Origin: Caldithrix abyssi DSM 13497
GTDB lineage: Bacteria; Calditrichota; Calditrichia; Calditrichales; Calditrichaceae
Length of the DNA stretch: 64,000 nucleotides
NCBI RefSeq assembly: GCF_001886815.1
Contig: NZ_CP018099.1
Span: 4,586,501-4,650,500 of the forward strand
Reading direction: 5' to 3'
Shown: positions 1-64,000 of the stretch, piece by piece
Layout of the letters: every line of letters begins with the position of its first letter
Position numbering within the stretch: position 1 is the first letter of the stretch
Position numbers and translations under genes: made by a program
Notes under the pieces: model-generated
Told to the model about the DNA's origin: nothing
Database searches by the model: none
Seen by the model: only the letters and a program-made list of their open reading frames with translations

Positions 1-60
1 TGGAAGAATTTGCGTCTTGCACATGGAGTGGATAATGGGGCCAGGGGCTTGCGGTAAGTA

Positions 61-83
61 GGCCCGGGGCGCTGCCCCGGGCC
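61..83. repeat. GC-rich REP-like palindrome
   Basis: Perfect inverted repeat: GGCCCGGGGC, loop GCT, then GCCCCGGGCC. A close relative with one mismatch in the stem lies at 2570-2595 on the other side of the secreted-protein gene, which suggests a dispersed REP-like family rather than a single terminator. Confidence 0.6.
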
Positions 84-99
84 ATGACCTCCGCCGGGC

Positions 100-130
100 A
101 AGCGGAGCGCTCTGACAGAACGCTCCGCTT
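100..130. repeat. 10-bp inverted repeat
   Basis: AAGCGGAGCG at 100-109 and CGCTCCGCTT at 121-130 are exact reverse complements around an 11-nt loop. No T-run follows on the plus strand. It could be a terminator of a gene outside the window or part of a palindromic repeat. Confidence 0.45.
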
Positions 131-335
131 CTGCCACCAAACAAAACGAACCTTTCAAAGCGTCTCGCTCCACATTCAACCATCCACGAAGAGCGCCCGG
201 AATGAAAAAAGTACAATCACAGGGTAGGCTCACAGAGCAAGCCCACAGGGCATGCATCCTCGTAATGAGTAATGCACGATGAGTTAACGTCCACAAATTT
301 TCAAGTAAAGATGACGAATCGATACCATTAAGAAA

Positions 336-365
336 GGTCATCCCGAAAAATAATTCAGGACGACC
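336..365 (-). terminator. Imperfect hairpin after the minus-strand T9SS cargo gene
   Basis: GGTCATCCCGAA (336-347) pairs with TTCAGGACGACC (354-365) with two mismatches and a 6-nt loop, 25 bp beyond the stop of the minus-strand gene. The minus strand continues into a short T-rich stretch, so it may terminate that transcript, but the T-run is weak. Confidence 0.35.
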
Positions 366-389
366 CATGAAAAAACAATCAATGGAACA

Positions 390-2330
390 TTATTTTAACA
401 ACATCGCCTTGCGCGTTACACCCATGCTGTTTACTTTAAGCGTAATAAAATAAATGCCAGAGCTGAATCCAGTGGCATCCCATTGCACCTGATGCAAGCC
501 CGCATTTTTTTGTCCCTCTAACAGCCGTGCAACAAGCTTTCCCTGTGCGTTGTAAATATTCAGTTCTACGTTAGCCTGTTTACCCAAGCGGAAAGAAATG
601 GTCGTCGCCGGATTAAACGGATTGGGGAAATTTTGCAACAATGAAAAATCCAGCGGCTGGTGCGCAGACCGGCTACCGGCCATGGCTGCTGGAATTCCGC
701 TGGGATCGATTTTAGCAAAAGCCGTTGCCCAGCGGCCGTCTTCCTGGGCAAAGGGATCGTAATCGCCGCGCGTCCAGGCATATTGATTAAAAACCCAAAA
801 ATTGTAGGCATTATCAGGATCCAGAGCAATGGCGCTGTAATCTCCCCAGCGGTTGCCAATATGAATGGGCAAACCGGTGCGCACATAATAATCAAGACCT
901 TCGTGAACCAGTTGTGTGGGTTGCACCTCTCCCGGGGCATCTGTACTTTGATGGACGGTAAAATAGGAACCGGCGTACATGGAATCGCCCACCACCGAAA
1001 AGCCAATGCCAATATCGCCCTTGTAGTTTGCGGCAATCGCCGGATAGCCGGTGTAAGCATCCACCTGAATATCATTCGCGCCGATAAATCCCTGCTGTTC
1101 CAGTACCAGGTTATTTAAATCAGAGGTGTTGACCGCAAACCAGAAAACCGTTGCCTGGCCGGCGTCGTCTCCCGAAGGCGGGTTTACAGTGGATGCGCCC
1201 AAAAGCGTGTCCCCTCTCCAGAAGCAACTCTGCGCGCGATCATCGCCAAAGTCGATTTTAATATTACTATCCTTTTGCGGGGCCTCGGGCACGCCCGCAG
1301 AATTATCGTGAATTTGCCCCGGATTCAAAAACTGCACGTTAAAAAAAGGTCCGCCTGCCGTGCCCAGCGGGTCATCCACGCGGAAAATGGCAATCAGGTC
1401 GTCATTACCGGCGCCGTCGTCCCATTCTGCGCTGTACAAAAAGGTGCCCACCGCTCCATTGGCGCTCGTTGGCTGCGGCCCGGACATAATGGCCGGCATT
1501 AAGGTAAAGGCCTGCTCGCTCAATCCCGCTTCACTGGAAGGATCATAGACCCAAACCTGAGAGGTATCCGTTCCACTGTACAAACCTTTGTCTAAAATCC
1601 ACAATCTTGAGGCCTGATAAAGATTAGTGCCAAAGCTAAACATATTGCCCGTAATGTAAATGGCCTCCGCGCTGACCGCCAGCCCGGGAAAATCAAGCCA
1701 TGTTTCCAGCCCGTTAACCGTTAATTTGGTGGCAATTCGCTGAAAATACCAGCCATCGTTGGGATTATCTGTGGCCGAAACGGCGATGTGAATGTAATTA
1801 ATGTTGCCCGTGTCGCTCTGTTCATCGGCAATTACGACGTAACGATTATTATAAAAATCATAAACAACACGCGGATCAAACAGATCGGTAGGCGAGGTGG
1901 CCGCAAAAAAATCATTCAATCCTTCGCTGTGCTCCAGAATTCGGTCAACTTTAGTGTACCACTCAATGGCCGTGTTTACTGCCAGAAGAAAATGATTGGG
2001 CCCCACACATCCCGTGTTGTCCGGCGGCGTCTGCGCGTAGCCGTTGTACGCCTTATCCGTGTCATAATTAATGGCTTCGGTTACCGGCCCATCGATAAAA
2101 GGGAGCGCTTCGGCCGCAGAGGGCTGGTTTTGCTTGTGGACATTGGTTAAGCCTGCCCGCTCTTTCAGTAGTCCTTTTTGACGATACAGATTAAATTCGC
2201 CCCCGGCTGACAGCCGGGGCTTAATGGCCTGCCGATAAGAAGAAAATTTATGTGAATTGGCATGAACGGCGCTTAAACAAAACAGTGAAAATAGCGCCAA
2301 TACCATTAAACGGTTAAATAAAGTGCGCAT
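390..2330 (-). CDS. Secreted protein with C-terminal T9SS sorting domain
   Basis: 646 residues. A signal peptide is visible at 1-25 (basic start, hydrophobic LMVLALFSLFCLSAV, cleavage near HAN). The large central part (about 60-550) is a predicted extracellular domain with alternating strands that I do not recognise; it contains passages such as WGDYSAIALDPD, which occur in secreted sialidase-like or propeller-like proteins. The last about 80 residues are a T9SS type A sorting domain starting at FSLLQNFPNPFNP and ending in the usual GIYFITLKV...RKAMLLK strands. It is therefore expected to be exported by Sec and then passed to the surface by T9SS. Start supported by AGAGGGGA upstream of the ATG. 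Monocistronic between two palindromic intergenic regions. Confidence 0.8.
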   Translation of the reverse strand: MRTLFNRLMVLALFSLFCLSAVHANSHKFSSYRQAIKPRLSAGGEFNLYRQKGLLKERAGLTNVHKQNQPSAAEALPFIDGPVTEAINYDTDKAYNGYAQTPPDNTGCVGPNHFLLAVNTAIEWYTKVDRILEHSEGLNDFFAATSPTDLFDPRVVYDFYNNRYVVIADEQSDTGNINYIHIAVSATDNPNDGWYFQRIATKLTVNGLETWLDFPGLAVSAEAIYITGNMFSFGTNLYQASRLWILDKGLYSGTDTSQVWVYDPSSEAGLSEQAFTLMPAIMSGPQPTSANGAVGTFLYSAEWDDGAGNDDLIAIFRVDDPLGTAGGPFFNVQFLNPGQIHDNSAGVPEAPQKDSNIKIDFGDDRAQSCFWRGDTLLGASTVNPPSGDDAGQATVFWFAVNTSDLNNLVLEQQGFIGANDIQVDAYTGYPAIAANYKGDIGIGFSVVGDSMYAGSYFTVHQSTDAPGEVQPTQLVHEGLDYYVRTGLPIHIGNRWGDYSAIALDPDNAYNFWVFNQYAWTRGDYDPFAQEDGRWATAFAKIDPSGIPAAMAGSRSAHQPLDFSLLQNFPNPFNPATTISFRLGKQANVELNIYNAQGKLVARLLEGQKNAGLHQVQWDATGFSSGIYFITLKVNSMGVTRKAMLLK

Positions 2331-2713
2331 GATCGTCCCCTCTCATCTTTATAAGTTGCGCTTTAAAGTAAAAAACGGTTTGGCCAGCGTAAACCTCATT
2401 CGTCACAATACCCCCCGTTAAAATCAAGATTAATCAGGTTTTACTTACTGCCAATATTCCAAATTCAACCGATTCCATTTTCCAACCGGTAGAAAAAGAT
2501 GGCGGCAAGCTTCAATGGCAGTAAAGTTGCCATTATTTGCTCGCCACGTCAAAGTACAAACCGCTGATTGGGCCCGGGGCGCTACCCCTGGCCCCACCTT
2601 ATTAAACAAAACATTCTTTCAACCCTACGCCCTGTCCCGGCCGAAGGACTATTGTTAAATGTCCGTAAATTTTCTACATTGCTCGGAAGGAAGTTTTAAA
2701 GATCAGAAAGTGA
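2331..2713. other. Divergent intergenic region, REP-like palindrome
   Basis: This 383-bp gap separates the minus-strand secreted protein from ribD, so promoters for both should lie here. The only clear structure is the GC-rich palindrome at 2570-2595. I looked for the conserved FMN-riboswitch boxes ahead of ribD and did not find them. Confidence 0.6.
2570..2595. repeat. GC-rich REP-like palindrome, second copy
   Basis: GGGCCCGGGG, then CGCTA, then CCCCTGGCCC; the arms pair with one mismatch. The core GGCCCGGGGCGCT is identical to the copy at 61-83. Confidence 0.5.
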
Positions 2714-3811
2714 ATGCCGCAAATGTTCAGCCAATTTGACAAAAAGATGATGCGCCGCTGTTTTACCCTGGCGCGTAAAGGGCGTTTTAAAGTTCGGCCC
2801 AATCCCATGGTGGGCGCCGTGCTGGTAAAAAACGGCCGCGTCATTGGCGAGGGCTACCACCGCTACTTTGGCGGGCCGCATGCCGAGGTGGAGGCCTTCC
2901 AAAACGCCACAGAAGATCCTACCGGCGCCACCCTTTATTGTAATCTGGAACCCTGTTGCCACGCCAATAAAAAAACACCGCCCTGCACCCCGCTGGTCAT
3001 CAGCAAAAAAGTAGCGCGCGTGGTAGTGGCTAATATTGATCCCAATCCCGATGTGAGCGGCAAAGGGTTGCAACAAATGCGTGAGGCGGGCATTCAGGTA
3101 GAATCCGGGCTGCTGCAAGAAGAGGGCGCGGAGCTGAACAGGGTTTTCTTTTTAAATATGAAAGAGAACCGACCGTTTATTACCTTAAAAATTGCCCGCT
3201 CGCTGGATGGATTTATTTCTGAAAGCAGAGATAAACAAACCTGGCTCACTTCAGAAAAGGCCATAAAATTTGTTCACCGCCTGCGCGCAGCACATCAGGC
3301 CGTGCTGGTGGGCGCCGGAACCGTCAGAGCCGATGATCCGCAACTTACCGTACGCATGGCGCGCGGCCCCCAGCCGTTGCGCGTGGCGCTAAGCGCATCG
3401 CTTATTTTTTCTGACCGGGCGCAAATCTTTACCGATCGATTTCGGGACAAAACCCTGATCATTACCACCCAGCAGGCCGACAAAGAAAAAATCGAACAAC
3501 TACTCGGCAAAGGCGTTCGCGTTGAATCAGCGCCTGATTTGACTAACGGAAACATAAATCTGCGATTGTTGCTGGAAATATTGTGGCAAAAATTCAAAAT
3601 CGGCTCCCTACTGGTCGAGGGCGGCCAGCAGATTTTTACGAATTTTTTGAATGAACGGTTATTAGACGAATTGATTTTAATCGAAACCCCGGTTTTGCTG
3701 GGCCAGGGTTTGCCGGCGTTTGATCGCCTGCGCGGTCATTTTCTACAATTAAAAACGATTAAAAAGTTAGGGCCAGACGTGGCCATCATTTACCGTAAAA
3801 AAGAAAGATGA
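2714..3811 (+). CDS. ribD: Bifunctional diaminohydroxyphosphoribosylaminopyrimidine deaminase / reductase
   Basis: 365 residues, usual length for RibD. It catalyses two consecutive riboflavin-pathway steps: deamination of the GTP-derived pyrimidine and NADPH-dependent reduction of the ribosyl side chain. The N-terminal cytidine-deaminase-like domain (1-145) shows the zinc site H56-A-E58 and the C81-C82...C91 cluster (EPCCH ... PPC). The C-terminal reductase domain (about 150-365) carries KIARSLDGF, VGAGTVRADDPQLT and LLVEGGQ. First gene of ribD-ribE-ribBA-ribH. The ATG at 2714 has only a weak Shine-Dalgarno; GGAAGGAAG lies about 20 bp upstream, and a second in-frame ATG exists at residue 4. 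Confidence 0.95.
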   Translation: MPQMFSQFDKKMMRRCFTLARKGRFKVRPNPMVGAVLVKNGRVIGEGYHRYFGGPHAEVEAFQNATEDPTGATLYCNLEPCCHANKKTPPCTPLVISKKVARVVVANIDPNPDVSGKGLQQMREAGIQVESGLLQEEGAELNRVFFLNMKENRPFITLKIARSLDGFISESRDKQTWLTSEKAIKFVHRLRAAHQAVLVGAGTVRADDPQLTVRMARGPQPLRVALSASLIFSDRAQIFTDRFRDKTLIITTQQADKEKIEQLLGKGVRVESAPDLTNGNINLRLLLEILWQKFKIGSLLVEGGQQIFTNFLNERLLDELILIETPVLLGQGLPAFDRLRGHFLQLKTIKKLGPDVAIIYRKKER

Positions 3812-3842
3812 CAATCGAACTTAAAATTACTAAATTTGGCTC

Positions 3843-4490
3843 ATGTTTACCGGATTAATCGAAGAAGTGGGAACACTGACCCACAGCAGATCAATAAACG
3901 GCGGGAAGCGATTGCTCGTTTCCGCCCAAAAAATTCTGGACGGCACGCGTGTGGATGATTCCATCGCTGTCAATGGCGTTTGTCTGACGGTTACGGAATT
4001 GACCGACGGCGGCTTTTGGGTGGATGCCGTGGGCGAGACTTTGAACAAAACGACCATTAAAAACTGGCGCCTTGGCGAGAAAGTGAACCTGGAACGAGCC
4101 TTGCGTTTAAGCGATCGGCTGGGCGGGCATCTGGTGCAGGGGCACGTAAACGCTGTGGGACGAACAACACGGCTGGAAAAAATGGGCGAGAACTACTGGT
4201 GGGAGGTAGAAGTACCGCAGACGTTGGTGAAGTACGTCATTGCCGAAGGTTCCATCGCTCTGGATGGCATCAGTCTGACGGTGGCCCGCTTAAATGGGAA
4301 CAGAGTCGGCCTTTCGATCATTCCACATACTTACCGCCATACCGCCCTGCGCTTTCATCAGGTGGGCGCGATGGTGAATATCGAGGTTGATGTCATTGCC
4401 CGCTATGTGGAGCGACTGCTGCAGTTTGATAATAAAAACGGCGGCACAGGCGGGCTTTCTGAAGACTGGCTAAAAAGGATGGGCTTTTAA
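3843..4490 (+). CDS. ribE: Riboflavin synthase, alpha subunit
   Basis: 215 residues, typical length. Dismutates two 6,7-dimethyl-8-ribityllumazine molecules into riboflavin plus the pyrimidine substrate of RibH. Two homologous lumazine-binding barrels are visible: MFTGLIEEVG opens the first, with VNGVCLTVTEL; the second repeats it with GHLVQGHVNAVG and LDGISLTVARL. The gene lies 31 bp after ribD. It is separated from ribBA by 327 bp that contain a MITE-like insertion. Confidence 0.95.
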   Translation: MFTGLIEEVGTLTHSRSINGGKRLLVSAQKILDGTRVDDSIAVNGVCLTVTELTDGGFWVDAVGETLNKTTIKNWRLGEKVNLERALRLSDRLGGHLVQGHVNAVGRTTRLEKMGENYWWEVEVPQTLVKYVIAEGSIALDGISLTVARLNGNRVGLSIIPHTYRHTALRFHQVGAMVNIEVDVIARYVERLLQFDNKNGGTGGLSEDWLKRMGF

Positions 4491-4520
4491 ATTTCTTTTT
4501 CGGGCCGAAACAGAAGTCGG

Positions 4521-4540
4521 GCGCCGGGGCGCATTTTTTT
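4521..4540 (+). terminator. Possible intrinsic terminator after ribE
   Basis: GCGCCGGGGCGC followed by ATTTTTTT. The palindrome is short (4-5 bp arms), so termination would be weak; it could attenuate ribBA-ribH relative to ribD-ribE. Confidence 0.4.
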
Positions 4541-4714
4541 GGGGTGTCTCAAAAGCGAAATTAAATGCATGATTATTTAAAATCATGGGAAATCTTACAT
4601 TAGCCCTCACCCCCTGCCCACCTCTCCTGAAAATCGGGAGAGGGGGAATTAAAGGGGGTGAGGGAAAGAAGAAATTTATAAAAATACATTGTCTTTGACT
4701 TTTGGGACAGTCCC
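4541..4714. mobile_element. MITE-like element with IS1182-type ends
   Basis: 174 bp without a gene. The right end, read inward, is GGGACTGTCCCAAAAGTC; the IS at 59737-61744 has GGGGCTGTCCCAAAAGTC at its right end, 17 of 18 identical. The left end GGGGTGTCTCAAAAG is a diverged version of the same terminal repeat. The interior carries a REP-like palindrome (4604-4664). This fits a non-autonomous derivative mobilised by the IS1182-like transposase, or an IS remnant, inserted between ribE and ribBA. Confidence 0.65.
4604..4664. repeat. REP-like nested palindrome inside the MITE
   Basis: Outer arms CCCTCACCCCC (4604-4614) and GGGGGTGAGGG (4654-4664) are perfect complements; inner arms CCTCTCC (4621-4627) and GGAGAGG (4637-4643) form a second stem. 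The CCCTCACCCCC...CTCTCC pattern is a dispersed palindrome type known from many bacterial genomes. Confidence 0.65.
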
Positions 4715-4817
4715 TAAAAACATAAAAAAATTTAAGAGCGGGGCGTAAAAGCGATCTCAGGAAAACCGCTAAAAAACCTTAATGGTTTGAAATGAAAATC
4801 AAATTCAGGAATAAGCA

Positions 4818-6044
4818 ATGAACGAAGAGATAAAATTCAATACCATAGAAGAGGCTATCGAAGACATTCGTAACGGCAAAATGGTGGTGGTGGTGGACGA
4901 CCGCGATCGCGAAAACGAAGGCGATTTAATCATGGCCTCCGAGCTGGTCCGTCCGGAAGATGTAAATTTCATAACGCGTGAAGCGCGGGGCATGCTCTGC
5001 ATTTCCATCACCGAGGAACGAGCGCGCGAACTCGATCTTGATTTTATGGTGCCTGATAATGACAACTCGTCCAAACATCAAACACCGTTTACCGTAAGCG
5101 TGGATGCCAGGCACGGTACAACAACGGGCATTTCGGCTTACGACCGCGCGCACACCATTCGCGTCATTATCGATCCAGCCACCAGACCAACAGACCTGGC
5201 CCGGCCGGGACACATCTTTCCATTAATTGCTAAACGAGGCGGCGTGTTGCGTCGCGCCGGCCACACAGAAGCGGCCATGGACCTGGCGCGTCTGGCCGGT
5301 TTAAAACCCTCCGGCATTTTATGTGAAATCATGGCCGCCGACGGCACCATGGCCCGCGGAAAAGAGCTAAAAGCGTTCACCCAAAAACACAACTTAAAAA
5401 TCATTACCATTGCCGATCTGATCGAATACCGACGTAAGCGGGAAAAATTCGTGCGGCGACGGGTGGTGGTCGATTTGCCCACCAGGTATGGTCAGTTTAA
5501 ACTCTATCTTTATGAGAATACCCTGAACACCTACGAGCACCATGTGGCGCTGGTTAAAGGCGCCGTTGCCGACGGAAAGCCCACGCTGGTGCGTGTACAT
5601 TCTGAGTGTTTAACCGGCGATGTGTTTGGTTCCAAGCGCTGCGATTGCGGCGATCAGCTGGCCGCTGCCCTGCAAATGATCGAAAAAGAGGGGCGCGGCG
5701 TGCTGCTCTACATGCGCCAGGAAGGGCGTGGAATCGGTCTGGTGAACAAATTGTTGGCCTACGCCCTGCAGGAACAGGGTAAAGACACCGTGGAAGCCAA
5801 TGAAGCGCTGGGCTTTAAGCCGGATTTGCGCGATTACGGCATTGGCGCGCAAATTCTAAAGGACCTGGGATTGAGAAAAATCCGCCTGATGACCAACAAT
5901 CCAAAAAAAATCGTCGGATTAAAAGGCTACGATCTGGAAGTGGTCGAACGCGTGCCCCTCGAAATTTGCCCGAACGAGGTAAATGAATTCTACCTGAAGA
6001 CCAAAAGAGATAAATTAGGCCATTTATTTTTAAAAGATAAGTAG
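4818..6044 (+). CDS. ribBA: 3,4-dihydroxy-2-butanone-4-phosphate synthase / GTP cyclohydrolase II
   Basis: 408 residues, the usual length of the fused enzyme. The N-terminal half (about 1-205) makes 3,4-dihydroxy-2-butanone 4-phosphate from ribulose 5-phosphate: [31 protein letters not shown] and GILCEI are visible. The C-terminal half (about 210-400) opens the imidazole ring of [21 protein letters not shown] supplies the zinc cysteines and [10 protein letters not shown] the catalytic loop, with NNPKK near the end. It supplies both branches of the pathway, feeding RibD and RibH. Start supported by AGGAATAAG. Confidence 0.96.
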
Positions 6045-6066
6045 TTATATTTAGAGGAAAAGAACG

Positions 6067-6528
6067 ATGCAGAAGATCGAAGGAAAACTTTCGGCCAGAG
6101 GAAAAAAATTCGCGCTGGTGGTCAGCCGTTTTAATGAGTTTATCGGCAACAAACTGCTGGAAGGAGCGCTGGACTGCCTGACGCGTCACCACTGCGAAGA
6201 AGATGATATTACGGTGATCTGGGTGCCCGGTTCGTTTGAGATCCCTCTGGTGGCTAAAAAGCTGGCTAAAACCGGAAAGTACGACGGGGTTATTTGCCTG
6301 GGAGCGGTGATTCGCGGCGCTACCCCTCACTTTGACTATGTGGCGGCCGAGGTCTCCAAAGGCATTGCGCACACCGCCCTGGAAACCGAAGTGCCCGTTA
6401 TTTTCGGCATTATCACCAGCGACACCATCGAACAGGCCATTGAACGCGCCGGAACCAAGGCCGGCAACAAAGGCTGGGATGCGGCCCTGGCAGCCATCGA
6501 AATGGCCGATCTGATGAGCAAACTATAA
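6067..6528 (+). CDS. ribH: 6,7-dimethyl-8-ribityllumazine synthase
   Basis: 153 residues, typical. Condenses the pyrimidine product of the RibD branch with 3,4-dihydroxy-2-butanone 4-phosphate to form lumazine, the substrate of RibE. Family motifs: VSRFNEFI near residue 20, VPGSFEIPL near 60, [16 protein letters not shown] near 80-95, and a C-terminal [15 protein letters not shown] helix. It lies 22 bp after ribBA with AGAGGAAAAG upstream. It is probably assembled as the icosahedral or pentameric lumazine synthase. Confidence 0.96.
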
Positions 6529-6556
6529 AATAAAACTAATTTTGAGGAGCGAAACC

Positions 6557-8938
6557 GTGACGAGACCGCTTTTAATTCTTTTGTTTGTCTTTAAGGCCTT
6601 AACGGCCCAGGGAGTGGGCGACTGGCAAACGTTAACCTACATGAACAACATTAACGGCCTGATCGCAGACGGAAACCTCCTGTGGGCGGTTTCGGACGGC
6701 GGTCTGTTTAATTATGATGTTCAATCGACTGAAAGCAAAAAGTTTACCAATACCGACGGTTTGCGTTCCATTAAACTGAACAGAATCGTCCAGGACCAAT
6801 ACGGTCAAATAATCGTCGGCGGACAGGAAGGCCTCGTCCAGTATTACGATCCTTCGAAAAATACATGGCAGTACCAGTACGCTCTTGAGGGAAATAATAT
6901 CAACCATATTTTCACCAAGCAGGACACCCTCTGGGTTTGCGCCGAAAAGGGCGTCGGCGTTTTTGTGTACGACGGCGCGGAATATGTTTTCAAAGACTTT
7001 TTTCGCAACTTTCCGCTAACCGTAGAAAACATCTTTGCCAGCGCCGTATTTGCCGGACAAATCTGGTTGGGAACCGACAAAGGACTGCTCAGCGCGCCTT
7101 CGGATTTCGGCCGCTTTCCCATCAACGATCCGCAGCGCTGGCAGACCTTCGGCACAACACAGGGTCTGCCCTCTAATGGTATCCGCGCCCTTTTGCCCAC
7201 GGAAGATAAACTGTGGGTCGGAACGTACGCCGGACTGGCCTATGTGGACAAACAAAAAAATATCGTCACGGTAAATAACTGGTGGAAAAACGATCAAAAC
7301 GAATATCAGCCGGTGGAATATCTTGTGGCAGACGCGGCAAACGGCGTGATCTATCCCGCCTTTTCTGTTTTTATTACGCGCTACACCCTGAGCGCAGGTT
7401 ACCAGGTGCTTAAAACTTACAAATTTAAAATTCAGGGCCTGGCCATCGATGGAACGGGGCAGTTGTGGGCTGCCTTGAAGAACAATGGCATTAAAAATCT
7501 GGATGACCTTCATATTAAACTGGATGGCCCTCCATCCAATTTAATACGCACGGTTTTTAAAGATCACCGAAAAAATATCTGGGCTTCCCCCAGTCGTCCC
7601 AAAATTATTTTGCAGGATGGCATTTATGTGCACAATGGAGAGCTCTGGCAAAAATGGACGTTCAGAGGGCCTTACTGGCAAACCGTAAATAATGTGGATG
7701 TGATTTACGAAGATCGCTTCAATAATTTGTGGTTCGGAACCTGGGGCGGCGGCGTAATGGTAATTACGTCCTCCAATGATACCGTTTTTTTTCATTCGCA
7801 CGACCTGCCGGGGAGTCTGGAAATCTCTGACATTCAAGAAACCAGAGTCATTGATCCAGCGAAGTACGCCATTTATCGGGACTTTTTTAAGGGAGTAGTG
7901 ATAGATGAAAATTATGAAGTTATTACGGCTATAAAAGAAGGGCCACGAGGACGTTTGTGGTTCGCTAATTACTGGGCCGCCAACGGGAATTTGTTAGCCG
8001 TGGCCCCTTACGAAGAAAATGGCTTCGTTTCGCTGGATAAAAATAAATGGATCTATTTTGGCGCTTCCGATGGCATTGTGGCCAAGGAAGGGGGCGTCCT
8101 CTGTATCGAGTTCGATAACTTTGCCAACCGCGTGTATATTGGAACCCTGTCGAACGGCGTGTTTATTCTGGATTATGGAAATTCAGTGGAAAACAAAGCG
8201 GACGACCGCCTGTATCAGTTAACCATCCAGGATAATCTGTTTAGCAATACAGTTTTTAGCCTGGCCATGGATCAGGACGGCGTGCTGTGGATCGGCACGG
8301 CAGCCGGTCTGAATTCCTTTGACGGGCTGCGCGTGTATAAACATGTGGGCGATGATCTGGGATTGAGCGGGCCGCTGGAAAACGAAATCCACCATATTCT
8401 GGTCGATGCGTCTAATAACAAATGGTTTTCCACCACAGGCGGATTGAGTCTTTTACGCGGCGATCGAAGTCCCTGGGACACAAAAGGCTGGTTGGGCTAC
8501 AACAGAACCAACAGTTTTTTAGTTGACGATAATGTGCAATGTGTTTACCTTGATGAAGACAACAATGAGGCGCTCATTGCCACGGAAGGCGGATTGTCCG
8601 TGTATCGCGGACCTTTTGCAGAGATCGAAGAGCAATTTACCAAAACCCCGGCAGGGCCCAACCCTTACATTCTTGAAGCCGGTTCACCAAAATTTGTCAT
8701 TAAAAACCTGATGTTTAATTCCACCGTAAAAATTTTAAACATTAATGGTAAACTGGTTCGGGAATTGACGCCCAAAACCCTGCTGAAAGACGGCACCCTG
8801 GCCGTTGACGGCGGAAGAGCCTACTGGGACGGCCTGGATGCGACTGGAAATAGAGTTGCTTCTGGCATATATTTATTCCTGGCAATTTCAGAAGAAGGGA
8901 AAACCATATCCGGTAAAATCGCGGTAATTCGAAAGTAG
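6557..8938 (+). CDS. Secreted two-component-regulator-type beta-propeller protein with C-terminal sorting-like domain
   Basis: 793 residues from a GTG start chosen because GAGGAGC lies 6 bp upstream; a longer TTG reading would include the Shine-Dalgarno itself. Signal peptide about 1-17 (PLLILLFVFKALTAQ). Many Reg_prop-type blades follow: LWAVSDGGLFNYD, IIVGGQEGLVQY, LWVGTYAGLAYVD, LWFGTWGGGVMV, LWIGTAAGLNSFD. In the family these form two seven-bladed propellers fused to histidine kinases; here no kinase follows. The C-terminal about 85 residues (GKLVRELTPK..., YWDGLDATGNRVASGIYLF) are a FlgD/T9SS-type Ig-like domain. Probably a PorZ-like surface protein; PorZ has this architecture, but I cannot confirm orthology. 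It stops 2 bp before recN. Confidence 0.75.
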   Translation: MTRPLLILLFVFKALTAQGVGDWQTLTYMNNINGLIADGNLLWAVSDGGLFNYDVQSTESKKFTNTDGLRSIKLNRIVQDQYGQIIVGGQEGLVQYYDPSKNTWQYQYALEGNNINHIFTKQDTLWVCAEKGVGVFVYDGAEYVFKDFFRNFPLTVENIFASAVFAGQIWLGTDKGLLSAPSDFGRFPINDPQRWQTFGTTQGLPSNGIRALLPTEDKLWVGTYAGLAYVDKQKNIVTVNNWWKNDQNEYQPVEYLVADAANGVIYPAFSVFITRYTLSAGYQVLKTYKFKIQGLAIDGTGQLWAALKNNGIKNLDDLHIKLDGPPSNLIRTVFKDHRKNIWASPSRPKIILQDGIYVHNGELWQKWTFRGPYWQTVNNVDVIYEDRFNNLWFGTWGGGVMVITSSNDTVFFHSHDLPGSLEISDIQETRVIDPAKYAIYRDFFKGVVIDENYEVITAIKEGPRGRLWFANYWAANGNLLAVAPYEENGFVSLDKNKWIYFGASDGIVAKEGGVLCIEFDNFANRVYIGTLSNGVFILDYGNSVENKADDRLYQLTIQDNLFSNTVFSLAMDQDGVLWIGTAAGLNSFDGLRVYKHVGDDLGLSGPLENEIHHILVDASNNKWFSTTGGLSLLRGDRSPWDTKGWLGYNRTNSFLVDDNVQCVYLDEDNNEALIATEGGLSVYRGPFAEIEEQFTKTPAGPNPYILEAGSPKFVIKNLMFNSTVKILNINGKLVRELTPKTLLKDGTLAVDGGRAYWDGLDATGNRVASGIYLFLAISEEGKTISGKIAVIRK

Positions 8939-8940
8939 CC

Positions 8941-10665
8941 ATGATAAAATCACTGTATATTAAAAATTTTGCGTTGGTAGAGGAACTTACCATTAATTTT
9001 TCTGATGGATTGAACATCCTGACCGGAGAAACCGGCGCCGGCAAAACGATTATCGTTACGGCCCTTGCTCAGCTTTGCGGTGAACGGAGCAGCGTTGATT
9101 TTGTGCGTAAGGGCGCGCCAAAAGCCATCCTTGAAGCAGAAATAGAAATCTCTGAAAATGACCGGTTAAAACAGGCTTTGCAGAATCTTGATATTGACGG
9201 ATGGGACGCCCCCGTGTTGATTTTGCGCAAGGAGATTACGGCTCGCGGCACGTCGCGCACCTTTATCAACGACACCCCAGTTCCATTAATCAGGCTGGGC
9301 GAGGTCAGTTCCTTACTGATCGATATTCACGGCCAGCACCAGCATCAGCGCTTGCTGCATCCCGAGCATCACATCGCTTATCTCGATGCTTTTGGTAAGC
9401 TGGAACAGAACGTGGCCCGGTTCAAAGATTTGTTGGCAGCTTATCGGATTAAAGTCAAAGAACGGGAAGCGCTGAAGGAACAACAGTTGAAAAGCACCCA
9501 GTTGCAGGATATGTACCGCTTTCAGATGGAAGAATTGACCAGAGCCGGGTTGCAGCCGGACGAATTGGATGAACTGTACGCCGAGCACAAAAAATTAAGC
9601 AATGTGGAAACTATCCATCAACTGGCCTCTGCGATTGCAGGTTTATTGTACGAAGGCGATGTAAACGCCGCCGGTTTGATCGTTGATTCAGAACACAAGC
9701 TGGATCAATTGTGCGAGTTTGACGGGCAATTTCATGAGTTTAAAGAGAGTTTACTGAACGCCCGAATTGCCGTGGAAGAATTGGGACGCCATCTTCAAGA
9801 ATATGTTGCCGGCCTCGAATTTGATCCGCATAGACTGGAGCAGATTCAGGAAAGAATCAATCACCTGGAGTTCCTGTTAAAAAAATACCAGAAAATTTCC
9901 ATTCAGGAATTAATCGATTATCTGGAAGAAATAAAAACCTTTACGGCCGACATCGATCAATTTGATGAAAAGATTCGGCAAATCGATGAACAGATAAACG
10001 AACTAAAACAAAAAATAGAGGAGCAGGGCGCATCGCTTTCCGAAAAGCGCAAAGAGATTGCCAGAACGTTCGAACAACAAATCAGCGATCTGCTGCATAA
10101 ACTGGGAATGCCTAATGCGCAGTTCAGGATTAAATTCGAAGTCAATGCCGCGCCAGAAGGCCCCTTTTCATTTGCCGGCGAAACGGTACTGGCCAATGAA
10201 CGGGGCTTTGACCGGGTTCTGTTCGAATTCACCTCTAACGCCGGGGAAGACTTTAAACCGCTGCACAAAGTAGCATCAGGAGGCGAAATTTCGCGCATCA
10301 TGTTAAGCTTAAAGTCCATTCTGGCCGAAATCGATGATGTGCCGATCATGATCTTTGATGAAATCGATAGCGGGATTTCCGGAAAAGTAGCTCAAATTGT
10401 CGGATTACGGATGTCGGAGTTAAGTAAAACGCATCAAATTTTATGCGTTACCCACCTGCCTCAAATAGCCGCATTTGCCAGCACACACTTTAAAGTTGCA
10501 AAAATTATTGAAGATAATCGCACTTTAGTCGATATTAAGCTATTGAACGATGAAGAGCGAATCACGGAAGTGGCCGCTTTGCTCGGCGGACAGAAAATAG
10601 CGGAACAGACACTGGAAAATGCACGCCATCTGATTTTAGAAGCGGAAAATCTAAAAAACGAATAA
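8941..10665 (+). CDS. recN: DNA repair protein RecN
   Basis: 574 residues, full length. SMC-like ATPase that acts on DNA double-strand breaks together with RecA. Walker A GETGAGKT at 29-36; a long coiled-coil region occupies about 160-380; the ABC signature KVASGGEISRIMLSLK and Walker B PIMIFDEIDSGISG lie in the C-terminal half; VTHLPQIAAFA follows with the switch histidine. The ATG lies 2 bp after the upstream propeller gene stop, so translation may be coupled. Expressed with the unknown gene downstream. Confidence 0.95.
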   Translation: MIKSLYIKNFALVEELTINFSDGLNILTGETGAGKTIIVTALAQLCGERSSVDFVRKGAPKAILEAEIEISENDRLKQALQNLDIDGWDAPVLILRKEITARGTSRTFINDTPVPLIRLGEVSSLLIDIHGQHQHQRLLHPEHHIAYLDAFGKLEQNVARFKDLLAAYRIKVKEREALKEQQLKSTQLQDMYRFQMEELTRAGLQPDELDELYAEHKKLSNVETIHQLASAIAGLLYEGDVNAAGLIVDSEHKLDQLCEFDGQFHEFKESLLNARIAVEELGRHLQEYVAGLEFDPHRLEQIQERINHLEFLLKKYQKISIQELIDYLEEIKTFTADIDQFDEKIRQIDEQINELKQKIEEQGASLSEKRKEIARTFEQQISDLLHKLGMPNAQFRIKFEVNAAPEGPFSFAGETVLANERGFDRVLFEFTSNAGEDFKPLHKVASGGEISRIMLSLKSILAEIDDVPIMIFDEIDSGISGKVAQIVGLRMSELSKTHQILCVTHLPQIAAFASTHFKVAKIIEDNRTLVDIKLLNDEERITEVAALLGGQKIAEQTLENARHLILEAENLKNE

Positions 10666-10741
10666 TTTCGTACGATAAATATTGCAAAATCCCAGACTTA
10701 TCTTTAATTTAAAGAAGTGCCTAAATTTACAGGAGGCTAAA

Positions 10742-11401
10742 ATGGGTAAGGGTGAACGTTTTTTTTCAAAAAATTTGATTTTTGAACAGGGCCGTCAAAG
10801 GTATTTCCTTGGTTTGTTCAAAAGGAAAAAAAAGGTCGAGCTACGCCCCGGCGCTTTGCCTCCTGAAAAAGTAAAAGAAATTGTCAAAAAAATCGGTAAA
10901 AACAAAAAGGTTAACATCCGGCGCGTTGAATATGACGGAACCCCGGAAGAAAAGCCGATTACAGTGCGTATTATCGATATTAAAGACGATTATTTTACCG
11001 GGAATGTTATCAATGTCGAACGCTCCATTAAGCAGGAGCTGGATGAAAAAGTGGTTTACATCAAAGGCGGCGGCGGCACCATTGATTTCTATTACGAAGA
11101 CGGCGACATTATGAGCATTGAAGAGGACGTGGATGAAGTCGTAATCGAACAACGGAATATCGGCGAACTGGTCGAGATTTTAGACGCCCTCGATATAAAC
11201 GAAGAAATTCTGATAAGCTATTACGACGAAGCCAAAGGCGGCGTCATTAACGGACGGGGCCGGCTGATCTCAAAAAATCTTGAAAATAATGATTTTGAAG
11301 TTGAATTTTCTGTTATTAATGAAATCGAATTGGACAGGCCCAAGGTCGTAAAATTAAATCTTGAAAAAGACAAAGTGCTGGACATCGAGGTGGTGTTTTG
11401 A
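10742..11401 (+). CDS. Conserved-looking protein of unknown function
   Basis: 219 residues from the ATG preceded by AGGAGG (10732-10737); an upstream in-frame ATG would put that site inside the gene. No signal peptide or membrane segment. A basic N-terminus (FKRKKKVELRPG) is followed by a lysine-rich stretch and then a very acidic, beta-rich part with GGGGTIDFYYEDGDIMSIEE and two similar segments near 80-125 and 150-219, each like a small barrel. It may bind nucleic acid or ribosomes, but no known motif supports this. Sits between recN and an Mrp ATPase. Confidence 0.6.
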   Translation: MGKGERFFSKNLIFEQGRQRYFLGLFKRKKKVELRPGALPPEKVKEIVKKIGKNKKVNIRRVEYDGTPEEKPITVRIIDIKDDYFTGNVINVERSIKQELDEKVVYIKGGGGTIDFYYEDGDIMSIEEDVDEVVIEQRNIGELVEILDALDINEEILISYYDEAKGGVINGRGRLISKNLENNDFEVEFSVINEIELDRPKVVKLNLEKDKVLDIEVVF

Positions 11402-11480
11402 TACATTGACGGTCCTTCTTTAATTGCCCACATTAAAAAACAACCTGTTATTTTTTTGGATTTCAGATATAAAAAATTGT

Positions 11481-11486
11481 TATATT
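11481..11486 (+). promoter_or_regulatory. Possible -10 element upstream of the Mrp gene
   Basis: TATATT in an AT-rich 150-bp gap, with TTGGAT about 19 bp upstream. Spacing is long, so this is only a candidate housekeeping promoter. Confidence 0.3.
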
Positions 11487-11551
11487 CCGCTTGCTAAAGA
11501 ATAAAAATAATAGAAAAAATGTTAAACATATAAAACAAAGGAGATGCTCGT

Positions 11552-12607
11552 ATGCCTTTAACCAAAGAACAGGTGATAGAGACCTTAAGGCAGGTTAATT
11601 ATCCCGGCTATAGCCGCGATATCGTATCGTTCGGATTAATCCAAAAATTAGACGTTTCTGATGAGATGATTCGCGTCCATCTGGTCGTCAGAAGCACGGA
11701 TAATAACGTTGCTCAAACCATAAAAAGAGATGTGGAAGCAAAGTTGAAAGAAGCCTATCCTGCCGCAAAGCATGAAGTGGTTTCTGAAATTCAGGAGCCG
11801 CCGCAGTTCAAAACAACGGCCAGCGAAACAGCCGGCAAGGAGAAGTTTTTAGCCGGCATTAAACACAAAGTTGCCGTGGCCAGCGGTAAGGGGGGCGTCG
11901 GAAAATCGACGGTTGCGGTGAACCTGGCGGTTGCCCTGGTTAAATTGGGTAAAAAAGTGGGATTGCTCGACGCAGATATTTACGGCCCCAGCATTCCCCT
12001 GATGCTCGGTGTGGACGAAAAGCCTTTATATGACGGAAAAAAGATCCAGACTATTGAAAAGTATGGCGTGCATTTAATGTCTTTAGGCTTTTTAATAGAT
12101 AACTCCGAGGCTGTTATCTGGCGCGGGGCTCTTGTGCATCGGGCGCTTCAACAGTTGATGAGCGATGTGGCCTGGCCCGAACTGGATATTATTTTATTCG
12201 ATATGCCTCCCGGTACGGGCGACGCTCAGCTTACGTTGTCCCAATCTGTGTCCCTTGACGGAGCGGTGATCGTTTCTACTCCGCAGGATGTGGCTCTAAT
12301 CGATGCCATTAAAGGCGTGCAGATGTTCAGGAAGGTTAATGTGCCAATCATGGGGATTATCGAGAATATGAGCTACTTTGTTTGCCCGCACTGCGGCGAA
12401 CGAACGGATATTTTTGACCATGGCGGGGTGGCAAAGGTTTGCGCTCAGCTCGAGACGGAGCTGTTAGGCGAGGTGCCCATTGACGCCCGGATCAGAGAAG
12501 GCGGCGATGGGGGCAAGCCGATTGTAGCCATGGATCCTGAAAGTCCGCAGTCAAAAGTATTTCTGGAAATTGCTCAAAAAATGTACGACAAGATCGAAAA
12601 TCAATAG
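11552..12607 (+). CDS. Mrp/ApbC-family iron-sulfur cluster carrier ATPase
   Basis: 351 residues, usual for this family. Cytosolic P-loop ATPase that binds and transfers Fe-S clusters to apoproteins. Residues 1-90 form a MIP18/DUF59 domain; the deviant Walker A VASGKGGVGKSTVAVNLA lies near 110-127; DADIYGPSIP and FDMPPGTGDAQLT are the switch and Walker B segments; the cluster-bridging CPHCGE motif is near residue 275. Start supported by AAAGGAGATG. Its transcript ends at a strong hairpin (12620-12655). Confidence 0.92.
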   Translation: MPLTKEQVIETLRQVNYPGYSRDIVSFGLIQKLDVSDEMIRVHLVVRSTDNNVAQTIKRDVEAKLKEAYPAAKHEVVSEIQEPPQFKTTASETAGKEKFLAGIKHKVAVASGKGGVGKSTVAVNLAVALVKLGKKVGLLDADIYGPSIPLMLGVDEKPLYDGKKIQTIEKYGVHLMSLGFLIDNSEAVIWRGALVHRALQQLMSDVAWPELDIILFDMPPGTGDAQLTLSQSVSLDGAVIVSTPQDVALIDAIKGVQMFRKVNVPIMGIIENMSYFVCPHCGERTDIFDHGGVAKVCAQLETELLGEVPIDARIREGGDGGKPIVAMDPESPQSKVFLEIAQKMYDKIENQ

Positions 12608-12619
12608 CAAAAAGGGGAA

Positions 12620-12660
12620 AAATTCCCTGCTTAATTTTGCAAAAGCAGGGAATTTATTCC
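12620..12660 (+). terminator. Strong hairpin after the Mrp gene
   Basis: AAATTCCCTGCTT (12620-12632) and AAGCAGGGAATTT (12643-12655) are perfect 13-bp complements around a 10-nt loop, followed by a short T-rich stretch, 12 bp after the stop codon. Confidence 0.75.
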
Positions 12661-12738
12661 TTTGTGCCTATTTCGCTGTTTTGCGCTTTAACAAATAACC
12701 TGTTGTAAAAAAAGTGATTAAAGCAAATGATTATTATT

Positions 12739-12754
12739 TGGCATTATATTTGTA
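12739..12754 (+). promoter_or_regulatory. Weak sigma-54-like promoter upstream of cas6
   Basis: TGGCATTATATTTGTA keeps the GG at -24 and the 10-bp spacing, but the -12 GC is GT. A start about 12 bp downstream would fall near 12764, upstream of the AGGGA ribosome-binding site and of the start codon chosen for cas6. Confidence 0.25.
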
Positions 12755-12794
12755 ATAATTAAAGCGAATGTTTAATCAAAAGGGACAATGGGCA

Positions 12795-13607
12795 ATGCGA
12801 ATCAAAGTGACCTTTAAAAATCCAAAGCGCAAAACAGTTTTACCGATTAACACCAACTATTATTTAGTAAAATTAATTAAGCATCTGACCTATGAATACC
12901 GACGCTATTTAACTTCATTATTGCCCGGCGAGAGGGCGAATAAAGATTTTGACGTTTATACGTTTTCGCAGTTAATTATTCCGGAACGCAAAATCGAAGA
13001 TTTCATGATCGGTATTCTTTCTCCAGAATTTCACTGGTATATTTCCTCTCCCTATTATCAGTTTCTGGGAATCCTGGCAAAAGAGTTCAGAACTCAAAAA
13101 AAAGTTAAAATTTATAATACCTTTTTTGAGGTAGAAGCCGTGCGTTTTGTTCCGGTCCCCGAATTTTCTGATAGCGAGGTTCAATTCACCTGCCTTTCGC
13201 CAATGACCGTTCTTAAAAAAGAAGGAAACAACGGCCAAACGCGTAAAAAATATATTCTTCCAGATCAGGACGATTTTTATCAGGCTTTAGAAAAGGATTT
13301 AAAGTATAAATACAATGTAATTAATAAAAAACAACTTGATAAAATTGATTTTGATCTGGAGTTTGATCAGGAATACGTGAGGCGCAAAAATAATCGTATT
13401 ACCAAGGTCATAACGCTTGAAAGCGAATCTCGCGCTCAGGAACAGGTGCGCTGTGTCCTGGCGCCGTTTAAAATTAAGGCAAGCCCCGAAGTGCTGCAGA
13501 TGATTTATGACGCTGGTATTGGGCAAATGAATTCTATGGGCTTTGGAATGGTGGAAATTGTGAAAAAAAATGGACATAAAAAGTCAAATTTGAGGGCCTC
13601 GCACTAA
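12795..13607 (+). CDS. cas6: CRISPR-associated endoribonuclease Cas6 (orphan)
   Basis: 270 residues starting at the MRIKVTF methionine, which has AAAGGGA about 10 bp upstream and matches the usual Cas6 N-terminus; an ATG at 12768 lacks a good site. Cas6 proteins have two RAMP ferredoxin-like folds and cleave CRISPR transcripts within each repeat. The C-terminal glycine-rich loop GIGQMNSMGFGMVEI (about 241-255) is diagnostic. A histidine near the N-terminus (KLIKHLTYEYRR) could serve in catalysis. No other cas gene and no repeat-spacer array lies in the window, so it either serves arrays elsewhere or is a remnant with another role. Confidence 0.85.
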   Translation: MRIKVTFKNPKRKTVLPINTNYYLVKLIKHLTYEYRRYLTSLLPGERANKDFDVYTFSQLIIPERKIEDFMIGILSPEFHWYISSPYYQFLGILAKEFRTQKKVKIYNTFFEVEAVRFVPVPEFSDSEVQFTCLSPMTVLKKEGNNGQTRKKYILPDQDDFYQALEKDLKYKYNVINKKQLDKIDFDLEFDQEYVRRKNNRITKVITLESESRAQEQVRCVLAPFKIKASPEVLQMIYDAGIGQMNSMGFGMVEIVKKNGHKKSNLRASH

Positions 13608-13673
13608 TTAGTAATAATCCATCTTAGAGTATTTTTCATATTTTAAGGGTTTATTGCTTCTTTCCTTCCACTT

Positions 13674-13712
13674 AGGGCCATTGGTACTTTCCCACCGGGT
13701 ATCAATGGCCCT
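13674..13712 (+). repeat. Large hairpin downstream of cas6
   Basis: AGGGCCATTGGTAC (13674-13687) pairs with GTATCAATGGCCCT (13699-13712): 14 bp with one G-U pair, 11-nt loop. No T-run follows directly. It may be the terminator of cas6 or a stable structured RNA element. Confidence 0.6.
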
Positions 13713-13819
13713 GTGTATTTAAAGCTTTTAAAGTCTTTGCAAGGATTGTTTGCATGAAAATGTGCATTCATGTAAATTCCCTTTTACGGTATAAATTAAA
13801 TATTTAAAGGGATATCCAA

Positions 13820-16648
13820 ATGAAATTAAAAGGAATCTTTTTACTCCTGCTTTTAATCGGCCTCTCTCACGCTTCTGACTGGAGCTTTTTAAATGTCAAT
13901 CGAATTGGCGCAAAGCAATTTATCGAAAGGAACCCTGAAAACAACGGCAAAGATGTTGTCGTGATTATTCTGGACACCGGCGTGGATATGGGCGTTCCAG
14001 GATTGGATACCTTGCCGGATGGCGGCGTTAAGGTGATTGACGCACAAGATTTTTCCGGAGAGGGCGATGTGTTTTACGACGAAGCGGAATTCGGGCAAGA
14101 AAATAATGAAAAATTTTTACGCGCCCCCGATGGCTTGCGCCTGTTCAACTACGATCGCTTAGCCTTGCAGCCGTTGGACAGCATTTACTATATTGGCGTA
14201 CTGGATGAAGAAAGATTTAAAAACACCGTTATTCCGGATGTGAACAACAATGGCAAGCAGAACGATAAGTTCGGATTCGTTGTGCTTCAAAGCAAAGAAG
14301 GCTGGGTGACTTATATCGATCTGGATGGCGATGGCAACCTGGATGACGAACAACCTGTATGGAATTATAAAGAGAAACATCAGGCCTTGCAATTCCGGGG
14401 GCGGGATGAAAAGCTGAACAAAAACCTGGCCACCTTTGCCGTCAATATTTTTCCTGACGAACAGCGGATCAATTTTCATTATGACGGTTCCAGCCATGGC
14501 ACCCATGTGGCCGGCATAGCCGCGGGCTATCGTTTGAATGGCCAGAAAGGCTTAAACGGTATTGCGCCCGGCGCAAAAATCATCAGTCTAAAAATAGGCG
14601 ATTGTACCCTGGCTGGCGGCGCCACCACCACGGGCAGCATGTTAGACGCTTATGAATACGGCGTCGAATTTGCCAAAAATTATGACGGCCCGGTTGTTTT
14701 TAATATGAGCTTTGGGATTGGGTCGGAAATTGAAGGGCATGCTTCCATGGAAAGTATGCTGGATCGGTTGCTAATGGAAAATGAGAAGCTGCTGTTTTGT
14801 ATTAGCGCAGGAAACGAGGGCCCGGGAATCTCCTCGGTTGGGCTTCCCGCGGCGGCAAACTATGTTTTAAGTGTGGGCGCCCTGAATACCAGAGAATCGG
14901 CGCGCGATGTTTATGGCGCTAAATTAGACGCGGATAAAGTGTTTGTATTTAGCTCGCGCGGCGGCGAACTGAACAAACCGGATATCCTGACGCCGGGTAG
15001 CGCCAGCTCCACCGTCCCACCGTATTCCAATCGCGAAAACAAGTGGGGCACCAGTATGGCTTCGCCCCAGGCGGCAGGGGCCGTTGCTCTTTTGATGTCG
15101 GCAGCTTATCATGACGGACTGCCCATAATTGGCGCGCTTTTCAAAAAGGCCATTATTAATGCGGCCAGACCTCTAAAAGATTACACGATACTGGATCAGG
15201 GAGCCGGCGTTATCGATATCCCCGGCGCCTACAATTTCTACAAAAAATATGTAAAACGAGAAGAACAGAAAAATTACGTCTATTACAGGATCGAAACTCT
15301 AAACCCCATGGATGAAGATAATACGGCCAGAGCCGCATACTGGCGTTTAGGAAATTACCTGCCGGATAAACACCACAAACAGGTGTTCAGCATTTATCCG
15401 GAATTCAGGGAAGGTTGGACGGCGGATCAGCGCACTAATTTTTACCGCGCCTTTGATTTACGAGCCACGGAACCCTGGATTAAATTAAATCAAAAAAGCA
15501 CCTATATAAAAGGAGAAAAAGCGGCGCGTGTCGAGGTTTATTTCGATCAACGACAATTAAATAAACCAGGGTTGTACACCGGTAAAATTATTGCTTATCG
15601 CAAAGAATGGTCCAACAAGGCAATGAACAAAGAGTTTGAGCTATGGTGCACCTATGTGAACCCGCTGATCGCCAATGAACAAAATCATTATGCCTTAAAG
15701 TCGGAGCTGGTAAAAATCAAGCCCGGCAACGTACAACGCATCTTTTTTGATGTGCCGGTGCGCGCCACGGCAATGACCATTCAGCTTTTTACCGAAGGCA
15801 GTAAATACGCCAATATCAGGGCCTATCTTTTTGATCCGCAAGGCCGGGAGGTGGAGCAATACACACGTTTAAGCTCTGAATTCGAGTCGCAGGAAATCAT
15901 TCGTCTCAGCGGGGATGAATTGGAATACGGCATCTACGAATTGGACCTTTACGCCGACTTCAGAAGCGAAGAGCCTTCGTATTGCACTTATTTGATCAGC
16001 TTTGCCGGTCTTGAAGTTTCACCCAACCCAATCCGTTATTTAACCTTACGCAATGGAGAAGATGCGCGAGGACGTGTTTCGGTATTCAACTATTTCGACA
16101 GGCCGGTTTTGTGCCAGATTGACGGCGAAATTTCGGGTTGGAGTCAAACCAGTTACATCGACGATGAATCGGAGCTCTATCAAAAAGATTTTACAATCGG
16201 GCCTGAAGTTGAGAAAGTTGAATTTGAGATAGAGCTGCCGGCAGAGATTTTTAATTTGATGACCGATTTTGCGATTAATATTAAAAATTATGAAGGTAAA
16301 ACATTAAAAGCCGACGGACTTACTTATCGAAAGAAAAAAATAACCTTTGTCCCGCCGGCATCCGGCGACTATTACATGGAGTTAATTCCGGCTTTTGCCA
16401 GCACCATGGCCCAGAACTGGACAGCCACTTTAAAGGAATCGTATTATCTGTTCTCCCGCTTGAACATCAAAGGGAATAGAGAATATTTTTATCCCAGAGT
16501 GCAAAAAGAAACTTCTTTTTACGTGGATGGAAATCTTCCTGTGGCTCCGGATGGTTTTCGTTTATTCGGGCATTTAACGCTTACTTCATTAGATCGTTAC
16601 AAGTTTAAGGTTTTTGTGCCCATTATGTTAAACGCTTCACTCAGGTAG
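13820..16648 (+). CDS. Secreted S8 subtilisin-family peptidase, tripeptidyl-peptidase-II-like
   Basis: 942 residues. Signal peptide 1-18 (LKGIFLLLLLIGLSHA). Catalytic triad visible: D52 in ILDTGVD, H226 in SSHGTHVAG, S412 in GTSMASPQAAG; the oxyanion Asn is probably in FCISAGNEGPG. The long insert between Asp and His (about 170 residues) and the about 500-residue beta-rich region after the protease domain match the architecture of tripeptidyl peptidase II rather than classic subtilisin. There is no T9SS sorting domain, so it is likely periplasmic or released. The role is probably degradation of peptides exported or taken up from outside. Start supported by AAAGGGATATCC. Confidence 0.88.
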   Translation: MKLKGIFLLLLLIGLSHASDWSFLNVNRIGAKQFIERNPENNGKDVVVIILDTGVDMGVPGLDTLPDGGVKVIDAQDFSGEGDVFYDEAEFGQENNEKFLRAPDGLRLFNYDRLALQPLDSIYYIGVLDEERFKNTVIPDVNNNGKQNDKFGFVVLQSKEGWVTYIDLDGDGNLDDEQPVWNYKEKHQALQFRGRDEKLNKNLATFAVNIFPDEQRINFHYDGSSHGTHVAGIAAGYRLNGQKGLNGIAPGAKIISLKIGDCTLAGGATTTGSMLDAYEYGVEFAKNYDGPVVFNMSFGIGSEIEGHASMESMLDRLLMENEKLLFCISAGNEGPGISSVGLPAAANYVLSVGALNTRESARDVYGAKLDADKVFVFSSRGGELNKPDILTPGSASSTVPPYSNRENKWGTSMASPQAAGAVALLMSAAYHDGLPIIGALFKKAIINAARPLKDYTILDQGAGVIDIPGAYNFYKKYVKREEQKNYVYYRIETLNPMDEDNTARAAYWRLGNYLPDKHHKQVFSIYPEFREGWTADQRTNFYRAFDLRATEPWIKLNQKSTYIKGEKAARVEVYFDQRQLNKPGLYTGKIIAYRKEWSNKAMNKEFELWCTYVNPLIANEQNHYALKSELVKIKPGNVQRIFFDVPVRATAMTIQLFTEGSKYANIRAYLFDPQGREVEQYTRLSSEFESQEIIRLSGDELEYGIYELDLYADFRSEEPSYCTYLISFAGLEVSPNPIRYLTLRNGEDARGRVSVFNYFDRPVLCQIDGEISGWSQTSYIDDESELYQKDFTIGPEVEKVEFEIELPAEIFNLMTDFAINIKNYEGKTLKADGLTYRKKKITFVPPASGDYYMELIPAFASTMAQNWTATLKESYYLFSRLNIKGNREYFYPRVQKETSFYVDGNLPVAPDGFRLFGHLTLTSLDRYKFKVFVPIMLNASLR

Positions 16649-16664
16649 GAGTAGGTTGTTTTAA

Positions 16665-17357
16665 ATGGAGACCGTAATATTACTCAGCGCCGTTGCTGCG
16701 ATTTTGATGCTGGATAATTCGGCTGCATTTCAAGTGTTGCTGGCTCAACCGATTTTTTCAGGTCCCATCATAGGCTATATCGGGGGCAATGTTGAGCTGG
16801 GATACGAACTGGGCTTTTTGCTGCAATTGGTCTGGCTAAGCGATTTGCCTATAGGAGCGGCCATCATTCCTGAAGGAAATTTTGGCTCTATGGCCGCCAC
16901 GATTCTTGGCGTGTATCTGATCGGGCTTCATCCCCAATATTCCGAGTTTTTAGTCTTTTTGATGATCTGTTACGGAATTTTGGGCAGTTTCATCGGCGCT
17001 AAAGTGGTAAACTTAATCCGTAAAGGAAATGAGATCTATTTAAACAGCCTGCAGCAAAAGCTGGAGCAGGGCAAAATTATCCGCCTTGGAAGAGTGATCT
17101 TTTTCTCTTTGTTGTTTAACGCCGCTGTTGTATTTATATTTTTTGTAGCTATGACATTGATTTTCGCCAAATTATTTGGTCTGTTTCAAGGAGTCTTGAT
17201 TCCGGAATTAAATAGAATTGGCATGTACGCCCGCGTGGCGATACTGGGAACGGGAATTGGCCTTACAATAACGTTATTCAGTGAAAAGAGGTGGCGCCCG
17301 TTCTATGTGATCGGATTATTGTTTGGCGGAGGATGGGTTCTTTATGAAATCTTCTGA
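16665..17357 (+). CDS. PTS mannose/fructose/sorbose-family IIC membrane subunit
   Basis: 230 residues, mostly hydrophobic, with about six or seven membrane segments. The pattern GGNVELGYELGFLLQLVWLSDLPIGAAIIPEGNFGSMAAT... is characteristic of Man-family EIIC, which with IID forms the sugar channel of the inner membrane. The gene starts 16 bp after the subtilase stop with TAGGAGTAGG and overlaps the IID gene by 14 bp. No IIA or IIB subunit is encoded beside it, which is unusual because Man-type systems need both to phosphorylate the sugar. Confidence 0.88.
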   Translation: METVILLSAVAAILMLDNSAAFQVLLAQPIFSGPIIGYIGGNVELGYELGFLLQLVWLSDLPIGAAIIPEGNFGSMAATILGVYLIGLHPQYSEFLVFLMICYGILGSFIGAKVVNLIRKGNEIYLNSLQQKLEQGKIIRLGRVIFFSLLFNAAVVFIFFVAMTLIFAKLFGLFQGVLIPELNRIGMYARVAILGTGIGLTITLFSEKRWRPFYVIGLLFGGGWVLYEIF

Positions 17358-18108
17358 AACAAAATATGGATTAACTTTACCGGAAATACTGGGTATGCTC
17401 TGGCGTTCCTTTTTTATTCAATCCGTCTGGAACTTTAAGAGCATGGTTTCCGTTGGATTTTGTTTCGTACTTTCTCCAATCGGACAAAAAATTTGTAAAA
17501 ACAAAGAAGAATATGTAGCCTTTCTGAAACGGCATCTGGGCTTTTTTAACGCCCATCCTTATTTTGCATCTTATGCCATGGGGGCTATTGCCCGATTGGA
17601 ACAGCAAATGCACAATCAGGATACGGAGACAATTGAACGATTTAAGAATGCTCTAATCAGTCCGTTGGGGGCGATTGGGGATCGTTGTTGCTGGGCGGTG
17701 CTTCGGCCGGCAGCGCTGATTTTTGGTCTGGTGGGTCTGGCTTATTACGAGAGCCTGGATTTAAAATCTTTACATTTGCTCTTAACTTTTGTTTTATATA
17801 ATATACCGCATATCCATATAAGACTAAAAGGGATCATTGATGGATATCAGTCGGGGTTTGATATTTACAAAAAATTGAAAATTGAAAATTTTGAAAAATT
17901 ATTGAACTTTTTTAAGATTATTGGAATTATTGGATTGGGCATGTTGATAGCCTGGAATTTGAGAGAAGCTTTAACGCGCCACTGGTTAATGCTTTTATTG
18001 TTTGGCATAACCTTTACCGTTTCTCTCTGGTTAAAGATGAAGAGGCGAATGTTCTACACGCCGGTACTGATAAGTCTTGTTTTAGCAATTGTTTGTGGAG
18101 TATTATGA
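17344..18108 (+). CDS. PTS mannose/fructose/sorbose-family IID membrane subunit
   Basis: 254 residues from the ATG with GGCGGAGG 11 bp upstream; a TTG at 17323 would include that site. Membrane partner of IIC. Family signatures: SVWNFKSMVSVGF, RHLGFFNAHPYFASYAMGAI and ISPLGAIGDRCCWAVLRP in the N-terminal half, then several hydrophobic helices (about 190-250). It overlaps IIC upstream, and its stop shares the ATGA with the HPr start, so the block is translationally coupled. Confidence 0.88.
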   Translation: MKSSETKYGLTLPEILGMLWRSFFIQSVWNFKSMVSVGFCFVLSPIGQKICKNKEEYVAFLKRHLGFFNAHPYFASYAMGAIARLEQQMHNQDTETIERFKNALISPLGAIGDRCCWAVLRPAALIFGLVGLAYYESLDLKSLHLLLTFVLYNIPHIHIRLKGIIDGYQSGFDIYKKLKIENFEKLLNFFKIIGIIGLGMLIAWNLREALTRHWLMLLLFGITFTVSLWLKMKRRMFYTPVLISLVLAIVCGVL

Positions 18109-18374
18109 TCAGAGAAAAAGTTGTAATTACCAATAAACACGGATTACACGCCCGGCCTGCGGCAAAATTTGTGCAAATAGCAGGAAGATTTTCATCAGAC
18201 ATTAAAGTTATAAAAGATGGGCTGGAAGTAAACGGAAAAAGTATTATGGGCGTAATGATGTTGGCCGCCGAGCCGGGTAGCGAGATTATCCTGGAAGTTA
18301 ACGGTGAAGACGAAAAAGAGGCATTTGAAGCATTAGTAAACCTAATTAAAAGTAATTTTGATGAAGAACAATAA
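18105..18374 (+). CDS. ptsH: Phosphocarrier protein HPr
   Basis: 89 residues. Accepts phosphate from enzyme I and passes it to EIIA. The active-site histidine H15 lies in KHGLHARPAAKF; S46 in NGKSIMGVM is the site used by HPr kinase in regulatory HPr proteins. No HPr kinase is in the window. Start at 18105 overlaps the IID stop (ATGA). Confidence 0.95.
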   Translation: MIREKVVITNKHGLHARPAAKFVQIAGRFSSDIKVIKDGLEVNGKSIMGVMMLAAEPGSEIILEVNGEDEKEAFEALVNLIKSNFDEEQ

Positions 18375-20136
18375 AACCAAAAAAATAAAACGCGAAATCG
18401 TATTAAAAGGATTGCCTACTTCACCGGGCATCGGTATGGGACCGGCCTATATCTTCCGGCCTTTTCAGATTAATATTGCCGAGCTGGAGTCGGGGGTGGA
18501 AGATGTTGAGCAGGAATTGAAGTTGTTTGATAGGGCCATACGGAAGGTTAAACGACAACTGGAAAATGCCCAGCGCAGCAGTGAGCTTTATTACCAGGAT
18601 CAGTTTTCCGAAATTTTTGAAAGTCAGAAAGCTTTTTTGCAAGATTCGATTTTGCTCAATGAAATTAAACAGGAAATTCAAAGATCGCGTTGTTCCGCCG
18701 CTCAGGCCGTTTCAAAAATTCTTTCGGAAAAGAGCGAATATTTCATTAATCTTGAAAATCGGTATTTTCGAGAACGGGCCTACGACATTATTGACCTGAA
18801 ACAAAAACTGGTCAATGCGCTGCTGGGAATTGATGTGGATTATCAGTTGAGCTCTCCGGCTATTGTGGTGGCAGAGATGCTCTCCCCTGCAGATACGATT
18901 AATTTTAACCGTAATTTGATATTGGGGTTTTTAACGGACAAAGGCGGCCGTACCTCTCATGCCGCGATCATGGCGCGCGGTTTAAGAATTCCTGCGGTGG
19001 TCAATCGCTATAACTTGTCCCATATTTTACATGATGATGACTATCTGATTCTGGATGGATTTACCGGCGCGATTATCATTAATCCGACCGAAGAAACCAA
19101 AAAGCGGTACGAACAGAAAAGTACGGAATTTAAACAATTCGAAAGCAGGCTCTTTCAGGACATTGAACAGCCGACCGTAACCAGGGACAATTGCCATGTT
19201 CATTTACTGGCAAATATTGAATTTGCCCATGAAGTAAGCGATGCGCGCATCAATCAAGCAGAGGGGATAGGTCTGTTCAGAACGGAGAGTCTGTTTATTG
19301 AAAAGCAAACCATGCCGTCCGAAGAGCAGCAATTTGCCTATTACAAACAGGTCATTGAACAGATGGAAGGCAGGGAGGTGACCGTTCGCGTGCTCGATCT
19401 GGGCGGCGATAAAATATTGCCCAGTAACGAATATCAGCTGGAATCAAATCCCTTTTTAGGCTGGCGGGCCATTCGCTTTTTATTAGACCGACCGAATATT
19501 TTTAAAACCCAATTGAGGGCCATTTTACGCGCCAGTATTTTCGGCAAGGTAAAAATTTTAATTCCCATGGTTTCATCGGTGGATGAAATTTTAAAAGTGA
19601 AGGAAATTTTAAAGGATGTGCAGCAAGAGCTGAAAAATGACAAAAAGGAGTTTGATCCGCACATAAAGCTGGGCGTAATGATTGAAACGCCCGCGGCGGC
19701 TATTTTAGCAGAAACAATGGCAAATTATGTGGACTTTTTTAGCATTGGCACCAACGACTTAACTCAATATGTTCTGGCCATGGACCGAACCAATGAAATG
19801 GTTTCTAAAAGTTTTAATACATTTAATCCGGCTGTATTGAGGTTTGTGGAAATGAGCATTAAAGCGGCGCACAAAAAAAACATTGACGTAACCCTGTGCG
19901 GGGAGTTTGCCGCCTTTCCCGAGGCGATCCCGCTCTTATTGGGAATGGGGTTAAGACACTTTAGCATGAATCCCTTTTCCATTGCGGGCGCAAAAAAAGT
20001 CATTCGCTCTTTAAACCTGGACGAATGTGAGTTACTTTTCCGGAAGATCAGAAAGATGCACACCACTCAGGAAATTGAGCGTGAGTGTCAAAACTTCGTA
20101 AAAGAACGAATTGAAGACTTGGAATATTTAAAATAG
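18361..20136 (+). CDS. ptsI: PTS enzyme I (phosphoenolpyruvate-protein phosphotransferase)
   Basis: 591 residues. Takes phosphate from PEP and donates it to HPr. N-terminal HPr-binding and phosphohistidine domains, with the phosphorylated His at about residue 200 in GGRTSHAAIMARG; C-terminal PEP-binding barrel with GIGLFRTESLF, VRVLDLGGDK, NPFLGWRAIR, SIGTNDLTQY and the active-site cysteine near 513 in LCGEFA. The gene overlaps ptsH by 14 bp. A short lysine-rich extension (KNNKTKKIKRE) precedes the domain. Confidence 0.95.
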   Translation: MKNNKTKKIKREIVLKGLPTSPGIGMGPAYIFRPFQINIAELESGVEDVEQELKLFDRAIRKVKRQLENAQRSSELYYQDQFSEIFESQKAFLQDSILLNEIKQEIQRSRCSAAQAVSKILSEKSEYFINLENRYFRERAYDIIDLKQKLVNALLGIDVDYQLSSPAIVVAEMLSPADTINFNRNLILGFLTDKGGRTSHAAIMARGLRIPAVVNRYNLSHILHDDDYLILDGFTGAIIINPTEETKKRYEQKSTEFKQFESRLFQDIEQPTVTRDNCHVHLLANIEFAHEVSDARINQAEGIGLFRTESLFIEKQTMPSEEQQFAYYKQVIEQMEGREVTVRVLDLGGDKILPSNEYQLESNPFLGWRAIRFLLDRPNIFKTQLRAILRASIFGKVKILIPMVSSVDEILKVKEILKDVQQELKNDKKEFDPHIKLGVMIETPAAAILAETMANYVDFFSIGTNDLTQYVLAMDRTNEMVSKSFNTFNPAVLRFVEMSIKAAHKKNIDVTLCGEFAAFPEAIPLLLGMGLRHFSMNPFSIAGAKKVIRSLNLDECELLFRKIRKMHTTQEIERECQNFVKERIEDLEYLK

Positions 20137-20145
20137 GAGAAATCC

Positions 20146-21186
20146 ATGTACACCTTAGACAAATCGGACTATAAAAGCATTCTGTTAAAATTTCACTTAC
20201 AAATCGAACAGAGTCCTCAGTTGCTGGAAAAAGCCAGCATTAATATTGATGTCTCTAAAGTTAAAAATATCGTCTATCTGGGGCTGGGGGCTTCAGGTTT
20301 GGCGGGAGATTTGTTGCATGATGTTTTGTTTGATTGCCTGCGTGTGCCTATGAATGTGATTGGCGGTTATTTTTTGCCAGGCTATTGCACAGAAAACACC
20401 CTGGTCATTGCTTCCAGCTATTCCGGTGAAACGGAAGAAACGGTAGCGGCCACTAAAAAGGCTATCGAAAGCGATGCGCAGGTGCTTATTGTTACCAGCG
20501 GAGGCGAGATGCGCAGACTGGCTGAAGAGAACAATCTTTCCCACATTCTTTTGCCAGAAAATTTCCGTTCTCGCCATGTGTTAGGTTTGCTTTTCTTTCC
20601 GCTTTATCATTTTTTGGGGAAAAATGGTTTTATTTCCAGATATCAGGAAGATTTAAGCGATCTGGCAAAATTCGTCAAGAAATTTAGCTCCCGCAACGAT
20701 TATCCGACTTTTAGCGGAAATATTTTAAGCAGGTCGCTGGCCTACACTATTGAGAATAAAATACCCGTTATTTATTCCACTGCCCCGTATTTACGTTCTG
20801 TTTCCAGAAGCTGGAAAGATGAAATTGAACAAAAGGCCAAAGCGCTGGCCATTGCCGGCGTGATCCCTGAAATGAACCACAATGAAATCGTGGGCTGGGA
20901 GTGGAATTCGGATATGATTAAAAATTTTATTGCCATCTTCCTGGAAAACAAAGATGTTGATTCTCGCATATTAAAACGCATCGAAATTTCCAAGGAAATT
21001 ATTAAAAAGCGGGGCGTGGAAGTAGTTGAGGTCTATGCCGACGGTAAGAGCCGCCTGGAAAAAGTCTTTTCGCTGGTTTTATTGGGCGACTGGATGAGTT
21101 ATTACCTGGCTCTTTTGTACAAAAAAGATCCCACGGAAATTAAAAATGTGGACTATATTCGGCAAAAAATGTCCGGCACAGAATGA
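20146..21186 (+). CDS. Bifunctional phosphoglucose/phosphomannose isomerase
   Basis: 346 residues, the length of the archaeal/bacterial PGI/PMI subfamily of SIS-domain proteins. Interconverts fructose 6-phosphate with glucose 6-phosphate and mannose 6-phosphate. Motifs: GLGASGLAGDLL near 45-57, ASSYSGETEETV near 88-98, and the catalytic EMNHNEIVGWE near 244-254. It lies 9 bp after ptsI with AGGAGAAATCC, so it is cotranscribed with the PTS block and would process the phosphohexose delivered by it. Confidence 0.9.
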   Translation: MYTLDKSDYKSILLKFHLQIEQSPQLLEKASINIDVSKVKNIVYLGLGASGLAGDLLHDVLFDCLRVPMNVIGGYFLPGYCTENTLVIASSYSGETEETVAATKKAIESDAQVLIVTSGGEMRRLAEENNLSHILLPENFRSRHVLGLLFFPLYHFLGKNGFISRYQEDLSDLAKFVKKFSSRNDYPTFSGNILSRSLAYTIENKIPVIYSTAPYLRSVSRSWKDEIEQKAKALAIAGVIPEMNHNEIVGWEWNSDMIKNFIAIFLENKDVDSRILKRIEISKEIIKKRGVEVVEVYADGKSRLEKVFSLVLLGDWMSYYLALLYKKDPTEIKNVDYIRQKMSGTE

Positions 21187-21189
21187 ATT
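21117..21189 (+). promoter_or_regulatory. Candidate metK promoter (-35 at 21189-21194, -10 at 21212-21217)
   Basis: TTGTAG at 21189-21194, a 17-bp spacer and TATATT at 21212-21217, about 45 bp upstream of the metK start; the intended span is 21189-21217. It resembles a housekeeping sigma-factor promoter. No SAM-riboswitch elements were seen in this short leader. Confidence 0.45.
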
Positions 21190-21260
21190 TGTAGTCCGCG
21201 AGAAATTATGTTATATTAAATGCTTTTCTAATATTAACAGCTAATTCAAGGAGAAAGAGG

Positions 21261-22397
21261 ATGCCCAATTATCTGTTTTCATCAGAATCGGTAACGGAAG
21301 GCCATCCGGATAAAATGGCGGATCAGATATCCGATGCGATTCTGGACGAAGTTATAAAAGATGATGTTTTTGGACGCGTTGCTTGCGAAACCTTTTTAAC
21401 CACCGGCCTGGTTCTGGTTGGCGGCGAAATTACCACCGATACCTATGTGGATATTCCAAAAACGGTGCGTGAAGTCGTTAAAGATATTGGTTATGTTAAC
21501 GCTGAATACGGTTTTGACTACATGACTTGCGCCGTGATGACTTCCATTGATCAACAATCGCCGGATATTGCCATGGGCGTTGACCGGGCGGGCGCCGGCG
21601 ATCAGGGCATGATGTTTGGCTACGCCACCACCGAAACAGCAGAGTTAATGCCCATGCCCATTTTGTTAGCCCATAAAATAACGCATCGCCTGGCGGATGT
21701 GCGCAAAAGCGGTAAACTACCCTTTTTACGCCCCGATGGCAAAGCTCAGGTGACCATTCGTTATGAAAACGATAAACCGATCGCCGTTGAAAAGGTGGTG
21801 GTTTCTGCCCAGCATGAACCGAATGTCGCTTACGAAACATTGAAAGAAGCGATTATTGAAGAGGTGGTTAAACCGGTTTTGCCGCAGGAGATGGTTAATG
21901 GCCGTGAAATCACCTATTTTATTAATCCTACCGGCCGATTTGTGATCGGCGGTCCGCAGGGCGACGCCGGGCTCACCGGACGTAAGATCATTGTTGATAC
22001 TTATGGCGGAGTGTTCAGCCATGGCGGCGGCGCGTTTAGCGGAAAGGATCCCACGAAGGTCGATCGTTCTGCCTCGTATTTTGCGCGTTACGTGGCCAAA
22101 AACGTGGTGGCCGCCGGTCTGGCCGAAAAATGCGGCGTACAGGTTGCCTATGCCATCGGCGTAGCCGAACCGGTTTCGTTGATGGTGCAAACATTTGGCA
22201 CCGGTAAAATGCCCGATGAAGAATTAACCAAATTGGTGCAAAAACATTTCGATTTTACGCCTGGCGGCATTATTGAAACGCTGGATTTACGCAGACCCAT
22301 CTATCGTAAAACAGCGGCTTACGGACACTTTGGCCGTGAAATGAAGGAGTTTACCTGGGAAAAAACGGACATGGCTGAAACGTTAAAAAAAGGTTGA
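21261..22397 (+). CDS. metK: S-adenosylmethionine synthetase
   Basis: 378 residues, full length. Makes SAM from methionine and ATP. Family motifs: [20 protein letters not shown] at the start, [13 protein letters not shown] near 112-124, [16 protein letters not shown] near 255-270. Preceded by CAAGGAGAAAGAGG and a housekeeping-type promoter, and followed by a strong terminator at 22407-22435, so it is probably a single-gene transcript. Confidence 0.97.
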
Positions 22398-22406
22398 TTA
22401 AATTTT

Positions 22407-22435
22407 AAAGCGACTCATCGAGTCGCTTTTTTTTT
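22407..22435 (+). terminator. Intrinsic terminator of metK
   Basis: AAAGCGACTC, loop ATC, GAGTCGCTTT, inside a run of nine T. Textbook rho-independent terminator 9 bp after the stop codon. Confidence 0.93.
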
Positions 22436-22507
22436 AATGAAGGTAAAAAGAAAAACGCGTGTCGATACAGATGAACTACACTTTATGGACAGGAAAGGAG
22501 CGAAACG

Positions 22508-23134
22508 TTGAACAATCTTTTCATCATTGAACACCCGCTGCTGCAGGCAAAGTTAACGGTGCTGCGCGATAAAAGAACCAAACGTCAGGAATTCCGACAA
22601 ACACTTTCAGAGATTGCCATGTTGATGACTTATGACATCACGCGCAATATTCCGGTTTCTCATGTTAAGGTGGAAACCCCGCTGGAAGAAACCACGGGTA
22701 CAGTGCTGAACAAAGATGTTACACTGGTCCCCATTCTTAGAGCGGGCCTGGGCATGATTGACGGTATTCTGGAACTGCTGCCGGATGCAAGAGTTGGGCA
22801 CGTGGGCGTTTATCGGGATAAAAAAACGCTGCTGCCGGTTGAATATTATCTGAAATTGCCGGAAAATGTAAAAGAGACTTTTGTGATTTTAGTGGATCCC
22901 ATGCTGGCCACGGGCGGATCTGCCCTGGCGGCTATTGAAATTTTGAGACAAAAGGGCATTAAAGAACTTAATTTTTTGTGTCTGGTGGCCGCGCCTGAGG
23001 GTGTGCGCGCCGTGCATGAAAAATTTCCGGATGTCAAGATTTTTACTGCGGCGCTTGACCGACAGTTGAACGAGCACGGTTATATTTTGCCCGGCCTGGG
23101 CGATGCCGGAGACCGCCTTTACGGCACCGAATAA
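22508..23134 (+). CDS. upp: Uracil phosphoribosyltransferase
   Basis: 208 residues. Salvages uracil with PRPP to UMP. It starts at TTG, decided by GGAAAGGAG 7 bp upstream and the family N-terminus (NNLFIIEHPLLQAKL). PRPP-binding loop VILVDPMLATGGSAL (about 121-135); LVPILRAGLGM near 76-86 and the C-terminal GLGDAGDRLYGTE uracil-binding segment are intact. Confidence 0.95.
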   Translation: MNNLFIIEHPLLQAKLTVLRDKRTKRQEFRQTLSEIAMLMTYDITRNIPVSHVKVETPLEETTGTVLNKDVTLVPILRAGLGMIDGILELLPDARVGHVGVYRDKKTLLPVEYYLKLPENVKETFVILVDPMLATGGSALAAIEILRQKGIKELNFLCLVAAPEGVRAVHEKFPDVKIFTAALDRQLNEHGYILPGLGDAGDRLYGTE

Positions 23135-23176
23135 GGCCAATCATTTTAATTGAAAATTTAATGGGCTTCATGAATC

Positions 23177-24499
23177 ATGTTCGAAGCAAGACAAATTTTC
23201 TTTTTAAGAGTAACGCCAGATCGCCTGTTTTTTGACGCGCAACAGGCCTTACCCGTTTCCAAAACTGCATTAAAGTTAGGAAGCGAAACGCCCATCGAGC
23301 AGTTTACACAGCGCTTTGCCTGGCTTAAAGTAAAAGTCCGTTCGTTTGATGCGGGAATATTGACCTGTGAAATTATCGAATTTACAGAAAACGGAAGCCG
23401 TGCTTTTGCCCGGCAACAGATTAATCTAAAAGGCGTTCAAAAACTGCTGCTGTATGCCCAGGACACCTTTAAAATTTTACAACTGGCCCGGCGAAAAACG
23501 ACGGTTAAAAAAACAGTCGCACGGCAAGTTCAACCGTCTGCCCGACCTTCATCTACCCCGCCTCCCCCGGCAGAAAAACCGCCTGTAAAACCAGATCAGC
23601 CGTCTCTTAAACAAACCCCGCCTAAAGCCCCAAAGCGTCAGGAGCCCAAAATTATCAGAACAACGGTTACCTTTTTTGTTCCCTTTCCATCTTTAAAGTT
23701 CGGCAACGGTTACGCTCAAATTAATGAATATGTGTACATCCCGGCGATTTCGCGCAGCATGATGATTGAAGCGCGTATTGAAAACCAATTTATTCGCCAG
23801 GAATTCGAATACATTAAAGAGTATTTTAGCAAGGTTTTAAAGATCAAAACGGTTCGTGTGAAGGCCAATCTCATGATCAGGGATGGCGAGGCGACGGTTG
23901 AATCTGCCCGTTCGCCAGAGATCGAGAAAATTAATTCTGCGCTGATCGGCGAAGTAAAGGTTAAATTTATCAAAAAAGAATTAAATCAGGAAGGACACAA
24001 AGACGAAATTTTAACGGTAGATACGCTATTTGCGGCCGACGAAAAAAAGAAAAAGGCTGTGTTCAACGTGCAGGACGGCGAATTTATTCAGGAATTGATA
24101 CGCATTAAAAAACCGAAACATGGCGAGCATGTTAAATATCTGGTTGATTTGCACAACCACCGCGTTTACCGCTTGCGCATTATCACCAACCCGCTGTCGT
24201 TTGTCTTTTTTCTGGAGGGCAAAAAGCGTTGTTTTTTGGCCTGGGAAACTCTGGCCGGAACGGACGGTACGTACCTCTGGGCCCTTTCGGGTAATTTGGG
24301 TGATTTGCTGGCAAAAAAGGAGATGTTTAAACGAGAGGTGATGAAAATCGAAAATGAAATTAAAACCGTAAAAAAAATAGGCCGCCTGAATTATCTAAAA
24401 AACCCTCCGCCAAACTTCGTGCGTGTGTTCCACGATTACCGGGATGCGCAGGGATTCGCGCGCTGGAAAAAAGAACTGCAAAGCCGGATTAATAGCTAA
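23177..24499 (+). CDS. Unknown two-domain protein with proline-rich linker
   Basis: 440 residues, no signal peptide or membrane helix. An N-terminal domain of about 110 residues is followed by a basic and then proline-rich linker (about 113-157: repeated PP, KP and PK) and a C-terminal domain of about 280 residues rich in K and E. The N-terminal RIFF/ITFF-like beta pattern and the C-terminal DLHNHRVYRLRIITNP segment are distinctive, but I recognise no family. It converges on the minus-strand operon with an 8-bp gap. The two globular parts joined by a flexible linker suggest a scaffolding or regulatory protein (inference). Confidence 0.6.
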   Translation: MFEARQIFFLRVTPDRLFFDAQQALPVSKTALKLGSETPIEQFTQRFAWLKVKVRSFDAGILTCEIIEFTENGSRAFARQQINLKGVQKLLLYAQDTFKILQLARRKTTVKKTVARQVQPSARPSSTPPPPAEKPPVKPDQPSLKQTPPKAPKRQEPKIIRTTVTFFVPFPSLKFGNGYAQINEYVYIPAISRSMMIEARIENQFIRQEFEYIKEYFSKVLKIKTVRVKANLMIRDGEATVESARSPEIEKINSALIGEVKVKFIKKELNQEGHKDEILTVDTLFAADEKKKKAVFNVQDGEFIQELIRIKKPKHGEHVKYLVDLHNHRVYRLRIITNPLSFVFFLEGKKRCFLAWETLAGTDGTYLWALSGNLGDLLAKKEMFKREVMKIENEIKTVKKIGRLNYLKNPPPNFVRVFHDYRDAQGFARWKKELQSRINS

Positions 24500-24507
24500 C
24501 CCAAAGT

Positions 24508-25092
24508 TTATTTTGCGCCAGCCGCCAGAATGGTTTCCAGATTCTCTCCGTTTAACAAAACCACATGGGAAGAAACGAATCGTTCATTTAATGGATGATC
24601 GAATAAATAGATTGAATGTCCGCTTTGCTGAAGCTGGTTAAAATAAGCTTCCAGGCGTCCCTGTGGGTGGATGTAAAAAAACAGAACTTTTTGACAGTGA
24701 CTGAAAATTAGGGCATCACGTTTGCGCACCAGGCTTTGATTGGCGCGCTTGCCTGCCGTTTCCGGCGCAATCATCAACAATTTTTGCTCGCCAAGCAAAA
24801 GGCTTTGCTGTTCGGTAAGAGAAAGCTCATTGAGTTCACGTGCGTGGTAGTGAATCAGATTGGCCTGAACATCCGGACGAAACAGTTTCAAAAGGGTTTT
24901 CTCCAGCGGCGATTGCCATCCTCCGGCCAGGCTGATCGGTAAATGCAAAAGTTTGTTAAAAAGATCTATGGCTGCAGGCGACAGCTCAGCAGGAGATTCT
25001 CTGGATGCAAAAACGGCTACTTTGGTCTGGCTGAGCAGTTCAATATTTCCCCGGGTGTGGAATACCATTAAAGGTTGCGAGGAATCAATCAT
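24508..25092 (-). CDS. DprA/Smf-like Rossmann-fold protein, short
   Basis: 194 residues. The order of strands (KVAVFASRESPAELS, PISLAGGWQSPLEKTLLKLF, LLGEQKLLMIAPE, RANQSLVRKRDALIFSHCQKVLFFYIHP, SIYLFDHPLNE) resembles the Rossmann core of DprA/Smf and lysine-decarboxylase-like proteins, which bind nucleotides or single-stranded DNA; the GG and R-N-Q-x(5)-R positions fit. It lacks the SAM and winged-helix domains of full DprA, so a role in transformation is uncertain. Last gene of the minus-strand run M16-M16-HD-this. Start supported by GGAGGAAA. Confidence 0.5.
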   Translation of the reverse strand: MIDSSQPLMVFHTRGNIELLSQTKVAVFASRESPAELSPAAIDLFNKLLHLPISLAGGWQSPLEKTLLKLFRPDVQANLIHYHARELNELSLTEQQSLLLGEQKLLMIAPETAGKRANQSLVRKRDALIFSHCQKVLFFYIHPQGRLEAYFNQLQQSGHSIYLFDHPLNERFVSSHVVLLNGENLETILAAGAK

Positions 25093-25114
25093 GACGTTTC
25101 CTCCCGCCCTCCAT

Positions 25115-25537
25115 TTATTTTTTTAAAAGCATTCTTAACGCTTCAAGGTATTTATTCAAACGCCGACGGTCCTCTTCAGTAATGACATCCAGGCGCTTAA
25201 TATCCAGGTTGTCGTTTAAATCGGCAATTTTTACCTGAACGGCCAGCGGATTTTTTGCAATCCGTTGAAGATAATCAAAATAATCTTCGCCCGGTCGGCG
25301 CGTAAGACAATCGACCGCGTTTAAAACTTCTCGCGAAAAGCCGTGTTCTTCCAGCTCCTGCAATGTACAGTCTGCATCTTCCAGCACATCGTGGAGCAAA
25401 GCGACAATTTTAGCGTTGCTGCCGGACACGTTGTGCATGACGCGCAAGGGATGCAAGATGTACGGCATGCCGGCCCGATCTTTCTGGCCGGCATGGGCCT
25501 TTAAAGCGATTTTAAGGGCAGCTTCCAGGGCGTCCAT
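25115..25537 (-). CDS. Small HD-domain hydrolase, RelA/SpoT (MESH1)-like
   Basis: 140 residues: only the HD domain. Motifs AHAGQKDRAGMPYILHPLRV, VALLHDVLEDADC and VKIADLNDN match the manganese-dependent (p)ppGpp hydrolase domain of SpoT-type enzymes; H-HD-ED metal ligands are all present. Small stand-alone proteins of this type hydrolyse (p)ppGpp or related nucleotides. The synthetase and regulatory domains are absent. It starts 1 bp after the preceding M16 gene. Confidence 0.85.
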   Translation of the reverse strand: MDALEAALKIALKAHAGQKDRAGMPYILHPLRVMHNVSGSNAKIVALLHDVLEDADCTLQELEEHGFSREVLNAVDCLTRRPGEDYFDYLQRIAKNPLAVQVKIADLNDNLDIKRLDVITEEDRRRLNKYLEALRMLLKK

Positions 25538-25538
25538 T

Positions 25539-26909
25539 TTACTTTAAGGGATTCCCTTTAATATCAAAAACTTCAATTTCATAATTCTCTTTTAACGCCT
25601 TTTCAACCACGTTACGATCGCCGACCAGAACAACCTGCATATTTTGCGGTTTTAGATATTTTTGCGCCGCTTCATTCACCTGCTCAACGGTGACTTCGGC
25701 AATTTTCTCCCGAAAGGTGCGGTAGTAATCCGCCGGCAAATTGTAAGTCACAATGTGGGCTATGGCGTCGCTGATCTGATCGATCGTTTCAAACGCCGTG
25801 GGGAACACGCCGATTAAATAGCCGGCGGCGCTGCTCAGTTCATCGGCGCTTACGCCATCTTCTTTCATTTTATGCGTTTCTTTAAAAACCTCCTGCAATG
25901 CCTGCGTAATGAATTCGGATTGAATGGAAGCCGAGATCAGCAACATTCCCACCTGAGGTCGGTAGGTTAATTGAGAGTGAATACCGTAGGTGTAGCCATG
26001 TTTTTCTCTCAGGTTTAAATTGAGGCGCGAGAGAAAATAACCGCCGAAAATCTCATTCATCAGGCGTATTTTAAAGAAATCTGGATGCTGGCGCGGCGGG
26101 ATGAACTGTGCCACACGCAACTCAATTTGCGCCGCATTGGGTTTATGCACCAGCGCCATTTTGGGTTTTGCGCTCTGTTCAAAGCGCGCCACTTTAGCTT
26201 CATGCGGCGCTTTGTTTTGCTGGCTGGCAAAATACTTTTCTGTTAAAGAAAGCGCTTCATCTTCTTCGATGTTTCCGGTAAAAATGATTGTCGGCTGGCG
26301 TTTCAAAAAGACCTGGTTGTACAGGCTGCGCAGCTCTTCTACCGTAATTTTTTCAATGGAAGCGCTCAGCCCCTCAACAGGCAGACCGTAACGGTGGTCT
26401 GGAAAAAGCAATTTTAACAGTCGTTCGTTAGCGATCCGACCGGCCATGTCTTTAATCTGCAGGCGATCGACCAGCGCCTCCTGTTTTAAACGGGCAAATT
26501 CATGATCTGGCAAAACCGACTCATATAAAATCTGACGGCTTAATTCCAGACCTTTTTCAAGATGTTCTTTTAAAATATTCAATTCAAAGTAAAAACCGCT
26601 CCAGCCGATGTGTGTGTTGTAGTTGGCGCCCAGGGCTTCAAAACGTCCGGCAATCTGAGCGCCGGTCAATTTTTTAGTGCCTTCTAACAGTAAAAGAGAA
26701 AGCAAACTGGCCTGTCCCTCATGTCCTGGGCGGTCGTCCAGCGGCGAAAAAGAGACGTGGTACAACAGGTTGACCAGCGGCAGGTTGTTTTTGTGCACGG
26801 TAATGGTTTGCAAGCCTTCGGGCAGGCGATAGGCGCGGAACTCCGGAAAATTAAAGGGCCGCGGTTGACCGGGCTGCGGAATTTTTTCTCTATTAACCTT
26901 ATCTTTCAT
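25539..26909 (-). CDS. M16-family peptidase-like protein, zinc site lost
   Basis: 456 residues, two M16 lobes. At the position of the HxxEH zinc motif it reads GHEGQASLLSLLLLEGTKKL, so the ligands are missing and it is probably the non-catalytic partner of the neighbouring protease, as in alpha/beta pairs of mitochondrial processing peptidase and in bacterial M16B pairs. The C-terminal half has the R-Y/Y-T region (HGYTYGIHSQLTYRP) typical of this partner type. Its ATG overlaps the upstream stop (ATGA), implying equal production. No signal peptide is seen on either subunit. Confidence 0.88.
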   Translation of the reverse strand: MKDKVNREKIPQPGQPRPFNFPEFRAYRLPEGLQTITVHKNNLPLVNLLYHVSFSPLDDRPGHEGQASLLSLLLLEGTKKLTGAQIAGRFEALGANYNTHIGWSGFYFELNILKEHLEKGLELSRQILYESVLPDHEFARLKQEALVDRLQIKDMAGRIANERLLKLLFPDHRYGLPVEGLSASIEKITVEELRSLYNQVFLKRQPTIIFTGNIEEDEALSLTEKYFASQQNKAPHEAKVARFEQSAKPKMALVHKPNAAQIELRVAQFIPPRQHPDFFKIRLMNEIFGGYFLSRLNLNLREKHGYTYGIHSQLTYRPQVGMLLISASIQSEFITQALQEVFKETHKMKEDGVSADELSSAAGYLIGVFPTAFETIDQISDAIAHIVTYNLPADYYRTFREKIAEVTVEQVNEAAQKYLKPQNMQVVLVGDRNVVEKALKENYEIEVFDIKGNPLK

Positions 26910-28192
26910 TTCAACCTCTGTTCCTTCTTTTCAGGCAGGTAAATAACGCCCACGCGGTTTTGAGGGGTCAAAAATTTTTGCGCGGTGGACATCAGGTCGT
27001 CTGGAGTAATGTTCATGTAAACATCGATCTCTTCATTTAAATGGTTCGCATTTTGGTAATAGGTGTAATACATATTCAGCAGATCGGCGCGCACCGAAAC
27101 CGATTGCAATTCGCGTACTTTTTGGGCAATGATCTGGTTTTTAACGCGCTCCATCTCCTGCTGCGTGATTGGTTCGTTTAATATGCGTTCCATCTCTTCG
27201 TCTATTTCGCGGCGAATGTCTTCTATCGACTGATCGGGCTTTGGTGTGGCCACAATAAAAAACAACGAGGTATCGATCATGGGCAAAACAAAAGTCTGGA
27301 TGTCCTGCACAATTTGTTTTTGGCGAACCAGCTTTTGAATAAAGCGCGCGCTTTTTCCGCCGTTTAAAACGCTGGCAATAAAATCGCCGTGGTACACTTC
27401 GCTAGATGAGATGCCCGGTAAATGGTAAGCAAAGTGTAAACGCGGCAACTGAACATGATCGTGAATTTCAGAAAGTTTTTCGCCCTGATTGTAAGCGGAA
27501 AAATGCTTGTTAACGGGCGGGATGTTTTCGTAGGGCGGAATTTCGGCAAAATACTGTTCGATCAGCTTTTTGGCCTGCATCACATCAAAGTCCCCGCTGA
27601 GAACCAGGCTGGCATTATTGGGCGCGTAATAGGTTTTAAAGAATTGGCGGATGTCGTCAAGCGTGGCTTTTTCCAGATCGGACATGTAGCCGATGACCGG
27701 CCAGTGATAGGGATAATCCGCTGGAAAAGCAAGTTCCAGAATTTTTTCCAGCCATAAGCCATAGGGCTGATTTTCGTAACGCTGCCGCCGTTCATTTTTA
27801 ACCACTTCTAACTGCGTCCTGAACTTTTCTTCATTCAGCGCGGGAAGCAGAAAACCCATGCGATCCGATTCCAGCCAGAGGCCCATTTCCAGGTAGTGCG
27901 AAGGCAGGGTTTCGTAATAATTGGTGCGGTCAAAGTAGGTGGAGCCATTTAAAGTGCCGCCCACGCTCTGGATGAGTTGAAAGTGCATTTCCGGCGGAAC
28001 GTGCTGGCTGCCCTGAAACATCATGTGTTCAAACAGATGCGCAAAGCCGGTTTTACCGGGGCGTTCGTTTCTGGAACCCACCCGGTACCACAGATTGATG
28101 GCCACGATGGGGATCTGGCGATCCTGATGTAAAATAACATGCAGCCCGTTGGGCAGTTGGTATTCTTCAAATTCGATTTTAATTCCTGGCAT
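26906..28192 (-). CDS. M16-family zinc peptidase, catalytic subunit
   Basis: 428 residues from the ATG preceded by AGAAGGAATCG; a TTG six codons upstream is in frame but lacks its own site. Inverzincin motif H52-L-F-E55-H56 with the third zinc ligand expected in the following helix (about 125-135). Expected to form a clamshell heterodimer with the inactive partner encoded directly after it and cleave peptides. First gene of the four-gene minus-strand run. Confidence 0.92.
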   Translation of the reverse strand: MPGIKIEFEEYQLPNGLHVILHQDRQIPIVAINLWYRVGSRNERPGKTGFAHLFEHMMFQGSQHVPPEMHFQLIQSVGGTLNGSTYFDRTNYYETLPSHYLEMGLWLESDRMGFLLPALNEEKFRTQLEVVKNERRQRYENQPYGLWLEKILELAFPADYPYHWPVIGYMSDLEKATLDDIRQFFKTYYAPNNASLVLSGDFDVMQAKKLIEQYFAEIPPYENIPPVNKHFSAYNQGEKLSEIHDHVQLPRLHFAYHLPGISSSEVYHGDFIASVLNGGKSARFIQKLVRQKQIVQDIQTFVLPMIDTSLFFIVATPKPDQSIEDIRREIDEEMERILNEPITQQEMERVKNQIIAQKVRELQSVSVRADLLNMYYTYYQNANHLNEEIDVYMNITPDDLMSTAQKFLTPQNRVGVIYLPEKKEQRLK

Positions 28193-28274
28193 TCGATTCC
28201 TTCTATCCAAATGAAATTCCGTTACAAAAGCGTTTCAATAAAGTTAAAATCTAACAAAGGTAGCTATAGGATTC

Positions 28275-28314
28275 CAGTAAAAATAAAAGCGCTCTGAAAA
28301 ATCAGAACGCTTTT
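28275..28314 (-). terminator. Terminator of the thiol-redox operon
   Basis: AAAAGCGCTCTGA (28285-28297) pairs with TCAGAACGCTTTT (28302-28314) with small mismatches. On the minus strand the hairpin is followed by TTTTATTTTT, 30 bp after the tlpA-like stop codon. Confidence 0.8.
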
Positions 28315-28344
28315 ATTCTCCTTAGAGGGAGGGTTATGAGAAGT

Positions 28345-28929
28345 CTATAATAAATCTTTAATAATGCCTTCAAAAACATCCTTGGGTCTGGAGCCAACGA
28401 TGCGGCCAACCACTTTGCCCTCGCGGTTGATGACAAAGGTGGTGGGTATGCTGCGGATGCCGCCGTAAAGCTGAGAGACGCCTTTGGTGTCATAAACAAC
28501 CGGATAGTTGATGCCCATCTCTTTGGCGAAAGGTTTTACTTTGTCCACGTTCTGAAATTCCCGTGGATCTACCGCCACGCCCAGGATCACAAATCCATCG
28601 TCTCCGTATTGATCGATGAGCTCGATAAATGCCGGTATCTCCTTCCGACACGGCGGGCACCAGGTCGCCCAGAAGTTTACAAAAACCACCTTGCCTTTAA
28701 AGTCGCTCAGGCTCACTTCGTTGCCATTCAGATCGTTAAGCGTAAAAGCGGGGGCTTCCGGATATTGTTCGTCTTGCTGCGCCACGGACTGCGACGGCAC
28801 ATTGGCCGCTGATGGTTCTGCTTTAGAAGAATTGTTTGCGCCATTCAGCATCAAAATAGCCACGAAGATAATCAAAACAGCGCCAACGCCAAACATTAAG
28901 TAGCGCTTATTGTTTTTTACTAAAGCCAT
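28345..28929 (-). CDS. TlpA/ResA-like membrane-anchored thioredoxin
   Basis: 194 residues. One N-terminal membrane segment (about 10-30), a flexible Ser/Ala/Gln linker to about 58, then an AhpC/TSA-type thioredoxin fold with C91-PP-C94 in FWATWCPPCRKE. Such proteins face the periplasm and reduce disulfides, for example in cytochrome c maturation. Third gene of the trx-PDO-tlpA run, ending at a terminator. Confidence 0.9.
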   Translation of the reverse strand: MALVKNNKRYLMFGVGAVLIIFVAILMLNGANNSSKAEPSAANVPSQSVAQQDEQYPEAPAFTLNDLNGNEVSLSDFKGKVVFVNFWATWCPPCRKEIPAFIELIDQYGDDGFVILGVAVDPREFQNVDKVKPFAKEMGINYPVVYDTKGVSQLYGGIRSIPTTFVINREGKVVGRIVGSRPKDVFEGIIKDLL

Positions 28930-28948
28930 GAAAAAGACCCTTTCTTTC

Positions 28949-29602
28949 TTATTTCTTCATTGTTTTAAAATAATTTACAATGTTTTCAATAAATTGTTTT
29001 TCGGGCAACGCCCCCTCGATGGCATGATCTTCGCCCACCACCGTGCGCGGCACGCCTCGTACATTGTAACGCATCGACAGGTGGGGAAATTCCGTGGCCT
29101 CTACCATATCGGCCACTATGTATGGATTTTCTATAGCCATTTTATGAGCCAACCGCACGGCGCGCGGACAATACGGGCAGGTTGGCGTCACAAACACTTG
29201 TAAACGCAGCGGCGCATCGATTTGTTTCAACAACTCACGCGATTCCGGACTTAACCCCGAATCTCCCTTAGAAACGTCCACAATATCTTCAATAATCGAT
29301 GAAAATTCATAACCGGACGGAATGCCGTAGTAGCGAATGCCGTAATCTTCTTTACCCTCAATAACTGTGGCTGGAATTTTGTCCACAGCATATTTTTCAG
29401 CAATTTCTTTATCCGTTACAAAATTATAAACGTTCAGTTTGATTTTATCGCTCAATTCGGCCAGCTCTTCCAGAATCTCCCGCGTTTCGCGGCAATACTG
29501 GCACTCAATTTCCTGAGTAAAATTGCTGATGGTCACCTCGTTTTCCAGGTTCGAAAACAAATTACGGATGTATTCTTTGTCTTTTTCCTGTAAAAGGCCC
29601 AT
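28949..29602 (-). CDS. Protein disulfide oxidoreductase (PDO), two thioredoxin folds
   Basis: 217 residues, typical length. Two tandem thioredoxin-like domains, each with an active site: C34-QY-C37 and C142-PY-C145. PDOs of this type are found mainly in hyperthermophilic and thermophilic bacteria and archaea and act in cytosolic disulfide formation or reduction. It sits 16 bp after the thioredoxin gene, with a GAGGAGC ribosome-binding site. Confidence 0.9.
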   Translation of the reverse strand: MGLLQEKDKEYIRNLFSNLENEVTISNFTQEIECQYCRETREILEELAELSDKIKLNVYNFVTDKEIAEKYAVDKIPATVIEGKEDYGIRYYGIPSGYEFSSIIEDIVDVSKGDSGLSPESRELLKQIDAPLRLQVFVTPTCPYCPRAVRLAHKMAIENPYIVADMVEATEFPHLSMRYNVRGVPRTVVGEDHAIEGALPEKQFIENIVNYFKTMKK

Positions 29603-29618
29603 TTTTTGCTCCTCTCCT

Positions 29619-29960
29619 TTAGTTCATCGCATGGGCGCTGGCGGTGTAGTAATCCAGCTTACCCGTAATCATGTATTTAGGCACCGCGCCCACTATTTGA
29701 TCCACCACCTCGCCGTCTTTGAACAGCAGCAGGGTCGGAATACTCATGATATTGTAGCGCGCCGCAACCTGTGGATTTTGATCGGTATTCAGCTTAACGA
29801 CTTTGATCCTGCCGGCGTATTCCCTGGCGATTTCTTCCAGAACGGGCGCAATAATTCGACACGGCGCGCACCATGGCGCCCAGAAGTCCACCAACACCGG
29901 CTGATCCGATTTCAGAACCACCTGTTCAAAGGTGTAGTCATCTACTTCGATGGGTTTCAT
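29619..29960 (-). CDS. trxA: Thioredoxin
   Basis: 113 residues, cytosolic. Classic active site W30-C31-A-P-C34 (FWAPWCAPC); the cis-proline segment [15 protein letters not shown] follows near 75-90. Electron donor for cytosolic reductases, and here possibly for the TlpA-like and PDO partners encoded with it. Start supported by GGAGGAAAATAG. First gene of the operon. Confidence 0.94.
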
Positions 29961-30189
29961 CTATTTTCCTCCGCTTATTTTCGTTATTTTTAAGAACTTT
30001 TGTTTTTGATGCAATTTTACCTTTCAGGATACAAATTAACCTTTATGTAAAGGCCTGCGTCCACATTGGGCAAAAAAATAATAAAAACCTCATAAATTTT
30101 TAATAGTACGCTTTTATTTCGCTATTAAATTTCATAAATTATCAAAATACTTTAGTGAAAAACAGAACAAAAAAGACAAGGAGAAAACC

Positions 30190-32007
30190 ATGCGTAAATT
30201 GTTAGCTATTTTAAGTTTTGTATTTATGCCTGTTTTTATTTTTTCTCAGGCAACTTTGAGTACCGGAGATGTCGCTATTGTAGGGTTAAATTGTGATAAT
30301 CCTGATGAGTTTTCATTTGTTGTTATGGTAGATATTCCTCCAAATTCTGAAGTAAAATTCACAGACAATGGCGTAAAGTCAGACGGCACATTTAGGACAG
30401 GAGAAGGAATTATTACCTGGACTTCTCCGTCAACTCAACTTACAGCAGGTACTGTTATTAATATTAAAAATGATGGAGCGTGGAGTACAAGTGAGGGGAC
30501 AGTTTCTGTTTCTGGTGGGTTTTATTTATCTACGAGTGGAGATCAAATAATTGTTTATCAAGGAAGTGAATCGGATCCAACATATATCTATGCTTTAAAC
30601 GATCAAGGGACTGGTTGGCAATCAGATGCAACAAACTCTAATGATTCAGCCTTACCCCCTGGTTTATCGGATGGTTACACAGCAATAGCTTTAGACGAGA
30701 TTGATAATGCTGTTTATAATGAATCTGTAACAAGTGGCACTAAATCAGAATTGCTTACAGCAATTAGTAATAAAGCAAATTGGAACGGGGATAATGATAA
30801 TAGACAAACCATGCCAACAGGACCATTTACCGTTATTGAGTCTAACAACACAACCGTTCAGTTCGCTACTGCGTCCGGAACCGCCGACGAAGGCGCCGGC
30901 ACCTATGACCTGGTGGTTACCATTGCCAATCCGGACGCCAATAACGCCACCACAGCCGATGTGGTGCTGGTTAGCGGCGACCCCGCAGATCTGGGCAACT
31001 ACACCACGCAAACCGTTACTTTTCCTGCCGGCAGTTCCGCCGATCAAATCGTGACCATCACCATTACCGATGATTCTGAGGTGGAAGGCGACGAAGACTT
31101 TACCTTTCAATTACAGAATGTGAGCGGCGGCAACGGCGCCATGGCCGGGAGCCCCTCGCAACACGTTTTGACCATCACCGACAACGATTTTGCCGACGTA
31201 CCCGACATTGTGATTAACGAAATCATGCAAAACCCCTCCGCCGTTGACGACAGTAAAGGCGAATGGTTTGAACTGTACAATAACGACACGGAAACCGTGG
31301 ATATTAACGGCTGGATCATCAAAGATGACGGCGTCGATTATCACGTTATCGACAATGGCGGTCCGCTGACCATTGCCCCGGGCGAATACCTGGTACTGGG
31401 CAATAATGACACGACGACGGTAAATGGCGGCGTACCGGTGGATTATATGTATGATAACTTTCTTTTAAGCAACAGCGATGATGAAGTGGTGCTGGTGTAC
31501 AGCGACGGCGTTACCGAAGTTGACCGCGTCAATTACGATGGCGGCCCCAACTTCCCCGATCCCAGCGGCGCTTCCATGGAATTAAAAAACCCTAACTATG
31601 ACAACAACGATGGCGCTAATTGGGATACGGCAACTACTCCTTTTGGCGATGGCGACCTGGGAACGCCCGGCGCACGAAACTCCAATTTCGTCAGCGCGCT
31701 GGAAGATGCCCCGGCTTTAAATGTTGAGTCGTTCAAGATTATGCAGAACTATCCCAATCCGTTTAATCCGGAAACGAAGTTATTAGTACATCTTTCCAGC
31801 AATGTAAGGCAGCTTAAGATCGATATTTTTAACGCCGCCGGACAGCATGTAAAGTCGATTTATCAGGGGGCATTAAGCGCAGGACAACACACCTTTTCAT
31901 GGAACGGCAGAGACAACAGCGGCAAGAATAGTCCTTCCGGCGTGTACTTTGCCACCATGAAAAGCGCTAACGCCCAACATTCTATTAAAATGATTCTCCT
32001 GCGTTAA
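30190..32007 (+). CDS. Secreted mosaic protein: lamin-tail, Calx-beta, T9SS sorting domain
   Basis: 605 residues. Signal peptide 1-19. Domains in order: an N-terminal beta-rich domain (about 20-215) with STSGDQIIVYQG and AIALDEIDNAVYNE, found in many Bacteroidota secreted proteins; a Calx-beta-type domain (about 220-330: GTADEGAGTYDLVVTI ... DDSEVEGDEDFTF); a lamin-tail domain (about 335-495: DIVINEIMQNPS ... GEWFELYNN); and a T9SS sorting domain (about 515-605: MQNYPNPFNPETK). The first domain is encoded in clearly AT-richer DNA than the rest (see findings). Start has AAGGAG. Confidence 0.82.
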   Translation: MRKLLAILSFVFMPVFIFSQATLSTGDVAIVGLNCDNPDEFSFVVMVDIPPNSEVKFTDNGVKSDGTFRTGEGIITWTSPSTQLTAGTVINIKNDGAWSTSEGTVSVSGGFYLSTSGDQIIVYQGSESDPTYIYALNDQGTGWQSDATNSNDSALPPGLSDGYTAIALDEIDNAVYNESVTSGTKSELLTAISNKANWNGDNDNRQTMPTGPFTVIESNNTTVQFATASGTADEGAGTYDLVVTIANPDANNATTADVVLVSGDPADLGNYTTQTVTFPAGSSADQIVTITITDDSEVEGDEDFTFQLQNVSGGNGAMAGSPSQHVLTITDNDFADVPDIVINEIMQNPSAVDDSKGEWFELYNNDTETVDINGWIIKDDGVDYHVIDNGGPLTIAPGEYLVLGNNDTTTVNGGVPVDYMYDNFLLSNSDDEVVLVYSDGVTEVDRVNYDGGPNFPDPSGASMELKNPNYDNNDGANWDTATTPFGDGDLGTPGARNSNFVSALEDAPALNVESFKIMQNYPNPFNPETKLLVHLSSNVRQLKIDIFNAAGQHVKSIYQGALSAGQHTFSWNGRDNSGKNSPSGVYFATMKSANAQHSIKMILLR

Positions 32008-32042
32008 GGGAAGCAACTTTAACAACAGGCGTCTTTTAAATC

Positions 32043-32077
32043 AAAAAGGCGGGGCATGAAATCTCCCCGCCTTTTTT
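32043..32077 (+). terminator. Intrinsic terminator after the mosaic secreted gene
   Basis: AAGGCGGGG and CCCCGCCTT flank a 10-nt loop and are followed by TTTT, 36 bp after the stop. Confidence 0.9.
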
Positions 32078-32244
32078 GCATGATATTGATCGTTTAATAA
32101 ATTTTGTTAACTATTTTGACCTTATTTCCGATAATCATAATAACAATTTGAACAATATTTAAAAATATTGACGCCGATCAATGATATGATGCGATTGGTT
32201 TGTATAATAATAAATAAAGGGGAAATTATATCCAGGAGGGATTT

Positions 32245-33579
32245 ATGAAAAATATAATTTTAATAATGGTTTTAATGTTCGGCGTAAGCATTGCAGCAGG
32301 GCAAACGATCTACCTCAGCGATGATTTTGAAGACGGCGATATTTCTAACTGGAAGCAAATTCCCGATTCCAATTGGACTGCTTCTACCATCGCTCCCATC
32401 ACAGGCAACTATTCTTTAAAGCACGCCCTGGCCGATACATTTGGCTCCAGTCATATCACCTATCCCATGGATAGTATTGATGTGCGTCATAAGAACATAA
32501 CCTGGCGTTTTAACCTGAAAAACGGCTCGTTCGATCCAACCACCGCCGTAAAGTTTTGGGTGTATCTGATGGTGCACGATACCACGGCAGTAAACGGCTA
32601 TGCGGTTGGCGTTAACCTTTCTGGTGAGAGCGACAGCCTTTCTTTGTGGAGATTGACCGCCAGTCAGCCAGATACGTTATTTTTGACCACCAGTTTCGAC
32701 TGGCAGCCCAATTCGCTGGTAGGTATTGAAGTTACAAGAGATTCGCTGGGCGTATGGGAGCTGAAATACGACTCAAACGGCAATTTTGACAATTTGATTA
32801 CGGCAGGCGCGGCTAAAGACGATGTTTATACGGCCATGAATTATTTTGGCATGTCGTTTTACTTTAAAACCGCTGAAGCCGGAGAAATATGGCTGGACGA
32901 TGTATTGATTCAGGATGCATCGCGAGTAAACGTGGCCGTCAAATCGTTTCTACAGGGACCGTTTGCGGCAGACACCATGGCCACCGATCTTTTGGCGCAG
33001 GATTTCATCCCGCAAAATCAACCTTACCATTCTTCTCCCTGGAATTATAATGGCGATGAAATTGTTTTAAATATGCCTTCCAATGTGGTTGACTGGATTC
33101 AGGTTCAATTGCGCACAGCGACCGACTCTGCTTCCACAGTGGCCACGCGCAGCGCGTTCATTACCAAAAATGGCATGGTAACCGATCTGGACGGCTACAG
33201 CCCGGTAAGTTTCTCTGGAATTGCAGACGGCAATTATTATGTGGTGCTCCGTCATCGAAACCATCTGGCGGTTATGACGGCCAATCCTTTGCCCCTATCT
33301 GTACAGACCACGCTCTACGATATGACCACCGGCCAGGATAAAGCGTATGGTTCATTGCCGCTGGTGGAATTGACAACAGGCGTTTACGGAATCCCCACGG
33401 GCGATGCCAATGCCAACGGCCAGGTGCAAAATGATGACAAAAATGATTTCTGGAACTCTCAGACCGGTCTGGCCGGTTATAAATCGGCTGATTTCAATGT
33501 GAACGGACAGGTGCAGAATGACGACAAGAACGATTACTGGAAGCAAAACGTGGGAAAAGGAACTTATGTGCCGTTCTAA
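32245..33579 (+). CDS. Secreted protein with two dockerin-like calcium-binding segments
   Basis: 444 residues. Signal peptide 1-19 (ILIMVLMFGVSIAAG). The N-terminal about 210 residues look like a concanavalin-like beta-sandwich (DDFEDGDISNWKQ, GEIWLDDVLIQD). The C-terminus ends in two dockerin-like loops: DANANGQVQNDDKNDFW (about 392-408) and DFNVNGQVQNDDKNDYW (about 421-437), each with the D-x-N-x-N-G spacing of a calcium-binding EF-hand-like loop. It has no T9SS sorting domain, unlike its neighbours. Start with AGGAGGG. Confidence 0.75.
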   Translation: MKNIILIMVLMFGVSIAAGQTIYLSDDFEDGDISNWKQIPDSNWTASTIAPITGNYSLKHALADTFGSSHITYPMDSIDVRHKNITWRFNLKNGSFDPTTAVKFWVYLMVHDTTAVNGYAVGVNLSGESDSLSLWRLTASQPDTLFLTTSFDWQPNSLVGIEVTRDSLGVWELKYDSNGNFDNLITAGAAKDDVYTAMNYFGMSFYFKTAEAGEIWLDDVLIQDASRVNVAVKSFLQGPFAADTMATDLLAQDFIPQNQPYHSSPWNYNGDEIVLNMPSNVVDWIQVQLRTATDSASTVATRSAFITKNGMVTDLDGYSPVSFSGIADGNYYVVLRHRNHLAVMTANPLPLSVQTTLYDMTTGQDKAYGSLPLVELTTGVYGIPTGDANANGQVQNDDKNDFWNSQTGLAGYKSADFNVNGQVQNDDKNDYWKQNVGKGTYVPF

Positions 33580-33615
33580 CAATTAGAGTAAATAAATAAT
33601 AAAAAGGAGATAAAA

Positions 33616-34497
33616 ATGTTTAGAGGGAAGTTGATTATATTAATCGCCTTTATGGCCAATGTCCTGTGGGCAACGGGCATTACTTTTACCTTTGAAAATA
33701 TCATGATCACCAGGGCGTCGGGCTTGATGTACTACGAGTTTGACGTGATGGCGCAAGCCGATCAGGCAGGCACCAGAATCGGGGATAATCAGGTTTACAT
33801 CAACTACAATACGCTTGGCTTCGGAACGAATGTGGCGGCCAATGGCAAAATCACCGTAGAAAAAGGAACACTGCTCAGCGGCGAACTGGTAGCCGGCCTG
33901 CCGTTATACGGAATTGTACAGGTGGTCGATAATGCCGATTCACGATTTGCGGTTACTGTTGAATACAAGTACCCGGACTCGCCTGGCTCGGCCAACGAAC
34001 TTTTGACCACTCCAGAACAACTGCTGCACATTAAAATCGAAATTGCCGATTCCAACCAGACGGCCGGACTCAGCTTTGAAGAGGCGTTGATGGTCGGGCA
34101 GCAATATCAATCGGATAATTCAACTAAATACTCGCCGGTGGTGGCTACCGATACCGATGACAGTCCCCTGGACGACACGCCAAGCGCCGTGGAGCAAAAT
34201 GGCCAGGTCGTTCCTGATCGATTTTATCTGTACAGCAACTATCCCAATCCCTTTAACCCGAGTACGACGTTGAAGTTTGACCTGCCGCAAAATGTACAGA
34301 ATGTGCGATTGGTCATTTACGATATTCTCGGACGCCAGGTGGCCGTGCTCTATTCCGGCAGCCTGATGGCAGGACGCTACACCTATATCTGGAACGGACA
34401 AAATCAATTTGGCGCGCCCATGCCTACCGGAGTTTACTTTGCCAGTTTTAAAGCAGATAACTATTCTAAAACCATTAAAATGATGCTGGTCAAATAA
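33616..34497 (+). CDS. Secreted protein with sorting domain; candidate cohesin-like partner
   Basis: 293 residues. Signal peptide about 1-20. A single beta-sandwich-like domain (about 22-185) with NQVYINYNTLGFG, GTLLSGELVAG and QLLHIKIEIADS precedes a linker and a T9SS sorting domain (about 205-293: LYSNYPNPFNPSTT). The domain order (one beta-sandwich plus sorting signal) would suit a surface-anchored binder, and it directly follows a dockerin-like protein in the same orientation. Family assignment as cohesin is inference only. Start with AAAAGGAGATAAAA. Confidence 0.7.
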   Translation: MFRGKLIILIAFMANVLWATGITFTFENIMITRASGLMYYEFDVMAQADQAGTRIGDNQVYINYNTLGFGTNVAANGKITVEKGTLLSGELVAGLPLYGIVQVVDNADSRFAVTVEYKYPDSPGSANELLTTPEQLLHIKIEIADSNQTAGLSFEEALMVGQQYQSDNSTKYSPVVATDTDDSPLDDTPSAVEQNGQVVPDRFYLYSNYPNPFNPSTTLKFDLPQNVQNVRLVIYDILGRQVAVLYSGSLMAGRYTYIWNGQNQFGAPMPTGVYFASFKADNYSKTIKMMLVK

Positions 34498-34533
34498 AAC
34501 ATATAGTTAAAGCCCCGGGCCAAAAGGCTCAAT

Positions 34534-34600
34534 GAGTAAAGGCGTATTAAGGCCTGAATGGTTCAAAATTTAAGTCTTAATACGCCTTCTTACTCTTTTA
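34534..34600. terminator. Bidirectional terminator between convergent genes
   Basis: GAGTAAAGGCGTATTAAG (34534-34551) and CTTAATACGCCTTCTTACTC (34576-34595) form a long stem with two bulges, followed by TTTTA. It serves the secreted protein on the plus strand and the MmgE/PrpD gene that ends at 34598 on the minus strand. Confidence 0.8.
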
Positions 34601-35989
34601 CCCCTTTAACAATCTCATCAATTCCGCTGTGTCCTCTACCATTTCCAGTTGATTGACCATTGCTACAATCTGATCGCGTCTGCGCTGTCCTGTCACAGCC
34701 AGAACCATGGAATCAAATTTTTTCAACAAGGTCTCCTCATCCATAGGTGTGCGGTAATCGCCAATGGGGTAGTCCAGCACCTTACGGAAGGTTTTGCCGT
34801 TTTTGGTTTTAATTTTGGCGGCTGCCTGTTTTAAAGCCGGAAAGGTCTTTTCAAATTCTTCATTAACCACCACCTTAATTTTAGGCAAAAGGGCGCGTAT
34901 TTGCGGATCGAAGATTTTTTCCTGAGTAAACGATTCCGGAGTGACGGCGCCATCCACAATGACGGCAGCCACGCAATAGGGCAAACTGTGGTCGGCCGTT
35001 TCACGCGTTTGTGGGTCGTATTTGGTCGGATCCGCCAGAATATCCGCCGCACGGGCAATGGTTTCGATGATTACCTCTTCAATAGAATCTTTATCGATTT
35101 GCTTCTCTTTCATCAGTTGTAAAACGGCTGACAGCGGCGTGTGCGTCAACGCTTCAGTGGGAAATGCTTTCATGGAGCAGCGGTTGATGCGGAAGCTCTC
35201 TCCCAGGCCGTCGAGCAGAATATCCAGATCAAACCGCCCGCCAAGGGTATCCACCAGTCCCTCTTTGCCGTCTATAACGTGAGCGGGGCCTTCGTAACCC
35301 CGTTGCGCTAATAAGGCACCCTGAAGGCCTGCCTGCGTGGCCATGGGATCAACTGTGTTTTTCATCATGGTCAAATGACCGGCCGTAACCACGCCCAGCG
35401 TAAAGGTGTGCGAAGCTGAGATGCCCACGGCGTGCGTCAATTGTTCTTCAGAAAGATCGAGTATTTTGCCGGCAGCCAAAGGCGCCGCAAAGCCGGTCAG
35501 CGTGGCGTGATGCCATTTACGTTCGCGCAGGCCCGGTTTGGCAAATTCGCACAGGCGTTGTTCCCATTCGTAAGCCAGCACAATGGCGGTAATCAGCTCT
35601 TTGCCGGTTTTGTGTAAAACTTCTGCCGGAGTTAAAACGGCGGGAATTAAATCACTGGGATGCGAAGGATCCTCTTCCCAGTAAATGTCATTATAATCCA
35701 GGGCGCGAATCATCAACGAGTTAAGTAATGCGGCATTTAAAACAGGTAGCTTTCGGGCAGAATTAATAACGCTCGCATCTTCTTTACCGCCCATATCATT
35801 GTAAAATGACCGCATAATTGCCACGTCGTCGGTTAAGCTTCCGCCAAAGGCACAACCTATGGAATCGAGCAAAAAACGCTTTACGTTTTGAATGGTCGTT
35901 TGATCAAGATCTTCAAAGGTGAGGCGCCTGGTAAATTGCGCCATTTTATAAGTGATGAATTCTTTTTGCATGCTTGCCATTCCTTTCAT
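34598..35989 (-). CDS. MmgE/PrpD-family protein
   Basis: 463 residues, usual length. Family includes 2-methylcitrate dehydratase (PrpD) and cis-aconitate decarboxylase. Signatures: LLDSIGCAFGGS near 38-50, GISASHTFTLGVVTAGHLTMMKNTVDPMA near 190-220, and KAFPTEALTHTPL near 270-285. No other methylcitrate-cycle gene is adjacent, so the substrate is open. The ATG at 35989 has AGGAGGAA 11 bp upstream; internal ATGs at residues 4 and 7 are alternatives. Confidence 0.85.
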   Translation of the reverse strand: MKGMASMQKEFITYKMAQFTRRLTFEDLDQTTIQNVKRFLLDSIGCAFGGSLTDDVAIMRSFYNDMGGKEDASVINSARKLPVLNAALLNSLMIRALDYNDIYWEEDPSHPSDLIPAVLTPAEVLHKTGKELITAIVLAYEWEQRLCEFAKPGLRERKWHHATLTGFAAPLAAGKILDLSEEQLTHAVGISASHTFTLGVVTAGHLTMMKNTVDPMATQAGLQGALLAQRGYEGPAHVIDGKEGLVDTLGGRFDLDILLDGLGESFRINRCSMKAFPTEALTHTPLSAVLQLMKEKQIDKDSIEEVIIETIARAADILADPTKYDPQTRETADHSLPYCVAAVIVDGAVTPESFTQEKIFDPQIRALLPKIKVVVNEEFEKTFPALKQAAAKIKTKNGKTFRKVLDYPIGDYRTPMDEETLLKKFDSMVLAVTGQRRRDQIVAMVNQLEMVEDTAELMRLLKG

Positions 35990-36371
35990 AAAATTTGATT
36001 TTCCTCCTATGTTTTAGGGCCAGGCTCCCATAGGGGCCTCAGAGTCGCCCAATAGTTAAAAAACCGTTTAATCGATGATCCTATTCCCCGAAAAATAAAA
36101 AGTACCATTGAAAAACCTACATAATCCCAGAATTTTTGGGCAACCCTGAAGAAACTGCTAAAAACAACTAAGGGATTCTTCACTCCGCTGGCGCTCCGTT
36201 CAGAATGACAAACGGGGGCACGCTGACACTCCGTTCAGAATGACATTCAAACGGCCAGGTGATTCTTCGTTTCGATGCGCTACCCAGGCGCCATCTCCTG
36301 AGCTGGTTTTGCAATCCATCACAGGAATCCGTAAATTCACTTTAATAAAAAGCAGAAAAGGATTTAACAGA
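35990..36371. other. Divergent intergenic region with direct repeats
   Basis: 381 bp between two divergent genes. A short palindrome AGGCTCC...GGGGCCT lies near 36023-36046, and a 25-bp direct repeat (36186-36210 and 36221-36245) occurs before the RNA methyltransferase. An open reading frame extends upstream of that gene through the repeat, but the real start is at 36372. No promoter stands out. Confidence 0.5.
36186..36245. repeat. Direct repeat, two 25-bp copies
   Basis: CGCTGGCGCTCCGTTCAGAA and CGCTGACACTCCGTTCAGAA, each followed by TGACA; 22 of 25 positions agree and the copies start 35 bp apart. The CTCCGTTCAGAATGACA motif is a type of dispersed bacterial repeat; a degenerate relative may lie near 59607-59625. 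Confidence 0.6.
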
Positions 36372-37103
36372 ATGTACGTTTATGGCCGACAACCCGTTCT
36401 GGAGGCGCTGCATTCAAAATATCGCGTTAAAAGCGTTTTTTTGGCTAAAGAGTCCACCGGCAGGGCAATTGGGTTAATCGAACGCGCCTGCCGAAACAAA
36501 CAGATTCGTTTAATTAAAAAGACCAAGAATGATTTGCAAAAATATGTGGGACCCGTTGTTCATCAGGGTGCGGTCGCTGAAATCGAGTTCCAGCCTTTTT
36601 TAACAGATGAGTCTTTCCACAAACTGGTTGAGGAAACAGAAAATCCGTTTTTACTCGTGCTGGATCACATTCAGGATACGCACAACATGGGCGCCATTTT
36701 GCGAACGGCTGAAATTGTCGGCGTTCATTGCGTTATTGTGCCTGTAAAAGGAAGCGCGCCTTTAAACGCTACGGTGGCCAAAACCTCGGCTGGCGCTCTG
36801 TTTTACAACACCTTTTTTCAAACGGAAAATTTAGAAGAGGTCTTACAACGGCTGACAGAAAGCAATATTTCGATTTTTGCTGCGCAGCCACATGACGGCA
36901 CGATTATTTACCACGCCGATTTCAAACAGGGAACAGCCATTGTTATTGGCAGTGAAGATAAGGGCGTCCGTAAAAATCTTTTAAAATTTTGTAATAATTC
37001 AATCAAAATCCCGCAGTTTGGCAAAGTGAATTCATTGAACGCCTCGGTTTCCACGGCTGTTATCCTGTACGAAGTGGTTCGACAGCGAAACTTTGCTAAC
37101 TGA
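36372..37103 (+). CDS. TrmH/SpoU-family RNA 2'-O-methyltransferase, RlmB-like
   Basis: 243 residues from the ATG with AAAAGGATTTAACAG upstream; the open frame upstream runs through a repeat and is not coding. N-terminal substrate-binding domain (1-75: YGRQPVLEALHS) and C-terminal SPOUT knot (about 85-243) with LDHIQDTHNMGAILRTAE, IGSEDKGVRKNL and IPQFGKVNSLNASVSTAV. RlmB methylates G2251 of 23S rRNA in E. coli. SAM-dependent. Confidence 0.92.
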   Translation: MYVYGRQPVLEALHSKYRVKSVFLAKESTGRAIGLIERACRNKQIRLIKKTKNDLQKYVGPVVHQGAVAEIEFQPFLTDESFHKLVEETENPFLLVLDHIQDTHNMGAILRTAEIVGVHCVIVPVKGSAPLNATVAKTSAGALFYNTFFQTENLEEVLQRLTESNISIFAAQPHDGTIIYHADFKQGTAIVIGSEDKGVRKNLLKFCNNSIKIPQFGKVNSLNASVSTAVILYEVVRQRNFAN

Positions 37104-37180
37104 ATATTTTTTCATTTATTTGGAACAAGAGCCGTAGGTAAATAGTTTCAAATTCCATTGTAAAAAGAAATGGAGAATTT

Positions 37181-38737
37181 ATGCCGCGCATTTTATGGGT
37201 AGATGACGAAATTGAACGTTTACAGGCGCATATTTTGTTTTTAAAAGAAAAAGGTTACGAAGTGGCCACCGCCACCAACGGAGATGATGCGCTCTACAAA
37301 GTAAAGCATCAGGATTTTGACCTGGTATTAATTGATGAGATGATGCCCGGCAAAGACGGCCTGACCACCTTGAATGAAATAAAGGACCTGTATCCTTATC
37401 TGCCCGTAATAATGATTACCAAAAACGAAGAAGAGTCGTTAATGGAAGAGGCCATCGGGCAGCGCATCGACGACTACCTGACCAAGCCCGTGAACCCCAG
37501 CCAGATATTGATGGCCTGTAAAAAAATTCTCGATCGTAAAAATATTATTGAAGAACGGCGCACCCAGGTGCTCAGCAATCAGATGAGTCAGCTGTCGCTG
37601 GCTTTGATGAATCCGCTTTCCATCGACGATTGGATTGATCTGGCGTTAAAAGTGTTTAAACTTGACATGGATCTGGACGAGCTTTCCGACCAGAATTTTC
37701 GCTCCATCCTTTACGAGCATCGACGTGAATTAAACGTTGAATTCGGTAAATTTATCGAAAAAAATTACGGCGCATGGGTGCATAGCGAGGGGCAGGCCAA
37801 CCGTCCGGTTTTTAGTACGGATATCATAAAAAATTACGTACTGCCTTTACTAAAAAAAGGCAAAAAAGTGGCCTTCATCGTAATAGACTGTTTGCGTCTG
37901 GATCAATGGCTTTCTCTGGAGCCCTATTTTTCGGACTGGTTTCGTATTGAGCGCGAACATTACTATTCTATTTTGCCCACAGCCACGCCTTTTTCCAGAA
38001 ACGCTCTGTTCAGCGGACTTTTCCCGGAAGATATTGAAAAATACTACCCCGACCTGTGGTCCCTTAATGAAGACGACGAAAGCTTAAATCGCTACGAAAA
38101 AGAGCTGCTGGATTTGCAATTAAAGCGCAACGGGCTTGATCTGGGAAACAAACTGAAATACGTAAAGATAATGAATAACGAAGATTTACGCCGCTTAAAC
38201 AAAAGCCTGAACAACCTGATGGATGCCCGGCTTCTTTCCATTGTGGTTAATATTGTGGATATTATTGCGCACAGCCGATCTGATCTGCCCATTTTAAAAG
38301 AGATTGCGCCGGATGAGGCGGCTTTCCGCACTTTAACACGTTCCTGGTTTGAGCATTCGCCGCTGCTGTCCATTATCAGAGAAATCGGCAAAAGCGGTAC
38401 GGTGGTTTTCATCACTTCCGACCACGGAAGCGTACGCGGTTTGCGCGGCACGCGTGTAATCGGAGATCGGGAAACCTCCACCAACTTACGTTACAAATAC
38501 GGCCGCAGCCTGAAAGCCGACCCCAAGCACACCATTTTTATTAAAGAACCGGCCGAATGGCGGTTGCCGAAGCGCGGCATCAACACTACTTATGTCTTTG
38601 CCAAAGAAGACTTTTATCTGGTTTATCCGACCAATTACAACAAGTATTTGCATTACTATAAAGATAGTTTTCAGCACGGCGGCGTTTCGCTGGAAGAGAT
38701 GTTGCTGCCCATCGTTCGGCTGGAAAGCAAAGAGTAA
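37181..38737 (+). CDS. porX: PorX-type response regulator with PglZ domain
   Basis: 518 residues. Receiver domain (1-120) with D8, D9, phosphoacceptor D52 (VLIDEMMP) and YLTKPVNP, then an effector domain (about 210-515) of the alkaline-phosphatase-like PglZ type: VIDCLRLDQW, TATPFSRNALFSG with the nucleophile-like threonine, and ITSDHGSVRG as metal ligands. This is the architecture of PorX, which with the PorY kinase controls T9SS genes in Porphyromonas and hydrolyses nucleotides. The many T9SS cargo proteins nearby fit. No PorY kinase is adjacent; the kinase at 43604 is a candidate only by distance. Start with GGAGAATTT. Confidence 0.92.
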   Translation: MPRILWVDDEIERLQAHILFLKEKGYEVATATNGDDALYKVKHQDFDLVLIDEMMPGKDGLTTLNEIKDLYPYLPVIMITKNEEESLMEEAIGQRIDDYLTKPVNPSQILMACKKILDRKNIIEERRTQVLSNQMSQLSLALMNPLSIDDWIDLALKVFKLDMDLDELSDQNFRSILYEHRRELNVEFGKFIEKNYGAWVHSEGQANRPVFSTDIIKNYVLPLLKKGKKVAFIVIDCLRLDQWLSLEPYFSDWFRIEREHYYSILPTATPFSRNALFSGLFPEDIEKYYPDLWSLNEDDESLNRYEKELLDLQLKRNGLDLGNKLKYVKIMNNEDLRRLNKSLNNLMDARLLSIVVNIVDIIAHSRSDLPILKEIAPDEAAFRTLTRSWFEHSPLLSIIREIGKSGTVVFITSDHGSVRGLRGTRVIGDRETSTNLRYKYGRSLKADPKHTIFIKEPAEWRLPKRGINTTYVFAKEDFYLVYPTNYNKYLHYYKDSFQHGGVSLEEMLLPIVRLESKE

Positions 38738-38884
38738 AATTTTAAAAATGTGCGATTTGAACTGTAAAATGGCACATTAATTACAAGAAAGAAAAACGGA
38801 ATACAAAACCGGGCAATGGAAGTGGAGGTAATCGCCGCTGACCATGCATCCGGTTTTAGAAAAAAACTTTAATGCAGAGTGAAA

Positions 38885-39781
38885 ATGGATCTTCCTTTGA
38901 ATTTTAAAGCAATAAAGCAGGATCGAGAAAAACAGGTTATTATTTTAGCCTTTATCCTCTCTTTGCTTTTCCACTTTTTTCTGTTTTGGCTTTTGAATCA
39001 GGAGGGTTTGTTCAAAAGCGCGCCGCTGGTTCAGGAAAAAACGCCGCCTCAGGAGGTGGTGATAACCTTTCCTGAAAACAAACCGAAATCTAAAGAATGG
39101 AAAATCGTTGAAAACACAAACGAGGATGATCAAAAGCCGCAGGAAACGGACTTACTTTCAGACCGTAATTCACGGGCCAGGAATCCCGAAAGAACCAACC
39201 GTACCGGCTCCCTGCCCAGAAGCGCAGGCAACGTTAAAATTCCGGACTATTCAGCAGCTCCGACTTTTAAAAATTTCCAGGCCTTTCAAACCAAAACTTT
39301 CAACAAAAGAGCGTTAATTGGCGAGGGCGCCACACAGGAGGCCCTGGATGAAGAATCTACCAAACCAGAAGCGCCTGCCCGGCAGTCCCGTTTTCAGCCC
39401 GGCCACAACCAGATACTCGATCAAAAGGATTTTTCAGTCGAGGAATTGGGAGCCATCTCGTTAAGCACCTACAAATGGGAATGGGCGCCCTATGTAAACG
39501 CTTTTAAAAACAAGCTTTATCAGGTCTGGTTTGCGCCGGCGGCTTATTATCAATTGGGATTGATTCACGGTTACACCGTTATCCGCTTCACCATCGATCG
39601 AGATGGTCAGTTAATCGATTTTGCCGTATTAAAACAGGTGGGACATAAATCGCTGGAAGTGGCCAGCTCGGAGGCTATTAAGGCCGTTTTTCCGTTTATT
39701 CCTTTACCGGAAGATTTTCCGGAAGAAAAATTGACCATTACAGCAAAACTCATATATCCGGATTTAAGAAAAGGGAGATGA
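38885..39781 (+). CDS. TonB-like energy transducer protein
   Basis: 298 residues from the ATG two codons after a GTG start. Short cytosolic N-terminus, one membrane helix (about 20-38: VIILAFILSLLFHFFLFWLL), a polar, charged proline/glutamate-rich periplasmic region, and a C-terminal TonB-type domain (about 200-298: YTVIRFTIDRDGQLIDFAVLKQVGHKSLEVASSEAIK). TonB proteins transfer proton-motive energy to outer-membrane transporters. Followed by exbB and exbD. Confidence 0.85.
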   Translation: MDLPLNFKAIKQDREKQVIILAFILSLLFHFFLFWLLNQEGLFKSAPLVQEKTPPQEVVITFPENKPKSKEWKIVENTNEDDQKPQETDLLSDRNSRARNPERTNRTGSLPRSAGNVKIPDYSAAPTFKNFQAFQTKTFNKRALIGEGATQEALDEESTKPEAPARQSRFQPGHNQILDQKDFSVEELGAISLSTYKWEWAPYVNAFKNKLYQVWFAPAAYYQLGLIHGYTVIRFTIDRDGQLIDFAVLKQVGHKSLEVASSEAIKAVFPFIPLPEDFPEEKLTITAKLIYPDLRKGR

Positions 39782-39785
39782 TTGT

Positions 39786-40430
39786 ATGTTAGAACTTTTT
39801 GAGCGTGGCGGAATTATGATGTATCCGTTGGCCCTGACATCTTTAATTGCAGTAGCTTTTATTATTGAACGGGCCATTTCGTTACGTAAAAAGAAAATAT
39901 TGGTGCCGGAGATTTTATCGGTGGTTGAAAATTTCCGGTCGCTTAACGATATTGATCTGGCAAGAAATATTTGCGGAAAATATCAGGGGCCGCTTTCCAA
40001 TATCGTATTGATGGCCCTGGAAAATTTTCATGTAAGTAAGGAAGAAATGCGTGAAATTCTGGAAGATCAGGGTCGGCAGGAAATCCGTGGTTTACAGCGC
40101 GGCCTGGTTGTTCTGGAAACCATCGCCTCCGCGGCGCCATTGATGGGCCTTCTGGGCACGGTGATCGGCATGGTCGAGGTATTCAATGTCATTCAGGATC
40201 AAGGCATCGGGCAAACGGCGGCGCTTTCCGGCGGTATTTCACAAGCCCTGCTAACCACGGTTACCGGCCTTTTTGTTGGAATCCCGGCCTTAATTGCTTA
40301 TTATTACTTTTCACACAAGTCTGAGAATTTAATCCTGGACATCGAAAAGTACACCAACCAGCTGATGAATAAAATCGCCAGGATTAAACAGCAGGATAAA
40401 GCGCTCGAAACCTTAGAAAAAGATCAATAA
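39786..40430 (+). CDS. MotA/TolQ/ExbB-family proton channel protein
   Basis: 214 residues with three membrane segments (about 10-28, 112-140, 155-182). Family motif LETIASAAPLMGLLGTVIGM is intact and followed by the GISQALLTTVTGLFVGIPAL helix. Forms the proton-conducting ring with the ExbD-like protein and energises the TonB-like protein encoded 4 bp upstream. Start with GGGAGATGATTG. Confidence 0.93.
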   Translation: MLELFERGGIMMYPLALTSLIAVAFIIERAISLRKKKILVPEILSVVENFRSLNDIDLARNICGKYQGPLSNIVLMALENFHVSKEEMREILEDQGRQEIRGLQRGLVVLETIASAAPLMGLLGTVIGMVEVFNVIQDQGIGQTAALSGGISQALLTTVTGLFVGIPALIAYYYFSHKSENLILDIEKYTNQLMNKIARIKQQDKALETLEKDQ

Positions 40431-40442
40431 GGACTGGTTGTC

Positions 40443-40853
40443 ATGAAATTGCTAACAAAAGAAAAACGCCGGCTGGCCATTAATCTGACGCCGCTCATCG
40501 ATGTCCTTTTTATTTTAATTATTTTCTTTGCGGTGTCGTCCACTTTTTTGGAGCAGCCAGGCATTGAATTGGACCTGCCCAAGGCCAAAAGTTCGGAAGG
40601 GCATACCACCCAACGCGTCATCATTTATGTGGATAAAGATAAAAATATTTTTCTGAACGATAACATCGTTTCCATTAACAATTTAATCGACGAAATGAAA
40701 AAATTGGCGGATATGCGCAAGGATAAAAGCATTGTGGTTAAGGCAGATGCCGCCGTTCCGCATGGTCTGGTCATTACCATCATGGATTTATTACGCCAGC
40801 AGGGAATTTACAAAATGGTCGTTTCCACCGTCAAACCTCAAAGTTCAAAGTAG
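40443..40853 (+). CDS. ExbD/TolR-family protein
   Basis: 136 residues. One N-terminal membrane helix containing the proton-relevant aspartate (NLTPLIDVLFILIIFFAV, residues about 15-32) and a periplasmic domain ending in GLVITIMDLLRQQGIYKMVVSTV. Partner of the ExbB-like protein. Twelve bp before the homoserine dehydrogenase gene. Confidence 0.93.
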   Translation: MKLLTKEKRRLAINLTPLIDVLFILIIFFAVSSTFLEQPGIELDLPKAKSSEGHTTQRVIIYVDKDKNIFLNDNIVSINNLIDEMKKLADMRKDKSIVVKADAAVPHGLVITIMDLLRQQGIYKMVVSTVKPQSSK

Positions 40854-40865
40854 CAGGGATTTTTC

Positions 40866-42176
40866 ATGGCACGAAAAAAAGACATCAATTTTGCCCTACT
40901 GGGCCTTGGTAAGCTGGGGCTGGGCTTTTATAAATTGTGGGCTGCCAAAAAGGACGAAATTTTAAAAAAAACAGGCTTTAATTTAAACCTGAAAAAAATA
41001 CTGGTTAAACATATAAACTTTGAACGACCGGATTTTGTCGATCAATCGTTAATTACTGACGATTTAAAAGAAATTGTGAACGATCCGGAGATAAAAATTG
41101 CCATTGACGCCATCGGCGGTATTGAACCCACTTTTAAAATAATCAAAGAAATTATTTCCAGCAAAATACATTTGATTTCGGCAAACCGCATGCTGCTGGC
41201 GGCACGGATGCACGAGATAGCCGATCTGGCAAATAAAAACCACATTTACATTCAACCCGAGCCTTCGCTGGGTGGAGGCGTGCCAATCATCAGCGCCATA
41301 CAACGCGATTTACTGGCTAACAATGTCAAAGCGCTGTACGGCATTTTAAGCGGCACATCGAATTTAATTTTAACCAAAATGACCGACGAAAGAATCTCGC
41401 TGCAGGAGGCCTTAAAGTCCAGAGAAATTTTACAGCAAGGAGAAAGCCTTTCAATTGTGGATTACGAAGGATCGGATGCGGCGCAAAAGGTTTCTATACT
41501 GGCGGCCGCGGCTTTTGGGATTGACTTAAACTATCTGCAAGTTTACGCCGAAGGCATAGCCGAAATCACAGAATTTGACATCAAATGCGCCGATGATTTT
41601 GGTTATGTGTTTAAATTTTTAGCCATTATCCGCGACCACGGCGACCGTTTTGAAGTGCGCGTGCACCCCACGCTGGTTCCTAAAAACCACCCTCTGGCGC
41701 TGGTTAGAGGCGAGTACAATGCCTATCTGATTGAAACGGATTTGCTGGATGACTTTATGGTTTACGGAAAGGGCGTGGGACTCGACGCTACCAGTAGCCT
41801 TATTTTACGCGATTTGTTGTTTTTAGGGAATATTATCCGTTATTCTCCAAGACGCCTGGATATGTATTATTTGAACTGGAATGATAAGCCGGTGGCAAAA
41901 ATTGAAGATGTGGAATCGGCCTATTACATTCGCTTCCCCTGTCAGGATAAACCGGGCGTTATTGGTTTAATCGCCACCATTCTGGGTAAAAATAAAATTA
42001 ATATTGCTTCGGCACACGCAGAAGTTGAAAAAACTTACGCCAATTCCATTGGTTTTGTACACATTTTAATTGATCGGGCTAAAGAAAAACAGGTATTAAA
42101 ATCAATACGCGATGTGGAAGCGTTGAATATCACCAAAGGTAAGGTGAAACTATTTAGAATCTTGAAGGAGGTTTAG
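40866..42176 (+). CDS. Homoserine dehydrogenase with C-terminal ACT domain
   Basis: 436 residues. Reduces aspartate semialdehyde to homoserine on the way to methionine and threonine. Nucleotide-binding N-terminus (ALLGLGKLGLGF), the conserved GILSGTSNLILTKM segment (GILNGTTN in the family), catalytic-domain segments SDAAQKVSILAAAAFG and YGKGVGLDATSSLILRDL, and an ACT regulatory domain at about 350-436 (PGVIGLIATILGKNKINIAS). The cofactor loop is less canonical than usual, so specificity is open. It overlaps nothing and ends exactly at the FAH start. Confidence 0.87.
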   Translation: MARKKDINFALLGLGKLGLGFYKLWAAKKDEILKKTGFNLNLKKILVKHINFERPDFVDQSLITDDLKEIVNDPEIKIAIDAIGGIEPTFKIIKEIISSKIHLISANRMLLAARMHEIADLANKNHIYIQPEPSLGGGVPIISAIQRDLLANNVKALYGILSGTSNLILTKMTDERISLQEALKSREILQQGESLSIVDYEGSDAAQKVSILAAAAFGIDLNYLQVYAEGIAEITEFDIKCADDFGYVFKFLAIIRDHGDRFEVRVHPTLVPKNHPLALVRGEYNAYLIETDLLDDFMVYGKGVGLDATSSLILRDLLFLGNIIRYSPRRLDMYYLNWNDKPVAKIEDVESAYYIRFPCQDKPGVIGLIATILGKNKINIASAHAEVEKTYANSIGFVHILIDRAKEKQVLKSIRDVEALNITKGKVKLFRILKEV

Positions 42177-42848
42177 ATGAATACCGTGCGTTTAATCGAA
42201 GACGGTCATTTTACGCCGTCCAAAATTATCGGTGTCGGCTTAAATTACTCAGAGCACATTGCAGAAATGAAATCAAAACGTAGCGACGAACCGGTGATTT
42301 TTATAAAACCAAACTCTGCTCTCTGCCGCATTTACGAACCGATTGCCATTCCTTTGCATTATGGTGCAGTACACCATGAAATTGAACTGGCCGTTTTGAT
42401 TGGCAAGACCGGTTTTGAAATATCTGAAGCTCAGGCCATGGATTATGTGGCCGGATTTGGCATTGCCCTGGACTTAACCCTGCGAGATGTACAGAAAAGA
42501 GCAAAAGATCAGGGGCGGCCATGGGCTATTGCCAAGGGCTTTAAAAATGCCTGCCCCATTTCTGATTTCTTCAAAAAAGAACAAATTCAAAATCCGCAAA
42601 ATCTGGAGCTGAAGTTGATCGTCAACGGCCAGCTCAGGCAGAAAGGCAATACCAATCAAATGCTTTTTAAAATTCCGGAATTAATCGTTTATGTAAGTAA
42701 ATTCTTTCCCCTTGAAACGGGCGATATCTTGCTTACCGGCACTCCATCCGGAGTTGGGCCGTTGCAGCCCGGAGATATGGTTGAGGTAGAAATAGAGTCG
42801 ATTGCCAACGTACAAACCAAAATCGTCGGCTGGAGCCATGAAAGATAA
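42177..42848 (+). CDS. Fumarylacetoacetate-hydrolase-family protein
   Basis: 223 residues. Start directly after the upstream stop, with AAGGAGGTTTAG as ribosome-binding site. Single FAH fold: KIIGVGLNYSEHIAEM, VHHEIELAVLIGK (metal ligands E), DYVAGFGIALDLTLRD, and KGFKNACPIS; C-terminal DILLTGTPSGVGPL. Close to the acylpyruvase/oxaloacetate tautomerase or decarboxylase subgroup. Cytosolic; exact substrate not deducible. Confidence 0.88.
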   Translation: MNTVRLIEDGHFTPSKIIGVGLNYSEHIAEMKSKRSDEPVIFIKPNSALCRIYEPIAIPLHYGAVHHEIELAVLIGKTGFEISEAQAMDYVAGFGIALDLTLRDVQKRAKDQGRPWAIAKGFKNACPISDFFKKEQIQNPQNLELKLIVNGQLRQKGNTNQMLFKIPELIVYVSKFFPLETGDILLTGTPSGVGPLQPGDMVEVEIESIANVQTKIVGWSHER

Positions 42849-43617
42849 GCAAAAATTCACCATGGACGATTTGCTACAAATCATGCATCGGCTACGCAAG
42901 GAGTGCCCCTGGGACGCCAGACAGACCCATGAGTCGTTACGCCAGTTCCTGCTGGAAGAGACCTACGAAGTACTGGAAACCATCGATCAAAAGCAGTGGC
43001 AAAAAATGGCCGGGGAACTTGGCGATCTTTTGCTGCAGATTGTCTTCCATAGTGAAATAGCGGCGGAAGATAACCGGTTTGATTTTTCAGATGTGGTTGA
43101 CCATATTTGCAAAAAATTAATCGCGCGGCATCCCCACGTTTTTGGAGAAAAGCAGCTGCAAGACGCCCGGCAGGTTAAGGATAACTGGGAACATACCAAA
43201 GTCCGGGATGAAGGCCGAACCTCGCTGTTAAGCGGCGTTCCAGCGGCCGCCCCGGCCCTGCTTCAGGCGCAGCGTTTGCAGGAAAAAGCGGCCACCGTTG
43301 GCTTTGACTGGCCCGAAATCGAGCCGGTCTTTGATAAGGTTATTGAGGAACTGCATGAATTGAAGCAGGCCGTTAAAGAGGGAAACCAGCAAGAGAAAGA
43401 GAACGAATTGGGCGATTTGTTGTTCGCCCTGGTTAATCTCGGCCGTTTTTTAAATATCACCGCCGAGGATGCTCTGCGCAAAACCAATCGAAAATTTTTA
43501 CGCCGTTTTCAACACATTGAACGCCAGTACAGGGGCGATGTAAAAGCCATGCAACAGGCTACACTGGATGAACTGGATAAACACTGGGAACAGGCAAAAA
43601 AGAATGAAAAAAAGTAA
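42838..43617 (+). CDS. mazG: MazG-type nucleoside triphosphate pyrophosphohydrolase
   Basis: 259 residues from the ATG that overlaps the FAH stop by 11 bp; an upstream start is less likely because the family begins near DDLLQIMHRLRKECPWD. Two MazG repeats, each with the metal-binding EExxE/ExxD pattern (ETYEVLETI, GELGDLLLQIVFHSE; then VIEELHELKQ, ELGDLLFALVN). Hydrolyses (d)NTPs, including damaged ones, to monophosphates and pyrophosphate. Confidence 0.93.
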   Translation: MKDKQKFTMDDLLQIMHRLRKECPWDARQTHESLRQFLLEETYEVLETIDQKQWQKMAGELGDLLLQIVFHSEIAAEDNRFDFSDVVDHICKKLIARHPHVFGEKQLQDARQVKDNWEHTKVRDEGRTSLLSGVPAAAPALLQAQRLQEKAATVGFDWPEIEPVFDKVIEELHELKQAVKEGNQQEKENELGDLLFALVNLGRFLNITAEDALRKTNRKFLRRFQHIERQYRGDVKAMQQATLDELDKHWEQAKKNEKK

Positions 43618-44653
43618 TCTTCTGTTAATAAAAGATAACCTGGAAACATTTACCGATTTTAACGCGCTGGCCCTGGCCGCGGCAAAAGCGCTGGCCGCGG
43701 CGTATCCTCGCCTGCCGTTCGTGGTGGTTGGCTACCGGCCCGCGCCCAATCCATTGTCCGTTTTGTATTCGAACAACCTTAACCTGGAGCGCTCTGGCGA
43801 GTTATCCTCGCTGGAAACCATTTATCAACAGCTTGGCGAGTCGTTCGACCAGGTTTTTGTTCCGGATCATGTATCCTATGATGAAAAATTTATTCTCATT
43901 ACAAAAAAGCAGGAGCTTAAAAAGCCGGAGATAAAAGCTTTTATCGAAGACTGGCGCGCCCTGCACACCATTCTAAAAAATTATCTGGAACATCACCTGG
44001 CAGAGCAAAATATGGAGTATGGAAATCAAATTTCGCAATTAATCCACGATGTTGACGCTTTAATGCGTTTATGGAAAGATCCGGCCCAAGAGGCAGAGCG
44101 CATTGAAAAACGACTAATTTACCAGAGTAATTTAAACAAAAGACTACTCTTTTTTGTGCGAGATGTAGAATTATTAAAATCTCGCGTCAATATTAAAGAG
44201 TTAATAGATGCCGTATTTGAAGAGGGTGAATTTAAAAGTTTAAAAGATAAAATTGAGTTTCGGGAGAACATTGAGCGGGAATCGATTGAGGTTGATCTGG
44301 AATTGTTCAACATGGCCCTTAAAGAAACTCTGCATAATGCGCTAAAAGCTGCCAAAAACGATTTAAATAAAATAGAGATAAAAATTTCGAAAGTTACCGT
44401 TGATTTGCATTTTTTTCTAAATCAATGGCTGATCGTAACGATTATAAATAGCGGTACCGGAATAAATCCGGATTATCTGCCGTGGGTTAAAACGCCCTAT
44501 TTTACCACCTGGAAAGAGGATGGGAACACAGGATTTGGATTAGCCATTTGTCAAAAAATTTTAGCCGCACATCAGGGATATCTGGATGTGAAGTCAGCCA
44601 CGGACGGGAAAACAGAGGTAAGTTTGTGTTGGCCAATGATAGAAAATGAATAA
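43604..44653 (+). CDS. Histidine kinase, putative partner of the adjacent sigma-54 activator
   Basis: 349 residues from the ATG overlapping the mazG stop. No membrane segment, so it is cytosolic. An N-terminal sensor region (1-130) is of no type I recognise. The likely phosphorylated histidine is H148 in QLIHDVDALMR; the HATPase domain (about 235-345) has N-box LKETLHNALKAAKND, G1 NSGTGINPDYLPW and G2 GFGLAICQKI. Overlaps the response regulator gene by 8 bp, so they are made together. Its input is unknown. Confidence 0.85.
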   Translation: MKKSNLLLIKDNLETFTDFNALALAAAKALAAAYPRLPFVVVGYRPAPNPLSVLYSNNLNLERSGELSSLETIYQQLGESFDQVFVPDHVSYDEKFILITKKQELKKPEIKAFIEDWRALHTILKNYLEHHLAEQNMEYGNQISQLIHDVDALMRLWKDPAQEAERIEKRLIYQSNLNKRLLFFVRDVELLKSRVNIKELIDAVFEEGEFKSLKDKIEFRENIERESIEVDLELFNMALKETLHNALKAAKNDLNKIEIKISKVTVDLHFFLNQWLIVTIINSGTGINPDYLPWVKTPYFTTWKEDGNTGFGLAICQKILAAHQGYLDVKSATDGKTEVSLCWPMIENE

Positions 44654-45998
44654 ACAAACGCGTAACCAAAAGATTTTAATCGTAGAAGATAATATTGTCT
44701 GGCAGCAAAGTTTCCGGAAGTGGCTTGGTAATCAATACATTTTTGAGTTTGCCCGCAATGTAGAAACCGCCAAAAAGCTCTTTTTGCGCTTACTGCCCGA
44801 CCTCATTATCTTAGACCTCGGATTGCCTAAAATTGAAATGGGGCTGGAATTACTGGATTATTTTGTCTCTCAGGGCACAGACGCCAAAATTATCGTCATC
44901 ACTTCTTCACAGGATCACCAACATGCTCTTGAGGCCCAGCAAAGAGGAGCCTCTTCTTATTTTTTCAAAACGGAAAATATCAAGGATGAACTTCCGTTAA
45001 TGGTTAAACGCGCGCTTCAAATGCAAGCCCTGGAGCGCGAAAACCGCCTGCTGCGCAGGAAGCTGGATGAGAGGCTGGTCTTTGAAGGTATTGTGGCCGT
45101 CAGTCAGCAAATGCAAAGGATCCTGCATCTCATAGAACAAATACGCGACACAACCGAGCCGGTTCTTATCACAGGAGAATCCGGAGTCGGTAAAGAAGTT
45201 ATTGCCCGCCATGTCCATAATCGTAGCAAACTGGCCGATAAACCGTTTATTGCCATTAATTCGGCCGCTCTGCCAGAAACATTGTTAGAAAACGAGCTTT
45301 TTGGACATGAAAAGGGAGCCTTCACCGGCGCTCAAACACTCAAATTGGGGAAAATCGAACTGGTAAAAGGCGGCACGCTATTTCTGGATGAAATCGGCGA
45401 CCTGCCGCCATCCATCCAGGCCAAACTGCTGCGCGTGCTACAGGAAAAACGCTTTTATCGCCTTGGGGGCACCAAAGAGCTTACGGCCGATTTTCGACTG
45501 ATTACGGCTACCAATCGTTCGCTGGTAGAAGAAGTCAAAAAAGGAAACTTTCGCGAAGATTTGTTCTACCGTTTGAATGTAATCCCCATCCACATTCCGC
45601 CCCTGCGCGAACGTCCCGATGACATACCCGCTTTAATCAATTACATTGTGGAATCTTATTGCGCCGAAAATAAAATTGCCGTTCCCAGGATCGATCCCAT
45701 GCTGGTGGCCTATCTTTCGCGCCTTGAATGGAAAGGTAACGTGCGCCAGCTTAAAAACACCTTAATTCGCATGCTGGTGCTCAATCCCCGGCAATTAACG
45801 GTGAAAGACCTGCCTGATGAGTTGCTGGAACAGGAAAACCCGATTTTGCAGAACGCTTTAAGCAACAAGCTCACCCTGGAAGAAATGACGCGTCTGTATG
45901 TTAAGATGGTTTATGAACATGTAGGAAGGAATAAAAAGGCCGCCTGTGATTTTTTGAAGATTAATTACCGCACTTTAATGAATCGTTTAAAAGAGTAA
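44646..45998 (+). CDS. NtrC-family sigma-54-dependent response regulator
   Basis: 450 residues. Receiver domain (1-125) with E14-D15 and phosphoacceptor D57 (LIILDLGLPK); AAA+ domain (about 150-385) with Walker A GESGVGKE, the sigma-54-contacting loop GAFTGA in ELFGHEKGAFTGA, Walker B GGTLFLDEIGDLP and the R-finger region FYRLNVIPIHIPPLRERPDD; C-terminal Fis-type helix-turn-helix (about 420-450, KKAACDFLKINYRTLMNRLKE). It should activate a -24/-12 promoter after phosphorylation by the kinase encoded just upstream. A fitting promoter and two palindromes lie directly downstream. Confidence 0.95.
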   Translation: MNKQTRNQKILIVEDNIVWQQSFRKWLGNQYIFEFARNVETAKKLFLRLLPDLIILDLGLPKIEMGLELLDYFVSQGTDAKIIVITSSQDHQHALEAQQRGASSYFFKTENIKDELPLMVKRALQMQALERENRLLRRKLDERLVFEGIVAVSQQMQRILHLIEQIRDTTEPVLITGESGVGKEVIARHVHNRSKLADKPFIAINSAALPETLLENELFGHEKGAFTGAQTLKLGKIELVKGGTLFLDEIGDLPPSIQAKLLRVLQEKRFYRLGGTKELTADFRLITATNRSLVEEVKKGNFREDLFYRLNVIPIHIPPLRERPDDIPALINYIVESYCAENKIAVPRIDPMLVAYLSRLEWKGNVRQLKNTLIRMLVLNPRQLTVKDLPDELLEQENPILQNALSNKLTLEEMTRLYVKMVYEHVGRNKKAACDFLKINYRTLMNRLKE

Positions 45999-46000
45999 AA

Positions 46001-46015
46001 TTGCATATTATGCAA
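46001..46015. promoter_or_regulatory. Palindromic operator 1 (candidate upstream activator site)
   Basis: TTGCATATTATGCAA, a perfect palindrome around one central base, 2 bp after the activator stop codon and 141 bp upstream of the -24 element (centre to GG). Shares the form TTGyATA-N-nATrCAA with the second site. Confidence 0.6.
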
Positions 46016-46032
46016 TGACTACGGAGGGAATA

Positions 46033-46047
46033 TTGTATAAAATACAA
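46033..46047. promoter_or_regulatory. Palindromic operator 2 (candidate upstream activator site)
   Basis: TTGTATAAAATACAA, palindromic apart from the central bases. Its centre lies 32 bp (about three helical turns) from the centre of operator 1 and 109 bp upstream of the -24 element, as expected for cooperative binding of an NtrC-type activator. Confidence 0.6.
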
Positions 46048-46147
46048 TTTTAACCTCGCCAAAAACCATAACCGGTTAAAAATTAACGATTTATGTAAAT
46101 ACACAGAAATCATGCGCTAAGTTATTAAATTTTAACATGTTACAAAT

Positions 46148-46163
46148 TGGCATCATTGTTGCA
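46148..46163 (+). promoter_or_regulatory. Sigma-54 (-24/-12) promoter
   Basis: TGGCATCATTGTTGCA: GG at 46149-46150 and GC at 46161-46162 with exactly 10 bp between, matching the TGGCAC-N5-TTGCA consensus except for two inner positions. Transcription should begin near 46173, 24 bp before the first ATG of the downstream gene, and leave the AGGAGGAG ribosome-binding site on the mRNA. Confidence 0.75.
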
Positions 46164-46196
46164 TTAATTAAAAGAAAAAAGCACTCAGGAGGAGTC

Positions 46197-46412
46197 ATGA
46201 TGATAGAAAAAATATTAGACGGAAATTTTAGAATTGAAACGCTGCAAGACGAGCAGGGCCGAAGATACTATTCCATTAAGATCGCTTTTTCCAATGACGA
46301 CATTCTGACCGTTTACAAGGAGAATATGCAGGATCTGATGGAAGTGTTGCCAAACATCATTTCATCGGCCATCAAAGCGCGGGTTTTGACCGATGCCGTG
46401 GTAAACTATTAA
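46197..46412 (+). CDS. Small protein of unknown function under sigma-54 control
   Basis: 71 residues starting at ATG-ATG (the second ATG is at 46200), with AGGAGGAG 2-5 bp upstream. Acidic, no membrane segment: MMIEKILDGNFRIETL ... YSIKIAFSNDDILTVY ... MQDLMEVLPNIISSAIKARV. The beta-strand-rich first half followed by an amphipathic helix suggests a small regulatory or DNA/protein-binding fold, but I recognise no family. First gene of the promoter described at 46148-46163. Confidence 0.65.
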   Translation: MMIEKILDGNFRIETLQDEQGRRYYSIKIAFSNDDILTVYKENMQDLMEVLPNIISSAIKARVLTDAVVNY

Positions 46413-46428
46413 GCAAAAGGAGTTCACC

Positions 46429-46806
46429 ATGAAAATATTTATTTGTGAGCAAGACCCTTACAAGGCCAAGCTTATCCAGGACATTTTAGGAATTTACAAC
46501 TATAGATTGGTTACCATTAATCAGATTTCGGACCTGTTCAGGAAAGCTCACTTTCAACGGCCTAAGGTGATTGTGGTGGACGAAACTTTTGTGGAACATG
46601 CGCCGCACGATTTTTTCCGTCGCTTGCGCAAGGATCCGATTACGGCAAAAATTCCTGTTATCTTTATCAAGAATAAAGCATCTAAAATAAATCTAAAAGA
46701 CATAGATAATCTTACGGAAGTTGTTTCAGAGCCCTTTAAGATAAAAAACTTTAGACATTTTATCGACCGCTGGACGATTTTCCGGAGCTTATACTTAACA
46801 AACTAA
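46429..46806 (+). CDS. Degenerate receiver-domain protein
   Basis: 125 residues, stand-alone receiver fold. The usual acidic pair is reduced to E7/D9 (CEQDPYKAKLI), an aspartate is kept at the phosphorylation strand (VIVVDETF), but the conserved KPF lysine is replaced: SEPFKIKNFRHFI. It may be a pseudo-receiver that signals without phosphorylation or a titration partner for the kinase. Sixteen bp after the 71-residue gene with AAAGGAGTTCACC. Confidence 0.7.
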   Translation: MKIFICEQDPYKAKLIQDILGIYNYRLVTINQISDLFRKAHFQRPKVIVVDETFVEHAPHDFFRRLRKDPITAKIPVIFIKNKASKINLKDIDNLTEVVSEPFKIKNFRHFIDRWTIFRSLYLTN

Positions 46807-46820
46807 CTAACGGTGGAAAT

Positions 46821-46910
46821 ATGGAAACTTATATAGCATTACATCTGGTGATTGTCAGTGTGATATTCGTAGTAAGTCATATACGTATTAAAGACGACGC
46901 GCTCTCCTAA
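46821..46910 (+). CDS. Possible 29-residue single-pass membrane microprotein
   Basis: METYIALHLVIVSVIFVVSH followed by IRIKDDALS. One hydrophobic helix (about 4-19) and a charged tail facing the cytosol. GGTGG lies 5-8 bp upstream. It follows the receiver-like gene by 14 bp and is likely on the same transcript; the length is too short to be sure it is translated. Confidence 0.4.
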   Translation: METYIALHLVIVSVIFVVSHIRIKDDALS

Positions 46911-46936
46911 GCCTAAACAGCAGTAAGAGAGTCCAC

Positions 46937-47007
46937 GGCTTTTATATTTTAGCCCTAAAATGGATTTTTACAATGAACAGGATGTTCTGGGTTAAGATAT
47001 AAAAGCC
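46937..47007. terminator. Inverted repeat closing the sigma-54 operon
   Basis: GGCTTTTATATTTT (46937-46950) and AAGATATAAAAGCC (46994-47007) pair with one mismatch across a 43-nt loop, and TTTTTA follows on the plus strand. It lies between converging transcripts and could stop both. Confidence 0.5.
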
Positions 47008-47010
47008 TTT

Positions 47011-48615
47011 TTATTTTCTGACCCACCTGCCATCTTCGATAATCTTTAACGGAGAGTGCCTTTTGATGTACTGCATCACGGCATCCCGCACGCTGAGCGT
47101 TGTGTATTCAAAAAATTGATCATCCAGAAAACTGAGGGGCGTCATGCCGCCGTTGCCCTGCGCCAGGTAAGAAGAGGTGGCAACGCGATACATTTTTTGT
47201 GGATTGAGCGGTTTTCCGCCAATGGTTACTTCCACAATTCTCCGGCCGTTGGGTTTGCGCGGGTCGTAAACCACTTTGCCGCCGCCGATGGCCACGCCCA
47301 TAAAATTACCCACCACGCTGCGTTCCATCAGGTCTTTTAGCATTTTGCCCGTAATTTTTACCACAACCAACTGGTTGGCAAAGGGCAGGGCGTCAACAAT
47401 ATCCAGCCGCGTGATGGGACCAATGGGAATGTTCTGGCGAAGACTGTTGTAGCTGTTAAAAGCGAAGTCCGCGCCGGTGGCTTCTAACATGGCGTCGCAC
47501 ATCAAATTATTAAACGGCGATTCGCCCTGCGAGCTGCGAACCAGCGCGTTCAATGTGTAGCCCAGAACGGAATCGGGATCGGCATGGTACACGCTTTGTA
47601 AGCTGTCAATAAAATGCGCCATCTCAGGATCAGGCCAGAACTCGTCCTCCGTTAATAACAGCATGGCGCTTTTTTCACTCAAATATTCGTATTTAATAAT
47701 GGCTTGATGCACAGCGTCGTAATGAAGAACAACGGCGCCAAGATTGCTGCCGCGCGCATAGTTCTGAAAGCAAAGAGTGTGCGTTAAGGGATCTTCCCAC
47801 GGCTGATCGTAGCCGCGATGCATTCTGCCGGAAAGCAGAACATCGATGCCATCCACATAATGGGCTAACTCCATACTCGTCAGAAAAGAAGTTTTTTTCA
47901 GATTCTGGCGATCCTGTTCTTTGAGTAATTGGTAATCTTCTTCGGCATCGTAAGGCAGCCCTAAATGAGCCAGCGCAATGATCAGGTCGCAATCTTCTTG
48001 TTTCAGTTTTTGAACCGTTTTTCTGGCAGCGGGCAATTCCGGCAGAAATTGATAGCCTTCAATTTGTTCGCTTTCATCAATATATTGAACGGTCTGGCTG
48101 AGTACGCCAAACACGCCAATTTTCAAACCATTCTGGTCAATAATGGCGTAAGGCTTAAATGGGTTGTCGCTTTCTCTTTTTACATTGCAGGCCAGCAGGG
48201 GAAAAGCAGCCAGGCCGGCCAAATCGTCCCAGCGCTGACCGGCGACCTGAAAATCTTCCACGCCGGGTACGGCGGCCAAATAGCCCATTTTATTCATGTA
48301 TTCGATCATCGCGCGCCCGCCGGAATTTTTCACCAGATCGGAAGTTCTGCTTAAAAAATCGCCCGAATCAAATAATAAAACGATGTCGCCGCTTTGTTGG
48401 GCTTTTGCCTTAAACGATTTGATGATGGTGGTTGCCGAGGCGCCGCCGCCCAGGCTGGGCGGAAAATTCGGATTCAAAAAACGGGCTTTTTGATGCCCGA
48501 TGCGCGCATGCAGATCGTTCGTAAAAAAGAGGTAGATCTTTTTAACGTTCTGGGCGCTTAAAATTTCAACGGCGAAAAAAATCAATAAAAGTAATAGATT
48601 TAATCTTTTGAACAT
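47011..48615 (-). CDS. UshA-like secreted metallophosphoesterase / 5'-nucleotidase, altered active site
   Basis: 534 residues. Signal peptide 1-21 (LLLLLIFFAVEILSA). N-terminal metallophosphoesterase domain (about 25-300) and C-terminal 5'-nucleotidase substrate domain (about 340-530, FNSYNSLRQNIPIG). The first metal motif NDLHARIGH and FDSGDF are kept, and ALAHLG has its histidine, but the GNHE motif is VPGVEDFQ (Asn and His lost) and the GHtH motif is GRMHRG (first His lost). It may be inactive or have altered metal chemistry. Last gene of the surface cluster; likely periplasmic or outer surface. Confidence 0.85.
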   Translation of the reverse strand: MFKRLNLLLLLIFFAVEILSAQNVKKIYLFFTNDLHARIGHQKARFLNPNFPPSLGGGASATTIIKSFKAKAQQSGDIVLLFDSGDFLSRTSDLVKNSGGRAMIEYMNKMGYLAAVPGVEDFQVAGQRWDDLAGLAAFPLLACNVKRESDNPFKPYAIIDQNGLKIGVFGVLSQTVQYIDESEQIEGYQFLPELPAARKTVQKLKQEDCDLIIALAHLGLPYDAEEDYQLLKEQDRQNLKKTSFLTSMELAHYVDGIDVLLSGRMHRGYDQPWEDPLTHTLCFQNYARGSNLGAVVLHYDAVHQAIIKYEYLSEKSAMLLLTEDEFWPDPEMAHFIDSLQSVYHADPDSVLGYTLNALVRSSQGESPFNNLMCDAMLEATGADFAFNSYNSLRQNIPIGPITRLDIVDALPFANQLVVVKITGKMLKDLMERSVVGNFMGVAIGGGKVVYDPRKPNGRRIVEVTIGGKPLNPQKMYRVATSSYLAQGNGGMTPLSFLDDQFFEYTTLSVRDAVMQYIKRHSPLKIIEDGRWVRK

Positions 48616-48632
48616 TACTCAATTCCTGCTTC

Positions 48633-49895
48633 TTAAAATAAATTGATCGTCACATCAAAACGGAAAAAGTAGTTGGTCCACTGAACGCGATCCAGATCGG
48701 TGCGGGCATCCAGACCGTAAATGGTGTCCGGAAAGAGATCGGGTTGATAAAACTCCTGATGGTTAAGCCCGGCCGCCAGATCCACATGCCACCTTGAAAA
48801 ATACCATCCCGTGCCCAGAGTCAGCCAGGTATTGGCCAGGTTGTAATTATAGGGCAGCGTGGCGTAGGAGAATCCGATTCTGAAAGGCATTTGCTTCTTA
48901 AAAAACAGATGTTCAACCCCGCCGCGCAGAGTAAAGGTGTCGCGGTAGTGGAGCCGGGCGGTTCTGGAATCTTTAAAATTTCCGCTAAAGCTGTAGATAA
49001 AATCCATGAAAACGCGAGCCTGTAAAATATTTTGAAAACGATAATCCAGGCCGCCGCCAAGGCTTAAAGGATAGTCGATTTCTTCGGCGACCGCCATGGA
49101 ATCGCCTTTTAAATGGTTATCCCATTTCAGCGTGTAAGGCAATTGGGCAAAAGCGCCTACCGACAGGCGTTCGCTTACCCTGTAGTGCAAACCAATGTTG
49201 AATAGCACCGGCGTCGAACTTAACGTACGCCTCCGGTCAATGCGCTGTTCGGAAAACAGATTACCTTCTACGCGCGGTTCAATCTTCATGGTGGAATCAA
49301 TGGTTCCGCCTAAAAAGCCGAGCTTAAGGCCCACCTTTAAACCGGAAACAACCTGCGTCCCGACAGCTAAAAAAGTCTGATTCAGAACGCCGCTCTGATC
49401 AATCCAGTTGTAGCCCAGCAGCTTGTCTGTTTTATCGAAGGGATCGCGCACTTCTTCGGCGTATTTGTAGCGAAAATCCAGAAAGGGGACGCGTCCGACC
49501 TGCACGGCGACGGGGTGCGCAAGCGGAAGAATCCAGCCCAACTGAAAATACGGCGCAAAGTGGTAGTTGGAGTTGTAAGAGTAAGATCCAAAATCATTGA
49601 AGCCGGAAAACGAGTCGTAATACGGAAATTGACGGTCTTCAACCAGTTTGTTGGTCATTAAACCGGCGGTCAAGGTCAATGTGCCCTGCTGGGGGAAGAT
49701 AAGCGCCGGATTTTCCAGAGCGTTGCCCACGCTGCCCTGGCTGGCCAGTCCGCTGCCGGCCAGGCCGAGCATTCTTGCCGAATAAAATTGTACCGGCTCG
49801 CCGTAACGCATGCGCGTCAAATTCAGGTCGGCCATCTGGGCCTGGCTGAACATGGTCAGAATTAACAGTGTTAAAATAAACTGAATCGTTCTCAT
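48633..49895 (-). CDS. Outer-membrane beta-barrel protein, unknown type
   Basis: 420 residues. Signal peptide 1-20. Rich in alternating aromatic/hydrophobic strands with a start typical of PorV/FadL-like barrels: SARMLGLAGSGLASQGSVGNALENPAL; ends in an aromatic residue (FFRFDVTINLF), the usual barrel-insertion signal. Expected in the outer membrane. Sits between the nucleotidase (17-bp gap) and the helix-hairpin-helix barrel gene (11-bp gap), so they form one transcript. Start with AGAGGC. Confidence 0.72.
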   Translation of the reverse strand: MRTIQFILTLLILTMFSQAQMADLNLTRMRYGEPVQFYSARMLGLAGSGLASQGSVGNALENPALIFPQQGTLTLTAGLMTNKLVEDRQFPYYDSFSGFNDFGSYSYNSNYHFAPYFQLGWILPLAHPVAVQVGRVPFLDFRYKYAEEVRDPFDKTDKLLGYNWIDQSGVLNQTFLAVGTQVVSGLKVGLKLGFLGGTIDSTMKIEPRVEGNLFSEQRIDRRRTLSSTPVLFNIGLHYRVSERLSVGAFAQLPYTLKWDNHLKGDSMAVAEEIDYPLSLGGGLDYRFQNILQARVFMDFIYSFSGNFKDSRTARLHYRDTFTLRGGVEHLFFKKQMPFRIGFSYATLPYNYNLANTWLTLGTGWYFSRWHVDLAAGLNHQEFYQPDLFPDTIYGLDARTDLDRVQWTNYFFRFDVTINLF

Positions 49896-49906
49896 TCTAT
49901 GCCTCT

Positions 49907-52483
49907 TTAAAAATTGTAATTTAATTCAAAGTAAAACAGATGTTCCTGACTACGCTTCCAGAGCGTACCGAACATTTTGCCAGGATTGGCGTCAATGGTC
50001 GATTGATAAGGCTGAAACTGGATGTTGTTGATGGGTAACTGATGGTCGGCCGTGTATTTTAAACGCACCGATAAATTGGGCGTCAAACGTGAATAGGCCG
50101 AAAGGAAAAAGCGCATGGCGCCCCGCGGGCTGTCCATAATCACGAATTGTGTTTCTTCAAAATTCCAGAAAAAGCCTTTGTAGTACATCAACATGCCGCT
50201 TAAGCGAAAATTACGGTTAAAGTTGTGGGCGTACGAAACACCCATGGCTTCGCCGTCTAAAACAAAATCGCCAAATACGCGCGGGCGAGGATGGACCACC
50301 AGCTTCGAGTTGGCATAAATCAGGTCAAAAGCGTCGTAATTAGAAAGGCGGAAGCGCAAGCGGCCGCGTAATTCGTAGTTTTTGTAAAACTGGTTGGGCG
50401 TCAGATCATTTTGCGGTTCGCGCGACTGCCATTTATGGCGAATCTGGATGCCAAGGGGAAAAACCGGACGGTAGTCAACGGAGCCCACCAGGCGGTAATT
50501 TTTAGCGCGATCGGATTTACGCGTCCAGTTATCAAATTGCAGGTTGGTGCGCAGCTGCCGCGTAATCTGATAGTAGGAACTGATGTAAAAACCGGCTTCG
50601 GCCTGCGGCTGCGGATTGTTGCTGTACAATTGCCCGTAAAGCGGGGTTTGCAGGTAGTAATAATCTTCAAAAATGGTGCCTTTGTAACGACGGTAGTTAG
50701 AAAAGGAGCGCTGGTAGGGATTGTCAAACCCCAGGTCATAATTTCTGTAAAGCAGGAGCAGGTTAAAATTTTCCTGTTGCCAGTAAACAGAAGCGACCAG
50801 CGCACGCGGACCGTTTAAGGGTTTAAAGCCGCCGCCGCTCTTATCCAGAATGCCGTATTCTCCCTGAAAGGCCAGGTTTTTCCACACGCTCTGAAAGTTC
50901 ATCCCGTAAACGCGGCGAAAAGAAACGGCCTGGCTCCACAGAGGATTGTCGCCCCTGGAAACAGGGCCGCCGTAAGCCTGTTTGATTTCGCTGTCGGCGG
51001 TAACCTGCCGAATATCCCAGTTCTGATTGCCGGAATAATCAGTGCCGACCACCTGGTAGGGGTCGGGATTGAGATAATGATCGTAAGCGCTTTCGTAATA
51101 ACTGAAGCCCAAAAAGGTGCCGGGCGTAAAAGTGTATTGAAGATGCGCGCCGTAGGTCAGTTCGTTGACTGCGTCCAGCCAGCTCATATCCAGGTTGTTG
51201 GGGCCGCGCAGAGTGTCTCCCGGCGTGTATTTAAATCTTTGATCCAGCACAATAAAGTGATTAAAGGAAGGCTTTCCAAGGTAATCGTCTTTGTTCAAAA
51301 TGGCGTCGCGGCTGTCCATCGAGATAAAGCCAATGGCCCGCCAGTTCTGGTAAACCGTTTCGAAGGCCATGCCGCGCAAAGTAAATTCACGATTTCTGGA
51401 AAGATCGCCTGAAATGCCGTTAAAACGCTTGCGGAAACCGTAGCCTGATTTGCGGGGCGTAAAAAAATCGGTGTTTTCGAAGATAACGCCCTGGCCCAGG
51501 GTAACTTTGTAATAGCCCACAATCAGCTTTTTAAGGAGAACATTCTTCCAGCTCAGGTCTTTGATGGTCAGGTGGTATTTGGTTTCCGGAAAATGAAAGG
51601 GGCTGGTAAAGGCGTAGTTCATGGGCTCGCCGTTGGCGCGCACGTAGCTCAGCCCAAAATCAAGGTGTTTGCCTTGCGTAAAACGCAAGCGGGAATAAAC
51701 CGTGGGAATTTGCGTCAGGCCTGTTTCCGATGCCTGCTGGGTAATATCCAGAAATTGAGCCTGCGGCGACTGCTCGGCTTCTTCGGCGATAAAGGGAAAG
51801 TTGTCCACGCGCATTAAAAAGCTGCCGTGCCACTGGCTGAATGTTTCGTCCTTGAACTGCACAAAGTTGCGTAGGCTGCGGTAAGCGTAGTTGGAAAGGC
51901 CGGGCGTGTAGCGCAGATCTCGCGTGTTCCGAAAGAAGTTAACGCGTTGGCGCTGTTGCAGGATGGCAACGGCGTCAACCGGCGAAACATTCTGAAAGTT
52001 AACCAGCTCGTCGTAACCAAGCTTATTGATATTAACCGGTTCCAGCGCTTTTTCGATCCACAGGTCGATCAGGTCGTTGCTGATGCCTTCGTTAGAAGAC
52101 CAGCGTTCCAGGCGATAGTAGATCTGTTCGATGCGCTCCTGCACCGCAGAGGCGGCAGGCACGGGCTCAATTTTGACCAAAGGCTTTAATTTTTTGAAGG
52201 TTTCGGCGTCCATGCCGGGCAGTTCCCACAACTGGTAAATGCTGGTAAAGTAACCCTTGAATTGAACGCGATTGTACAGCTCCTGCGCCAGCTCTGGCGA
52301 AACGGGCAGGGCCTTAAGTTGTTCCAGCGTGGCCCGGTTTAAATCAATCTTTTGTTGGGCAAAGCCCGGTGAAGTCAAAAAGCAGAAGCTCATCAAAACC
52401 ACCAACAAGAGCGAAGCGTAAAACCTGCCTCCGGAAACGCCGTGCTTCAGGGAAATGAATGTTGTTTTGTCAATTTTTTTCAT
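49907..52483 (-). CDS. Large outer-membrane protein with ComEA-like helix-hairpin-helix head
   Basis: 858 residues. Signal peptide region about 15-42, unusually long. Residues about 45-110 hold two helix-hairpin-helix-like segments: KIDLNRATLEQLKALPVSPE and YQLWELPGMDAETFKKLKPL, the type that binds DNA backbone in ComEA. The rest (about 200-858) is a strand-rich barrel-like region ending in FYFELNYNF, the C-terminal aromatic signature of outer-membrane proteins. Proteins of this design are common in Bacteroidota with no assigned role. The start has only a poor ribosome-binding site. Confidence 0.72.
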   Translation of the reverse strand: MKKIDKTTFISLKHGVSGGRFYASLLLVVLMSFCFLTSPGFAQQKIDLNRATLEQLKALPVSPELAQELYNRVQFKGYFTSIYQLWELPGMDAETFKKLKPLVKIEPVPAASAVQERIEQIYYRLERWSSNEGISNDLIDLWIEKALEPVNINKLGYDELVNFQNVSPVDAVAILQQRQRVNFFRNTRDLRYTPGLSNYAYRSLRNFVQFKDETFSQWHGSFLMRVDNFPFIAEEAEQSPQAQFLDITQQASETGLTQIPTVYSRLRFTQGKHLDFGLSYVRANGEPMNYAFTSPFHFPETKYHLTIKDLSWKNVLLKKLIVGYYKVTLGQGVIFENTDFFTPRKSGYGFRKRFNGISGDLSRNREFTLRGMAFETVYQNWRAIGFISMDSRDAILNKDDYLGKPSFNHFIVLDQRFKYTPGDTLRGPNNLDMSWLDAVNELTYGAHLQYTFTPGTFLGFSYYESAYDHYLNPDPYQVVGTDYSGNQNWDIRQVTADSEIKQAYGGPVSRGDNPLWSQAVSFRRVYGMNFQSVWKNLAFQGEYGILDKSGGGFKPLNGPRALVASVYWQQENFNLLLLYRNYDLGFDNPYQRSFSNYRRYKGTIFEDYYYLQTPLYGQLYSNNPQPQAEAGFYISSYYQITRQLRTNLQFDNWTRKSDRAKNYRLVGSVDYRPVFPLGIQIRHKWQSREPQNDLTPNQFYKNYELRGRLRFRLSNYDAFDLIYANSKLVVHPRPRVFGDFVLDGEAMGVSYAHNFNRNFRLSGMLMYYKGFFWNFEETQFVIMDSPRGAMRFFLSAYSRLTPNLSVRLKYTADHQLPINNIQFQPYQSTIDANPGKMFGTLWKRSQEHLFYFELNYNF

Positions 52484-52620
52484 ATTCGCGCTTTTTTTAA
52501 ATGTTTGTAATTGCCGTTAACACATCTTATTCTTACAACTTCATACGAGAATTTTTCCCGCCTGAAAATGAGTCCTGTCCGGATTTCAGCCGGTAAAATT
52601 CCTGGGTCGTTCAACCCATT

Positions 52621-53508
52621 TTATTGGTTCGCGCCGCCAATCTGGTAAATAATACCGATTTTGTGCGTTTCGGGCAGTACCGGATGGTTCTGAAAAGAAT
52701 AATCCAGCATAAGCCCTTTAAACTTCAATCCGATGCCGGCAGAAACGCGATTGGGCGTACTCATGGCGCCGGCGCGCAGAGCCAGCCAGCGAACGGGCCA
52801 GAATTCGATGCCCGCAGCCGCGTGCGTGTCGAAGCCAACGGTTTTATCCAGGCTGAGCGTGGTAAGCACGTTGGTCATAGGCCGATAACCGACTCCCACC
52901 ACAATGCGTTGCGGTAAATCGTGTTTTACGCGGTTACCAAGGGTGGGCGCATTTAGATTGTATGCGTACACGCCTGCAAAAATCCTGTGGTAAAGGCTGG
53001 CTTGCAGGCCCACATCAAAGCCAAAAGCGCCTGCCGCACCCAGATTGCGATCTTCCACGGAACGCCCCAGGTCCCAGTAGTAGTATTTCAGGTTGTAGCC
53101 CACCGACAGGTAGGAATGAAGATCGTTCAGCAGAAAAAAGCCGTGCGAAAGGGTAAAGGTATTTTCCTGTGACAGGGTGTTGCCTTCATAACGGACGCCG
53201 AAGAATTCAAAGTTTAGTGCCAGCGTTCCGAAGCGAGAAGGCAGGGGCATTAACGCGCCAAAGAAAGCATTTTGCAGAAAGGGCTGATTGAAAAGGCGCT
53301 GCACCGAAGAGCCCACCTGCCAGTTGTTTAAACCGGCCAGAGAAGCGGGATTTATGTAAGGCGCCCAGAAGTCGCCGGGTACAGAAACCAGCGCTTCGGA
53401 CATGGCGGTTGCCCTGGCAGAAGGATAACGGCTGTCGAACACGCCTGCCTGACTGGCGGCGTTTAAAAACAGCAAAAGTAAAGTCGTCGTTAAAATTCGA
53501 AATCGCAT
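52621..53508 (-). CDS. PorV/PorQ-family outer-membrane protein
   Basis: 295 residues. Signal peptide 1-21. PorV/PorQ-type start: SARATAMSEALVSVPGDFWAPYINPASLA, then a predicted 14-stranded barrel ending in KIGIIYQIGGANQ. In Bacteroidota PorV and PorQ act as T9SS shuttle or attachment-complex components; this one is short for PorV and its exact role is uncertain. It lies 11 bp after the OB-fold giant gene. Start with AAAGGAAAAG. Confidence 0.68.
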   Translation of the reverse strand: MRFRILTTTLLLLFLNAASQAGVFDSRYPSARATAMSEALVSVPGDFWAPYINPASLAGLNNWQVGSSVQRLFNQPFLQNAFFGALMPLPSRFGTLALNFEFFGVRYEGNTLSQENTFTLSHGFFLLNDLHSYLSVGYNLKYYYWDLGRSVEDRNLGAAGAFGFDVGLQASLYHRIFAGVYAYNLNAPTLGNRVKHDLPQRIVVGVGYRPMTNVLTTLSLDKTVGFDTHAAAGIEFWPVRWLALRAGAMSTPNRVSAGIGLKFKGLMLDYSFQNHPVLPETHKIGIIYQIGGANQ

Positions 53509-53519
53509 TTTCTTTTCCT

Positions 53520-56500
53520 TTATTTCAAAACGGTTCCCACAACAATGGGAGCAATTTTTACCGTGCGTTTACCATTATTATTATTCACAACTTCCAGATG
53601 GCAAAGATAGGTTCCAAGCCCCACCCATTGTCCTAATTGATCGGTGCCGTCCCATTCCTTTTTGATGGGGAAAGGTAAGCCGTCGCCATCGTAAAGCGTG
53701 GCAATTAAACGACCGCTTAAATCGAAGATGCGCAGGGTCACGTGGCTGCTGGCGCTTCCGGCCTGATACTCAATGGCCAGCTTTTCTCCCTGATCCGGGA
53801 CAAACGGGCGATTGGGAACCTTCAGATAAACCTGGCCTTCCGGCATTTCCGGGCGCAGAATGTCTTCCTGATAGCCTAACAGAATCTGCCCGGCTTCACG
53901 GTAAATGCCAACGACTCCGCGTACCAGAACGTAATCGCCAATTTCAAACTCTGTCAGGTCAAGATTAGCCGTGTCCCAGGCCCTTACGGTTACTTCGCCT
54001 GAGCCGTCGTTTATGTAAATATTGGTGCCGCCGCCGGTGTATTGAATGCCGGAAATCAAGCCTTCGATTTCCACAAAACTGCCTTCGAATTCAGTGGTCG
54101 AAGCCTCAAAGGTGCTGAGTTTGCGAACGGCCGGAATGGGCACATCGTCTTTTAGCACCGTTAAGGTGTAATTGACGATCTCTTTTTTACCCAGGTATTC
54201 GTCCAGCTCTCCGGAAATGATGACCAGCCGACCACGTTTAATGCGCACGTCAAGACCGCTGCCCTGGTAAATATTTAACCCGTAGCCCGATTCGTCCTGC
54301 AGGTAGGCATCGGTAAAATTGGTGCGCAAAATACCGGCGCCGATGGTGATGACGCCTTTAACGGTAATTCTGGCGCCAACCGGTTTCTGGCGGGCTTCGG
54401 CAATGGAGATGAACGAGCGGTTGGTGCCCTTACCCACAATGATGCGCGGCGGATCGGTCACCTCTTTAAGCATGCCCGTGGGTTCGCCGGTCTTGAATTT
54501 GAAAACCGAAACCGTGTCTGCGTCCGGGCTGGTAAGGCCGGTTACGGTAATGCTGCCGCTTTGCTGGAAAGTGAGAGTAAAATCGGACAACAGGATTTCA
54601 TTGGCAGATATGGTTATGCTGGCATCGCTAAAAACGCCGCTCAGTTGAACGCTTTCGCTGCCCGGCTGCAACCACTGCCAGTCAGACGGTATGACCAGCG
54701 CGCACTGCCCGATGGTGTCTTCCACTGTACCGGTTAAATTGAAGGTTAAATTTACCGTTTCCGCCCGGCCCACGCTATCCGGCTGGACGCTAACCTGCCC
54801 GCTGCCGGCAACCGTTTCTTTAATCGCGCCTTTTTGAATGTCCTGCTGGTAGGCCACCACCACCTGAGCCGATTGGCGGTAGCTATCGATCACGCCGCGT
54901 ACGGAAACGGTATCGCCCACGTTAAAGGCGGAAAGATCAAGGCCGGAAGAATCCCAGATGCGCAATTGCAGAGGCGTGGTGCCGTCGTCGATGGTTATGT
55001 TGGTGCCGCCGCCAATGTTTTCGGCTTTGTCGGTAATCACGCCCGCCGTTTCGATAAAGGTGCCTTCCAGATCGATATTGTTGGCTTCGGCGCAGGTTAA
55101 GTAAGGAACGGCAGGCACTGGATTGTCGGTGGAGATCAATTCCAGAGTAAAATTAATTAATTCGGTGGTTGCGTCGCCGGTTGTAGCGCTCACGTATTCG
55201 GTAACTGTTCCGGTAATTTTAAGGCGATTGCCTCTTACCAGCTCCGGGTAATTGGTGCTGGCGTCGCTCAGGTTAATGCCCCGGCCCGATTCGTCCTGTA
55301 CGTAAGCGTCGCAGCGATCTGTGCGCGTAATATTGACCCCGACGGTTACGACCGCCTCAACGGTAACCACCTGACCTTCGTATTGAGAAAGATTGTTCTG
55401 GATGTCGGCGATGGTTAGCTTTTTCTGCACGGAGATGGAAGGAAAAATGGCAATGGGCGTCAGATTTCCGGCAGCCGTTGCGGTTTTAACTTCGATGGGA
55501 TAACTGCCTTCTGCAGACGGCGCCTGCAGATTTTTAATCAACAGCGTACCGCCGGTTTGATCGTTCAGGCTGGCGTTTTCGATTAAAATTTGATTTTGAT
55601 TGACGGTCACCGTGGCGGCGCTGAAGGCGTCTCCGCTTAATGCCAGATCAGCGGTCGTTTGCGACCAGGAAAATTCTGACGGTAAGGTAAGCTCAATGGA
55701 GACCAGCTCGTAAGTTTCCGTGGTAGAAAACGAAATGGTTAAATCGAACAATTCGCCGGCGTTCACCGATTCCGGCGTTAACTGTGCCGTGCCGGTGCCG
55801 TCGCCTGCTACCTGGCTAAAGCTGCCCGGCGTTGGAGAGGCCGTTTTAAAGCTTTGCTGAAAGTTTTCGCTGGCTTCGTTGTGGCCGGTTAAACCGTTTC
55901 CGTCGCTGGCAATTTCTTCCACCTCGCTTACGCCGTCCCGCTGTAAACTGTAGCCGGATGGAATGGAAGAAATGGCCTTTTGCTGGTTGGTCGGCAGGTC
56001 GTTCAGGTAGGCGCTGGCGTCGCTGTCTGCATCGGGGCCGTCTATTTGCTGGCCGCTTTTATCCATCCAGGTGGCGTTAAAAGCCAGCAAGCCCCAGGGC
56101 AGGTAATCTACGTCTTTTACCAGATCGCTCTGCCCGTCCCAGCTAAAGAGAATCATCATGCCCTTTACCGTTTCCAGGGCGGGATTGCTGCCCATGCGGA
56201 TGACATCCAGGTCGGGCGTCTGATCGTCTGTGCCTTTAATTTCAAAGTCGGCGCGTTTGCCAAAAGCGGCAAAATAACCGGCGCCGTCCAGCGCCACGAC
56301 CACCACCTGGCTGGCATTGAGCGTGAGTTCTGGAAATCTGGCGACAAAGAATTGATTGGTCGCCGGAAATTGATCGGCAACCATCTGGTAATAGGTATTG
56401 TAATTAGCCAGATACATTTCGCCTGACGAGAAGGTTTGCGCGGTGGGATTGGTGATTTCCACAAAGGCTTTTTCGCTTTCGCCGGAAGGCGGAACGAAGA

Positions 56501-56573
56501 CTTCGCTAATCAATAGATGATCCTGAGCCATTAACAGAATGGGTAACAATAATAAAAATAATAAGCGATGCAT
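53520..56573 (-). CDS. Giant secreted protein: lamin-tail, tandem Ig + OB-fold units, FlgD-like C-terminus
   Basis: 1017 residues. Signal peptide 1-17. N-terminal lamin-tail-like domain (HLLISEVFVPPSGESEKAFVEI). Then two homologous units of about 320 residues (about 254-580 and 587-905), each an Ig-like domain plus a pair of OB-folds; compare AYVQDESGRGINL with AYLQDESGYGLNI, and GGGTNITIDDGTTPLQLRIWD with the matching part of unit 2. Such OB pairs occur in secreted nucleases (YhcR/ExeM type), but no nuclease domain is seen. C-terminal FlgD/T9SS-like Ig domain (about 930-1017). First gene of the run with the PorV-like protein. Confidence 0.76.
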   Translation of the reverse strand: MHRLLFLLLLPILLMAQDHLLISEVFVPPSGESEKAFVEITNPTAQTFSSGEMYLANYNTYYQMVADQFPATNQFFVARFPELTLNASQVVVVALDGAGYFAAFGKRADFEIKGTDDQTPDLDVIRMGSNPALETVKGMMILFSWDGQSDLVKDVDYLPWGLLAFNATWMDKSGQQIDGPDADSDASAYLNDLPTNQQKAISSIPSGYSLQRDGVSEVEEIASDGNGLTGHNEASENFQQSFKTASPTPGSFSQVAGDGTGTAQLTPESVNAGELFDLTISFSTTETYELVSIELTLPSEFSWSQTTADLALSGDAFSAATVTVNQNQILIENASLNDQTGGTLLIKNLQAPSAEGSYPIEVKTATAAGNLTPIAIFPSISVQKKLTIADIQNNLSQYEGQVVTVEAVVTVGVNITRTDRCDAYVQDESGRGINLSDASTNYPELVRGNRLKITGTVTEYVSATTGDATTELINFTLELISTDNPVPAVPYLTCAEANNIDLEGTFIETAGVITDKAENIGGGTNITIDDGTTPLQLRIWDSSGLDLSAFNVGDTVSVRGVIDSYRQSAQVVVAYQQDIQKGAIKETVAGSGQVSVQPDSVGRAETVNLTFNLTGTVEDTIGQCALVIPSDWQWLQPGSESVQLSGVFSDASITISANEILLSDFTLTFQQSGSITVTGLTSPDADTVSVFKFKTGEPTGMLKEVTDPPRIIVGKGTNRSFISIAEARQKPVGARITVKGVITIGAGILRTNFTDAYLQDESGYGLNIYQGSGLDVRIKRGRLVIISGELDEYLGKKEIVNYTLTVLKDDVPIPAVRKLSTFEASTTEFEGSFVEIEGLISGIQYTGGGTNIYINDGSGEVTVRAWDTANLDLTEFEIGDYVLVRGVVGIYREAGQILLGYQEDILRPEMPEGQVYLKVPNRPFVPDQGEKLAIEYQAGSASSHVTLRIFDLSGRLIATLYDGDGLPFPIKKEWDGTDQLGQWVGLGTYLCHLEVVNNNNGKRTVKIAPIVVGTVLK

Positions 56574-56589
56574 TCCACTTACTCCTTGA

Positions 56590-56630
56590 GATAATTAAAG
56601 GATGAACGGCAGATAACCGTTCATCCTTTT
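56590..56630 (-). terminator. Terminator of the 922-residue secreted-protein gene
   Basis: AAAGGATGAACGG (56597-56609) and CCGTTCATCCTTTT (56617-56630): 13-bp perfect stem, 7-nt loop, on the minus strand 27 bp after the stop. The next gene has its own start and ribosome-binding site immediately beyond. Confidence 0.85.
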
Positions 56631-56656
56631 GAACAGCGTCTTAATTTTTAAGACTG

Positions 56657-59425
56657 CTATTTTAATAATATTAACTTTTGCGTCCAAATTTTATTGCTAA
56701 CTTTTAAAACGGCAAAATAAATGCCAGTGGGAACTTGCAAACCATTGTCTGCCGTAGCCTGCCACTTGAACTGGTGACGACCGGCCGTCAATTTCTGGCC
56801 GTTGATCAGCGTGGCCACTTTTTGCCCCAGCACGTTGTAAATTTCCAGATAAACCGTTTCTTTGCCCGCGATTTTGGCCGGAATTTCCACGCTTAAGGTC
56901 GTTGAGGGGTTAAAGGGATTCGGAAAAGCCGGCTGCAATGAAATGCGTTGCGGAACGATGGCCTGGCCCGGGCTTTCGATGCCGGTTAAACCGCTCAGGT
57001 CTGCTGTAGAGCGCGGCAGAATCTGATAGCCGTCCAGATAGGGCGCTTGCGAATCGTACTGGGAGAAGATGCCCACGATGGTTTGCGGCCAGGTCGGCGC
57101 AGAGGCATCGTCAATATCGGTGTCTTTATCGATGCGGAAGGTTATCTGGGTTGCGCCGCCGTCATCGGTAATGGTCAGGTTGGCGTTGTTGCCTGGTTCC
57201 GGCCATTGTCCGGCTCCGGCAACGGTGTCTGCATTTTCTACGCGTACCAGCAAGCCTTCGAGCGATTCCGGCGAGCTAAGAAGGACGCTTAAAGTGACCG
57301 TTAACGGTTCGGGCATGGTGGCTTCGCCGTTATCGATGATGTCGGTCTGCAGGTTTTCGGGAATGATTTCGGTTAATCCGCGGTACTGGGTCAGTTTGCC
57401 CACCACGGTGTAGCTGTGACCTTCGGTAAAGGTAAAGTCGGCGCCGTTGTATTTGAAGATGTTAATGGCGCTGTAATTTTCGTCCTGCATGAACACAGAA
57501 AGATGTGAGGTGTCGAAAACGCCGTTGGAAACGGTGGCCACGCCTGTGGTGCGAGCGTAAAAGCCGTCAACGATCAAAACGCCCTGGTCGTCTAATTGTT
57601 TAAGCACGGCAATGGGCGTTGTGCCGGCAAAAAAGCCGCGAACATCGCTAACGCTTACTTCGTTGTCGTTGTCAATGGCGTAAATCCAGTATTCCACTTT
57701 ATCGCCGTCGTTGTAAGCGCTGGCCGGGATGACGCCCACAAAAATAGAATCGCTGCCGGTCATTGTGACGCTAACGGTGTCGCCGGCGTTAACGCGGTAG
57801 CGAAGCTCCACCTGTACCACCGTGCCGTTATCGACCACTTTTACGGTGTCGATAAAATCTTCTGTGGCCATAGGCGCTAATGCCGAACTACCAATAAAGC
57901 TGATTACCGGCGCATTGGAAATCAAAGCTACGTCTGCTTCGCTGCGCGGTTCAATTTTGTAATTACTGTAAGAATATTCGACCACGCCGGTGACGGTGTA
58001 CATTTTGCCCTGTTCCGGCGCAAACTGAAAGATCAAATCGTCCACGCGGCAGGGACCGGAGCCGTCGTCCACTTCCCACTCGCCGTAACCCAGGTCGGGA
58101 TTGGTGCAGGTGGCGTTGTTCACTGTAACCAGCACGCCTTCGTATTTTTCCTGAGGCACCTGACCGGTTGGCAGGCTAATAGGGTTCGGGAGCGGCTCAT
58201 TTTGCGCCAGGATAGTGAATGCGCTCAAATCTTTAATTTCTGTTTTGCCATAGTATTCATCAACCACGCCGGTTAAACGAACCCGATCACCGAGTTTAAC
58301 CTGGCTAACCGCATCCGCGTCAAATACATTGACCCCGCTCCAGGCCGAATCAGCATCCTGAATCCAGAAGCTTCTACTGCTTACGGCAGTCACCACGCCT
58401 TCCACGGTGACGACCTGTCCCAGTAAGGGCGAATCGCCTTCCATGCCGTCGGCTGTCTTTTGTACTTGCGCTATGGCGAAAATTTGCGCTGCAAGCGTTG
58501 TGGCACTCACTTCGGGAATGGCGCCATCCGTTTTAAAATCAACGTTGCTACCGGCATTGGTATAGGGATAAATGCGAAAGGAATACGGAGTTTCACTTTC
58601 CAGGCCCGTTACTGTAAAGGTGTTTTTGCCATCCTGATGCAGCACGTTAAAGGCGACCAGGCCGTCCGTAGCGTCTGCGTCATCGGCAATGGGATTTCCA
58701 TCGGCGACGGTCGGGAAAGAGACCCCGTCTTTAACGCCCAAAAGAAGATATTTATCGGGCAAAACGCTACCGGTTGCGCCAGTCCAGCTTAAATAAACCG
58801 AATAGGTTTTGACGGAATCCACCGTAAAGTCGGTTACGTGGTTGCTGGGTTCCGGTTTGACCGTGGCGCTCAATTCCTGATTCTGGTTAAGATCGCCGGG
58901 AGTTGCCGGGAGAGGTTGCTGCCAGGCAAAAGCGTCATAGGTTGTACCGCTGCCGCCTAATTGCAAGGAATATCCCACGCTGTCCGGCTCAGAAACCATG
59001 ATATCCACAGAAGTCATCCCACTGGCCGGTCCGTTGGTAGCGGTCAGAGTTCCTTCATAACTTAAAAATTGCCCGCTAATGACCGCTCCCTGATAGCTCA
59101 GCGCCATCCCGTCGGGTGAGCCGTTTTGCAGGCCATTGGTTGGATAAGTGTAGTAGAAGAAGGTAAAGTCGCCGACGGTTGCGCCCTGCACAAATTGATC
59201 CAGGGTTTTGGTGTCGTAAACAGCGCCGTCGTTGCCATTGTACAGGTCAACAGCAAAATCTGTCAGGTTGTAATTACCGACATTTTCAATAACAACTTCA
59301 ATAAATTCACCTTCATCGGTGCCGAAATTATCGTAATGAATTTCATTAATCCAGGCATTTTGGGCGAATATCAGAGAAAATGCACTGAACAAAATAAATG
59401 TCATTCGAATGAACTTGTGAGTCAT
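56657..59425 (-). CDS. Secreted protein: lamin-tail, fibronectin III, OB-folds, T9SS sorting domain
   Basis: 922 residues from the ATG with GGAGG at 59434-59438; five codons upstream is a start that would contain this site. Signal peptide 1-19. Lamin-tail-like domain (about 20-190: WINEIHYDNFGTDEGEFIEVVIEN), fibronectin type III-like domain (about 195-315), OB-fold regions (about 320-500 and 615-820: VVTVEGVVTAV, YTVVGKLTQYRG), and a T9SS sorting domain (about 840-922: RISLQPAFPNPFNPSTT). No nuclease residues recognised. Confidence 0.8.
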   Translation of the reverse strand: MTHKFIRMTFILFSAFSLIFAQNAWINEIHYDNFGTDEGEFIEVVIENVGNYNLTDFAVDLYNGNDGAVYDTKTLDQFVQGATVGDFTFFYYTYPTNGLQNGSPDGMALSYQGAVISGQFLSYEGTLTATNGPASGMTSVDIMVSEPDSVGYSLQLGGSGTTYDAFAWQQPLPATPGDLNQNQELSATVKPEPSNHVTDFTVDSVKTYSVYLSWTGATGSVLPDKYLLLGVKDGVSFPTVADGNPIADDADATDGLVAFNVLHQDGKNTFTVTGLESETPYSFRIYPYTNAGSNVDFKTDGAIPEVSATTLAAQIFAIAQVQKTADGMEGDSPLLGQVVTVEGVVTAVSSRSFWIQDADSAWSGVNVFDADAVSQVKLGDRVRLTGVVDEYYGKTEIKDLSAFTILAQNEPLPNPISLPTGQVPQEKYEGVLVTVNNATCTNPDLGYGEWEVDDGSGPCRVDDLIFQFAPEQGKMYTVTGVVEYSYSNYKIEPRSEADVALISNAPVISFIGSSALAPMATEDFIDTVKVVDNGTVVQVELRYRVNAGDTVSVTMTGSDSIFVGVIPASAYNDGDKVEYWIYAIDNDNEVSVSDVRGFFAGTTPIAVLKQLDDQGVLIVDGFYARTTGVATVSNGVFDTSHLSVFMQDENYSAINIFKYNGADFTFTEGHSYTVVGKLTQYRGLTEIIPENLQTDIIDNGEATMPEPLTVTLSVLLSSPESLEGLLVRVENADTVAGAGQWPEPGNNANLTITDDGGATQITFRIDKDTDIDDASAPTWPQTIVGIFSQYDSQAPYLDGYQILPRSTADLSGLTGIESPGQAIVPQRISLQPAFPNPFNPSTTLSVEIPAKIAGKETVYLEIYNVLGQKVATLINGQKLTAGRHQFKWQATADNGLQVPTGIYFAVLKVSNKIWTQKLILLK

Positions 59426-59440
59426 AGGGTAATCCTCCAT

Positions 59441-59736
59441 TTTAATTTATGTGTATCTGTAAAATTAACAAATTTTTATTTGAATTCAATTAAAAAAACA
59501 AAAAAATGTTTGATATTGCCTTAATGAGTTCTATCTAAAAAGGTATTTTTTTACTATTCCAGTATGAGAGTCTTTAAATAGATAGATTATTTTTATTGCA
59601 GCTAAAAGAGTTCCCTCTTCGTTCGAAATGACCAATCACGCTTTTAGAATTCTTTCTTCGAAAGATCTAGTGCCTTAGCGTGCGAAAATTTTTAAACTCA
59701 TCCCCCAGCCCCTTCTCTTTAGAAAAGAGAAGGGGA
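59441..59736. other. AT-rich gap ending in a palindrome next to the IS
   Basis: Promoter region of the minus-strand gene, followed by non-coding DNA with a degenerate repeat (CTTCGTTCGAAATGAC near 59611) and the palindrome at 59709-59735. No gene seen. Confidence 0.5.
59709..59735. repeat. 12-bp perfect palindrome at the IS left edge
   Basis: CCCCTTCTCTTT, loop AGA, AAAGAGAAGGGG. The upstream part (CATCCCCCAGCCCC) resembles the dispersed CCCTCACCCCC-type palindrome seen inside the MITE at 4604. The IS begins 1 bp after it. Confidence 0.65.
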
Positions 59737-61744
59737 GGGGCTGTCCCAAAAGTAAATCAAGATGTATAAATATGCAGGTTTTTAAATATAATTTTATTGG
59801 TAAATGTGATACGAAATTATGGAAAAGGTAAAAGATTTCAACAAAAAAACATGAATAAAAACAAGATTTAAATTGGTTCTATTTATTGTCTTTAGCACAT
59901 AAAATAACTTGCATTAATAGTTTGAAAATATTAAATTTAAAATAAAAACCATGAAGCCAAAACGTTGTCGGAAAATCCCATTTAAAACTACCGATCAAAA
60001 CCAACTTACTATTCTTCCGCCTTCATTAGATGAGCTCATAGAACCCAATCATATGGTTCGGTTTATCAATGCCATCATAGACAAGATGGATATTGATTTT
60101 TTAATTAAAGAATACAAAGGAGGCGGTCGGGCCGCGTATCATCCGCGGATGCTATTAAAAGTAGTCATTTATGCCTATACGCAGAAGATATTTACTTCGC
60201 GCCAGATAGCTAAGGCCTTAAGAGAGAATATTCATTTCATGTGGTTATCAGGGAACAGTCGTCCGGATTTTAGGACGATAAATCGTTTTCGTTCATCACG
60301 ATTGAAGGGAAAAATAGAGGAAGTATTCACCTATGTAGTTGAGCAATTATTGGAGTTGGGCTATATAGGATTAAATGATCTTTTTATAGACGGGAGCAAA
60401 TTTCAGGCGAATGCGAATAAATACAAGGCAGTCTGGAAGAAGAATGTAGACCGTTACCAGAGAGTACTTCAAGAGAAGCTAAAGGAATTACTAAAGAAGA
60501 TAGATAGCGAGAATGCTTTAGAGAATCGTTTATACGGTAATAAAGATTTAGGAGAATTAGGAGAGGATGTTACTTTAAGCTCTAATCAGATTGAACAAAT
60601 AGTTGATATATTGAATGAGCGGTTAAAAAAGGAACCGGACAATAAGGAATTAAAGAGAGCAAAAAATAAAATAGAGAAGGATTATTTACCGCGCCAACGT
60701 AAATATGAAAAGCAACGAAAGCTTCTAAATGGTAGGAATAGCTATAGCCAGACGGACCCGGATGCTACCTTTATGAGTAAGAAGCGGGATCATCATAATA
60801 ATACGGATTTGCTTCCGAGTTATAATGTTCAGGTAGGAAGTGAGAATCAATTTATAGTGAATTATACGATAAATCAGAACGCGAATGATAGCGTATTATT
60901 AAAGCCCTTTATGGAGTCATACAAGCGTTGTTATGGTAGGCAACCAAATCGAGTAATAGGCGATGCAGGCTATGGAAGTGAGGAGAATTATGCATATTTG
61001 GAATCAGAAGGTGTAGAAGCTTATATCAAATACAGTAGTTATTACAAAGAGCAAAAGAAGTCATACAAAGAGAATCCTTTTTTGATAGATAACATGCGGT
61101 ATGATAGTGAATTAGATCGCTATGAATGTCCTGCCGGTCGGTATTTAGAATATGTTGGAGAACAGGAAAGTGTTACGTCGACGGGTTTTAAAGTAAAGCA
61201 TCGTATTTACCGTAGTGAGAGTTGTGAAGGCTGTGTATTGAAAGAGAAGTGCTACAAGGGCCAGACTGCACGTGTTGTTAGAGTAAATGTCATGCTTAAT
61301 GATTATAAAAAGCAGGTTCGTTCTCGATTGAATACGGAAGAAGGAAGAAGATTAATCAGCAAACGAGGTTCGGAGATAGAAACAATTTTTGGACAAATAA
61401 AGCATAATCTAGGAATAAGGGGCTTTTTATTAAGAGGATTAGAGAAAGTAAAAACAGAATTTGGTATAATAGCAGTAGCGTATAATTTAAAAAAGATGTT
61501 TAATCAGATGAAAGAGTACGGTTTAGTTAACGAGATGTATAAGTATAGCGCTAACATCTTTTTTAATTTAAACCGGGCAAGCCAGTGTCAAAATTTAGGC
61601 CCAAAAAATACCATTTTAAAATCGTTAGAGCGGTTTTTTATAGAAATTAAGGAAAAAATAGTTGTTAAATATTCATCTTGTCTCTTCAACGCCAAAATAT
61701 GTTTTGTATAAAAATTTACTTTCATCGACTTTTGGGACAGCCCC
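59737..61744 (+). mobile_element. IS1182-like insertion sequence, intact
   Basis: 2008 bp bounded by perfect 17-bp terminal inverted repeats GGGGCTGTCCCAAAAGT (59737-59753) and ACTTTTGGGACAGCCCC (61728-61744). One complete transposase gene inside. Flanks read GGGGA and GAGTA, so no clear target duplication is visible. Base composition is AT-richer than the neighbours, consistent with recent arrival. Confidence 0.88.
59951..61711 (+). CDS. IS1182-family transposase (DDE type)
   Basis: 586 residues. N-terminal DUF772-like segment with PPSLDELIEPNHMVRFINAI and GGRAAYHPRMLLKVVIYAY, then FTSRQIAKALRENIHFMWL; DDE catalytic core includes DLFIDGSKFQAN, VIGDAGYGSEENY and the C-terminal RRLISKRGSEIETIFGQIKH. 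The last segment supplies the glutamate. The frame is uninterrupted, so it may be active. Weak ribosome-binding site (AAAATAAAAACC) before the ATG. Confidence 0.92.
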   Translation: MKPKRCRKIPFKTTDQNQLTILPPSLDELIEPNHMVRFINAIIDKMDIDFLIKEYKGGGRAAYHPRMLLKVVIYAYTQKIFTSRQIAKALRENIHFMWLSGNSRPDFRTINRFRSSRLKGKIEEVFTYVVEQLLELGYIGLNDLFIDGSKFQANANKYKAVWKKNVDRYQRVLQEKLKELLKKIDSENALENRLYGNKDLGELGEDVTLSSNQIEQIVDILNERLKKEPDNKELKRAKNKIEKDYLPRQRKYEKQRKLLNGRNSYSQTDPDATFMSKKRDHHNNTDLLPSYNVQVGSENQFIVNYTINQNANDSVLLKPFMESYKRCYGRQPNRVIGDAGYGSEENYAYLESEGVEAYIKYSSYYKEQKKSYKENPFLIDNMRYDSELDRYECPAGRYLEYVGEQESVTSTGFKVKHRIYRSESCEGCVLKEKCYKGQTARVVRVNVMLNDYKKQVRSRLNTEEGRRLISKRGSEIETIFGQIKHNLGIRGFLLRGLEKVKTEFGIIAVAYNLKKMFNQMKEYGLVNEMYKYSANIFFNLNRASQCQNLGPKNTILKSLERFFIEIKEKIVVKYSSCLFNAKICFV

Positions 61745-61868
61745 GAGTAATTGTGCCGGTTTGCTTAGTTTTCGTCTTACATGTTGAGATGCCGTTCTAT
61801 TTTTTCTTTTCGATCCTGGCGTTCACTTTTCGGCTGACGCTGGACAGATGGGGTTGCGTGAAAAAATC

Positions 61869-61908
61869 TTTGTGCCCTTTGTGACTTCTTTGCGCTCTTG
61901 GTGGTTCG
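61869..61908. repeat. CTTTGTG-type dispersed repeat
   Basis: CTTTGTGCCCTTTGTGACTT followed by CTTTGCGCTCTTGGTGGTT: short imperfect direct repeats of a CTTTGTG unit, ending in a GGTGGTT block. Confidence 0.45.
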
Positions 61909-62014
61909 TTTTTGGTTGCGGCTATGCTGCCTTAGAACGAACTCCTTAATAAATCAATATTTTTTATTGATCGTTACCAACATCCATGTCAATGAGAGTA
62001 ATCAGAGAAACGCA

Positions 62015-62052
62015 CAAAAAAGAAAATAAAAGGCGGGGGTAACCCCCGCCTT
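62015..62052 (-). terminator. Intrinsic terminator of htpG
   Basis: AAGGCGGGGG (62030-62039), loop TAA, CCCCCGCCTT (62043-62052): perfect 10-bp stem, then TTTTATTTTCTTTTTT on the minus strand, 5 bp after the htpG stop. Confidence 0.92.
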
Positions 62053-62056
62053 AAGT

Positions 62057-63970
62057 TTATTGTTGATTTTTGTTTTTTGGATGCCACTCGCTGCTTTTGG
62101 TCAATATGTTTTCCATTCGGCGCACCAGCTTGTGCGGGTCATTCAAATAGCCTTCCATCAGCAGCGCGGCTTCAAACAATTGTTCGGTGGCTTCGTCGAT
62201 AAACGGATCTTTGGGATCGTTCTTGTAAATGTGTAGCAAATTGCGAATTAATTTATGATCTTTGTTGACTTCAAAGATCTTTTTAGGAATGCTGGTGTCT
62301 TTATTGATGATTTGCATGATCTTTTGCATCTGAGAGGTTACCTGACCGTCCGGATTGACCAGGCAGGAGGGGCTGTCTTTCAGGCGTTTGGATTCGCGCA
62401 CTTCGGTGACACGGTCGCCCAGGATATCGCGCATTTTGTCCAGCAGTTTTTGAAAGACTTTTTCTTCGCCTTTGCTCAGCTCTTCCACTGGTTCTTCGTC
62501 TTTAATTACGTCTTCAAATTTTTCCAGTTTAGCCAGGTCGGCGTGTTCGACGGCCACAAAGGTGTAGTCGTTTTTGTACTTATTCAGTCCGGTAATGACA
62601 AACTCATCCACCGGATCGTACATGTAAAGCACCTCGATGCCCTTGCGTTTAAATATTTCCAGATGCGGATCCGTTTCCAGGGCCTCGCGGCTGGCGCCGG
62701 TGATGTAGTAAATTTCTTTTTGACCTTCTTTGGCGCGTGAAACATATTCGGCAAACGATGTCAGTTCGCCTTCTTTTTCCAGCGCCGACGAGTCAAAACG
62801 CAGGAGTTCGGCAAATTTTTCCTGATTGCTGTAGTCCTGATATCCCAGTTTAAAGATTTTGCCGTGTTCATTCCAGAAGGTCTTGTACTTTTCCGGTTCG
62901 TTTTTGGCCATTTTTTCCAGATGGGAAAGGATCTGTTTGACCAGCACCTGTTTGATTTTCAACACCACGCGATTTTCCTGCAGAGTTTCGCGCGAGATGT
63001 TTAAAGGAATGTCCGGCGAATCCACCATGCCTTTCACAAAGCCCAGGTATTCGGGGATGATGTCGGAGAATTTGTGCTGGATCAAAACGCCGCGTACGTA
63101 CAGGTCGAGCCCGATGTCTTCTTTAGTCAGTCCGAAAACATTGTAATTTTTTTGCGGGATGAACATGATGCTGTAAAACTGAACGGGCGCGTCCACCGCC
63201 ACATGAATGGTTTCCAGCGGCGGCTCCGGATCGTAAGTCAAAAATTTGTAGAATTCTTCGTACTGTTCTTTTTTGATGCTCGACTTCGGTTCGCGCCAGA
63301 TGGCCCGGATGGTGTTGACCTTTTCGCCGTTTACTTTAATATCGAAATTGATGAAGTTGGAATGCTTTTTAATGATCTCTTTAACGCGCCAGTCTTCGGC
63401 AAATTCTTTGGCGTCTTCTTTTAAATAGACGGTAATGGCGGTGCCGCGTTTGGGCGTCTCTTCCAATTCCATCACTTTAAAACTGCCCTTTCCTTCGGAT
63501 ATCCATTTAACAGCCGGTTCGTCTTTCAAGTACGATTTGCTGACAATTTCCACACGCTCGGCCACCATAAATACGGAGTAAAATCCCACGCCAAACTTAC
63601 CGATGATGTTGGCCATCTCCTGCGGTTTGGCTTCTTTTGACAGACGTTCGAGAAAATCAGCCGTACCCGATTTGGCAATGGTTCCAATATTTTTAACGAT
63701 TTCGTCGCGCGTCATGCCAATGCCGGTGTCGCTGATTTTCAGCCATTTTTTGTCTTTATCCAGTTCGATGTTGATCTCCAGCGGCAGATCTTTGTCCGCC
63801 ACTTCGCTGCCGCGCGTAAGCTCAAAGCGCACCTTGTCCAGGGCGTCAGAAGCGTTTGAAATTAGCTCGCGCAAAAAGATTTCACGGTTGGTGTAGAGAG
63901 AGTGTACCAGAATATCCAAAAGCTGATTGACTTCTGCCTTGAATTTGTACGTTTTTGCCTGATCTGCCAT
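62057..63970 (-). CDS. htpG: Hsp90-family chaperone HtpG
   Basis: 637 residues, complete. ATP-dependent cytosolic chaperone. N-terminal GHKL ATPase: NREIFLRELISNASDALDK near 28-46, SDTGIGMTRDE near 80-90, GKFGVGFYSVFMVA near 122-135. Middle domain LYVRGVLIQ and SPDIPLNISRETLQ near 315-335. C-terminal dimerisation domain with LFEAALLMEGYL. Start supported by AAGGAGACGAAG close to the window edge. Confidence 0.97.
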   Translation of the reverse strand: MADQAKTYKFKAEVNQLLDILVHSLYTNREIFLRELISNASDALDKVRFELTRGSEVADKDLPLEINIELDKDKKWLKISDTGIGMTRDEIVKNIGTIAKSGTADFLERLSKEAKPQEMANIIGKFGVGFYSVFMVAERVEIVSKSYLKDEPAVKWISEGKGSFKVMELEETPKRGTAITVYLKEDAKEFAEDWRVKEIIKKHSNFINFDIKVNGEKVNTIRAIWREPKSSIKKEQYEEFYKFLTYDPEPPLETIHVAVDAPVQFYSIMFIPQKNYNVFGLTKEDIGLDLYVRGVLIQHKFSDIIPEYLGFVKGMVDSPDIPLNISRETLQENRVVLKIKQVLVKQILSHLEKMAKNEPEKYKTFWNEHGKIFKLGYQDYSNQEKFAELLRFDSSALEKEGELTSFAEYVSRAKEGQKEIYYITGASREALETDPHLEIFKRKGIEVLYMYDPVDEFVITGLNKYKNDYTFVAVEHADLAKLEKFEDVIKDEEPVEELSKGEEKVFQKLLDKMRDILGDRVTEVRESKRLKDSPSCLVNPDGQVTSQMQKIMQIINKDTSIPKKIFEVNKDHKLIRNLLHIYKNDPKDPFIDEATEQLFEAALLMEGYLNDPHKLVRRMENILTKSSEWHPKNKNQQ

Positions 63971-64000
63971 CTTCGTCTCCTTAATATAATTTTAGTTCCG

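Follow-up and report, generated by a model that had tools for sequence, protein, structure and literature searches.

An IS1182-type MITE between ribE and ribBA of Caldithrix abyssi belongs to a family that appears to insert by replacing hairpins

The DNA analysed here (the window) is a stretch of 64,000 nucleotides from Caldithrix abyssi DSM 13497, positions 4586501-4650500 of a genome of 4,978,541 bases in a single contig. It carries a rib operon of four genes (ribD, ribE, ribBA and ribH, all four names being backed by Pfam) in which a short repeated element lies between ribE and ribBA (Table 1). An earlier note on this DNA had described an otherwise compact operon with a single large gap, and this description is accurate: ribE ends at 4490 and ribBA begins at 4818, leaving 327 bp between them, while 31 bp separate ribD from ribE and 22 bp separate ribBA from ribH. 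The same note had assigned positions 4541-4714 of the gap to a 174-bp MITE with IS1182-type ends. The place of the element is right and its start is one base late, because the preceding base is a G in 35 of the 36 full-length copies and completes the 16-bp terminal repeat; here this base is a T, and the element spans 4540-4714 (175 bp). Its right end agrees with the IS elsewhere in the window at 17 of 18 bases as claimed, or 15 of 16 over the terminal repeat, and its left end is diverged as claimed, with 3 mismatches to the IS in 16 positions. Within the MITE there is no ORF of 60 or more amino acids.

Table 1. Features of the ribE-ribBA junction and of the probable partner IS (window coordinates)
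Feature	Position	Strand	Remarks
ribE, riboflavin synthase (Lum_binding)	3843-4490	+	upstream of MITE
Spacer, ribE to MITE	4491-4539	+	49 bp, single copy; GCGC(CGGG)GCGC stem, T run at end
MITE	4540-4714	+	175 bp; among 36 full-length genomic copies read
Left terminal repeat of MITE	4540-4555	+	13 of 16 as in IS left end; first base T, G in 35 of 36 copies
Inner imperfect palindrome of MITE	4604-4664	+	CCCTCACCCCC ... GGGGGTGAGGG; break point of most interrupted family copies
Right terminal repeat of MITE	4699-4714	+	15 of 16 as in IS right end
Spacer, MITE to ribBA	4715-4817	+	103 bp, single copy
ribBA, DHBP synthase + GTP cyclohydrolase II	4818-6044	+	downstream of MITE
2,008-bp IS, probable autonomous partner	59737-61744	+	GGGGCTGTCCCAAAAG ... 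CTTTTGGGACAGCCCC
IS1182-family transposase	59951-61711	+	586 aa; inside the 2,008-bp IS

With window positions 4541-4714 as the query, a search of the source genome returned at least 40 places (best non-self E-value 7.3e-72), which excludes a chance match. Among the best 40 of 172 candidates, which were scored, 36 are full-length copies of ~175 bp; the other four fetched copies (L047 and L058-L060) are interrupted or partial and were omitted from the full-length alignment. The copy number is therefore a lower bound. The earlier note had proposed such a genome search and had held that finding no other copies would count against its reading, and the outcome is 36 full-length copies plus fragments. 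The loop of the inner hairpin (consensus 90-96) reads GATTTTC in 16 of the 36 copies and GAAAATC in 13, as if it had been flipped.

The probable autonomous partner of the MITE is the 2,008-bp IS in the window, of which the genome has eight intact copies and a ninth that is broken. Its perfect 16-bp ends are identical in all eight intact copies, and its transposase scores 447.3 bits against the IS1182 model NCBIfam NF033551 (cut-off 270) and contains the Pfam domains DUF772 and DDE_Tnp_1_6. The MITE consensus matches the IS at 16 of 16 positions of the right end and at 13 of 16 of the left, and on the right the two can be aligned without a gap over 38 bp. A second IS1182-like transposase of 532 aa (28-29% identity) was considered as the partner and rejected, as its conserved ends differ. 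The IS that encodes it (L078-L097) also lies within a palindrome, AATCCCGCCCGGG ... CCCGGGCGGGATT, suggesting that this element too may target hairpins.

The insertion between ribE and ribBA is thus short and multicopy, lacks a transposase ORF and has ends like those of an IS in the same genome. Judged by these features it is a MITE of a known family, and the identification in the earlier note is correct. Among 39 relatives (at most the best 20 candidates per genome) no full relative of the MITE was found; the partial matches, in four genomes, comprise the right 43 bp in one (G001) and pieces of the inner palindrome in three (G008, G021 and G022). These pieces come without the ends, and the palindrome is GC-rich, as might be expected if the element were a REP/ERIC-type palindromic repeat with no relation to an IS. 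We consider this extremely improbable given that the 16-bp terminal repeats are those of the IS, that the right ends align without a gap well beyond them, and that IS and MITE share both a target repeat and the hairpin loss described below.

To place the insertion among relatives, 15 genomes of the family were searched, including that of C. abyssi itself. A ribBA match was obtained in ten, and the ribE-ribBA junction was readable in nine relatives, in one of them (G003) on a contig that carries only the last codons of ribE. Read by eye, the junction is compact in eight of the nine, two of which are congeners, ranging from a 1-base overlap to 12 bp, and the 327-bp gap is therefore derived. Relatives with an equal gap, which the earlier note had named as evidence against an insertion, did not turn up, as the ninth relative, the congener G002, has 851 bp at this junction. 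That spacer (L099, 650-1500) consists largely of other dispersed repeats: matches to its own genome (68, the self match counted) cover approximately positions 5-46 and 320-808. Two species of the genus have an enlarged junction. The idea of an insertion into a compact operon thus holds insofar as the MITE lies where eight of the nine relatives have a compact junction, but of the 327 bp the MITE explains just 175. The remaining 152 bp (49 + 103) are single copy in the genome. Compared with the G002 spacer, the two flanks taken singly give p values of 0.04 and 0.02 and the joined flanks 0.054, and both flanks matched as well and collinearly in 1 of 1000 shuffles; this is no more than suggestive of homology between the two spacers. 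None of the junctions read provides a clear empty site for the ribE-ribBA copy.

The earlier note had proposed that termination or processing signals in the MITE may alter expression of the downstream genes, and nothing in the present analysis supports such signals. A U-tract after the inner hairpin is absent on either strand. Within 4491-4817 the scans scored neither a promoter-like site nor a terminator-like one of the intrinsic type, a GC-rich stem followed by a U-tract. Scans of the larger region 2400-6700 remain at about the level of shuffled sequence, with 4 hits versus 3.7 for promoters and 7 versus 7.1 for terminators. A weak GCGC stem outside the MITE precedes a T run at 4534-4540; the stem has 4 bp and falls under the threshold of five pairs in the terminator scan. 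Compensatory changes are likewise lacking, since in an alignment of 19 of the 36 full copies, all on the genome + strand, one of 47 pairs is changed on both sides and is located outside the inner hairpin. Neither the window nor ten rib loci yielded an Rfam match at gathering scores. With no Rfam match, one changed pair in 47 and scans close to shuffles with no site in the spacer, a reading of the element as a regulatory RNA is unsupported.

A broader version of this idea is co-option of the ribE-ribBA copy for regulation or processing, so that ribBA-ribH would be uncoupled from ribD-ribE. The predicted RNA fold across the MITE is very stable (z -5.2), the junction of the congener is enlarged as well and filled largely with dispersed repeats, and the weak stem and T run lie just 5′ of the MITE, all of which would suit such a role. 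However, the missing U-tract, the empty promoter and terminator scans of the spacer, the one paired change and the lack of an Rfam match in the window speak against it, as does the presence of other MITE copies in many unrelated intergenic places, and we regard co-option as unlikely. The ribE-ribBA copy is most likely a tolerated insertion, and its polar effect is, by inference, modest at most. The C. abyssi genome paper states that the organism is able to synthesise riboflavin (PMC5317091), so the operon presumably still works; the words 'MITE' and 'insertion sequence' do not occur in the available part of that paper's text (PMC5317091).

How members of the family insert can be examined at a dispersed repeat that serves as their target, in which AACTCATCCCCCAGCCC is followed by CTTCTCTTTAAAAAAGAGAAG and GGGCGTAAAT or a variant of it. 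Searching the genome for AACTCATCCCCCAGCCC at no more than one mismatch gave 52 sites, all of which were read; this search requires the left arm, and sites without it (L025 and L068) fall outside the count. The stem-loop is intact at 28 of the 52 sites, 16 are filled by the MITE or the IS, and eight are otherwise altered. All 16 filled sites are without the stem-loop, mostly with matched stumps and with no target duplication. A typical filled site has the form AGCCC-element-GGGC, in which the 21-nt upper stem-loop is gone and stumps of the stem are left on both sides. The window IS adjoins an intact hairpin rather than replacing one and was counted among the 28 intact sites. In one place (L203, 665-2633) the target repeat recurs in an array of five tandem units of 381 bp, and it also occurs in other pairs approximately 300-400 bp apart.

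The stumps themselves, read by eye, are mostly symmetrical. Sixteen full-length MITE copies are located in the repeat, and 15 of these sites are scorable, L049 being omitted as it lies in another palindrome for which there is no empty copy. Equal stumps are found at 12 of the 15 (L035, L040 and L055 with one extra junction base), and the stumps are unequal at three, by one base in L027 and L050 and by five in L037. The 2,008-bp IS behaves in the same way, with equal stumps at all three scorable sites, at which 4 bp (L073), 3 bp (L076/L077) or 0 bp (L068) of the stem are kept; in L068 the entire 29-nt stem-loop of the consensus is missing. A further IS site, L072, is not scorable since its right flank is inside a MITE.

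Together these data make it highly probable that a MITE reached the ribE-ribBA spacer with the help of the transposase that the 2,008-bp IS supplies in trans and that the family inserts by hairpin replacement. In such a model the 586-aa IS1182-family transposase would move the MITE in trans and would act on a palindrome that can fold into a stem-loop. The upper part of this stem-loop would be lost at the target, in an order of cutting and joining that we infer, and the element would end up between two stem stumps without a target duplication. The copy between ribE and ribBA would have arrived by hairpin replacement too. The model draws on what can be read in the genome sequence, namely the copies and their ends, the partner IS, the empty and filled targets, the loss of the stem-loop and the mostly matched stumps, with the loss deduced by comparing paralogous copies of the repeat rather than one locus before and after. 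As in IS1272-type insertion, the target repeat is an inverted repeat whose stem-loop is lost with no target duplication.

It could instead be that the MITE enters palindromic sites by ordinary transposition, and that the filled repeats had no stem-loop beforehand. Stem-loops can evidently be lost independently, as eight of the 52 sites are altered without containing an element. Yet among the loci examined there is no closed-up repeat that lacks both the stem-loop and an element, while 16 filled sites without a stem-loop stand against 28 unfilled sites with one, and the IS shows a like loss with differing amounts of stem kept. Prior absence of the stem-loops therefore seems to us quite improbable.

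At the 20 MITE sites outside the repeat the flanks pair over a mean of 2.80 contiguous bases (the best of three offsets), compared with 1.06 for re-paired flanks, and 0 of 5000 shuffles reached 2.80; a version with 21 sites gave 2.81. Four or more contiguous pairs are present at six of the 20 sites and fewer at the other 14, and some insertions may have used no clear hairpin, or may have lost all of one. The flanks of the ribE-ribBA copy form five pairs, offset by one and all A-T. None of the 36 copies is inside an ORF of more than 129 aa as judged by a crude ORF finder; for the gene context, nine sites at which the overlapping ORFs are all small were reassigned by eye. Neighbouring genes are convergent at 13 copies, divergent at three (p 0.02 for 13 versus 3) and in tandem at 20, including the ribE-ribBA copy. 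This context fits a preference for hairpins at the ends of genes.

The MITE itself contains a palindrome, and this is where other copies are most often broken. At 28 loci (L193-L202, L205-L220, L070 and L072) the MITE is interrupted, truncated or rearranged, and by eye 23 of them are broken inside the inner palindrome region, defined as consensus 76-113 in a range chosen after the data had been seen. These loci are not all independent, as seven have a partner in common and a single copy may be split between L205 and L216. The family's own IS is responsible at two of the 23 (L070 and L072) and different elements at others. In the seven copies with a common partner (L210, L212, L214 and L217-L220) one other conserved sequence is joined to the final 63-64 bp of the MITE, and it seems that one element replaced the hairpin of the MITE and then spread. 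We tentatively suggest, as a possibility that we hold to be less probable than not, that the MITE is a travelling landing pad which swaps a host hairpin for its own palindrome, each insertion regenerating a target. If this were true, hairpins would be a currency that renews itself and around which nests of mobile DNA build up.

The kind of MITE is known, and what sets the C. abyssi genome apart is that it displays the hairpin swap unusually clearly. With 28 intact and 16 filled copies of a repeat in one genome, the outcome of hairpin replacement can be viewed in countable form; the MITE is indicated to share this mode, and the extent of stem loss varies at one and the same target (0, 3 or 4 bp kept). 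The data also suggest how mobile DNA comes to take the place of noncoding hairpins, perhaps above all those at gene ends, and how a compact operon acquired part of a spacer. Among the papers listed on IS1182, IS1272 and MITEs, mostly open without subscription and judged by the opening of the abstract, no MITE inserting by hairpin replacement was found, which is weak evidence that such a MITE is new.

Related elements are found in other organisms. The exact 20-bp right end occurs at seven loci of three organisms in the genome collection, from which records of the source genome are possibly excluded. Elements of a Thermincola MAG (L148 and L150-L153) have this exact right end in common with the MITE and differ in their left end and interior. 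By eye L151 and L152 resemble short MITEs, and L151 contains an inner palindrome. In Methanosarcina acetivorans the MITEs related to ISMac2, an IS of the IS1182 family, are likewise short and multicopy with IS1182-type ends, being 160 and 169 bp long and present in 14 and 7 copies, but unlike the C. abyssi MITE they have repeats of 25-26 bp and a 4-bp duplication or none (PMC3852290); the parts of that paper dealing with them make no mention of hairpin replacement.

The closest parallel is IS1272/TnSha1 of staphylococci, as far as the available parts of the respective papers describe it. IS1272, which was assigned to the IS1182 family by Furi et al. 2016 (PMC4923244), has been described as inserting in a hairpin-replacing mode (Wan et al. 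2017, PMC5678879; Furi et al. 2016, PMC4923244). Like the C. abyssi elements it has 16-bp terminal repeats and uses inverted-repeat targets of differing sequence, from which the stem-loop is wholly or partly removed with no target duplication. In contrast to IS1272/TnSha1, the family described here includes a 175-bp derivative without a transposase, resides in an unrelated host, and has as its targets many copies of one dispersed repeat, empty and filled in the same genome.

Follow-up and report, generated by a model that had tools for sequence, protein, structure and literature searches.

Two adjoining genes of Caldithrix abyssi DSM 13497 encode secreted proteins, here called P1 and P2, for which predicted fold and genetics support an action like that of a type II X-dockerin/cohesin pair, a likeness of fold and context and not of membership in the cohesin family PF00963. 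We consider it likely, with good confidence, that P2 is exported and anchored by the type IX secretion system (T9SS) and that it holds P1 through a Ca2+-dependent, type II-like cohesin-dockerin contact. Because the profile of P2 is unlike those of the Pfam cohesins, this reading rests on fold, gene context and fusion. The genes lie in a stretch of 64,000 nucleotides, referred to as the window, in whose numbering all positions of the pair are given. The host genome is complete (4.98 Mb), and its relatives are Calditrichota MAGs.

Layout of the gene pair and its domains

The preliminary description of the window proposed that a dockerin-like protein is captured by a surface-anchored neighbour, and its account of the two genes agrees with our results. 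Both reading frames were found on the same strand, 36 bp apart. P1 carries two dockerin-like loops near its C-terminus and no T9SS sorting domain recognised by Pfam or NCBIfam, and P2 consists of one beta-sandwich followed by such a sorting domain (TIGR04183 at 2.6e-9, plus FlgD_ig/Por_Secre_tail). The features are listed below.

32043..32076, + strand: perfect 12-bp hairpin followed by a T-run, terminator-like, upstream of P1-P2 (AAAAAGGCGGGG/CCCCGCCTTTTT)
32245..33579, + strand: P1, 444-aa secreted protein with a C-terminal X-module-dockerin, without T9SS sorting domain
32245..32301, + strand: putative signal peptide of P1, MKNIILIMVLMFGVSIAAG, no lipobox; read from the sequence by its composition
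32302..32916, + strand: N-terminal domain of P1, carbohydrate-binding-like (Pfam matches of homologues, PDB profile match)
32920..33393, + strand: X-module-like beta-domain of P1 (AF2 model m1fed56c119c0; Foldseek matches to type II X-dockerin chains)
33394..33576, + strand: dockerin-like domain of P1, two Ca-loop/helix repeats (sequence, homologue matches, AF2 model, Foldseek)
33403..33453, + strand: loop 1 of P1, DANANGQVQNDDKNDFW, residues 387-403
33490..33540, + strand: loop 2 of P1, DFNVNGQVQNDDKNDYW, residues 416-432
33616..34497, + strand: P2, secreted protein of 293 aa with a cohesin-like domain and a T9SS sorting domain
33616..33675, + strand: putative signal peptide of P2, MFRGKLIILIAFMANVLWAT, no lipobox; read from the sequence by its composition
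33676..34176, + strand: cohesin-like domain of P2, residues 21-187 (AF2 read-through model, Foldseek)
34231..34494, + strand: T9SS type A C-terminal sorting domain of P2 (TIGR04183, PF18962; FlgD_ig match)
34539..34588, + strand: hairpin of 21 nt (86 percent complementary) that follows P2 and marks the end of the probable two-gene unit

Since hairpins bound the pair on both sides, the upstream one being perfect and T-rich, P1 and P2 probably form one two-gene transcription unit. Both hairpins were detected by an inverted-repeat search and missed by a consensus terminator scan. Directly upstream lies a 605-aa protein (30190-32007) with lamin tail, Calx-beta and T9SS sorting domains, separated from P1 by the terminator-like hairpin. 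Downstream, a protein that by eye looks MmgE/PrpD-like (34598-35989, minus strand) is convergent with the pair. In the case of P2, the features of a T9SS cargo were found together, namely a signal peptide (by eye), a type A sorting domain and, in the host genome (G000), the translocon SprA (SprA_N match at 1.2e-31).

Two parts of P1 had been overlooked in the preliminary description. Firstly, a beta-domain precedes the dockerin, and the two together form an X-module-dockerin unit, in the following simply called the module. Secondly, residues 20-224 form a carbohydrate-binding-like domain: four of eight homologues match CBM_4_9 in Pfam (best 6.5e-4), and a profile of the domain touches the xylanase C chain 4xup at 0.0017. 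This N-terminal domain can be aligned across the Calditrichota pairs and is replaced by other domains elsewhere. Matches of P1 to GLEYA and poxvirus P4A were below the cut-off and were rejected.

Predicted folds of the module and its partner

The module of P1 (residues 226-444) was modelled alone with AlphaFold (pLDDT 86.6, pTM 0.87). When this model was compared to the PDB with Foldseek, type II X-dockerins ranked first (4u3s_B, 8.4e-4), followed by 4wi0_B, 2b59_B and 4fl4 and, lower, by 5m0y_B and 5k39_B. These matches cover the full module, with an Ig-like X-module directly before the dockerin as is characteristic of type II X-dockerins. The dockerin part itself contains two 12-residue Ca loops, which read D.N.NGQVQNDD in the sequence, and in the model a helix comes after each of them. 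The glutamine at position 9 of both loops is unusual, the residue at this position usually being D, N or S, so that Ca2+ binding by P1, although suggested by the loops, is not assured. Searches of PDB sequences with P1 and with the profile of its module gave nothing useful. Pfam Dockerin_1 (PF00404) does not match P1 of the window, and it matches 12 of 24 homologous modules, at best with 8.9e-6.

P1 and P2 lie in one frame, and reading the TAA stop as Q therefore yields a continuous chain of the P1 module and P2, in which the signal peptide of P2 serves as an artificial linker. This in-frame read-through was modelled with AF2 from 28 aligned rows, natural fusions included. The mean pLDDT was 89.7, with both domains mostly above 90, and the pTM was 0.78. 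For domains of ~220 and ~170 residues placed at random and joined by an unordered linker, we estimate a pTM near 0.55-0.6; judged by pTM only, the model thus suggests that the module and the P2 domain are confidently placed relative to each other.

The cohesin nature of P2, previously a conjecture, is supported at the level of the predicted fold, which is the jelly-roll of cohesins. Foldseek of the read-through model against the PDB gave 860 matches at E<=10 and 30 at E<=0.001; among these 30 best matches, 29 are type I or II cohesins and one is a pilin, with 3fnk as the best (2.8e-5). The top cohesin matches have a probability of 1.00 and a TM-score to the target of mostly 0.5-0.67. At the level of sequence profiles, P2 of the window is unmatched by the Cohesin profile PF00963, alignment of the P2 family to the local Pfam cohesins with hhalign gave no match (0.4 percent), and hmmsearch of PDB sequences with a P2 profile found no cohesin. 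The kinship of P2 with cohesins is consequently one by fold only. Pfam and NCBIfam recognise neither the dockerin of P1 nor the cohesin-like domain of P2 in the window, and in the host genome neither Dockerin_1 nor Cohesin of Pfam found a match; with profile searches as the only tool, the pair would have been discarded.

Neighbours, fusions and the loop signature among relatives

The P1-type module is present in 13 of 40 Calditrichota genomes and the P2 domain in 10. A module with the loop signature described below accompanies P2, adjacent and on the same strand, in nine of these ten genomes and occurs in none of the 30 others; in the tenth, P2 is close to the edge of a contig. Fisher's test of this co-occurrence gives p=3.7e-8, a value which, the genomes being related, is not a true probability. 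In a scan of the collection, relatives of P2 were found in Calditrichota, KSB1, Cloacimonadota and unplaced bacteria, with the module immediately upstream except in the contig-edge case, and in L051 and L054 the module, the P2 domain and the sorting tail form a single polypeptide. The Cloacimonadota group contains P2 in 20 of 125 genomes, 18 of them newly met. In 16 of these 18 the module is directly upstream or fused, 12 being fusions; the exceptions are a contig start (L151) and a long ORF with no module in the stretch read (L152). Altogether the two are fused in 14 genomes. The pair is thus, as had been asked of it, conserved: module and P2 are adjacent or fused in nearly every genome with P2, in at least three phyla. 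Isolated copies of P2 were seen in G042 (L105) and G165 (L165); the former (1384-2319 of L105) has no recognised sorting domain and no module gene upstream.

The division of labour between the two proteins is also widespread. Over all loci, 64 of 67 distinct modules belong to proteins that end there without a sorting domain. In the remaining three, which are fusion proteins, a cohesin-like domain stands before the sorting tail (in L077 by eye only). Conversely, 20 of 21 relatives of P2 carry the sorting domain.

To describe the loops, we used the signature [VI]Q[NT]xD[KN]N. Both repeats read this way in 15 of 16 modules that adjoin or are fused to a P2 relative, the exception being L104 beside a divergent P2, and in none of 32 modules without such a partner. 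As the sequences counted here are those from which the signature was derived, these counts are a description and not an independent test. At the sequence level, the loops of P1 are not a product of chance, as the signature goes with P2. Other loop types occur in the Cloacimonadota pairs, but within a dockerin both repeats are often of one type; this would be expected if either repeat can offer the partner an identical binding surface. G044 has two further signature modules away from its one P2. Its three signature dockerins, which share this P2 as possible partner, belong to the P2-adjacent protein, to a C10 peptidase and to an FG-GAP protein.

A parallel pair and further candidates were found in two other genomes. 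In G031 (L134/L124), 29 bp separate a module gene of the GGID type from a downstream gene for a 298-aa protein in which Pfam recognises a cohesin (3.8e-7) and Por_Secre_tail. Likewise, L128 and L136 of G031 and L143 of G030 show a module gene and then a sorting-tail protein with a cohesin-like N-terminus, which is weak by Pfam (0.017, L136) or seen by eye only. These pairs suggest that a dockerin protein lacking the sorting domain, with a sorting-domain cohesin encoded next, is a general arrangement. G031 moreover encodes ~19 X-dockerin-module proteins (L127-L140) without sorting domains, the longest ORF having 3,260 aa. Their module stands at or near the C-terminus, and in several it is followed by a short extension of at most 69 residues.

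Proposed surface docking, its alternatives and its precedents

In the mechanism that we propose, T9SS would export P2, whose sorting domain would attach it to the cell surface. The dockerin of P1, stabilised by the X-module and by Ca2+ in its two loops, would bind the cohesin face of P2, and in this docked state the carbohydrate-binding-like domain of P1 would be displayed on the surface. P1 could possibly cross the outer membrane docked to P2, or be captured after export by another route, which raises a testable question on how proteins with a signal peptide but without T9SS sorting domain reach the surface. A bolder and rather doubtful extension is that the contact is an export device: binding would take place in the periplasm, and the folded complex would be carried through the T9SS pore, one sorting signal exporting many cargoes in trans.

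Dockerins and cohesins of different molecules could also join head to tail into surface fibres, the window pair being a reduced version of such a system. The fusions of module and P2 domain would fit, and so would a 402-aa ORF of G031 that contains both a Pfam cohesin and the module. We regard this as unlikely, as P1 of the window has no cohesin domain and the window pair therefore cannot polymerise by this contact; it is, at any rate, compatible with docking as the explanation for the window pair. Cohesin-like N-termini that would allow chains were observed on module proteins in L110 (Pfam cohesin) and, by eye, in L104, L056 and L057, where Pfam does not confirm them.

Frequent fusion with a ~20-30-residue linker could alternatively mean that the module and the P2 domain are consecutive domains of one stalk, whose gene was split in some lineages, with a contact that is not cohesin-dockerin-like. 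This is improbable, since it explains neither the X-dockerin and cohesin fold matches, nor the tracking of P2 by the loop signature, nor the several signature dockerin proteins per one P2 in G044. It is more improbable still that P2 is just one T9SS cargo among others and that the loops of P1 have a purely structural role: two secreted proteins could in principle share an operon without touching, but their conservation as neighbours or fusions across phyla and the predicted cohesin fold of P2 speak against it. A cellulosome proper was rejected, as no multi-cohesin scaffoldin was found in the host genome, which has one P2 with one cohesin-like domain and no Pfam cohesin or dockerin.

The proposed docking of P1 on P2 has precedents, and the pair is for this reason counted as a variant of a known principle. 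In clostridia such as C. thermocellum and A. cellulolyticus, cellulosomes are held on the cell surface by type II X-dockerins (PMC5141474). As in P1, the X-module and the dockerin with two Ca loops are C-terminal there; the cohesin is on a separate anchored protein, and the predicted folds are the same. In contrast, the anchor of P2 would be a T9SS sorting domain, and the envelope is a Gram-negative one; P2 offers one cohesin per anchor and lacks detectable sequence-profile similarity to the Pfam cohesins, and the cargo in the window is a small carbohydrate-binding-like protein instead of a scaffoldin. For the Cloacimonadota member Ca. Stygibacter, dockerin enzymes were proposed from annotation together with a cohesin scaffoldin whose C-terminal domain is of the T9SS type (PMC8542988). 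In both cases, secreted proteins bear dockerins, and a cohesin protein has a C-terminal domain that would attach it to the surface. That scaffoldin, however, has 3,755 aa and tandem cohesins recognised by InterPro, whereas P2 has a single cohesin-like domain that Pfam does not recognise, and P2-type partners are encoded adjoining or fused with their own dockerin. By its title, the survey of Peer et al. 2009 (cited in PMC8542988) concerns cohesin- and dockerin-like modules outside cellulosomes, as here. The main text of the Caldithrix abyssi genome paper does not mention dockerin, cohesin or type IX secretion (PMC5317091). The pair is not described in the titles and abstract openings of openly licensed papers on cohesin, dockerin and T9SS, nor in the text of PMC8542988 and PMC5831590, the two that were searched in that form.

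If true, our proposal would extend type II cohesin-dockerin docking at the surface to bacteria with a T9SS in several phyla that have been little studied, and docking would work there by a cohesin-like family that standard libraries miss. The loop signature would predict which cargo fits which socket and thus offers a natural set of docking specificities. In relatives, the P2-type socket may hold other cargo, for example the C10-family cysteine peptidase of G044. There, L066 and L073 hold adjoining large secreted proteins with signature dockerins, one of them with Peptidase_C10, while the only P2 is on another contig.
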